Shown one piece after another: positions 1-33,782 of a DNA stretch of 33,782 nucleotides. Numbering within the stretch: the stretch's first letter is position 1; every line of letters begins with the position of its first letter. The stretch comes from Halanaerobium saccharolyticum. GTDB lineage: Bacteria > Bacillota > Halanaerobiia > Halanaerobiales > Halanaerobiaceae. The stretch spans positions 1-33,782 of the forward strand of contig NZ_QAXS01000034.1 in the NCBI RefSeq assembly GCF_003053565.1. The letters are read 5' to 3'. A model generated the notes under the pieces. That model worked only from the letters and a program-made list of their open reading frames with translations, was not told the origin of the DNA and did not search any database. The position numbers were made by a program, and so were the translations under genes.

Positions 1-720
1 CCTAAAACCTGGTATCTAAAAAGAATCAGAGCAGATAGAGGATTTTTTGATCAGAAAAACTTTAGATACTGTGAAGATAACGGTATCGAATATGTGATCA
101 AAGCTAAAATGCAAAATGGTGTCAAAAAAATTATTGATTATGTTAATGAAAATCCAGACCAATACCCCTGGGTTAAAATCGATAACACATTTAGTGTTAC
201 AGAAATTAGAGTTCCATTAAAAAGCTGGGATAGAGAGCGTAGATTTGTTTTAATCAAAAAATCGTTACCTAAAAGCAACAAAAATGGTCAGCTTCTTTTT
301 GAAGAGTTCACCTATGAATATCAGGCCATAGTTACTAATGTTGACTATCTAACAGCTGAAGAAGTATTCAATGACTACAACCAACGCTGTAATATTGAAA
401 ACAAGATCGACGAGCTGAAAGAGGGTTTTGCTTTCGACCAAAACACTCAGATTAACCGCAAATGTAATGAGCTGTATTTACTGATTAAAATGATTGCTTT
501 TAACCTTAATAACTGGTTTAAAAGAACTTTCTTGCCTGAAAGTATGCATCATCATGAAATAACAACGATCAGAAGGATATTTTACAAAATAGCAGGTAAT
601 ATCTGCGGCAGCGGCTGGTACAAACACATCCGCTTTGCCCCAAATAAACTGCTGGAAAAAACAATTAAATATCTTAGAAAAGCACTAACAGATTTTAGAA
701 AGAAGGTGGTGCTAAATTAA
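1..720 (+). CDS. IS1380/IS4-type DDE transposase, 3' part (cut by window edge)
   Basis: The frame is open from base 1 to the TAA at 718-720, giving 239 visible residues, so the start lies outside the window; the GTG at 94 is only an internal codon. The motif RADRGFF near visible residue 10 matches the second catalytic Asp region of DDE transposases, and YNQRCNIENKIDELK further on matches the YREK-like motif that carries the catalytic Glu. These two motifs are typical of IS1380-like members of the IS4 group. The enzyme would cut and join the ends of its own element. It is the only plus-strand gene, as expected for an insertion. I could not pin down the terminal inverted repeat, so whether the element is intact is unknown. 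Confidence 0.85.
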   Translation, partial: PKTWYLKRIRADRGFFDQKNFRYCEDNGIEYVIKAKMQNGVKKIIDYVNENPDQYPWVKIDNTFSVTEIRVPLKSWDRERRFVLIKKSLPKSNKNGQLLFEEFTYEYQAIVTNVDYLTAEEVFNDYNQRCNIENKIDELKEGFAFDQNTQINRKCNELYLLIKMIAFNLNNWFKRTFLPESMHHHEITTIRRIFYKIAGNICGSGWYKHIRFAPNKLLEKTIKYLRKALTDFRKKVVLN

Positions 721-958
721 AACCACCAGTACAGTTTAGACTAATTTTTTAAGCTATGAAAACCATAGTTTAGTTAAGTGCGTCTAAAATCTGGAAGCTG
801 GACAATTTATTTAACTGGCTATTTAAATTGAGACTAAATATTTAATTTTAATAGATTGAAATTATTTTTTAACGGCAAAAATCTAAAAAGAACTATTTTA
901 ACTTTTTACTTGCCGAATTCAAGTTAAATAAAAATAAAGGGGATAACTCCAAAACACC
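721..958. other. Gene-free stretch after the transposase, with nested inverted repeats
   Basis: No coding frame is supported. TTTAGAC at 733-739 pairs with GTCTAAA at 782-788 and encloses a hairpin of AAGCTATG (751-758) with CATAGTTT (764-771, one G-T pair). A second dyad pairs CGGCAA near 873 with TTGCCG near 911. These may be the insertion sequence's right-end region and a weak terminator, but no T-run follows either, so both are only structural observations. Confidence 0.4.
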
Positions 959-2056
959 TTACCAGTTTGCTAACTCCAGCCTCTCAAACACCACCGGATC
1001 CAGCAGGTCTATAATCTCTTCCTGCATCTCCTTAACAGACTCCTGAAACTTAAACCAGTGGGTCTTCTGATAGGATTCACTTTTCCAGCTGTAACAGCTT
1101 TTTAAGAATTTAAAGTGCTTTGAAAAATAATCTAGACCCAGGCGCTGCCAGCTGCAGCTGCGGTCAATTTTTAAGAAGCCGGTATTTATTTTTACTGCCT
1201 CATTAAACCAGAGTGAAGGATCATAATCCTTTAACTTTTCTGCTCCATATTCTTTTTTTAAACTTAATTTTTGGCAGCAATTAAGCCGCCGCTTACGGCT
1301 GTTAACCTTAAACAACTCCGGGCACTCTGATTTTTTACCGATTGCCGCGGCCAGGTCAGCAAGCAATTCTTCTTTTTCAGATTCGATATCTGCTGCAGTG
1401 GCTGACGGATCCTTATGCTTTTTTAGCTCTTCAAAGATTCTGCCGGCTGCTTTTAAAAAGATCTCCTTATTATCCCGCCTGGAATTTGACCTACAGAGGC
1501 GCGGATCATGCCAGAGGGCATGAGGAATATCCGGTCGATGGCCGGCAGCTGCATGACCAATCTTATAAACTGATCGATCAAAGATTGAGCTCAACTTCTG
1601 CTGGATTCCCTCCACCAGATTAAACTCATCATAGTAGCCGACAAAATTCTGATGAGCAAAGCTGTCAGCAAATGAATGGATGGCCAGCCCTATTTTATAT
1701 AAATTATTTGAGCTAAGTCCAAGTTTAAGCACCTGCCGGGCGTTTTTGCTGTCCGGGGTTGTATTTAAGAGGTGGAGCTTACCATCCCGGCGGCGGGCTG
1801 AATCGGCCAGAGGATCACCAGGAATAAAGTGAAAGACCGGATAAATGCGGAATAAATTTTTCTTTGGTCTGGTAATATTTTTAGTCTGCGAGATATAGTT
1901 GCTGTAAGCATGATTGGAGTTCTGATCAATATTATAGATTAAATCATTATCATCGATATACTGGCTCGAGTAAGCGATTATTTCTGCTTCCGCTGGCTTA
2001 AAACCGGCTCTGACAGTTATCAGATAGGTCATGTAATAATGAAATTCAATGTTCAA
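959..2056 (-). CDS. DUF6765-like protein, probable metal-binding hydrolase fold
   Basis: Protein of 365 residues. It opens with NIEFHYYMTYLITVRAGF, followed by AYSSQYIDD near residue 28 and HSFADSFAHQNF near 127. This spacing of His and Asp residues matches what I remember of the DUF6765 family and resembles the metal-ligand pattern of zinc phospholipase C/P1 nuclease-like proteins; the activity is not established. The frame could begin at GTG 2065, but TTG at 2056 lies 7-8 nt after GAGG and gives the family-like start MNIEFHYY, so TTG is preferred. There is no signal peptide or clear membrane helix. It is transcribed alone, from a region holding a sigma-H-like promoter that is repeated upstream of the unknown cassette near 32 kb. 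Confidence 0.7.
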   Translation of the reverse strand: MNIEFHYYMTYLITVRAGFKPAEAEIIAYSSQYIDDNDLIYNIDQNSNHAYSNYISQTKNITRPKKNLFRIYPVFHFIPGDPLADSARRRDGKLHLLNTTPDSKNARQVLKLGLSSNNLYKIGLAIHSFADSFAHQNFVGYYDEFNLVEGIQQKLSSIFDRSVYKIGHAAAGHRPDIPHALWHDPRLCRSNSRRDNKEIFLKAAGRIFEELKKHKDPSATAADIESEKEELLADLAAAIGKKSECPELFKVNSRKRRLNCCQKLSLKKEYGAEKLKDYDPSLWFNEAVKINTGFLKIDRSCSWQRLGLDYFSKHFKFLKSCYSWKSESYQKTHWFKFQESVKEMQEEIIDLLDPVVFERLELANW

Positions 2057-2085
2057 TTTTATCACCTCGTTTTAGTCTTAAATTC

Positions 2086-2143
2086 TATTTCGAGTTCAGT
2101 TAAACTTTTCCTGCTTTTTAGTGAAAGTTTTCTCAAAATTATT
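2086..2143 (-). promoter_or_regulatory. Copy A of a 58-nt repeat with a sigma-H-like promoter
   Basis: This 58-nt block matches 32068-32125 at all but about five positions. Read on the minus strand it holds AGGAAAA (2106-2112), 13 nt, then CGAAATA (2086-2092). That resembles the Bacillus/Clostridium sigma-H consensus (AGGAWWT, about 14 nt, GAAT). It ends 30 nt before the preferred TTG start of the DUF6765-like gene and follows directly after the terminator of the upstream gene, which is where a promoter should be. The sigma-H assignment is inference. Confidence 0.5.
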
Positions 2144-2148
2144 CAGAA

Positions 2149-2188
2149 TAAAAAGAGCAGCCTCTAATTTTTCTGAGAACTGCTCTTA
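2149..2188 (-). terminator. Rho-independent terminator of the first coiled-coil repeat gene
   Basis: AGAGCAG (2180-2186 read on minus) pairs with CTGCTCT (2154-2160), with further inner pairing of TCTC and GAG, and is followed on minus by TTTTTATT. It lies 40 nt past the stop of the 2228-2836 gene. The stem resembles the terminator at 29374-29411. Confidence 0.8.
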
Positions 2189-2227
2189 AAAGTATCGCAT
2201 ATGACTATATTTAAATATGTTTATATA

Positions 2228-2836
2228 CTATTGATGCTTTTCATTTTTCATAACATAAATATCCTTAGAATTTCTGGCCACCTCATTATTTAGATAATTG
2301 AAGACACTTTTTATCTCATTAATATCCGTTTTTAAAGCAGTCTGGCCAAGAGTCAAACGAACAGTTTGATCATAAATCATATCAAGTCGGTCATCCAATT
2401 TATCAAATCTTCCATCTACCTTATTGAATCTTTCACCTATCTCCCCAAATTTTCCATCCACTTTATTAAATCTCTCGTCTATTACTTCAAATCTTCCATC
2501 CACTTTATCAAATCTCTCGTCTATCTCATCAAACTTTCCATCTACTTTATCAAATCTATCGTCTATCTCCTCAAATTTTCCATCCACTTTATTAAATCTA
2601 TCGTCTATTTCTTCAAATCTTCCATCTACTTTATCAAATCTCACGTCTATTTCATTAAATCTTCCATCTACTTTATTAAATCTCTCGTCTATCTCATCAA
2701 ACTTTCCATCTATTTCTTCAAATTTATTATCTATTTTGTCAAATCTTCCATCTATTTCTTCAAACTTAGCGCTAAACTTATCATCAAGCTGACCAATACG
2801 ATTTAGAATTTTATCTAAAGTTCCAGATTCGGGCAT
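2228..2836 (-). CDS. Coiled-coil protein of 14-residue repeats (paralogue of 4432-5043)
   Basis: Protein of 202 residues, mostly tandem units of the form RF[DN]KVDG[RK]F[ED]EID[DE], two heptads each, which should form a long charged coiled coil. There is no signal peptide or membrane helix. The final 60 residues (YDQTVRLTLGQTALKTDINEIK) are not repetitive and match the same region of the paralogue at 4432 (HDQTARLSLEQGKLAMKIDQLK). An in-frame ATG at 2869 exists, but the ATG at 2836 is preceded at good spacing by GGAGGGG and gives MPESGTLDKIL, parallel to MPEAKILETLV in the paralogue. Function is unknown. The two paralogues share promoter sequence, and an Rpn-type nuclease gene sits between them. 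Confidence 0.8.
   Translation of the reverse strand: MPESGTLDKILNRIGQLDDKFSAKFEEIDGRFDKIDNKFEEIDGKFDEIDERFNKVDGRFNEIDVRFDKVDGRFEEIDDRFNKVDGKFEEIDDRFDKVDGKFDEIDERFDKVDGRFEVIDERFNKVDGKFGEIGERFNKVDGRFDKLDDRLDMIYDQTVRLTLGQTALKTDINEIKSVFNYLNNEVARNSKDIYVMKNEKHQ
2392..2748 (-). repeat. 42-nt tandem repeats coding for heptad pairs
   Basis: About eight diverged 42-nt units encode the 14-residue repeat of the coiled-coil protein. The period also keeps long antisense frames open on the plus strand, which should not be read as genes. Such arrays can change copy number by slippage or recombination. Confidence 0.8.
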
Positions 2837-2877
2837 CTTTTCTACCCCTCCTCTCTTCGTATTCTCCATATATTATT

Positions 2878-2907
2878 ATTATATCTTAAAATTATTGTGA
2901 TTAGCAA
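2878..2907 (-). promoter_or_regulatory. Sigma-A promoter of the first coiled-coil repeat gene
   Basis: On the minus strand TTGCTA (2902-2907) is followed by 18 nt and TATAAT (2878-2883). The paralogue at 4432 has the same hexamers with the same 18-nt spacer at 5084-5113, and both are followed by GGAGAATA, so the promoter was duplicated with the gene. Confidence 0.75.
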
Positions 2908-2947
2908 ATAAGATCTATAAATGTTTTACAAAATCCCAGCTTTTTCT

Positions 2948-3250
2948 CTAATCAAGCTCATCTAAAATATCTTTATGATCATTATAAACATCATCAAAAA
3001 TTATATTATCAAAATCATCTTCATCTCCAAATACCAGGTAGCCATATCCACCTTCAATTAGATATTAGTTATATCTACTCTCTGAAATTTTATTTTTTTC
3101 AAGTGCTTCTTCAACTAATTCAGCATAGTCTGATATATCAATTTTGCTTTTATTTTTTTAGTAAGCCTTTTTTTAAGATGAAAATTTAGGGCTTCTCGGG
3201 GCATTAATAAATAAGAGGCAAAAGTATCAGCTTCTTTTTTATTTGTTGTA
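2948..3250 (-). pseudogene. Remnant of an ImmA/IrrE-like metallopeptidase gene
   Basis: Reading minus from 3250, one frame gives TNKKEADTFASYLLMPREAL, which looks like the segment after the HExxH motif in ImmA/IrrE-type peptidases (EADxFAxxLLMP). The frame is lost in an A-rich run near 3160. The next frame continues as ISDYAELVEEALEKNKISES, is stopped by a TAA near 3068, then resumes as GGYGYLVFGDEDDFDNIIFD to the TAG at 2948-2950. So there is at least one frameshift, one nonsense change and loss of the 5' part with the active site. The break at about 3250 coincides with the start of a repeat-bearing stretch. Family assignment rests on the short LLMP region only. Confidence 0.6.
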
Positions 3251-3312
3251 GACTAAAATTACCAGGAATTGCAAAGTAGTAGTCCCGAAAGTTGCAAACT
3301 AAAATTACCTGT
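3251..3312. repeat. Short direct repeats at the truncation point, possible insertion-sequence end
   Basis: ACTAAAATTACC occurs at 3252-3263 and again at 3298-3309, and TTGCAAA occurs at 3270-3276 and 3293-3299. The block starts exactly where the ImmA/IrrE-like remnant loses its frame. Multiple short terminal repeats of this kind are seen at ends of some insertion sequences such as IS21-like elements, but no transposase remains here, so this is a weak assignment. Confidence 0.3.
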
Positions 3313-3353
3313 TATTACTCAAAACTCAATGATCATAATTCAAACTATGTTGC

Positions 3354-3388
3354 ATAAAAAAATCCCGGCAGCTTATTAGCCACCAGGA
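3354..3388 (-). terminator. Rho-independent terminator of the Rpn-like gene
   Basis: On minus, CCTGGTGGCT (3378-3387) pairs with AGCTGCCGGG (3364-3373) around a 4-nt loop, with G-T pairs, followed by ATTTTTTTAT. It lies 25 nt after the stop at 3413. It is related in sequence to the terminator at 4389-4423. Confidence 0.8.
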
Positions 3389-3412
3389 GTTAATTCTCAA
3401 TTATTATATTTA

Positions 3413-4300
3413 TTACTGTTTTAATGCTTCTTCTAATTCTTTTAAATCTTTAATCTTAGAAATTCTCCCACTTAACTCTTCTATTTTACTTATTTCTGCC
3501 TGGTCAATTAATTCCATTATTTTATCATTAGACCCTTCAAAATTACCCTTGATAAATTTTTTAAAAAGTTCTCTTTCTCCCTGCTTTTTTCCCTCTTTAA
3601 TTCCTTCTTTTTTACCCTGCTCTTCTACATATTTAAAGAATTTTACCATTTTGTAATCCCTCCAGATTTCTGACATATCTTTGTCACTTAAAAATTTATC
3701 ACTTAAAACGACAGTCAAAGCAACAAGATTGTTTTTTGAATTTTGCTCTATTTCCAGCTTTTCTTCCAATTTAATAGTTTCTTTGACTCGATCAACTATT
3801 TTCTGATCACTATTCATCAAAGGTAAAAAGATTAAGTCAAGATAATTTATCTTTTCCTTATTTTCAATTTTTGCTTTTAATTCTTCCAGTTTCTTTTTGC
3901 CATCTTTTTTAGACATATCTACAACAGTTGAGTTATAACCTAAGCTGCCACAGTTAAATCCTGCTGTAGAATCTGTATAGCCCTTAATACATAAAATTAT
4001 CGTCCGAATTCTGTCTCTATATCTATTATACAACTTTAAGTCATAACTGGCAAAACGAATTAAGTCAGAAACCGAAATTTCTGCTTCTTCCTCCAAGTGA
4101 AGTATTGACCCATCTTCCAACATAAAATTTAAATCCAATAATTCTAAATTAGTTTCAATTTCAGCAAATTCAGTTTCTAGATAGGAGGCAATTCCAGGCA
4201 GCTCCACCTCTAAAAAATCAGCAATATCGTTCTTAAAAAGATTGAAAGAGTCTTTGAAAACAAAGTCATAGTTATGGGCCGTCACATCAAACTGCTGCAT
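3413..4300 (-). CDS. Rpn-family (PD-(D/E)XK) recombination-promoting nuclease-like protein
   Basis: Protein of 295 residues. The N-terminal half has the Rpn/transposase_31-like layout: DFVFKDSFNLFKNDIADFLE near residue 12, LLDLNFMLEDGSILHLEEE at 54-72 and DLIRFASYDLKLYNRY at 79-94. D56 and E70 would be the core acidic residues of the PD-(D/E)XK fold; where Rpn proteins usually have ExQ or ExK this one has E70-E-E72. The C-terminal part carries the low-complexity EEQGKKEGIKEGKKQGERE common in the family. Known Rpn proteins are DNA endonucleases linked to recombination and, in some cases, phage defence; the role here is inferred. It is a single-gene unit with its own promoter and terminator. 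Start ATG 4300 follows GGAGG at good spacing. Confidence 0.8.
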   Translation of the reverse strand: MQQFDVTAHNYDFVFKDSFNLFKNDIADFLEVELPGIASYLETEFAEIETNLELLDLNFMLEDGSILHLEEEAEISVSDLIRFASYDLKLYNRYRDRIRTIILCIKGYTDSTAGFNCGSLGYNSTVVDMSKKDGKKKLEELKAKIENKEKINYLDLIFLPLMNSDQKIVDRVKETIKLEEKLEIEQNSKNNLVALTVVLSDKFLSDKDMSEIWRDYKMVKFFKYVEEQGKKEGIKEGKKQGERELFKKFIKGNFEGSNDKIMELIDQAEISKIEELSGRISKIKDLKELEEALKQ

Positions 4301-4341
4301 TAAATTTCCTCCTTTTCTAATTTTTATACTATATAAAGTAT

Positions 4342-4370
4342 ATCATAGAATAATTTGGAAATAAAGTAAA
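4342..4370 (-). promoter_or_regulatory. Promoter of the Rpn-like gene
   Basis: On minus, TTTACT (4365-4370), 17 nt, TATGAT (4342-4347), followed by an AT-rich leader and GGAGG. A near copy of this segment occurs at about 6475-6507 with no intact gene after it. Confidence 0.6.
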
Positions 4371-4388
4371 ATATATTCTTAAAGCAAG

Positions 4389-4423
4389 AAAAATCCCAGC
4401 AGCTTAATTGCTAAACCACCGGG
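4389..4423 (-). terminator. Rho-independent terminator of the second coiled-coil repeat gene
   Basis: On minus, CCCGGTGGTTT (4413-4423) pairs with AAGCTGCTGGG (4395-4405) through an 11-bp stem with G-T pairs, followed by ATTTTTCTT. A 24-nt piece of its 5' side (4411-4434) reappears with one mismatch at 23484-23507. Confidence 0.8.
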
Positions 4424-4431
4424 ACTAATAA

Positions 4432-5043
4432 TCAAATTATTTTCTTTTTCTCATTATTTTGAGATGCTGCATCCTTAAGCTGATCAATTTTCATTGCCAG
4501 TTTGCCCTGTTCAAGGCTTAGACGAGCAGTTTGATCGTGAATCTTATTTACAGTATAATTCAGCTCATCAAATTGATCACTGTGTTTTTTTAATGTTTTA
4601 TTGATATTAAATAATTTAATATCCTGTTCTGCAAGCACATTATCCAGCTTATCAAAGCGTTTGTCATGGTCATTTAGTTTCATTTCAATATTATTAAATC
4701 GTTTGTCAATTTGATCAAAACGTTTATCGTGATTATCAAGTCTTTTATCTATCTGATCAAAGCGCTTATCGTGATCATCAAGTCTTTTATCTATCTGATC
4801 AAAGCGTTTATCATGCTCATCAAGTCTTTTGTCTATCTGATCAAAGCGCTTGTCATGTTCATCAAGCCTTATGTCAATCTGGTCAAAGCGCTTATCATGA
4901 TCAGCAAGCTTTTTGTCAATTTTGTCAAAACGCTTATCGATTTGAGAAAATTTGCTATCCAATCTCTTATCAAGCTGGTCAAAACGATTAACAAACTCGT
5001 CAAATCGACTGACAAGTGTCTCTAAAATTTTAGCTTCTGGCAT
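4432..5043 (-). CDS. Coiled-coil protein of 14-residue repeats (paralogue of 2228-2836)
   Basis: Protein of 203 residues. Residues 20-135 are tandem 14-residue units close to DHDKRFDQIDKRLD, so two heptads per unit and a long charged coiled coil. The end (HDQTARLSLEQGKLAMKIDQLK) is related to the end of the 2228 gene. GTG at 5052 is in frame, but ATG at 5043 sits 6 nt after AGGTG and gives MPEAKILETLV, matching the paralogue's start, so it is preferred. No signal peptide, no membrane helix, no cysteine. Function unknown; a scaffold or tether role is only a guess from shape. The units here are more alike than those in the paralogue, so the array may have expanded more recently. Confidence 0.8.
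   Translation of the reverse strand: MPEAKILETLVSRFDEFVNRFDQLDKRLDSKFSQIDKRFDKIDKKLADHDKRFDQIDIRLDEHDKRFDQIDKRLDEHDKRFDQIDKRLDDHDKRFDQIDKRLDNHDKRFDQIDKRFNNIEMKLNDHDKRFDKLDNVLAEQDIKLFNINKTLKKHSDQFDELNYTVNKIHDQTARLSLEQGKLAMKIDQLKDAASQNNEKKKII
4648..4986 (-). repeat. 42-nt tandem repeats coding for heptad pairs
   Basis: Around seven units of 42 nt encode DHDKRFDQIDKRLD-like repeats; the four central units are nearly identical at the protein level. The same 42-nt period is found at 2392-2748 with a different consensus. Confidence 0.8.
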
Positions 5044-5083
5044 TTGATTCACCTGCCCTTCTTCCTATTCTCCAGATATTTAT

Positions 5084-5113
5084 ATTATACCGCATGCTGC
5101 TCCTGATTAGCAA
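5084..5113 (-). promoter_or_regulatory. Sigma-A promoter of the second coiled-coil repeat gene
   Basis: On minus, TTGCTA (5108-5113), 18 nt, TATAAT (5084-5089). Same elements and spacing as at 2878-2907. Confidence 0.75.
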
Positions 5114-5141
5114 ACAATATTTGCCCTGATTTTTAGGAAAA

Positions 5142-5175
5142 GCTGCTCATTCTGAATAATACAGATTCTGGCAGC
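5142..5175 (-). terminator. Possible terminator after the SAP/Rho-N-like gene
   Basis: On minus, GCTGC near 5175 pairs with GCAGC near 5142 with imperfect inner pairing, followed by TTTTCC. It sits just past the stop at 5181. The stem is weak, so confidence is limited. Confidence 0.45.
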
Positions 5176-5180
5176 AATAT

Positions 5181-6200
5181 TTAAATTTCATTGTATACTT
5201 CAGCTGGACTATGACCTTTTAAAACCCACTGCTTTGTATTATTATGAAAATCATTGATTAGCTTAATCAGTTCATCTTTTCCTGCAAAAATATCAATTTC
5301 GAAATCTTCGGCTAAAACTCGCACTATCTCTGCTGTACTGACATTATTATTAATCATCAGATAAAAACCAAAAAGAATTCTTTCTGCTTCTTCCTGAGGC
5401 AGCTTATAATCACGGGTTAATTTCTTTTTGAATCTTCTTTGGGCAAGGTTCCAGCTGGGATGACCCTTCTGATAAGCATTTTCTATTTCTTTTTTAGATG
5501 GAATATAATAATCTAAATCACTGCGTTCTTCTCTTTCAATAAGAATCTCAGGCGCGTCTTCAACTGCACCCAGAATAAAAAATGGACCAGCACTGTCAGC
5601 TAAAACCGAGAATTCTCCATATTCTAAAACTACATCTAAGGGATCAATTCTCCATTCAGGAGTCAGGTATCTCTCTAAAGAGTTATATAAAAGCTCGGGG
5701 CTTAAAATTCCATAATAAACTGCACTACCAACTGCATATTTAATATAACTGTCATTTAAACGAATTTGTTTTTTAATGCTTTTTTTGTTTAAAATAGATT
5801 TAATTTTACTTCTCAATTCCTCTGGTATGAGAAAGATAGCAGTCTCTTGATGCTGACCTAAAAATACTACTCCCCGGGCTTCAAAGTAATCTGCTATATA
5901 AAAAGTGAATTCATTAACTTCAATATAGGCTGCTGAATATTTTTCGCACTGCATAATTATTTCTTTTAAAAATTCAGTTTGTTCTGAGCCTAAATATTGA
6001 AGCCATGATTCTAAATTATCAGCAATTCGTTTAGTTAATTCCTGAATAAGCTCAGCTTTATTAAGCTGGCTAATGCCGTGAAAATCCCAGAGTTTTCTCA
6101 TTTCATTCAGTTCATTTTTCGTTAAATTTGATAATAATTGATTATAGCCTGCATACGGTTCAATATTATCCAGTTCTTCAATCCATAAATTTTCTTTCAT
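5181..6200 (-). CDS. Hypothetical protein with a SAP/Rho-N-like N-terminal region
   Basis: Protein of 339 residues with no signal peptide or membrane helix. Residues about 25-65 (NLTKNELNEMRKLWDFHGIS and then NKAELIQELTKRI) look like the helix-turn-helix-like SAP or Rho N-terminal fold, often nucleic-acid binding. The middle is unrecognised. The end, near residues 320-339, has KQWVLKGHSPAEVYNEI, a tail I associate with SEC-C/YecA-like bacterial proteins, but the cysteines of SEC-C are absent. The start at ATG 6200 follows a GGGGG tract at usual spacing; an upstream ATG at 6215 lacks a ribosome site. It stands alone between decayed DNA and the repeat-protein block. Function unknown. Confidence 0.7.
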   Translation of the reverse strand: MKENLWIEELDNIEPYAGYNQLLSNLTKNELNEMRKLWDFHGISQLNKAELIQELTKRIADNLESWLQYLGSEQTEFLKEIIMQCEKYSAAYIEVNEFTFYIADYFEARGVVFLGQHQETAIFLIPEELRSKIKSILNKKSIKKQIRLNDSYIKYAVGSAVYYGILSPELLYNSLERYLTPEWRIDPLDVVLEYGEFSVLADSAGPFFILGAVEDAPEILIEREERSDLDYYIPSKKEIENAYQKGHPSWNLAQRRFKKKLTRDYKLPQEEAERILFGFYLMINNNVSTAEIVRVLAEDFEIDIFAGKDELIKLINDFHNNTKQWVLKGHSPAEVYNEI

Positions 6201-6520
6201 CAACTGAGCCCCCATTAGATTTTATTATTTTCTAACTATTAAACTACCACTACTTTTTTAAAACCATTTGCTGATGGTTGGCAATGTCGGGTTGAGCATC
6301 TCCAGCCCGGTATTTAAATATATTTATTAATAGCTTAATACAATTTTGCTTAAATGACAAGGGTTGTTAAAAGCTTCTTCATTTTTATTATTATCTAACA
6401 ACATCTGATTCTGGATTTATTTCATCAAATAAAGAACTTACAACCTGGATCAAGTATAATTAATTGAAATATATAATAGAATAATTCGGAATAAAGTAAG
6501 ATATATTTAATATTAATAAT
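6201..6520. other. Gene-free stretch with a duplicated promoter fragment
   Basis: No supported gene. On the minus strand 6475-6507 repeats the promoter region of the Rpn-like gene (4345-4377) almost exactly, including ATTATTCTAT and the T-rich -35 side. After it, all three minus frames hold stops. I read it as debris of a second Rpn-like or similar gene whose coding part is beyond recognition. Confidence 0.4.
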
Positions 6521-6543
6521 AAAAACCGCCCTAAATAGGACGG
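6521..6543 (-). terminator. Rho-independent terminator of the PTS operon
   Basis: On minus, CCGTCC (6538-6543) pairs with GGGCGG (6526-6531) around a 6-nt loop (one G-T pair), followed by TTTTTATTATT. It lies about 50 nt past the last gene of the operon. Confidence 0.85.
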
Positions 6544-6594
6544 CAAATGAAAAATAATATTAAAAAATTAATTTTTAGGATCAAAACAAAAAAA

Positions 6595-7323
6595 TTATAA
6601 ATGTTTAATTCTATCTCCATATTTTTTGGCTAATTTCTTGTTTTCAGCATCTGCACCATCGATATTTCCGCTCCTATAAACCGGAAGCTCCATTCCTTTT
6701 TCCTTCATCAGAGCAATTGCCTCCGAGATGATGCTGTTCATAATATAGGAAGCGGCAATGGTTGAACCCGGAACTGCTTTTGTAACCTCAAAATCCACTA
6801 CTGCATCACCATAGGGAGTATGGTTATCAAGCACATAATCGGCAACTTCAAATAGCCGCTTACCACTTTTGTGCCGGGAATCATTTGCCTTAGAATATTC
6901 CAGTGAAGTAAGGGCCACCACTTCCAGCCCCTCCTCTTTAGCTTTAAAGGCTGCATCAATCGGTACCGCATTCCGGCCGGAGTTGGAGACTACAATCATT
7001 AAATCCTTTGGCTGCAGGTCATAGTCATCCAGAATTACCTCACCTAAGCCTGACAGGCGCTCCATTTTAGTGCTTTTAATTGCACCACCATCGAGCATTA
7101 CTCCAGGATCAAAAATTGGACTCATCACTGCCAGTCCACCTGCTCTGTAAAACACTTCTTCTGACAGCATATGCGAATGACCGGAGCCAAAAACATGAAT
7201 TAGACCATCGTTTTCAACAGTTTCTACAAATTTTTGCGCGATCTTTTTTATATTAGCCTTTTCTTCTTCCTTTATTTCATCCAAAATTTCATCAATTTTT
7301 TCAGTATATCTTGCAAAAGACAT
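6595..7323 (-). CDS. SIS-domain protein, UPF0309-like sugar-phosphate isomerase or binding protein
   Basis: Protein of 242 residues. GSGHSHMLSEEVFYRAGG near residue 46 and VVSNSGRNAVPIDAAF near 131 are the two phosphosugar-binding parts of the SIS fold; length and layout fit the UPF0309 group. SIS proteins isomerise or sense sugar phosphates, so it probably acts in the cytoplasm on the phosphorylated product of the PTS encoded upstream. The start ATG overlaps the stop of the creatininase-family gene (TGATG) and follows GGAGG, which indicates translational coupling. It is the last gene of the operon, directly before the terminator at 6521-6543. The exact substrate cannot be read from the sequence. 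Confidence 0.85.
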   Translation of the reverse strand: MSFARYTEKIDEILDEIKEEEKANIKKIAQKFVETVENDGLIHVFGSGHSHMLSEEVFYRAGGLAVMSPIFDPGVMLDGGAIKSTKMERLSGLGEVILDDYDLQPKDLMIVVSNSGRNAVPIDAAFKAKEEGLEVVALTSLEYSKANDSRHKSGKRLFEVADYVLDNHTPYGDAVVDFEVTKAVPGSTIAASYIMNSIISEAIALMKEKGMELPVYRSGNIDGADAENKKLAKKYGDRIKHL

Positions 7324-8051
7324 CAGTCAACCTCCTTTTTAAAATTATTAACTATTTCTATGATTTTAGCCGTTATACCGGCAATTAACTGCTCCCCTTT
7401 ATCAGCTGCTGCCGGGCTTGGATCACCAAGTACAGCCTTAGCGGTAATCTGATCCCAGGGCACAGAATAACTGCCAAAATAGTCGGGGATTTCCGGTCTA
7501 TCAGCTTCTGCTTTGGACATATCCACCAGCTCACTGTTTATTTTAAGCATCATTGAAGTTTCAATCTCTTCGGCATGAAGATAGCTGGGATGGACTCTTT
7601 GTGTTTCAATATATTTCTGCTCCAGCTCTTTTAAGCCGGGATGAGTAAAACGAAGGAGCTTAAGATTATATTTTTCCTGAACTGCTCTTTCCGCCTTTTT
7701 GAGAGCAGTCTTATTGCCAAAATGTCCATTTATTATAATCAGTAATTTTACCTCATGTCGCTCCAAACTCTTAGCTATATCCTCTATTATCGAAATAATT
7801 GTTTGATCTTCTAATGAAATTGAGCCGGGAAAATTTCTTAAAGACCAGACCTGGCCAAAGGGAAGTAGAGGTAGAATTGGAGCATCCAGTCTTTCTGCCA
7901 CTCTCCCGGCAATTTCTTCACTAATATAATTATCTGTTCCCAGAGGCAGATGATAACCATGAGCCTCAACCGCACCGATGGGAAGAATTACAATTTTGTT
8001 TTTTAACTTTTCTTCAGCCTGCTGCCAGTTCATTTCTGCTAATTTTTCCAT
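7323..8051 (-). CDS. Creatininase-family amidohydrolase
   Basis: Protein of 242 residues. Metal-binding motifs of the creatininase family are present: GAVEAHGYHLPLGTDNYISE near residues 26-45 (Glu, His and Asp ligands), NGHFGNKTAL near 109, and HAEEIETSMM near 158. Family members open cyclic amides or act on related compounds (creatinine, the riboflavin/F420 intermediate handled by ArfB, mycofactocin MftE, a keto-inositol in inositol breakdown), so substrate cannot be assigned. The context, downstream of PTS genes and a phosphotriesterase-like gene, suggests a sugar-derived substrate. The frame extends to 8060, but ATG at 8051 is preceded by GAGGTG with 6 nt spacing and is preferred. It is separated from the IIC gene by a long hairpin. 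Confidence 0.85.
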   Translation of the reverse strand: MEKLAEMNWQQAEEKLKNKIVILPIGAVEAHGYHLPLGTDNYISEEIAGRVAERLDAPILPLLPFGQVWSLRNFPGSISLEDQTIISIIEDIAKSLERHEVKLLIIINGHFGNKTALKKAERAVQEKYNLKLLRFTHPGLKELEQKYIETQRVHPSYLHAEEIETSMMLKINSELVDMSKAEADRPEIPDYFGSYSVPWDQITAKAVLGDPSPAAADKGEQLIAGITAKIIEIVNNFKKEVD

Positions 8052-8139
8052 AAAATTCACCTCTTTTTGAGCTCAGCTTTAATCAGCAAAGACTGGCATC
8101 TGCTAAGCTACAAATCACTCCAGTAATTTATAATAGAAA

Positions 8140-8203
8140 ACACAAAAAGGGAATTCTAAACTCTAAAACTTAACTTTTTATAAAAGAAATCCCCTTTTTG
8201 TGT
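8140..8203 (-). promoter_or_regulatory. Long intercistronic hairpin between IIC and the creatininase-family gene
   Basis: Two 16-nt arms (8140-8155 and 8188-8203) pair almost perfectly around ACAAAAAGGG, with one bulge and a 32-nt loop. On minus a short T-rich stretch (TTTTCTATTATAAA) follows. This could be a leaky terminator or an mRNA-stabilising/processing structure that lowers expression of the last two genes relative to the transporter. Confidence 0.6.
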
Positions 8204-8223
8204 GATAAGTCTGCTGATTTTAT

Positions 8224-9516
8224 TTAAGCAAATAAGCTCATAATCCACTTCAAGATAGAACCAAAGACAAACATATCCGTGTCTCCACCCCAGAGTATAA
8301 ACTCAGTAACTGTATCCGGGATAATATATTTGATAAATATTGCCTGACCAAAGGTAATAATTGCACCGACAACAACACCGGCAATAATTGCACCTTTAAC
8401 TCCACCAGTCTCATTACCAAAGACTCCAGCACCGGCGGCGTGAAAGAAGACACCAATCATTGGAGGAACAAAAACATAGAATCCGGTTGCACCCATTATT
8501 ACCATGATTATTACCATAGTAACAAAGGAAGCTGCAAAACCAATGATAGTAGCGGCAGGAGCATAAGCATAAGTAACTGGTACATCAAGAGCCGGCTTAG
8601 AATTAGGAACTAATTTCTGAGAAATACCTCTAAAGGCAGGTACAATTTCTCCAATTAATAACTTAACTCCATGAAGCACAACTGCAATACCGGCACCAAA
8701 ACGGAAACCTTTTAAAATTCCAAAGACAATGTGGTTTTTATTTCCAGAATATTCTCCTACAAATTCAGGTCCTGCTAAAAGGGCACCTAAACCATACATT
8801 AGCCCCATAACAAGAACAATAACAACATTGCTGTCTTTTAGGAAGCCAAAGCCTTCAGGCATTTTTAGATCTTCGGTATCATTTTCTTTATTACCAAAAT
8901 GTTTACCTAAAATAGCTCCCAGCCAGGCACCGGTTGAGAAGGTGTGGCCGACGGCAAAATTATCTTTGCCCGTAAAGCTTTTAACGTATTTCTGTAAGTA
9001 AGCTGGCTGCAGGGTCCAGTAAGCTCCAAGTAAAACTGCTCCACTGATAATCATCCACATCTGGGAGACTCCCTGGCCAAAGACCTGAACAACTATTCCG
9101 GCATAAACAAAACTAACCCAGAACATCATGTGTCCTGTTAGATAAATATATTTAAACTTAGTAATTCTGGCTAATAAAACATTAACTAAAAATCCAAAGG
9201 TCATAATCAGAGTAACGGCTCCACCATATTCACCTAAAAAACTATTGGTTGACATTCCACCAACTTCTGCACTTCCGGTCATTCCAAATACTTCCTGCCA
9301 GATAGGACCAAAAGCACCTAAGGAATTACCAATTAAAGTTGAACCACCCTGAATAATCATAAAACCAAGAATAGTTTTTACAGTTCCAGTAACAACATCA
9401 CTGGCGCTTTTTTTCTGTAATAATAGTCCGGTAAGGGCAATTAAACCAATTAAACTTGCTGGTTCTCTAAAGACATTATTAGCAATCCATCTTGCCACAG
9501 CAATTAAGCCATCCAT
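8224..9516 (-). CDS. PTS ascorbate-type (UlaA/SgaT-like) EIIC permease
   Basis: Protein of 430 residues with about ten hydrophobic segments, fitting the EIIC-SgaT (UlaA) family in length and composition. Recognisable stretches include FMIIQGGSTLIGNSLGAF near residue 52, the loop with GNKENDTEDLKMPEGFGFLK near 208, and GAGVFGNETGGVKGAIIAG near 360. Together with IIA and IIB it would import and phosphorylate a sugar or sugar-acid-like compound across the inner membrane. Ascorbate itself is not implied, since no ula catabolic genes (UlaD, UlaE or UlaF type, or the lactonase UlaG) are nearby. ATG start follows GGGGGAA at normal spacing and lies only 4 nt after the IIB stop. Confidence 0.9.
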   Translation of the reverse strand: MDGLIAVARWIANNVFREPASLIGLIALTGLLLQKKSASDVVTGTVKTILGFMIIQGGSTLIGNSLGAFGPIWQEVFGMTGSAEVGGMSTNSFLGEYGGAVTLIMTFGFLVNVLLARITKFKYIYLTGHMMFWVSFVYAGIVVQVFGQGVSQMWMIISGAVLLGAYWTLQPAYLQKYVKSFTGKDNFAVGHTFSTGAWLGAILGKHFGNKENDTEDLKMPEGFGFLKDSNVVIVLVMGLMYGLGALLAGPEFVGEYSGNKNHIVFGILKGFRFGAGIAVVLHGVKLLIGEIVPAFRGISQKLVPNSKPALDVPVTYAYAPAATIIGFAASFVTMVIIMVIMGATGFYVFVPPMIGVFFHAAGAGVFGNETGGVKGAIIAGVVVGAIITFGQAIFIKYIIPDTVTEFILWGGDTDMFVFGSILKWIMSLFA

Positions 9517-9520
9517 TATA

Positions 9521-9799
9521 TTATTCCCCCTTTTCTTCTAAAAAGTCCTGGATTTTAGATTTTATTTCTTCATTATCCATAAAATCAGAAACGGTGATTA
9601 CAGGAACTTCAAAACCTTCCAGCGCATCCTCATGGAATTCTCCTGCTAGAATAAGGTCGGCACCTGAGTTTTTAGCAGTACTTATATTACTGTTATCTAC
9701 ATCAGCATCAAGACCGATTTCATCTATAACATCCTGGACATTCATCTTTAAAATAAGACTACTGCCCTGACCTGCTCCGCATACTGTTAGAATCTTCAT
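9521..9799 (-). CDS. PTS EIIB subunit, ascorbate/lactose-like type
   Basis: Protein of 92 residues. The start KILTVCGAGQGSS contains the phosphorylated cysteine (C7) in the usual P-loop-like CGxGxGSS motif. The frame runs back to 9859, but ATG at 9799 has GGAGGTGAG in front of it and gives the normal family length, so it is chosen. It accepts phosphate from the IIA histidine and passes it to the substrate during transport by IIC. The gene overlaps the end of the IIA gene by 41 nt. Confidence 0.9.
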   Translation of the reverse strand: MKILTVCGAGQGSSLILKMNVQDVIDEIGLDADVDNSNISTAKNSGADLILAGEFHEDALEGFEVPVITVSDFMDNEEIKSKIQDFLEEKGE

Positions 9800-10259
9800 T
9801 ACTCTCACCTCCTTCATCATAGCTTTTAAAATAAGCAAGCAATTCTTTTTTAGAATCAACCTCTTTGATATAATTTACATTCTTTTTATCCTTTAAAAAT
9901 TCTGCCAGCTCGCTTAACATCTGAGTATGGGAGCTGTCATCGGCAGCACAGAAGCTGATTACTACTTTAACCGGATCATTTTTGGAATGGCCAAAGTTCA
10001 CCGGTTCTTTTAGGGTTAAAAGACTTAAGCCATTTTCTTTGGCACCTTTTTCCGGACGGGCATGAGGCAGCGCAAGGCCCGGAGTAATTACAATATAGGC
10101 ACCTTTATCTTTTACCATCTCTATCATAGCATCTATATACTCAGCTTCTATTAAATCATTGGCTTCTAAAATACTGCCCGATTTTTTTATTGCCTCTTTC
10201 CAGTCTGCAACTTCAGCACCTAAAATGATATTATCTTTAGTTAAATATTCTGAGATCAT
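9759..10259 (-). CDS. PTS EIIA subunit (fructose/mannitol, Ntr-like fold)
   Basis: Protein of 166 residues. YIVITPGLALPHARPEKGA holds the phosphorylated His67 (H in LPHARP), typical of the PTS_EIIA type 2 fold. It is closely related to the C-terminal IIA domain of the operon's own regulator (GVALVHASPEEGV), so the two may have arisen by duplication. The frame starts with TTG at 10262, but the ATG at 10259 lies at good spacing after GGGGAGGG and overlaps the preceding stop as TGATG. The last 14 residues read into the IIB gene; the tail (SNEDSNSMRSRSGQ) looks non-conserved, so the overlap may be a late extension. Confidence 0.9.
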   Translation of the reverse strand: MISEYLTKDNIILGAEVADWKEAIKKSGSILEANDLIEAEYIDAMIEMVKDKGAYIVITPGLALPHARPEKGAKENGLSLLTLKEPVNFGHSKNDPVKVVISFCAADDSSHTQMLSELAEFLKDKKNVNYIKEVDSKKELLAYFKSYDEGGESNEDSNSMRSRSGQ

Positions 10260-11086
10260 CAATTACCCTCCCCACTGCGGAATGGTAAAAATCTTTTTGG
10301 ATTATCAATAAAGATTGTATCTATCTGCTCCTGACTAAATCCTTCTCTTTTTAGTCTTGGAATAAATTTATTTTGAATATACTCCCAGCCGGGTCCACCT
10401 CCATAGGATTTTAGATATGATTTTCTTCCCATATCATTGGAGATAAAGAGCTGATTTAGAAATCCATCATCAACTAATTTTTTGAGCATATCTATTCTCT
10501 TCTGATCTGCATAGTATTTTATTTTAGAAGGACCGTCATACATGATATTGGCTCCTCTTTCTAAGGCCCGCCTGTGATAACCATAATCTAAGTTTCTATC
10601 CATATGGATTAAAACAACTCGGGAGAGATCGACTCCCTCACGCTCAAAGATATCCAGCTGCTCTAATCCCATTGTTCCCATTTCGGTGTGGGTCTGGACT
10701 GGAGCACCGGTTACCAGCTGAGCCTGGGCGGCTGCCACAAAGGTTTTTTCCTCGGACTTCGTGATATTATTATAATCACTGCCGGCCTTTAAAATTCCGG
10801 CCTTCATCTCAGTGCCTTCAATACCTTCGGTTGCCTCCCTTATCAGAAGTTCGGTCAGCTCATCGACAGAATAATTGTGAACCCAGTCTTCAAAAAAGAT
10901 ACCTCTGTTAAAACCTGAGGTTGCTAAAATATTAATGTCAGTTCTCTCTGCAATTTTAGCCATCTGATCAATATTGCGGCCGTAATCTATGGTAGTTCCA
11001 TCTACAAAGGTATTAACTTCTGTTTTTTCCAGTCTTCTCAGCTCTTCTACCTCAATTTCTCCTGTTAAAGTATTAATTTTTTTCAT
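10259..11086 (-). CDS. Phosphotriesterase-like (Php/PTE family) protein lacking the HxH motif
   Basis: Protein of 275 residues. Most of the TIM barrel is there: the lysine that is normally carboxylated in GTEMKAGILK (K95), metal His in VQTHTEMG (H133) and VLIHMDRN (H161), and the catalytic Asp in FISNDMGRKSYL (D218). It resembles E. coli Php, and some PTE relatives next to PTS genes act on sugar-lactone phosphates. Unusually, the first strand with the HxH metal pair (normally HEHL near residue 20-25) is missing: GEIEVEELRRLEKTEVNTFV runs straight from the N-terminal strand to the next helix. About 40 residues seem lost in frame, perhaps between two EEL-coding repeats. The binuclear centre would then be incomplete. 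Start ATG follows AAAGGAGG and overlaps the regulator stop by 14 nt. Confidence 0.85.
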   Translation of the reverse strand: MKKINTLTGEIEVEELRRLEKTEVNTFVDGTTIDYGRNIDQMAKIAERTDINILATSGFNRGIFFEDWVHNYSVDELTELLIREATEGIEGTEMKAGILKAGSDYNNITKSEEKTFVAAAQAQLVTGAPVQTHTEMGTMGLEQLDIFEREGVDLSRVVLIHMDRNLDYGYHRRALERGANIMYDGPSKIKYYADQKRIDMLKKLVDDGFLNQLFISNDMGRKSYLKSYGGGPGWEYIQNKFIPRLKREGFSQEQIDTIFIDNPKRFLPFRSGEGN

Positions 11087-13298
11087 TTTGATCCTCCTTT
11101 TGGGTTAGCAGTTCTATAATTTTTTGCTTATTATTGAGTGAAATTATTTTATCCATAAATTCTTTATTGTATAGCTTATTAATCAGACTGCTTAAGGCCT
11201 TAATGTCCTTATTTTTGTCGGGAGAAGCAAAGGCAATTACTATCTGCACCGGATCATTTTCGGGATGATTAAATTCAACCGCTTCTCTGAGAGTTATTAA
11301 ACTCAGACCAAAATTATTTACTCCTTCTTCCGGACTGGCATGGACTAAGGCAACTCCCGGAATGATCACCACATAAGGACCTCGCTTTTCAATGTTTTTT
11401 ATCATATTTTCTATATAAATTTCATCAATATAATTCTGCTTGAGCAGCAGTTGACCACTTTTTTCTACAGCCTGTTTCCAGTCTGCTGCCTCAACTTCTG
11501 TCTTCAGCAGAGATGGCTTTAAAATACTTTCTAAATCAGAGCTTTCGTCTATTTCTTTTTCCTCATCTTCTTTTGGCTTTAGATGTTTTTTGAACAGTTT
11601 TTCTAACTTATTTCTAAACTCTTTTTTATCTTTTAACTGAAAGTTATCAGAAGCTGATTCTACCAGCTCTGCTGCCATTTCTTTTAAATTAGCAGGCTTT
11701 TTATTTTGACTGCTGCTGTCCTTAGCTGTGGAATTGTTTTGATAAATTTTTTGATTATAAAGTTCTATTATTAGCTCTTCTATATTTTCTATATCCTCTT
11801 CTTTAAGCAGAGGATTAACCTGAACATTTTTTAATTCAATCTCCGGCAGCTCAATGGTCGAAATTATAAAGTCTATTTCGTTCAGCTTAAAATCATTGTA
11901 TTCTATATCATGATAGGAATAGCTGTCTACGATCTCCAGATTGGAAAATTCATTTTTTATTCTCTCTGCCAGAATCTGAGTGGTTCCAATCCCGGTACTG
12001 CAGACTAAGGCTGCTTTTAGCTTCTGGGCAGCAGCGGGTTTGATATTTTTCCTTTCGACTGCTGCTCCAATGTGCATGGCAATAAAGCCAATTTCTTCTT
12101 CACTAATTTCTCCCTGGATTTCAGTCTGTACCACTCCGGCTGCAATTTTAGAAGCACGATAAATTTCAGGATACTTATCTTTTATATCATTTACCAGCTG
12201 GTTTTCTATATTCAAATTGTATTTAATTCTATTTAAGGTCGGCTTTAGATGCAGGGCCAGACCGTAAATCAAATCCTGGTCATTGGTCAGGTTTAAGTTT
12301 AAAATTCTGCCGGCTATTTCTACCAGCTGATAGGTTAAGTTTAATAACCTGTCGTCAAATAACTTATTATTATCAAAGTCAACCTCACCTTTTCTTCTAA
12401 ACTTGGCTCCCAGCAGGTGGAGGGTAATATAGCCGATTTCTGATTCGGGGATTTCCAGTTCAAATTTATCCTCCAGCTGTGCTACTATTTTCCCTGCAAT
12501 TTCAAATTCTTTTTTCTTTTTTAAAAGCAGAAGCTGACGGGAGTTCATATTAATATCTTTATTCTTTAAAATCCGCTGGACTGCAATTACTATATGCAGA
12601 ACCAGGGCCGAAAAGGCAGCATCTGTAAAAGAAAAATCCAGTTTCTTTTCTATGCGGCGGATAATATCTTTAATAGTTTTAACCTGAGAGCTGTTGATTA
12701 AGTTTAAAAGTTCCTGATAGGAACTAATAAAAGAAGATATATTATTCTTTTTCTTAAATAAGTTTAAAATACTACTAGTATCTTCTCTAGAACTGCTTTC
12801 TTCCAAAAAATCAAAGACTGCTCTGCGCCAGTTATCCTCATAGCCTCGGATTTCAATACCATAGTTTGGTTTTCTCAACAGTTCTAAATTTCTATGCTGC
12901 AGCCAATTTTCTACCTTATTTAAGTCATTAATAATTGTTCCTTCGCTGACATCAAGATTTATTTCAAATTCTTTGATTATTACCGGCTCGTCTCTTTCCA
13001 AAAGTTCTTTTAAAATAAGCTGCTGTCTTTCTTCAGGAGTATAGGCTCTTTTATAATCAAGTTCCATATCTAGAATATTTGTTAATTTATCCTCAGCAGA
13101 ATCTTTTAAATAAATTCCCACTCCCTGTTTGCGCTGCAGTTTAAGTCCATTTTCATTCAGCCAGCTTTCTATTTTATCTAAATCATAACGAATGGTTCGC
13201 GGACTAACCTCTAACTGCCGGGCAAGTTCTTTAATTACCAAAGGACTGTCACTTTTTATTAATTTTTTTAGAATTTCATTCTCTCTATTTTTTGGCAT
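11073..13298 (-). CDS. PRD-containing PTS operon activator (MtlR/LicR-like)
   Basis: Protein of 741 residues with the full layout of this class: HTH at about 5-65 (VIKELARQLEVSPRTIRYDL), second HTH-like segment at 92-155, PRD1 with H235 and H294, PRD2 with H350 and H409, an EIIB-like domain with C433 in LVCSTGIGTTQ, a charged linker, and an EIIA domain with H653 in GVALVHASPEEG. Such regulators activate their operon, with activity set by phosphorylation of PRD histidines by HPr and the cognate IIB, so it should respond to transport through the PTS encoded downstream. It is the first gene of the operon, has a good sigma-A promoter, and starts at ATG 13298 after AAGGAG. Confidence 0.9.
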   Translation of the reverse strand: MPKNRENEILKKLIKSDSPLVIKELARQLEVSPRTIRYDLDKIESWLNENGLKLQRKQGVGIYLKDSAEDKLTNILDMELDYKRAYTPEERQQLILKELLERDEPVIIKEFEINLDVSEGTIINDLNKVENWLQHRNLELLRKPNYGIEIRGYEDNWRRAVFDFLEESSSREDTSSILNLFKKKNNISSFISSYQELLNLINSSQVKTIKDIIRRIEKKLDFSFTDAAFSALVLHIVIAVQRILKNKDINMNSRQLLLLKKKKEFEIAGKIVAQLEDKFELEIPESEIGYITLHLLGAKFRRKGEVDFDNNKLFDDRLLNLTYQLVEIAGRILNLNLTNDQDLIYGLALHLKPTLNRIKYNLNIENQLVNDIKDKYPEIYRASKIAAGVVQTEIQGEISEEEIGFIAMHIGAAVERKNIKPAAAQKLKAALVCSTGIGTTQILAERIKNEFSNLEIVDSYSYHDIEYNDFKLNEIDFIISTIELPEIELKNVQVNPLLKEEDIENIEELIIELYNQKIYQNNSTAKDSSSQNKKPANLKEMAAELVESASDNFQLKDKKEFRNKLEKLFKKHLKPKEDEEKEIDESSDLESILKPSLLKTEVEAADWKQAVEKSGQLLLKQNYIDEIYIENMIKNIEKRGPYVVIIPGVALVHASPEEGVNNFGLSLITLREAVEFNHPENDPVQIVIAFASPDKNKDIKALSSLINKLYNKEFMDKIISLNNKQKIIELLTQKEDQNEKN

Positions 13299-13371
13299 AT
13301 TTTACTCCTTAATTTAATTACTTTAATATGGCAGTTCTAAAGTGACTGAATATTTTTTCTTTGTCAATTAT

Positions 13372-13400
13372 ATTGTAACCCCCAAGATTAGTGAATTCAA
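13372..13400 (-). promoter_or_regulatory. Sigma-A promoter of the PTS operon
   Basis: On minus, TTGAAT (13395-13400), 17 nt, TACAAT (13372-13377). The leader to the regulator ATG is about 70 nt. A second TTGACA nearby lacks a matching -10. Confidence 0.65.
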
Positions 13401-13451
13401 TAACTCATTACCACAAATTATTTCGTAATTAATAACGGCAAAATTATAATA

Positions 13452-13502
13452 ATAAAAAAAGTCTGGCACTTAAAATAGACATTAGTTTAAGTACCAGACT
13501 TA
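13452..13502 (-). terminator. Rho-independent terminator of the aldo/keto reductase gene
   Basis: Two 16-nt arms (13459-13474 and 13486-13501) pair with one internal mismatch, core AAGTCTGG with CCAGACTT, and are followed on minus by TTTTTTTATTATT. It lies just past the stop at 13507 and isolates the PTS operon from upstream transcription. Confidence 0.9.
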
Positions 13503-13506
13503 TTAT

Positions 13507-14633
13507 TTAATTCATGATCTCACTTTCACCTAATTTATAATCCACTATTTCCAGCTTGTTCTTGATATCAAGTCCATATCTGCAGGCTTTAAATTCAGCC
13601 GCTTTATCCAGCAGGTCAGCTGCTTTTAATTCCAGCTTCTGATAGCGAACTTCTGCCAGTTCTCTGTCACCAAACCAGAAGCGGAGGCGGTCCCGCAGAG
13701 CATATTCAGCAGGGTTTCGGGGCCTGCCGTCATACATCTGACGGTCAAAATAACCTTCCATTCTAAATACAGCTTTCAGGTCTTCCCCAAATTCTTTAGA
13801 AACACTGCACTGATCACACTGGCGGCAGATATAATCTCCCAACTCTTCAGCATTGGCAAATAGTTCTTCTTTTTCAGCCTCAGTCAGCGGCTCAAACTCC
13901 TCTGCCAGTTTTAAGTCCATCTCCAGCATCTCCTGGTTATTCATCCCTGTTACTACAGCATCAACCGGCAGTGAAAAAACATAGCGAAAGGCATCTTCTA
14001 CATTCTGCCACAGAAATCCGTCAGCAAGGGGCTTCATGCAGAGTGTTCCTATCTCCTTTTCTTTAACCAGCGGCAGCAGCTGATCCTCTAATTTAGGGAA
14101 GTTGAATTTGTCAAAATAATTGAAGTGAGTCATCATCACCTCAAATTCGCCAGTTTTTAAGGCTTTAATTAAAACATCAGGCTGGCCGTGAGCTGTAATC
14201 CCAATATGTTAATATGTTTAACTTTCCCCATTTCTTTTGCTTTTTTGGCAGCTTCCAGTGAGCCGCCTGGCTTTAAAATCGCCTCCAAATCTGCCTCATC
14301 ACCAACACCATGCATAAAAATTATGTCAAGGTGGTCTGTCTGCAGATTTTTAAGACTGCGGTCTATTTCTGCCATTGCGCCCTCAGCATCTCTGACTCCA
14401 GTTTTACTGGCCAGAACAAGCTCATCCCGCCTGTTTTTAACTATTTCCCCGATCTTTTTTTCTGACTCACCATCACCATAAGAAGCTGCTATTTCCAGAT
14501 AATTTCCACCTCGATCTAAATAAGTGGTCAATAAATCTGCAGCCCTGTCAGCCGGTATTTCTATTAGGTGAAAGCCGCCAAAACCAAGCAGACTAACTTC
14601 CAGGCCGGTTTTTCCAAGTTTTCTTTTTTCCAT
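13507..14633 (-). pseudogene. Aldo/keto reductase with C-terminal Fe-S-like region, frameshifted
   Basis: Two frames together make one aldo/keto reductase. Frame 1 (14633 to 14169) has RKLGKTGLEVSLLGFGGFHL, the EIAASYGDGES motif with the active-site Tyr, and LDIIFMHGVGDE. Frame 2 resumes as GITAHGQPDVLIKALKTGEF and runs to 13507 with CRQCDQC near its middle, as in reductases carrying a ferredoxin-like tail, though the usual fourth Cys of one cluster is not obvious. The break is an exact tandem duplication of 8 nt at 14203-14218; removing one copy restores KVKHIGITAHGQPD and a single 372-residue protein. Codon use and frame 2 are otherwise intact, so the lesion is probably recent, a sequencing error or a reversible switch. 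Start ATG follows AGGAGG. Confidence 0.85.
14203..14218 (-). repeat. 8-bp tandem duplication breaking the aldo/keto reductase
   Basis: On minus, AACATATT is present twice in a row (14211-14218 and 14203-14210). Eight extra bases shift the frame; deleting one copy restores a conserved aldo/keto reductase sequence across the junction. Confidence 0.9.
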
Positions 14634-14745
14634 AAAAAAGTGCCTCCTAATTTAATAGTTTAAACCTATTATTTAAGATTCTTTAACTATTATACTTATT
14701 TTTTTATAATTAATTCATTAATGATGAAAACATAGTTAACTACTT

Positions 14746-15615
14746 TTAAGTAATCTCTTTAGCACTTTTATACAAATCTTCATAAAAATCTAACCGTATA
14801 TCTCTTAATACGGGAAAATAAGGGCGAAATTCACGTGTTCGTTCATAATCTATTGTACCCATAACCAGGTCTTCTTTGTCATAATCAGCTTTACAGATAA
14901 TAGGTTCTCCTGGCACTTTTGTGTCTTTATCACCTGGACCAATTATAGTACTTCCACCCCAGTATTCTGTGTCTCCTTCTTTTCCACCTAAATTACAATA
15001 GGCATACCAAATAGCATTTTCCATTGCCCTGGCTTTTACTAAAGGTTCAAATATATCCTTTTCAAATGAGGGAGAACCAGATATCCCAACCAGGATATCT
15101 GCTCCCTTCAAAGTTAAGAGTCTTGAGATTTCTGGAAAATAAATATCATAGCATACCATCATTCCTATCTTACCAATCTTTGTTTCAAATACTGGACTTT
15201 TTGATCCAGCTCTAAAATATCTTCGATCAGGAAAAGCACCTGGTCCAACTTTATCAGTTGCATGTCCAGGCAGGGTATGTTTTCTCCATTTACCAATATA
15301 ACCTTCGGGCCCAACTAAAACTGCATCATTATACAATACACCGTCAATACCTTTTTCTGGCATTCCCCAAATCACATATATGTCGTTAGTTTTTGCTATT
15401 TCCTCAAACTTTTCTACAGTAGGACCTGGTATCTTTTCAGAAATATTAAAGAAATCATCTCCACAATTATAACCTGTAAGTGATAATTCTGGGAAAATAA
15501 TCAAATTAACATTCTGATTAGAAGCTTTTTTAATATAATTTTTCATTTTTTTAAAATTATCTTCTTTTTTCAAAGTACTTGGCTCAATCTGTCCCAAAGC
15601 AATTTTTACCTTCAT
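14746..15615 (-). CDS. Carbon-nitrogen hydrolase (nitrilase-superfamily amidase)
   Basis: Protein of 289 residues with the complete catalytic triad of the nitrilase superfamily: Glu43 in FPELSLTGY, Lys112 in WRKHTLPG and Cys155 in MVCYDIYFPE. These cytoplasmic enzymes hydrolyse amides, carbamoyl groups or nitriles to acid plus ammonia; the short length fits an aliphatic amidase or N-carbamoyl hydrolase rather than a true nitrilase. It is the last gene of the ABC/alpha-mannosidase operon, 45 nt after the mannosidase, so its substrate is probably an amide set free from, or attached to, a mannoside. ATG 15615 follows GAAGGAG. No strong terminator was found after it. Confidence 0.9.
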   Translation of the reverse strand: MKVKIALGQIEPSTLKKEDNFKKMKNYIKKASNQNVNLIIFPELSLTGYNCGDDFFNISEKIPGPTVEKFEEIAKTNDIYVIWGMPEKGIDGVLYNDAVLVGPEGYIGKWRKHTLPGHATDKVGPGAFPDRRYFRAGSKSPVFETKIGKIGMMVCYDIYFPEISRLLTLKGADILVGISGSPSFEKDIFEPLVKARAMENAIWYAYCNLGGKEGDTEYWGGSTIIGPGDKDTKVPGEPIICKADYDKEDLVMGTIDYERTREFRPYFPVLRDIRLDFYEDLYKSAKEIT

Positions 15616-15660
15616 ACTTTTAATCTCCTTCGTTAATTTAGTTTATTTATGATTAAAATA

Positions 15661-18600
15661 CTATCCTAATTTGATTTTGAATGTTTTAATTTCATATGGT
15701 TTTATGCTAAATTCAAATTCAAATTCGTTATTTTCAAGTTCTTTTATATTTTCTTCAACTAAATTAGATTCATGGACAGATTTAATTCTGTTATCTAGTT
15801 TTACTTTCACAGTATCTCTTCTATTACCATATTCATAAAATCTTAAAATTAATTCATCACTATATTCAGCTTTTTTAACAGTTTCTAAAATTGTACTCTG
15901 TTCCTTAATTTCTATAAATGACTTCTCAGTTGGTTCAGTACCATTTCTCCCCTCAACTTTAACATTTTGAACAGGATAATTTAACTCATAAGCTTCCTTT
16001 GTAGTTCCAGCTTCAAACCAGCTTCCTCCATGAGGATAAAGACTATAAGTAAATGAATGATGACCTTGATCAGCTTCAGGATCAGGATAAACACCAGATT
16101 TAATTAATGTTAGGCGCATTGTTTGATCTTTAATATCATATCCATATTTACTGTCATTTAAAAGACTTACTCCATAATCTCCCTCTGACAAATCTGCCCA
16201 CTTATGTCCAACAACTTCAAATTTAGCATAATCCCAGCTTGTGTTCCAGTGGGTATTTCTCTCCACATTCCCAAATTGAATTTCATAATTAGCTTTAGTT
16301 GTTCTTACATCAATAGGAAAGGCAGTTTTTAGAAGTATTTGTTCTTCTTTCCAGTCAACTTCTGTCTTAAAATCAATACGTCTCTTATCAGCATAGACAA
16401 TCATATCCTGTTTAATTATCGAATCCAAAAATCTCCATTCTAACTTGACAACCACTTTATCATTTTCTTGTTTAATTTTCATTTCTTTTAAATCATTAAC
16501 GATGTATTCTTTATCTTGGTAATAAACGTCTATATCCCAGGCATTAAATCTCATAGGACGATCTTCAAAAGCCTGTAATAAATTAGCTGTACCGTTTTCA
16601 GTAATTACTTCTCGCTTATATTCTTTATCATATAATGAAACAATTTGACCCTTATCATTTATTTTTATCTTATAAAATTTATTTTCAATTAAGTTAGCTT
16701 CAACTTTTAATTCCTCTACTGATGTTTTTTCAGAACTCTTTTTTATTCTTTTACTATTCATAATAACTGGCTCTGATTTATCTTCATCAATTTCAAAAGA
16801 ATAATATCCATTTGCAGGAATTGATTTAATTTCGTACTCCTTATTATTTAGCTCTATATAAGCATCTCTTGACCAGGGAAGGGAATTATAGACAACAACT
16901 TTTCCTCCATTTCCTTCTACTTGATATGCAATCTCTTCTAAACTTTTATTTAATAAGGTTTCTGTTTCATTAAATAATTCTTTAAATTCTGCCCTAGAAT
17001 CTTCATAAACTTCCTTGATTGAAGAACCAGGTAAGATATCATGAAATTGGTTCTTCAGTACAGTCTCCCAGTTTTCATTAATCTTTTCTGCGGGATATTC
17101 TAATTCATTATTTAATGAACTAAAATTATTAAATAATTCTACATCATGAAGCATTATTTCAGCTTTACGGTTATTCTTTTTAACTTCAGCCTGTGAGGTA
17201 TATGTTCCACGATGGTATTCTAAATATAATTCACCATCCCAGACAGGTAGCTCTTTCTCTTTTTCCATCTTATCTGCCAGGTCTTTAAAATAATCCTCTG
17301 ACTTACCAAAACTAACTTCGGGCATTCCAGGAACTTCCTGCATTTTTTTGCCTGACTCTATCATTTTTCTAGTAGGTCCACCACCACCATCACCCCATCC
17401 AAAAGCTAACAGAAGATCATCATTTAAATCTTTTTGTCTGTAATTATCCCAAATCCCTTTAGTTGATTCAGGATTTAATATTCCATTGTAAGTATAAAAA
17501 GGTGAATCATTGTGAATTTCAGGAGTTGTAATAAAATGAGTTAAAACTTCTGTTCCATCTATACCTCTCCAGGTAAATGTATCATATTCAGGTCGATTAA
17601 ATTGGCTCCAACTTATTTTTGTAGTCATAAAATATTCCATACCACTTTTTTTAATTATTTGAGGTAATGCCCATGAGTAACCAAAGACATCCGGAAGCCA
17701 TAATATATTCCAATCAACATCAAATTCTTCTTTAATAAATTTCTTTCCATGTAAAAACTGTCTAACAAGAGATTCTCCTGAGGTAACATTACAGTCAGCT
17801 TCAACCCACATGCCACCTGTAACTTCCCATTTACCTTCTTTTATTTTTTCTTTAATTTTAGCATAAATTTCAGGATAATCTTCTTTTATAAATTTATATA
17901 GTTGAGGCATTGTTTGTACATAAGTATATTCAGGATATTCATCCATTAACTTCAATACTGTCGAAAATGTTCGAGAACATTTTTCTCGAGTATGAAGAAG
18001 TTGCCACAACCAGGCTACATCAATATGTGAATGTCCAACTGCAGTAATTTTAGGTAAATTTTCTTTACTTTTTAATTCTTGAAGGCCTTCTTTTAAAAAA
18101 CTATTCGCCGCTTCAGCACTTTGTAAAAACTTATCAGAATTAGCTTTTCTAAAATCTAGAATATTTATAGCTTTATCCAAAACTCTTAATAATTTTTCTC
18201 TTAAATCTTCTCCCTCTTCCATAGTTTTAATAGATTCAAAAACTATTTTAGCTCTCTGATAAAAGTCTTCTAAAATTCTATCACGATAAATTAAAGCTGC
18301 TTCCTTAAAGACATGCTTTTTTTCTTCTAAACCACTAAATGCTTTAATAGATATTTCCAGTTCTGAATTAGAACTTAATTCTTTTTTACTTAAATAAACT
18401 AAAGAATGACTTCTATCTAATCCCTGTAATGGTTGCCCGTTAAGATAAAGTAATGACTCTGAACCACTTAAATTTCCGAAATGTCCTGCACCTGGAATGA
18501 TTTTTAGATAAACTTTCCCCTTTTCTAAATCCCAATCTTTAGGCACTTGAACTTTGGAATTAAACCATTTAGCTTCATTTTCTCCTCCCCATCTTTCACC

Positions 18601-18762
18601 AACAGTAAGTTTTTCTGAAGTCATGTTTGTAAAACTAGGTAACTTTTTATTTTCTAATTCTGCTGAATAAACCTCAAATTCATTAATCTTAATACGATCC
18701 TGAACCAAATTTTCTCTTAGATCTTTTAAATACCTTTCAATTTTTCCTTTTTTCATGAACAT
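15661..18762 (-). CDS. GH38 class II alpha-mannosidase
   Basis: Protein of 1033 residues, no signal peptide, so cytoplasmic. GH38 signatures: AVGHSHIDVAWLWQLLHTRE with metal ligands H246 and D248, GGMWVEADCNVTSGESLVRQ with nucleophile/metal Asp323, WLPDVFGYSWALPQI near 355, and HDILPGSSIKEVYEDS near 580 with the last metal His. An alpha-helical three-bundle and beta domains should follow to residue 1033. It would release mannose from imported alpha-mannosides, with retention and a divalent metal. E. coli MngB, a relative, acts on mannosylglycerate phosphate. It lies downstream of the ABC permeases in the same direction. Start ATG 18762 follows GGAG at 9 nt. Confidence 0.93.
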   Translation of the reverse strand: MFMKKGKIERYLKDLRENLVQDRIKINEFEVYSAELENKKLPSFTNMTSEKLTVGERWGGENEAKWFNSKVQVPKDWDLEKGKVYLKIIPGAGHFGNLSGSESLLYLNGQPLQGLDRSHSLVYLSKKELSSNSELEISIKAFSGLEEKKHVFKEAALIYRDRILEDFYQRAKIVFESIKTMEEGEDLREKLLRVLDKAINILDFRKANSDKFLQSAEAANSFLKEGLQELKSKENLPKITAVGHSHIDVAWLWQLLHTREKCSRTFSTVLKLMDEYPEYTYVQTMPQLYKFIKEDYPEIYAKIKEKIKEGKWEVTGGMWVEADCNVTSGESLVRQFLHGKKFIKEEFDVDWNILWLPDVFGYSWALPQIIKKSGMEYFMTTKISWSQFNRPEYDTFTWRGIDGTEVLTHFITTPEIHNDSPFYTYNGILNPESTKGIWDNYRQKDLNDDLLLAFGWGDGGGGPTRKMIESGKKMQEVPGMPEVSFGKSEDYFKDLADKMEKEKELPVWDGELYLEYHRGTYTSQAEVKKNNRKAEIMLHDVELFNNFSSLNNELEYPAEKINENWETVLKNQFHDILPGSSIKEVYEDSRAEFKELFNETETLLNKSLEEIAYQVEGNGGKVVVYNSLPWSRDAYIELNNKEYEIKSIPANGYYSFEIDEDKSEPVIMNSKRIKKSSEKTSVEELKVEANLIENKFYKIKINDKGQIVSLYDKEYKREVITENGTANLLQAFEDRPMRFNAWDIDVYYQDKEYIVNDLKEMKIKQENDKVVVKLEWRFLDSIIKQDMIVYADKRRIDFKTEVDWKEEQILLKTAFPIDVRTTKANYEIQFGNVERNTHWNTSWDYAKFEVVGHKWADLSEGDYGVSLLNDSKYGYDIKDQTMRLTLIKSGVYPDPEADQGHHSFTYSLYPHGGSWFEAGTTKEAYELNYPVQNVKVEGRNGTEPTEKSFIEIKEQSTILETVKKAEYSDELILRFYEYGNRRDTVKVKLDNRIKSVHESNLVEENIKELENNEFEFEFSIKPYEIKTFKIKLG

Positions 18763-18872
18763 ATTTTATCACTCCATTTTTTTATTTTATTTTTTAATCC
18801 TACAGAGATTTAAAAAAATGAGTTTCTAATCCCTTGCAAATAGTATTATATAACTTTAATCGTTATTACTTT

Positions 18873-19694
18873 TTAACCTTTTACTGCTCCAGCAGTTAAG
18901 GCTTTTAGAATAAACTTTTGTAATAAAAATACCATTATTATCGCCGGTAATAATGCTATTATACTTGCTGCTGCTAAATAATGGGTGCTTATTTGTTGAA
19001 AGTTACCCTGGGTCATTAAAATACCAACTGAAACAGGATATTGGCTAGTTCTATCTAAAAGTAAATAAGGAAGTAAAAATTGGGACCAGGCATTAATAGA
19101 AATAAATATTGTAGCACTAGCTAAAGCAGGCAGTGCAACAGGAAGAATAACTTTATGCAATAATTGAAATCTTGAAGCCCCATCAATTTTTGCCGCCTCA
19201 TCTAACTCTTTTGGTATGGCGTCAAAACCACCTTTTAATAAAAAAGTTGCAAATGGAATTTGAATAGCAATATAGACCATTGATAGTCCGAAATAATTGT
19301 TTAATAACCCTAGATTAGAATAATAACGATAAATTGGAATACCAATAACAATAGGTGAAATCATTTGAAATATAAGAATTACAAATAGCAATTTAGATTT
19401 ATTCTTAAAATCAAATCTAGAAAACGAATATGCTGCAGGTATGGCTACTAAAAGTGTTCCAAAAACCGTATATATAACTAATTTAAAAGAGTTCCAAAGA
19501 TAAGTAGTCATTGTAGTGTTATTTAATACATAAAGAAAATTATCAAAGGTTATATCTTTTGGAATAAAGGTTGGTGGAAAAATAAAAATTTCTGAAGTTG
19601 TTTTTAAAGATAAAGAAATAGTCCATAAAATAGGTAGTAAAAAAAATATTGAAACTAAACCATATAACATATAAATTGATATTTTTTTAACCAC
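18873..19694 (-). CDS. ABC sugar transporter permease, MalG/CUT1 type
   Basis: Protein of 273 residues with six predicted membrane helices. The EAA loop, KELDEAAKIDGASRFQLLHKVILP near residue 163, contacts the ATPase. It pairs with the permease encoded immediately upstream; the GTG start follows that gene's TAA with no gap. No ATP-binding subunit is encoded in the window, which is common for CUT1 importers that share an MsmX-like ATPase encoded elsewhere. The likely cargo is a mannose-containing oligosaccharide or glycoside, given the GH38 enzyme encoded next. Confidence 0.9.
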   Translation of the reverse strand: MVKKISIYMLYGLVSIFFLLPILWTISLSLKTTSEIFIFPPTFIPKDITFDNFLYVLNNTTMTTYLWNSFKLVIYTVFGTLLVAIPAAYSFSRFDFKNKSKLLFVILIFQMISPIVIGIPIYRYYSNLGLLNNYFGLSMVYIAIQIPFATFLLKGGFDAIPKELDEAAKIDGASRFQLLHKVILPVALPALASATIFISINAWSQFLLPYLLLDRTSQYPVSVGILMTQGNFQQISTHYLAAASIIALLPAIIMVFLLQKFILKALTAGAVKG

Positions 19695-20558
19695 TTACTG
19701 ATCACTCCCCATAAATCCTGCATATAATATTGTAAAGGTACCAGAAAGAACTAACATAATTACAGCGTATGCCGAGCCTCTACCTAAATTTAAATGTCTA
19801 AAAACCTGTTTATACGCTCCAAGTGATAAAACTGTTGTACTACTACCTGGCCCCCCCTTTGTAAGAGCAAAAATAGAATCATATGTATTAAAAGTATAAA
19901 TGGTAATCAAAATTGTGTTTATCATTAGCATTGGTTTGAGCTGGGGTAAGGTAATATTCCAAAACTGTTGCCAGGTTGATGCTCCATCTATGGCGGCAGC
20001 TTCGTATAATTGGTCAGGGATCCCTCTTAAAGCAGCATATTGCATAATGCCACTAAAACCAGTCCCACGCCAAACGTTGGCTAAAACTACAGAAAAAAGA
20101 GCCCAGGAGGGAGTATACAAAAATGGAATTTGATCAAAACCTAATAATCTAATAAAATAGTTTAAAATGCCCCACGAGCTACTACTATACATTATACTCC
20201 AAATAACTCCAGTTATAATTCCTGGAACCACCCAGGCTGTAATCATTGATAATTTTACTAAAGAGCTACCAAATAAATCTTTATTAATCAACATAGCTGT
20301 AATTAATCCAAGCAATAACTGAAACAAAACTGATGCGAATACAAAAATTAAAGTAACTTTCATAACCTGCCAGAAATCGCTTCCTGTAAGAATGTGTATG
20401 TAATTCTCAAAAGTAAAACCTTCTTTTATAGTCGTTATTGTTGCGTTACTAAAACTCAGCCTTATAACATTTAATAAAGGATATAAAAAGAAAACCCCTA
20501 AAACTAAAGCTAGTGGAATAACCCAAATCCACCATCTTTCCATTATGTTTTTATTCAT
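19695..20558 (-). CDS. ABC sugar transporter permease, MalF/CUT1 type
   Basis: Protein of 287 residues with about six membrane helices and the EAA loop DQLYEAAAIDGASTWQQFWNITLPQ near residue 190. The frame extends to 20582, but ATG at 20558 has AAAGGA at better spacing and starts the natural cytoplasmic N-terminus MNKNIMERWW. It forms the membrane channel with the 18873-19694 permease. The end, GGPGSSTTVLSLGAYKQVF near 240, is typical of the family. An intercistronic hairpin separates it from the binding-protein gene. Confidence 0.9.
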   Translation of the reverse strand: MNKNIMERWWIWVIPLALVLGVFFLYPLLNVIRLSFSNATITTIKEGFTFENYIHILTGSDFWQVMKVTLIFVFASVLFQLLLGLITAMLINKDLFGSSLVKLSMITAWVVPGIITGVIWSIMYSSSSWGILNYFIRLLGFDQIPFLYTPSWALFSVVLANVWRGTGFSGIMQYAALRGIPDQLYEAAAIDGASTWQQFWNITLPQLKPMLMINTILITIYTFNTYDSIFALTKGGPGSSTTVLSLGAYKQVFRHLNLGRGSAYAVIMLVLSGTFTILYAGFMGSDQ

Positions 20559-20592
20559 ACTCTTCATCCTTTCTTTGAACATTCTAATTTAA

Positions 20593-20622
20593 TGAGGGCT
20601 CATTTGATAAAATAAGCCCTCA
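20593..20622 (-). promoter_or_regulatory. Intercistronic hairpin after the binding-protein gene
   Basis: TGAGGGCT (20593-20600) and AGCCCTCA (20615-20622) form a perfect 8-bp stem with a 14-nt loop. No T-run follows. By analogy with malE-malF type operons it may protect the binding-protein mRNA from 3' decay and so raise its level above the permeases. Confidence 0.7.
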
Positions 20623-20633
20623 TATTATTTTTA

Positions 20634-21965
20634 TTATTTATTTGCTTCCCATTCGCTTAAAGCTTCTCTCTGTATCTCATCGACTTCAGCTTCAATATCA
20701 TCAGTTTGACCAGTGAGTAAACGTCCTAAAGCAGTCTGAGTAAGTTCAGAAACTGTATTATAAAGTGGGTTAGCAGGTCTAGCATTTCCATATTCTAATG
20801 ATTCACTTAATTTTTGCATGCGCTCATTTTCAGAAAAATATGGATCATTTTCATATATTGATTCTCTTGTAGGTAAGTAATTATAAACTTTTGCTCTTTC
20901 TGCCATAGCTTCTGCATTACCTACTACTCTCATAATATAGTCAGCAGCTAATTCCTGTTTTACAGGATCATCACTTAATACGGCCCATGTCCATCCACCA
21001 TTACTATTTGCTCTTTGATCCGCTTTCATTTGTGGGAGAGGTACAAAATCCCATTTTTCATCAGCATCATCAATTATATCGTCAATTTGATTATAGAGCC
21101 AACTTCCATTGGCAACCATTGCTACATTATTAGAACGAATTTCAGCTAACATTGGATCACTTGAGGTAATTGAAGAAACCATTACAGGAGCTGCGCCTGT
21201 GTCAACTAATCTTTTTAGAAAACCTAAGCTATTTACTAAAGCTTCCTTGTTTTTTCCTTCTCCTATAACAGGACGACCGTTTTCATCAAACATTTCTCCA
21301 TCCTGAGCCCAAAATAAAGGCCAAACATTACCGTTAACTGCACCTTCCCAGCTACCGAGCCATGCAAGGAAACCATGGACTCCTTTTTCTTCTTTCATCT
21401 TTAAAGCCACATCAATTGTTTCATCCCAGGTTCTTGGAGGCTCTTCAATCCAATCTTTTCTATAGTAAAGGAAGCGAGCATCAGTTTCACCCCAAATTGC
21501 ATGCATTTCTCCATCTTTCATAACTACATCTTTTGTAAAACCATAAAAATCATTAACAGCATCCTCACCCATATATTCATTTAATGATTTGGTATAACCA
21601 TTTTCTATAAACCTACCTACCCAAAATGAATCAATATGAGCAAAATCAGGTGCATTACCAGATTCGGCTTGAGTCAACAAAGTTGCCATTGTCATAGAAA
21701 TTTGTCCAGTTGGTGCTACTTGAACATCAATACGAGCATTAGGGTGAGCTTTAGCCCACTCTGCAGCAGCTTTCCGTATATAGTCTTTTCTATTATCAGT
21801 TGCCGCAAATAATGTATCAGAGCGCTGAATATTTGCTGTTAATACTATCTCTGCATCTGGATTACCAATTCTCTCAGGTGTAACTAATTCATAGTCTTGA
21901 GCGAATGAAACAGAAGTCATAGCAAATAATACAATCAAAGCAATTAGTAATGTTTTCTTTTTCAT
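20634..21965 (-). CDS. ABC sugar-binding protein (periplasmic, CUT1 family)
   Basis: Protein of 443 residues. The start MKKKTLLIALIVLFAMTSV, ending in SFA-QD, is a standard type I signal peptide with cleavage after Ala22, and there is no lipobox cysteine. In monoderm Firmicutes such proteins are lipoproteins, so a soluble one argues for an outer membrane and periplasm. The mature part has the SBP_bac_1 layout: QAESGNAPDFAHIDSFWVGR near residue 96, WPLFWAQDGEMFDENGRPVI near 223 and MVANGSWLYNQIDD near 285. It captures a sugar for the two permeases encoded downstream. It is the first gene after the regulator, with a long leader carrying a large dyad. Confidence 0.9.
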   Translation of the reverse strand: MKKKTLLIALIVLFAMTSVSFAQDYELVTPERIGNPDAEIVLTANIQRSDTLFAATDNRKDYIRKAAAEWAKAHPNARIDVQVAPTGQISMTMATLLTQAESGNAPDFAHIDSFWVGRFIENGYTKSLNEYMGEDAVNDFYGFTKDVVMKDGEMHAIWGETDARFLYYRKDWIEEPPRTWDETIDVALKMKEEKGVHGFLAWLGSWEGAVNGNVWPLFWAQDGEMFDENGRPVIGEGKNKEALVNSLGFLKRLVDTGAAPVMVSSITSSDPMLAEIRSNNVAMVANGSWLYNQIDDIIDDADEKWDFVPLPQMKADQRANSNGGWTWAVLSDDPVKQELAADYIMRVVGNAEAMAERAKVYNYLPTRESIYENDPYFSENERMQKLSESLEYGNARPANPLYNTVSELTQTALGRLLTGQTDDIEAEVDEIQREALSEWEANK

Positions 21966-22056
21966 AATTTTTAATCTCCCCTTTATTATTAATAGAGTTC
22001 TAAAAGATTGACTTTAGAGCTTAAGTATAAAATCTCACCTCCTTTTTTTATAATTA

Positions 22057-22110
22057 GAATCAATTTAATTTTAACTAAACAAATATATATTATTAAAATT
22101 GCATTGATTC
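22057..22110 (-). promoter_or_regulatory. Large interrupted dyad upstream of the binding-protein gene
   Basis: GAATCAAT (22057-22064) plus AATTTTAA (22067-22074) pair with TTAAAATT (22093-22100) plus ATTGATTC (22103-22110), two 8-bp blocks per arm with a 2-nt mismatch between them. The loop is 18 nt. It lies about 90 nt before the ATG of the binding-protein gene and just past the stop of the regulator gene. No T-run follows, so an operator or RNA switch-like leader is more likely than a terminator. A GGAGGTG ribosome-site-like tract at about 22036-22042 lies between it and the gene but serves no ORF longer than five codons. Confidence 0.6.
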
Positions 22111-22133
22111 TGAAAATTTAAAATATGAAGAAG

Positions 22134-23240
22134 CTAATCTAGAGATTTACATGAATCTCTTATCTCCAGATCACAAGATTGATAAATCTGTTGTATTTCT
22201 TTTTCTTGATTATTTTCTTCTATATATTCTAAAAGTAAATTGACTGATTTTTTCCCAATTATATCTGAATGTTGATTTACAGTCGTTAATTTTATTTCTA
22301 AATGTTTAATTTTATCCGTATAATCAAAACTTACTACTGATAATTCTTCAGGGATTTTAATCTCATATTTTCTAGACATTTTGATCAAATCTATTACAAT
22401 AATGTCATTTACACAAATAACTCCAGTTATATTGTTTTTTTCTATGTGATTATAAATTTGCTCATTTATTTTATCTCTAGACTGCTGTTCATCATAAGTG
22501 AAGACATCATTTGCTTCAATTCCATATTCTCTTAACGCTCTTTTATATCCAGTAATTCTATCTTCAATAGTACTCGTGTTTGAATAATGTCCTTTTAAAA
22601 ACATTATGTTTTCATGCCCTAATTGGATTAGATATTCTGTTGCTTCATAACTACCATTTATGTTATCTGCCATAACACAGCTGGTATGACAGAACTGCAG
22701 CTTTCTATCTACTAAAACAAATGGAAATTTTTCCGATTTAAGATCATAAATAGCTGTACTATCTTTTTGATCTTCAGCAGGATTAATAATTAATCCATCA
22801 ACCATTTGACTTTTCATAAATTGAATGATTTCAGCTTCTTTCTTATAATCATTGAAATGGTCTTTTAAAATAAATGTATAATCACTTCCATCTAGAGCAT
22901 TTTCAATTCCGTTAAGAATTTCAATATTAACTCCATCAGTGTAAGGCATAATAACTCCAATTTGTTTACTATTATTTTTCTTATTTTCTTTTTCTCCCTG
23001 GGTATCATAAACAAAAGTCCCTGTACCCTGAACCCTATATAAATATCCCTGATGAACTAATTCCTCAATAGCCTTTCGAATAGTATATCTACTAACTTCT
23101 AATTCATTACTTAATTCTCTTTCTGAAGGAATCAATTTCCCTTTTTTATACTCTCTATTTTTAATTTTATTCAGTATAATATCGCAAATCTGTTGATAAA
23201 TAAATTTTGAATTATCTCGATCAATTTTATCTTTCGTCAT
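22134..23240 (-). CDS. GntR/LacI-type (AraR-like) transcriptional regulator
   Basis: Protein of 368 residues. Residues about 13-75 are a GntR winged helix (GKLIPSERELSNELEVSRYT and then YLYRVQGTGTFV); residues about 90-365 are a LacI/periplasmic-binding-like sugar-sensing domain (IGVIMPY, MVDGLIINPAE, DITGKKS-like region near the end). This fusion is seen in AraR and relatives, which are mostly repressors released by a sugar. The frame extends to TTG 23261, but ATG at 23240 has AAAGGAG at 9 nt. The TTG would lie in the operator cluster. It probably controls itself and the ABC/mannosidase operon that follows in the same direction. Confidence 0.9.
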   Translation of the reverse strand: MTKDKIDRDNSKFIYQQICDIILNKIKNREYKKGKLIPSERELSNELEVSRYTIRKAIEELVHQGYLYRVQGTGTFVYDTQGEKENKKNNSKQIGVIMPYTDGVNIEILNGIENALDGSDYTFILKDHFNDYKKEAEIIQFMKSQMVDGLIINPAEDQKDSTAIYDLKSEKFPFVLVDRKLQFCHTSCVMADNINGSYEATEYLIQLGHENIMFLKGHYSNTSTIEDRITGYKRALREYGIEANDVFTYDEQQSRDKINEQIYNHIEKNNITGVICVNDIIVIDLIKMSRKYEIKIPEELSVVSFDYTDKIKHLEIKLTTVNQHSDIIGKKSVNLLLEYIEENNQEKEIQQIYQSCDLEIRDSCKSLD

Positions 23241-23260
23241 AATCAGCATCTCCTTTTTCA

Positions 23261-23314
23261 ACCACTGGTACTTACTGGTAAGTACCTCTATATACTATAT
23301 TGCATACCAGTGGT
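23261..23314 (-). promoter_or_regulatory. Operator cluster and promoter of the GntR/LacI-type regulator
   Basis: Three linked palindromic elements: GGTACTTAC and GTAAGTACC with a 2-nt centre at 23267-23286, and two copies of ACCA-S-TGGT, at 23261-23269 and 23306-23314, which are inverted with respect to each other. On minus, TTTACC (overlapping the upstream copy), 17 nt, TATATA gives a plausible promoter lying inside the cluster. Binding here would block transcription, so autorepression is likely. Confidence 0.65.
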
Positions 23315-23353
23315 AAAATTCCTCTTTTTTTTAAAAATTTTTTTCTTAATAAA

Positions 23354-23394
23354 TAAAAAAACTCTCACTAAAACTTTTATAATTCCAGTGAGAG
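23354..23394 (-). terminator. Rho-independent terminator after the Usp-like gene
   Basis: On minus, CTCTCACT (23387-23394) pairs with AGTGAGAG (23362-23369), followed by TTTTTTTATT. It is the only terminator-like structure between the Usp-like gene and the regulator promoter. Confidence 0.75.
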
Positions 23395-23513
23395 CAGCAA
23401 TAGGACAAACTTTTAATATATTTATTTTTTTCTGTTCTACTATTTCTTTGATTTCAGAAACTCTAATAATTTCAGTTTTTTCTCTAAAGCACCGGGACTA
23501 ATAATCACCATCT

Positions 23514-23990
23514 TTATTTTTTCTTCTCTCCATCATAAAAAATATCCTGCGGCAATTTGATCTTTTTCAGCCAGTTCTTAAGCTCATCTTCCTTACCCTG
23601 GTTGGAAACAAACTCGTTGTCGGAGAAGTTAATAAAAATTCCATCCAGCTTAGATGCTTTCAGCTCTTTTTTAACCTTTTCTAATTCCTGCTCTTCAATC
23701 AACTTCTTATCAAGCTCAAAATCTTTTGCTGCTGCCATTTCTGCTATCTCTTCTAAATAATCTTTGGCATTTTCCTGATAGATATCAACAACAGAATCTT
23801 CGACATCACTTACAACCTGTTCACCTAAAAAGCCGACATCAGAAATCAAATGCTCAAAAAGCTTTGGCACTTCCTCGAGCATTAAAGCTCTAACTAAAAG
23901 TTTATCCTTGGGCTGCAGCTTTTTTTCTAGATGTTGATTAATTTTCTTTAAACCACCATAACTGAATAAGATCAGCATATACTTTTTCAT
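23514..23990 (-). CDS. Small cytoplasmic protein, possibly universal-stress-protein-like
   Basis: Protein of 158 residues, no membrane helix. The order of a short beta strand (KKYMLILFSYGG), a long helix-rich middle (VVSDVEDSVVDIYQENAKDY, then LEEIAEMAAAKDFELDKKLI) and a late hydrophobic strand (KLDGIFINFSDNEFV) resembles a UspA fold, but the ATP-binding GxxG...S/T signature is not visible, so the match is weak. It follows the SLC13 transporter gene by about 100 nt in the same direction and could be co-transcribed; Usp-like proteins are often encoded beside ion and anion transporters. ATG 23990 follows GAGGGA. A 24-nt fragment of a terminator found at 4411 lies directly after its stop. Confidence 0.6.
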   Translation of the reverse strand: MKKYMLILFSYGGLKKINQHLEKKLQPKDKLLVRALMLEEVPKLFEHLISDVGFLGEQVVSDVEDSVVDIYQENAKDYLEEIAEMAAAKDFELDKKLIEEQELEKVKKELKASKLDGIFINFSDNEFVSNQGKEDELKNWLKKIKLPQDIFYDGEKKK

Positions 23991-24096
23991 TTATTTATCC
24001 CTCACAAGTTTTAATAACTTTTTTGAATTCGATTTAATTAATTTATTCCTCTAGCCGCCATCATTATATCCTTAAATCATTTCAATTGAAAGTATT

Positions 24097-25491
24097 TTAG
24101 ATAAAAATCTCAAGTCCAATCAGCGGCCAGTAGAATCTAGCAACTAAAATATAGATCAGCCAGCCGATAACCTTTAGCAGCATTCCCCATTTTAAGGCAT
24201 CTTTGATCTGGTAATAGCCGGAAGAAAAAGCAATCGCATTGGGAGGTGTTCCCATTGGCAGCAGAAAGGCAAGTCCACCTGATAGGGCTACAGATAAAGT
24301 TAAAAGAACTGGGTTTAAACTGTAGGCTTCAGCTGCACTAAAGGCAACTGGTAAAATCACTGCCACAGAAGCTACATTACTCACACCCTCGGTTAAAATT
24401 GAGGTAAAGATTGCTAAAAGGACGATAAATAAGAATGGTGCCAGTTCCAATTGAGAAAAGAATCTGTCTGCCATCCAGTCAGTTACTCCGGTTTCTACTA
24501 AAGAAGAAGCAACCACAACTGCTCCACCATACATTAAGATTACTCCCCAGTTAACATATGCTTCTACTTCCTGCCAGCCAACAACCTTAAAGGCTACAAC
24601 TAGAACTCCACCCAGCAGGGCTGTAACTGCAATGTTGATTATGTTTGATAAAAATAACCAGCTGCCGACTACTGCTCCTAAAATTAGGATCAGTTTTTTC
24701 TCAGCTTTAGATAAATCTCCCCTGGCCTCTGACTTGGCCTTCAATTTATTTAAGGAGCGAGAAGTATCCTGAATATCAATCTCAGCGAATTTGGAAATAA
24801 TCACTGCGAAAACAATTAAGAGTAGAAAGGGAAGCGGCCAACTGTATTTAATCCATTCAAAAAAGCCAATGGAGATGCCGTAATGTTTTTCTAAAAGTCC
24901 AACTGCCAGCAGGTTGCGGGCACCACCAAGATAGGTTGTGATTCCACCGATTACTGTTCCCCAGGCCATTGTCAAAAAGAGCAGTTTACCATAATTACTC
25001 TCCAGCCTCTTTAAGTCCAGGCTGACTGCAATCTCTAAGACTATCGGAAAAAGTAGAGCTGCAACAGCATGTTCAGGCATAATTAAGGATAAAAAAGCAG
25101 CTGTAAATAAAATACCGTATAAAAGCTTCAATGGACTGCTGCCGCTAAAAGAGATTATCTTAAAGGCAAGCCTTGAGCCAAGCCCTGTCTGATAAAGTCC
25201 GGAAGCAAGAATTAAAGCTCCCAAAATAAAAAAGATCGCTTTAGAACCAAAAAGAGAAAAGGTATATTCAAGGCTCATTACATTCAACAAGGGGAGTAAA
25301 GCAATTCCTAAAAGAGAAGTTACTGATAAAGGCAGCACATGGGTTACCCAGAGGGTTAAAACAAGCACAAATACAGCCAGTGCTCTCTGGCCTGCAGGCT
25401 CTAATCCGCTCATGGTTGGCATCAATAACAGAATGATAAATAATATTATTCCTATATATTTAATGATCTCTTTAAAATATTTAAAAATCAA
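24097..25491 (-). CDS. SLC13/DASS-family anion transporter, possible sulfate importer
   Basis: Protein of 464 residues with about 11-12 membrane helices. Family motifs include LTEGVSNVASVAVILPVAFSAA near residue 365 and the helix-end motif LLPMGTPPNAIAFSSGYYQI near 414, as in divalent-anion:Na+ symporters. Substrates of the family are dicarboxylates, sulfate or thiosulfate. Its place directly after cysD-cysN-cysC supports sulfate, but a terminator separates them. The frame starts at ATG 25509 with no ribosome site in front; the in-frame TTG at 25491 lies 7 nt after AGG of AGGTGAG and is preferred, with moderate certainty. In a halophile, Na+ coupling would be natural. Confidence 0.85.
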   Translation of the reverse strand: MIFKYFKEIIKYIGIILFIILLLMPTMSGLEPAGQRALAVFVLVLTLWVTHVLPLSVTSLLGIALLPLLNVMSLEYTFSLFGSKAIFFILGALILASGLYQTGLGSRLAFKIISFSGSSPLKLLYGILFTAAFLSLIMPEHAVAALLFPIVLEIAVSLDLKRLESNYGKLLFLTMAWGTVIGGITTYLGGARNLLAVGLLEKHYGISIGFFEWIKYSWPLPFLLLIVFAVIISKFAEIDIQDTSRSLNKLKAKSEARGDLSKAEKKLILILGAVVGSWLFLSNIINIAVTALLGGVLVVAFKVVGWQEVEAYVNWGVILMYGGAVVVASSLVETGVTDWMADRFFSQLELAPFLFIVLLAIFTSILTEGVSNVASVAVILPVAFSAAEAYSLNPVLLTLSVALSGGLAFLLPMGTPPNAIAFSSGYYQIKDALKWGMLLKVIGWLIYILVARFYWPLIGLEIFI

Positions 25492-25550
25492 ATTCTCACC
25501 TACTTTCATTACTTTTGTGTTATTTGTGATTTATTTCTTTTTAACCAGGT

Positions 25551-25596
25551 CCAAATAAAATAAAACCTCTCCCAGCCGTCGCTCAAAGGAGAGGTT
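25551..25596 (-). terminator. Rho-independent terminator between the cys genes and SLC13
   Basis: On minus, AACCTCTCC (25588-25596) pairs with GGAGAGGTT (25564-25572), a perfect 9-bp stem, followed by TTATTTTATTT. The 15-nt loop is GC-rich. It ends transcripts of the cysDNC operon or, if leaky, attenuates read-through into the transporter. Confidence 0.85.
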
Positions 25597-25643
25597 GAAT
25601 AAACTTCGCTATCTTAATTTAGATATCTACTTTTAGATCTAGC

Positions 25644-25832
25644 TTATTTTGCTATTTTTCTTTCTAATTTATATATTTCTTTTTCATTTTCAAGTTGTTT
25701 CATCTCTGAAGCTATTAAATTCTCCTCTAAAGTTTGAAAGATTAACTTCCAGACCATCAACTTGAGATTCTAAAGCAGCAACTTTAGAATCTATTTTACT
25801 AAGTCTTCTATATTACTTTGAAGATTAATTGG
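25644..25832 (-). pseudogene. Fragment of a coiled-coil protein gene
   Basis: On minus, one frame reads DSKVAALESQVDGLEVNLSN then FRGEFNSFRDETT before a TGA; a second frame continues as KQLENEKEIYKLERKIAK to the TAA at 25644. Upstream, LQSNIEDLVK fits the same pattern but a TAG interrupts. The heptad-like spacing suggests the tail of a small coiled-coil protein, related in style but not clearly in sequence to the repeat proteins at 2-5 kb. No start or ribosome site. The rest of 25597-25939 shows nothing recognisable. Confidence 0.5.
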
Positions 25833-25939
25833 CAAGGAAATGGAAGGATAAATAAGGCGTAAAATTTTTATAGTTTAATAATAATCCAACCAGGATTAGT
25901 TTTGGTAAAAATTGGTTCGGTAAACGGTAGCTACACGTT

Positions 25940-26515
25940 TTAAACTAAGCCGAGCACCAGCTCCACTGATTCCTCAAGGCTGAGTTTTTCGGTGTCAACT
26001 ATCAGATCCGGGTTTTCCGGCTCCTCATAGGGAGCTGAAATTCCGGTGAAGTTTTCAATTTCACCTTTTTTGGCCTTGGCGTAGAGACCTTTGGGATCCC
26101 GTTCAGCACAGGCCTCCACACTGGCTTTAACATAGATTTCCTTAAAGTTTTCTACTCCGGCAGCCTCCCGGGCAGCTTCTCTTCCGGATCGATAGGGAGA
26201 AATAAAGGAAGCCAGGGTGATTAGGCCGGCATCTGCAAAAAGGGCAGCTACCTCACCGATGCGGCGGATATTTTCTTCTCTGTCTGCGGCGGTAAAGCCG
26301 AGGTCCTTATTTAAACCAAAGCGCAGGTTGTCACCATCTAGGCGGTAGGAAGCTCTTCCTCTCCGGTAAAGCTCCTTTTCCACTTCAACGGCAATGGTAG
26401 ATTTACCGGAGCCCGAGAGCCCGGTAAACCAGAGAACCATTCCCTGCTGCCCTAAAAGTTCCTCCCGGGCAGCCTTATTTATTTCACCTGAATGCCACTT
26501 AATGTTATCTACCAT
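25940..26515 (-). CDS. cysC: Adenylylsulfate kinase
   Basis: Protein of 191 residues. P-loop GLSGSGKST at 32-40, [17 protein letters not shown] at 58-74, [19 protein letters not shown] at 81-99, and the family serine in FISPYR (S106) are all present, so the enzyme should be active. It phosphorylates APS to PAPS with ATP. The start overlaps the cysN stop (ATGGTAG). GC content is clearly higher than in the flanking AT-rich genes. It is the last gene of cysD-cysN-cysC. With an intact CysC present, the kinase-like tail on CysN is not needed for catalysis. No PAPS reductase gene is in the window. Confidence 0.95.
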
Positions 26516-28317
26516 GGTCTAAAGATAATCCCCCTGTCCTGTAATAGACCTTTAATTTGAGCTGAAACTTCAGCTTCTGAAGTAAACTCAGGGATATGGA
26601 GGTCAAACTCTAAATCAGTTGTCACTCTATCACCTAGCCAGACCGTCTCGATCTGCTGTGGGTTAACTGTTGTTTTGATCAGCTCCAAGTCGGACTGAGT
26701 CAGCTCAACAGCTGTTACAACTAAAATAGCTCCTGCATCGAGCATTAAGTGAGAAACCTCAGCCAGACGGCGCAGGTGCTCTTCTTTGTGGCCGTTATCA
26801 CCATTTTTAATATCAGCATCAACACCATAGAGCAGGTTACCAATACCGAGGAAGTAGACTACCTTACCGTCGTTAAATAATCTCTTCTCCAGGGCTTTAG
26901 CAGTTGGTTTTTTACCAACATCCTCTTCTCCAGTAATCAAGATCAGAGTTGATTTCTGATTATATTTTTCAGCTCTATCTTCGCGGCTGATTAGAGACTG
27001 CTCCCAGTTATAGTTACGGCGCATTACCTTTTCGCGGACCCAGCTCTGCTCATCTTCCATAGCTTCTGAGATAATTCCACCACCGGCAATCTCAAAGTCA
27101 TCGACAATGACAAAGCGACTGGTTTCTTCTATCTCACCGGCCAGGTCAAAGGCCATCGCCTTATCTAGTTTAAAGACAACCTCTGCTACATCGTGGCGCT
27201 CAATCTTTTCTTTAGCTTCATCCTGATTTAAGTTGGAAGCATCGATTACCCGGTTGATTTTTTCCAGGCGTGCCTTAACTTTTGCTGTTCCAAGTTTAAG
27301 GTGATAGACCTTATCCTTAACTAAATCCTGGCGGGCCAGCCAGAAAAGATTAGCCTTGATTCTTGCTGAAACCTGGGGCTCAGCTTCATCAGCCCGAGAA
27401 GCAAGCTCCCCGCGGGTGATATAGATCTGTTCGTCCAGAGTAAAACCGGTAGCTTTACCGACCTTGACCTTATGCTGTTTATCTTCTTCAAAACCTTCTA
27501 TTGTCTTAACTGTACTCTTTTTACCGGAAGGATAGAAAACAACTTCATCACCGACATTCAACTCACCTGCGGCTACTGTTCCGGCAACTATGCGGCGGTC
27601 GTCTCCACCTTTGGTAAATTTATAGACATCCTGAACCGGCATTCTGTAGGGCTTATTGTGCGGCAGAGCAGCATTTTCAAAGCTGTCCAGCTGTTCTAAA
27701 ACAGTTTTACCTTCAAACCAGTCCATATTTCCCGATCTGTCAGCTACATTATCTCCGAGCATCCCGCTGACCGGAATAAATCGCTCTGCTTCCAGTCCGA
27801 TTTCAGTTAGAAAGTCTGTATATTCTTCTACAATCTGATTATATGTATCCTCATCATAGTCAACTAAATCCATCTTATTTACCACTACTGCAATCTGTTT
27901 GATGCCGAGCATGGAAAGCATATAGCCGTGGCGGCGGGAGTTTTCCCTTACACCTTCGGAAGCATCGATTACTAAAAGAGCTGCTTCTGCTCTGGCAGCT
28001 CCGGTTACCATATTCTTTAAGAATTCAATATGTCCCGGTGCATCTAAAATTATATACTGTCTATAATCTGTCTGAAAAAAGACCCGTGCTGAATCAATGG
28101 TAATCCCCTGAGCCTGCTCATCTTTGAGAGCATCTAAAAGAAAGGCATATTCAAAGGGCTTGGAGTTTTTGCGGCAGGTTTCCTTTACCTGTTCTAACTT
28201 ACCATCAGGTAGAGAATCTGTATCTGCCAGCATTCTACCGATAATTGTACTTTTACCGTGGTCAACATGGCCTGCAATAACTAAGTTTAAATCCTGTTCT
28301 TCAGTTTTATTATTCAT
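26509..28317 (-). CDS. cysN: ATP sulfurylase GTPase subunit with degenerate kinase-like tail
   Basis: Protein of 602 residues. Residues 1-430 are a CysN GTPase and its beta-barrel domains: GHVDHGKS (17-24), DAPGH (93-97), NKMD (148-151). It drives sulfate activation by CysD through GTP hydrolysis. Residues about 455-603 align by eye with APS kinase, but its P-loop is [10 protein letters not shown] instead of [29 protein letters not shown] sits where kinases have DGDNxRxGLN...ENIRR; and the FISPYR serine motif is replaced by TAVELT. So this is a CysNC-like fusion whose kinase half has lost catalysis, while a separate good CysC follows. An ATG at 28320 is also in frame, but the next one lies at better distance from AGGAGG. 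Confidence 0.93.
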
Positions 28318-28326
28318 CATTACCTC

Positions 28327-29208
28327 CTACATATACCCGTCTTTACGCAGTTCTTCTAAACCGCCACCATCTTCTTTATCCTGGGCTCTACCATCACGCT
28401 CTGCAACATTGGCAAACTTACCTGTTTTAAGCTCTTCTACTACCTCATCAACTGTGGAGGCTGTAGATTCTACGGGCTCAGTACAGGGAGCACAGCCTAA
28501 AGAACGATAGCGTTTACCTTCACCCTGATCAAAATAGAGTGACACCATTGGTATCTTTTCGCGCTGAATATATTCCCAGACATCAAGCTCGGTCCAGTCT
28601 AAAAGAGGATGAATTCTAACATGGGTACCGGGAGCAAAATCAGTTTTATACTGGTCCCAGAATTCAGGTGGCTGATCGCCGATATCCCAGTCATTGTTGC
28701 GGTCCCGGGGTGAGAAATATCTCTCTTTGGAGCGGGAACCTTCCTCATCTGCTCTGGCACCAACAATTACCCCTGTGTAGGGTTCACGGTTGCTGTCCAG
28801 TTCATACTCGTCCTTATTATGATTATATCTGTAGCGGCGCCAGTTACCATTTAAGGTGTTTTTAAGCGCATCTGTCTTCAAGCGTCCACAGCATTCTAAG
28901 TGAGTTGCCTTGCCATTAGGAAAAGTTTCTCCTGCTGCCAGAGTTTCTTCGTCCTGACCGTAAATCATATCAAGGTTCCACTTTTTAGCTAGCTTATCCC
29001 GGTGTTCAATCATCTCGGGAATCATGTAGCTGGTGTCAATATGTACTAATGGTATTGGCACATGTCCAAAAAATGCCTTCCTGGCCAGCCAGAGCATTAC
29101 TGTTGAGTCCTTACCTACTGACCAGAGCATACAGATATTATTAAATTCACTGTATGCTTCTCGCAAAATATGAATACTTCTGCTTTCTAACTTATCTAAA
29201 TGATCCAA
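28327..29208 (-). CDS. cysD: Sulfate adenylyltransferase subunit 2
   Basis: Protein of 293 residues of the N-type ATP pyrophosphatase family. The PP-loop is SVGKDST (30-36; SIGKDSS is common), followed by [43 protein letters not shown] and [18 protein letters not shown] near 230-245 are CysD hallmarks. It adenylates sulfate to APS with CysN. Translation probably starts at TTG 29208, 6 nt after GGAGGG. It is the first gene of cysDNC and its stop is 6 nt ahead of the cysN frame. A small GC-rich hairpin lies in the leader. Confidence 0.95.
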
Positions 29209-29235
29209 ATTTGACCCTCCTTAAAAATATATAGC

Positions 29236-29264
29236 TGCCGGTTAAGCAAGTAAATAGTCCGGCA
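29236..29264 (-). promoter_or_regulatory. Small hairpin in the cysD leader
   Basis: TGCCGG (29236-29241) pairs with CCGGCA (29259-29264) with a 17-nt loop, about 28 nt before the TTG start. It stands out in an AT-rich leader. It does not match a riboswitch I know; a role is unproven. Confidence 0.35.
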
Positions 29265-29373
29265 CTAAATTAAAGCTTTTCATTGTCGAATTATCAGGAA
29301 TCTTAAAACCTAAGTTATTTGATTTCAACTGATTAGATTTTATCAAAAAGCTGCCCTAAAAACAAGACCCATT

Positions 29374-29411
29374 TAAAAAGAGCAGTCCTCAAATAAAACT
29401 AAGAACTGCTC
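29374..29411 (-). terminator. Rho-independent terminator of the unknown cassette
   Basis: On minus, GAGCAGT (29405-29411) pairs with ACTGCTC (29380-29386), followed by TTTTTAA. It lies just after the 34-residue ORF and closes the cassette before cysD. Confidence 0.8.
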
Positions 29412-29437
29412 CTCAAATTAATCACTGTCTTTTTTTA

Positions 29438-29542
29438 TTAATTATCAAAAATGCTCATTTGTCCTTCAGCTGTATTTGCTTGATCACCAATCAAATTTCT
29501 TAAAGCATTTAATTGGTTATAATCATCAGAATAGCTCATCAT
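29438..29542 (-). CDS. 34-residue small protein at the end of the unknown cassette
   Basis: The sequence runs from MMSYSDDYNQLNALRN to EGQMSIFDN, acidic and soluble. The start overlaps the stop of the 376-residue gene: GGGGAGGTAAGG precedes two adjacent ATGs (29542 and 29539), the second at 8 nt spacing. The TAA is followed about 25 nt later by a strong terminator, so the ORF fills exactly the space between gene and terminator, which supports it being real. No similarity recognised. If the cassette is a defence system, a regulator or antitoxin-like peptide is one option, but that is a guess. Confidence 0.55.
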   Translation of the reverse strand: MMSYSDDYNQLNALRNLIGDQANTAEGQMSIFDN

Positions 29543-30656
29543 CCTTACCTCCCCAGACTTTTATTTGAGAATCTAAATACTGCTGAATATTGCAGACAAG
29601 TCTTGCTATTGTATTCCCACAATTCTTTTTTGAGAGATAAATTGAAATAAAGTCTTTAGTTATTTCAAAATTAATTTTATTTCCCTGATTGCCATTATGA
29701 AGATCTACAGCAAGTACTTTATAATAACCATCATCAATTTTATCTGCGTAACCCCAGAGTTTAAACGGCTTTTTATTAGAAAAGATTGCCTTAATTATAT
29801 ATTCTGCTGACAAATCATCTCTTTTAAATTCAATATTAATGGGAAGCCCCATTAATTTATTGTTTTCAATGCTAATAGAATAATTCTTTTCAATATTATA
29901 AACGAGCTCTTTATAATCAGTATAAAGTTTATTAACCAGCCATAAATGACGATTAAAACTTTTCCCTCTAGTTGAAAATTTACCGTCATAACGTAAATCA
30001 TCGATTATTCTGCTTGCAGCATCCTGTTTTTCCTGGCTTAATAAACTCAAATGAGAAATTCCGGTAGTATATGAGAATTGCTCATTAGAAGCCAGTAAAT
30101 TTATTAAACCTTTTACTTTAGTTTCTGAAGAATTATTTATTTTTAGATTTAATTTTTCACTATTTTCTTCTGACTTTTCCACATCAATTTTATCATGGTT
30201 GATTGAAATTCCTCGCCAGGTGGTATAATCCTCTGTAGACTTCATTAATTTTTTACTGAGCCATACATTATCAAAATTAGGAATATATTTTAACAAACGA
30301 TCTATATTGGTATCTGTAGCTTTTGATCTTTCCGAACTATGAAGCATAAAAAATCTTTTATCTTTTTCTGCATCCAGAAAAAATTCAGTCTCATCAAATA
30401 ATAATTTATATAGAAATTCTTCTTCAGTTTCTTTTAGCTTTACTTTATATTCCAGGTCTTTTGTTTTATTTTTAAAAAACCGCAAAAAATCATCATGAGA
30501 GGGATTATCAGTTTGGTTAATATGACCTTCAATTAAATATGTCTTAACTAAATTTTGATTGAAGTTCTGTTCCTGTTCCTCTTTCCGACTTACATAAACA
30601 CTGTTCATTATATCATTAAATTTATTATATAATTCACGACGATTTTTAACCTCCAT
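29526..30656 (-). CDS. Unrecognised 376-residue soluble protein of the cassette
   Basis: Acidic-basic mixed soluble protein with no membrane helix or signal peptide. Notable segments: FMLHSSERSKATDTNIDRLL near residue 103, NFDNVWLSKKLMKS near 127, TTWRGISINHDKI near 144, LRYDGKFSTRGKSFNRHLWL near 222, and GLPINIEFKRDDLSAEYIIK near 275. I do not recognise a nuclease, ATPase or NAD-binding motif. It begins at ATG 30656 after AAAAGGAGGGG and has its own sigma-A promoter in the 149-nt gap before it, so it can be transcribed apart from the two genes upstream. It ends overlapping a 34-residue ORF. A sensor or effector role in a host-defence-like cassette is only inferred from the company it keeps. 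Confidence 0.65.
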   Translation of the reverse strand: MEVKNRRELYNKFNDIMNSVYVSRKEEQEQNFNQNLVKTYLIEGHINQTDNPSHDDFLRFFKNKTKDLEYKVKLKETEEEFLYKLLFDETEFFLDAEKDKRFFMLHSSERSKATDTNIDRLLKYIPNFDNVWLSKKLMKSTEDYTTWRGISINHDKIDVEKSEENSEKLNLKINNSSETKVKGLINLLASNEQFSYTTGISHLSLLSQEKQDAASRIIDDLRYDGKFSTRGKSFNRHLWLVNKLYTDYKELVYNIEKNYSISIENNKLMGLPINIEFKRDDLSAEYIIKAIFSNKKPFKLWGYADKIDDGYYKVLAVDLHNGNQGNKINFEITKDFISIYLSKKNCGNTIARLVCNIQQYLDSQIKVWGGKDDELF

Positions 30657-30757
30657 ATAACCCCTCCTTTTATCCGCTAGATTATATCAATACAATAATT
30701 ATATTACTAGAATAAATTTATCAAATTATTTTTTGAAATACTTTATCCATTAAGTAT

Positions 30758-30786
30758 ATTATAATACTAATGTTTGGCACAATCAA
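30758..30786 (-). promoter_or_regulatory. Sigma-A promoter of the 376-residue gene
   Basis: On minus, TTGATT (30781-30786), 17 nt, TATAAT (30758-30763), about 100 nt before the ATG. It lies just past the stop of the membrane protein gene. Confidence 0.7.
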
Positions 30787-30805
30787 GAAAAATGAAATTC
30801 AATCT

Positions 30806-31324
30806 TCAATTTAAAAACTCTCTGCCGTTTATTAAGACTAAAGCTTTTAGCAGATCATAAACTGCATAAAGAGTAGAAAAAAGAAGCAGCAGCGAAAATA
30901 AATTAATTATTTTACCACTAATAAGATTTCCAGATTTAGACAGTTCTAAAAAAGAGAACTTTATTTTTTTACAGCTAATTATAATAAATGATAGGATCAG
31001 GCTAAAGAAAACATAAATAAGATCTTCTCTGCTTTCTTTATAAAATTTATTCAGTCTTTTTGTAGCTTTTTTTAACATTTCCTCAAGCTTTTTATTATTC
31101 TCATTTTTTCTGCTTTCAATTTCTGCCTTTACTTTACTAATTGAATTATAATTAGAGACATAAATTGTTAAGGCAAGCGCAAATAAAGACACAAAAACTG
31201 TATGGGTAAATACATAATCTAATATTTTATCCAGCTCACTTAGCTCAGTAAATGAAACAATTAAAGCTGAGAAAATAAATATAATCATCAGGGGCCAGAG
31301 TTGTTGAAAAACCTTATTCTTCAT
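30806..31324 (-). CDS. Four-helix membrane protein with central coiled coil
   Basis: Protein of 172 residues. Two hydrophobic helices (PLMIIFIFSALIVSF near 10-25 and TVFVSLFALALTIYVS near 42-57), a charged coiled coil near 60-100 (EIESRKNENNKKLEEMLKKA), then two more helices (LIYVFFSLILSFIIIS and IINLFSLLLLFSTLYAVYDL). Both ends would face the same side, with the coiled coil in the cytoplasm by the positive-inside rule. No enzyme motif. GTG 31333 is also in frame; ATG 31324 is preferred. Its start lies inside the last codons of the preceding gene (11-nt overlap), so the two are translationally coupled. The shape is like membrane effectors of some abortive-infection systems, but I know no homologue. 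Confidence 0.7.
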   Translation of the reverse strand: MKNKVFQQLWPLMIIFIFSALIVSFTELSELDKILDYVFTHTVFVSLFALALTIYVSNYNSISKVKAEIESRKNENNKKLEEMLKKATKRLNKFYKESREDLIYVFFSLILSFIIISCKKIKFSFLELSKSGNLISGKIINLFSLLLLFSTLYAVYDLLKALVLINGREFLN

Positions 31325-31961
31325 TATGACCACTCATATCATCAATTTTTTCCAGTTCAGCCTTAATCTTTGCAATATTTAACTGATTAATGTTTTCCGC
31401 TAAATAGGCAGATTTAATATTATCTTTACTGCTTTTAGTTTTAACTTCTCCCTCTTCCATAAATTTTAACCTGTAACTACCTCCTCCGGCTGCTATATAA
31501 TCTATGTAAGTTCCTACCCTTTCTTCCTTGACTAATAAGTTACCCTGTTCGTTTTTGAGTTCTATATTCACCTCAGCTGCATTTGATATTTCTTGTTCTT
31601 CTTTTAACAATTCATTTGCCTCATATCTATTGCCAAATAAATTTGGAGCTCTTAAGTTTAACTGCATTGAGTAAATTTTACTGCTCTGAGCTACCAGCTG
31701 CCAGAACATTTCTCGGTGACTAATCTCATCTATAGTAAATATATACTGCCCAAAATCAACACATTCATTGATTAAAGCCTGAAGTATATTTTGAGCGGTT
31801 GAAATATTCTGAAAAACTGCTGCTTTCTTTTGAATCAGTATAATTTGTTTCTTAAAATCAATAATGACATAAACAAAGGGATATTCTGTATCTTCCACTG
31901 TTTCTATATCACTATCTCCCTCCTGATATTTATTGAAATCTCTTTTGCGAGCAAGTTTCAA
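31314..31961 (-). CDS. Unrecognised 215-residue protein of the cassette, 5' end probably damaged
   Basis: Soluble protein. Segments: YPFVYVIIDFKKQIILIQKK near residue 27, DEISHREMFWQLVAQSSKIY near 80, LRAPNLFGNRYEANELLKEE near 103 and YIDYIAAGGGSYRLKF near 153. No catalytic motif recognised. The first possible start, TTG 31961, lacks a ribosome site, and a stop lies shortly upstream in frame. By contrast a GTG with an excellent AGGAGG lies at 32034 in another frame (see next entry). The likely reading is that the true gene began there and lost frame, perhaps with an internal deletion, so this ORF is the C-terminal part. It overlaps the membrane protein gene at its end. Confidence 0.6.
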   Translation of the reverse strand: MKLARKRDFNKYQEGDSDIETVEDTEYPFVYVIIDFKKQIILIQKKAAVFQNISTAQNILQALINECVDFGQYIFTIDEISHREMFWQLVAQSSKIYSMQLNLRAPNLFGNRYEANELLKEEQEISNAAEVNIELKNEQGNLLVKEERVGTYIDYIAAGGGSYRLKFMEEGEVKTKSSKDNIKSAYLAENINQLNIAKIKAELEKIDDMSGHNEE

Positions 31962-32034
31962 TAAATAGAGATCTTATTCTACTGGCAGACACTAAAAAAT
32001 AACGATAAGAAAAATACTTTGTCTTTTTTTGCAC
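31930..32034 (-). pseudogene. Probable N-terminal stub of the 31314-31961 gene in a shifted frame
   Basis: AGGAGGGG then GTG at 32032-32034 (7 nt spacing) opens a 34-codon frame, VQKKTKYFSYRYFLVSASRI, ending at TAA 31930-31932 and overlapping the next ORF by 32 nt in a different frame. The opening looks like a normal protein N-terminus and it has the only good ribosome site of the region, placed 34 nt after the sigma-H-like element. Either this is a leader peptide coupled to the next gene, or a frameshift/deletion has split one longer gene. I favour the second. Confidence 0.5.
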
Positions 32035-32067
32035 GCTGACCCCTCCTAAATTTTATAATCTAAATGA

Positions 32068-32125
32068 TATTTCGAGGTCAGTCAAATTTTTCCTGCTTTT
32101 TAGTGAAAATTTTCTCAAAATTATT
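32068..32125 (-). promoter_or_regulatory. Copy B of the 58-nt repeat with a sigma-H-like promoter
   Basis: Near-identical to 2086-2143. On minus, AGGAAAA (32088-32094), 13 nt, CGAAATA (32068-32074). It ends 34 nt before the GTG at 32034, nearly the same distance as copy A to its gene, and again lies right after the upstream gene's terminator. Confidence 0.5.
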
Positions 32126-32149
32126 TAAAAAACAATTCTTTTATAGTAT

Positions 32150-32188
32150 AAAAAACCTTTCATCAGAATTATAAAACTCTGATGAAAG
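32150..32188 (-). terminator. Rho-independent terminator of the epimerase gene
   Basis: On minus, CTTTCATCAGA (32178-32188) pairs perfectly with TCTGATGAAAG (32157-32167) over 11 bp with a 10-nt loop, followed by GTTTTTTATA. Confidence 0.9.
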
Positions 32189-32213
32189 TAGTAATTTATT
32201 AATATTTACTTTT

Positions 32214-33125
32214 TTATTTTGAATAATACTTCACTGTCTGCTCCAGCCCAGATTTGAAATCATAATCAGGAGTCCAGCCCAATAATTCCTTAGCCCTGCT
32301 GTTTGCTAAAGAAGAGTGACGGATATCACCCTGCCGGGCTTCTTTATATACAGGCTCTAAATCATAAGGAAGTATCTGATTTAAGTAATCAACTAAATCA
32401 TTGACACTATCCCTGCTTTGAGTACTGATATTAACTAAAACATTATCTCCCTGATCTAAAGCCATTAAATTGGCTTTTACCAGATCAGCAACATAAATAA
32501 AGTCTCTAGTCTGCTCACCATCCCCAAAGATTATCGGCCTTTCTTCAGCCAGCATCTTATCTACAAAAATCGAAACAACTCCACCTTCTCCTTTTGGATC
32601 CTGACGGGGTCCATAGACATTGGCGTAGCGGAAAATAGTATATTTAAGATCATAAAGTTCACTGTACATTTTTATGTAATGTTCTGGAGTATGTTTGCTA
32701 ATTCCATAGGGTGACATCGCTTTAATTGGATGTTTTTCATCTACAGGCAGATAATCTGGTTCGCCATAGACGGCTGCAGAAGAAGCATAAATCACCTTTT
32801 CAACATTATACTCTCTACACCCTTCTAATAAGTTTATTGTTCCTAAAATATTGTTTTGAGCGTCAGCAAGAGGATCTTTAATTGAATGCTGAACATCTAT
32901 CTGAGCTGCATGATGAATAACGTGGCTGATCTCATTTTTTTTAAAAACTTCCTTTAATTCTTGATCTCTAATATCCAACTCATAAAAATCAACCTGCCCA
33001 TTTAAATTCTCTTTTTTACCGGTACTTAAATTATCAACTACTATTACCTTGTGCTCTTGATTAATTAATTCATCTACTATGTTGGAACCAATAAAACCTG
33101 CTCCTCCTGTTACTAATACTTCCAT
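32214..33125 (-). CDS. UDP-glucose 4-epimerase-like extended SDR
   Basis: Protein of 303 residues. NAD-binding TGGAGFIG at 6-13, DxD-like acidic VVDNLSTGKK at 29-38, SSAAVYGEP at 115-123 with the catalytic Ser, and YGISK with Y140 and K144. RYANVYGPRQDPKGEGGVVS near 167 and GDGEQTRDFIYVADL near 201 complete the NDP-sugar epimerase pattern. It would interconvert UDP-glucose and UDP-galactose or the N-acetyl forms in the cytoplasm. It follows the sugar transferase gene in the same direction, so it probably supplies precursor for polysaccharide assembly. The start follows AAGGAGATG-like spacing. galE is the nearest named relative but specificity is not certain. Confidence 0.9.
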   Translation of the reverse strand: MEVLVTGGAGFIGSNIVDELINQEHKVIVVDNLSTGKKENLNGQVDFYELDIRDQELKEVFKKNEISHVIHHAAQIDVQHSIKDPLADAQNNILGTINLLEGCREYNVEKVIYASSAAVYGEPDYLPVDEKHPIKAMSPYGISKHTPEHYIKMYSELYDLKYTIFRYANVYGPRQDPKGEGGVVSIFVDKMLAEERPIIFGDGEQTRDFIYVADLVKANLMALDQGDNVLVNISTQSRDSVNDLVDYLNQILPYDLEPVYKEARQGDIRHSSLANSRAKELLGWTPDYDFKSGLEQTVKYYSK

Positions 33126-33155
33126 TTATATTCATCTCCTTGATCTAAGTAATAA

Positions 33156-33190
33156 AATACCCGCTGCTGCAGAATATTAGCACCGGGTAA
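33156..33190 (-). terminator. Terminator between sugar transferase and epimerase genes
   Basis: On minus, ACCCGGTGCT (33179-33188) pairs with AGCAGCGGGT (33159-33168) with one mismatch, followed by ATTTTATTA. The T-run is broken, so it may be partial. Confidence 0.6.
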
Positions 33191-33214
33191 TTAATATCTA
33201 ATTTATTATTTATT

Positions 33215-33676
33215 TTAATTTGCTTTATGTCCCATAAAAATAACTTTTAAAGTTTCTAATAAGATCTTTAAGTCAAAGACAAAAGAACGCTTATTAGCAT
33301 ATAAGAGGTCCATCCTCAGTTTATCTTCGGCATCAGTATCATAGAACCCATAGACCTGAGCTAAACCTGTAATACCGGTTTTAATGAAATGACGGTACTT
33401 ATAATGAGGAATTTCTTTTTCAAACTGACCGACAAAATGTGGTCTTTCCGGCCGTGGACCAACTACACTCATATCACCCTTTAAAACATTGAGCAGCTGT
33501 GGTATTTCATCTATTCTGGTTTTTCTTAAAAGCTTACCAACTTTTGTTACTCTACTGTCATTTTTCTGAGCTAAAACAGGACCAGTATTTTTTTCTGCAT
33601 CATTGACCATTGTCCTAAACTTATATACTTTAAATTTTTCTCCCATTCGGCTGATCCGTTCCTGAGTAAAAAACAA
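33215..33676 (-). CDS. Sugar transferase (polyprenyl-phosphate glycosyl-1-P type), 5' end damaged
   Basis: Visible product of 153 residues from a TTG at 33676. FFTQERISRMGEKFKVYKFR, then DSRVTKVGKLLRKTRIDEIP, MSVVGPRPERPHFVGQF and HFIKTGITGLAQVYGFYD are the catalytic core of the bacterial sugar transferase family (WcaJ/EpsL-like), which loads the first sugar phosphate onto undecaprenyl phosphate. The normal family has a membrane helix and KR-F-D segment before FFxQER. Here the frame is open upstream to a TAG at 33752-33754 with no ATG, GTG or other TTG, and the anchor (KVIFSLFYFLKIICGISGRG) looks about 14 residues short. So the gene is probably N-terminally broken, unless the frame is restored beyond a single error near 33752. 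Confidence 0.7.
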   Translation of the reverse strand: MFFTQERISRMGEKFKVYKFRTMVNDAEKNTGPVLAQKNDSRVTKVGKLLRKTRIDEIPQLLNVLKGDMSVVGPRPERPHFVGQFEKEIPHYKYRHFIKTGITGLAQVYGFYDTDAEDKLRMDLLYANKRSFVFDLKILLETLKVIFMGHKAN

Positions 33677-33782
33677 GGGGCCTCTGCCAGAGATTCCGCA
33701 AATGATTTTTAAAAAATAAAAAAGAGAGAATATTACTTTAAACAGTATTTTCTACACTAAAATCAGCTCAAATAAGATACAG

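Follow-up and report, generated by a model that had tools for sequence, protein, structure and literature searches.

An in-frame 36-codon deletion removes the HxH motif from a phosphotriesterase-family gene in a Halanaerobium PTS operon

Members of the phosphotriesterase (PTE) family hold two metals by means of four histidines, one aspartate and a carboxylated lysine (PMC4323659). Among its described members, Ms0025 and Mag6390 of Mycoplasma, which are of the NF045706 type, are lactonases for sugar-lactone phosphates. Here we describe a PTE-family gene within a 33,782-nucleotide stretch of Halanaerobium DNA (the window) in which the N-terminal HxH has been lost, so that two of the six ligands of the family scheme are gone.

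A PTE-family gene without its HxH pair

The gene is open from an ATG through 275 codons with no internal stop (Table 1), and its product was assigned to the family by the Pfam PTE profile (PF02126) with an E value of 1.3e-69 and 235 bits, where the gathering score is 22.4. The match covers only profile positions 41-297 of 298. A preliminary description of this locus had reported that the N-terminal HxH was missing, and we found no HxH anywhere in the 275-residue translation, the N-terminal barrel strand 1 included. The protein retains the bridging Lys/Glu, two further histidines and the catalytic aspartate that mark family members but lacks the HxH of barrel strand 1, which supplies the alpha-metal ligands. 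A second PTE gene was not found in the window's genome.

His133, His161 and Asp218 were invariant in all 40 of the aligned sequences. The preliminary description had listed these three residues as present together with Lys95; the three stand, but the metal lysine has to be moved. Lys95 is the neighboring lysine of the KAG motif (KAGIL-K100) and is merely common, whereas the column of Lys100 holds K or E in 40/40 sequences, as expected for a bridging carboxylated lysine or glutamate.

The gene order, PRD regulator - PTE - EIIA - EIIB - EIIC - creatininase - SIS, is identical in both H. saccharolyticum strains. In the window, the start of the PTE gene overlaps the 3' end of the regulator gene by 14 nt, and its stop overlaps the start of the EIIA gene. 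Thus, the earlier view of a gene that is otherwise intact and embedded in a coupled operon holds.

Table 1. Positions of the PTE-family gene, its deletion junction and metal-ligand codons, and the neighboring operon genes (window coordinates)
Feature	Position	Strand	Basis
PTE-family (PF02126) gene, in-frame 36-codon deletion, 275-aa product without HxH	10259..11086	-	ORF, profile match, alignment
Deletion junction: sole remaining VEEL-coding stretch GTAGAAGAGCTG, codons 13-16	11039..11050	-	DNA alignment of both arms
Lys100 codon, candidate carboxylated metal-bridging lysine	10787..10789	-	K or E in 40/40
His133 codon, metal ligand	10688..10690	-	invariant 40/40
His161 codon, metal ligand	10604..10606	-	invariant 40/40
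Asp218 codon, metal ligand and catalytic base	10433..10435	-	invariant 40/40
PRD-domain transcriptional regulator, also carrying PTS IIB and IIA domains, immediately upstream of PTE	11073..13298	-	profile search
PTS EIIA (PTS_EIIA_2)	9759..10262	-	profile search
PTS EIIB	9521..9811	-	profile search
PTS EIIC, ascorbate (UlaA/GAT) type	8224..9516	-	profile search
Creatininase-family amidohydrolase	7323..8060	-	profile search
SIS-domain sugar isomerase (NF002805/PRK02947)	6595..7323	-	profile search

A block with the order PTE-EIIA-EIIB-EIIC-creatininase-SIS was also observed in another family of the class (L059:7387-13860), where nagB-like and nagA-like genes come after it; the glucosamine-6-phosphate deaminase and N-acetylglucosamine-6-phosphate deacetylase were assigned by eye from their translations. 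These two genes hint at an amino-sugar-related substrate for the PTS operon. A literature search for a context combining PTE, creatininase, glucosamine-6-phosphate deaminase and PTS genes found none.

In the neighborhood of the PTE gene, an 8-bp insertion near 14210 splits an aldo-keto reductase gene (13507-14633, minus strand) into two frames, and the genome has an intact, 95% identical copy on contig C1 (L068). The comparison of these two copies indicates that the neighborhood carries fresh lesions. Elsewhere in the window, two short-repeat ORFs (2228-2869 and 4432-5052, minus strand) with the motifs FDKIDxRFDEID and HDKRFDQIDKRLD flank a transposase-like ORF (3413-4300), whose family was assigned by eye.

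The deletion and its junction

Alignment with the two closest orthologues, L001 and L002, both from H. saccharolyticum, revealed that exactly 36 codons (108 bp) are missing from the window gene. An in-frame loss had been proposed before, with a size of about 40 residues; the frame was right and the size is now corrected. Strand 1 of the barrel and the HxH motif lie in the missing piece, VE(D/E)LGFVRMHEHLLTDPPDLRVKKDSDYVLDSPRKA; the gap holds LGFVRMHEHLLTDPPDLRVKKD..., in which the strand with its HEH is followed by its loop. The remainder of the window protein is colinear with its relatives and has no inserted substitute segment, and the lost segment was not found elsewhere in the window's genome (G000).

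The junction falls within V13-L16 (GTA GAA GAG CTG). The left arm aligns as far as the GAG of E12 and the right arm begins to align at V13, the 12 bases of the V13-L16 codons being assignable to either arm. Both intact H. saccharolyticum orthologues encode VEDL or VDEL 36 codons upstream of VEEL, and in L002 the two flanking 12-mers, GTTGATGAGCTG and GTGGAAGAGCTG, are identical at 10 of 12 bases, with a spacing of 108 bp. Such similar stretches at this distance fit a slipped-strand or short-repeat deletion, and the suggestion that the remaining EELRRLE could be the scar of recombination between two EEL-coding stretches agrees with them. The repeat match is a post hoc observation, made in the orthologues L001 and L002.

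We consider it likely that this was an ordinary gene for a binuclear PTE-family hydrolase of a PTS sugar operon, which in one lineage recently underwent an exact 108-bp in-frame loss-of-function deletion. Slipped-strand mispairing or short-repeat recombination between the two VE(E/D)L-coding stretches probably produced the deletion, which would have taken away strand 1 of the barrel, including the HxH pair, as well as the first loop of the active site. In the intact enzyme, two divalent metals bound by the HxH, Lys100, His133, His161 and Asp218 (window numbering) would activate water, and the putative substrate, an imported phosphorylated sugar derivative (a lactone or an amide), would be hydrolyzed. 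Without the HxH the alpha-metal site is not expected to form, and the alignment implies that strand 1 of the (beta/alpha)8 barrel is lost. Given these two losses, as judged from sequence, the protein has most likely lost its activity and may be misfolded. Since the deletion disturbs neither the frame nor the overlap with the EIIA gene downstream, the transporter could still be made. A deletion keeps the frame by chance in one case of three, which we count against the reading as a lesion.

It is unlikely that the gap arose in assembly, or through selection of a variant in the culture that was sequenced, with natural members of the species carrying the intact gene. A single genome of the species was sampled, as a draft assembly of 94 contigs, which leaves room for either. 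However, at about 12 bp the junction's imperfect repeat is much shorter than the k-mers usually used in assembly, so a collapse would be unlikely, and the frame runs cleanly across the junction.

Constraint on the remaining gene and the survey of relatives

Outside the gap, the window protein agrees with its relatives at 29 of the 30 columns conserved at 85% or more. The exception is E23, a residue that the window protein shares with its three nearest intact relatives. The branch leading to the window gene has a dN of 0.051 and a dN/dS of ~0.03, by both pairwise and three-branch estimates, in line with the operon neighbors. A codon model with four taxa gave an omega of 0.011 on this branch with no sign of relaxation, and when the last fraction f of the branch was allowed to evolve neutrally, the best fit was f=0, with f=0.01 costing 2.1 log units; both omega and this estimate of recency are rough, given synonymous saturation along the window branch and a distant outgroup whose branch hit its bound, but nothing points to a long period of decay. 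The operon neighbors behaved like the PTE gene in the selection estimates. Separately, we observed that the PRD regulator has a window-branch dN of 0.21, compared to 0.03-0.05 in the adjoining PTS and PTE genes.

The lack of relaxed constraint in the rest of the gene means that the deletion occurred recently or else selection still acts on the remnant. A shortened protein that still worked would likewise be under strong constraint, and this weighs against the reading as a lesion. One could suppose that the protein has been retained for a function independent of the HxH, such as a one-metal role or a non-catalytic one, with phosphosugar sensing within the operon or binding to a PTS partner as examples. 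The gene is open and coupled to its neighbors, its remaining codons are constrained like those of the PTS genes, and all other active-site residues are kept. Nevertheless, a very recent deletion accounts for the conservation equally well, taking one entire strand out of an eight-stranded barrel is a drastic change, and no sister lineage shows a stable HxH-less form, as 39/39 relatives inspected keep the motif. We regard such a retained function as quite unlikely, and we give slightly less credence still to its most specific form, in which the seven-strand remnant still folds and selection keeps it for a role in the PTS operon that is metal-poor or non-catalytic, making it a natural pseudoenzyme that arose in one step. 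Recency is the simpler reading of the constraint than continued use of the remnant.

The survey covered 398 genomes of the phylum and 14 of the family for PF02126, and 59 genomes of the class for the orthologue. The 39 distinct PTE genes inspected, orthologues included, are those whose sequences were extracted, with a few further PF02126 matches lying outside this count. The 36 codons with the HEH are present in the two H. saccharolyticum orthologues, which are 87-89% identical to the window protein where they align; a 74% identical orthologue from another family of the class bears the HxH, and orthologues at ~50% identity in other families also keep it. No close relative sharing the same missing segment was found in the 59 genomes of the class or the 398 of the phylum, and a search of viral contigs for another strain found nothing. 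One candidate for a second HxH-less gene, L044, was rejected as a gene cut by a contig end. Among the genomes sampled, the deletion is restricted to the window's genome. The preliminary description had named two observations that would speak against a lesion, relatives in other genera without the segment and an HxH from another part of the fold; we looked for both and saw neither. A distinct natural clade of HxH-less PTE proteins, or an HxH supplied elsewhere in the fold, is thus highly improbable: orthologues on all sides have the motif, and the protein contains no other HxH and no substitute insert. Retention of the HxH in the 74% orthologue and in 36 further PTE genes argues for a lesion of a single genome rather than a clade.

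Comparison with known relatives

The locus provides a clean example of a metal site removed from a conserved hydrolase by a one-step in-frame deletion. With its Pfam score, automated annotation would still call the gene a functional phosphotriesterase, and metabolic reconstruction of the strain's PTS sugar pathway would then be wrong. Beyond the loss of the metal site and the annotation risk, this is ordinary gene decay.

Structure prediction with AlphaFold2 from a 3-sequence alignment gave a mean pLDDT of 60.8 for the window protein versus 58.3 for the intact orthologue used as a control; with both values this low, the models do not bear on the loss of strand 1 either way. Foldseek and VIA-align retrieved mainly PTE-family structures, over window residues 61-271. 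The window protein scored 147.8 bits and the intact L001 protein 156.5 against NF045706, the phospho-furanose lactonase family, whose cut-off is 630 bits. Because both scores are far below that cut-off, the identity of the substrate is not set by that family.

The best PDB sequence match was the Listeria lactonase Lmo2620 (3pnz; 3.6e-61), with which the window protein has the lysine region and the HMDRNLD motif in common; unlike 3pnz and the NF045706-type lactonases, it has no HxH. In Foldseek, E. coli PHP/YhfV (1bf6, 4lef) ranked first, and by sequence it was among the top two PDB relatives (5.6e-55, covering residues 14-266). PHP carries Glu at the position of Lys100, and its residues 1-37, which include its HxH, have no counterpart in the window protein. 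The closest comparison is with the H. saccharolyticum orthologues themselves (L001:5998-6936 and L002:5857-6783), which share the operon order and have the 36 codons with the HEH that the window gene lacks.
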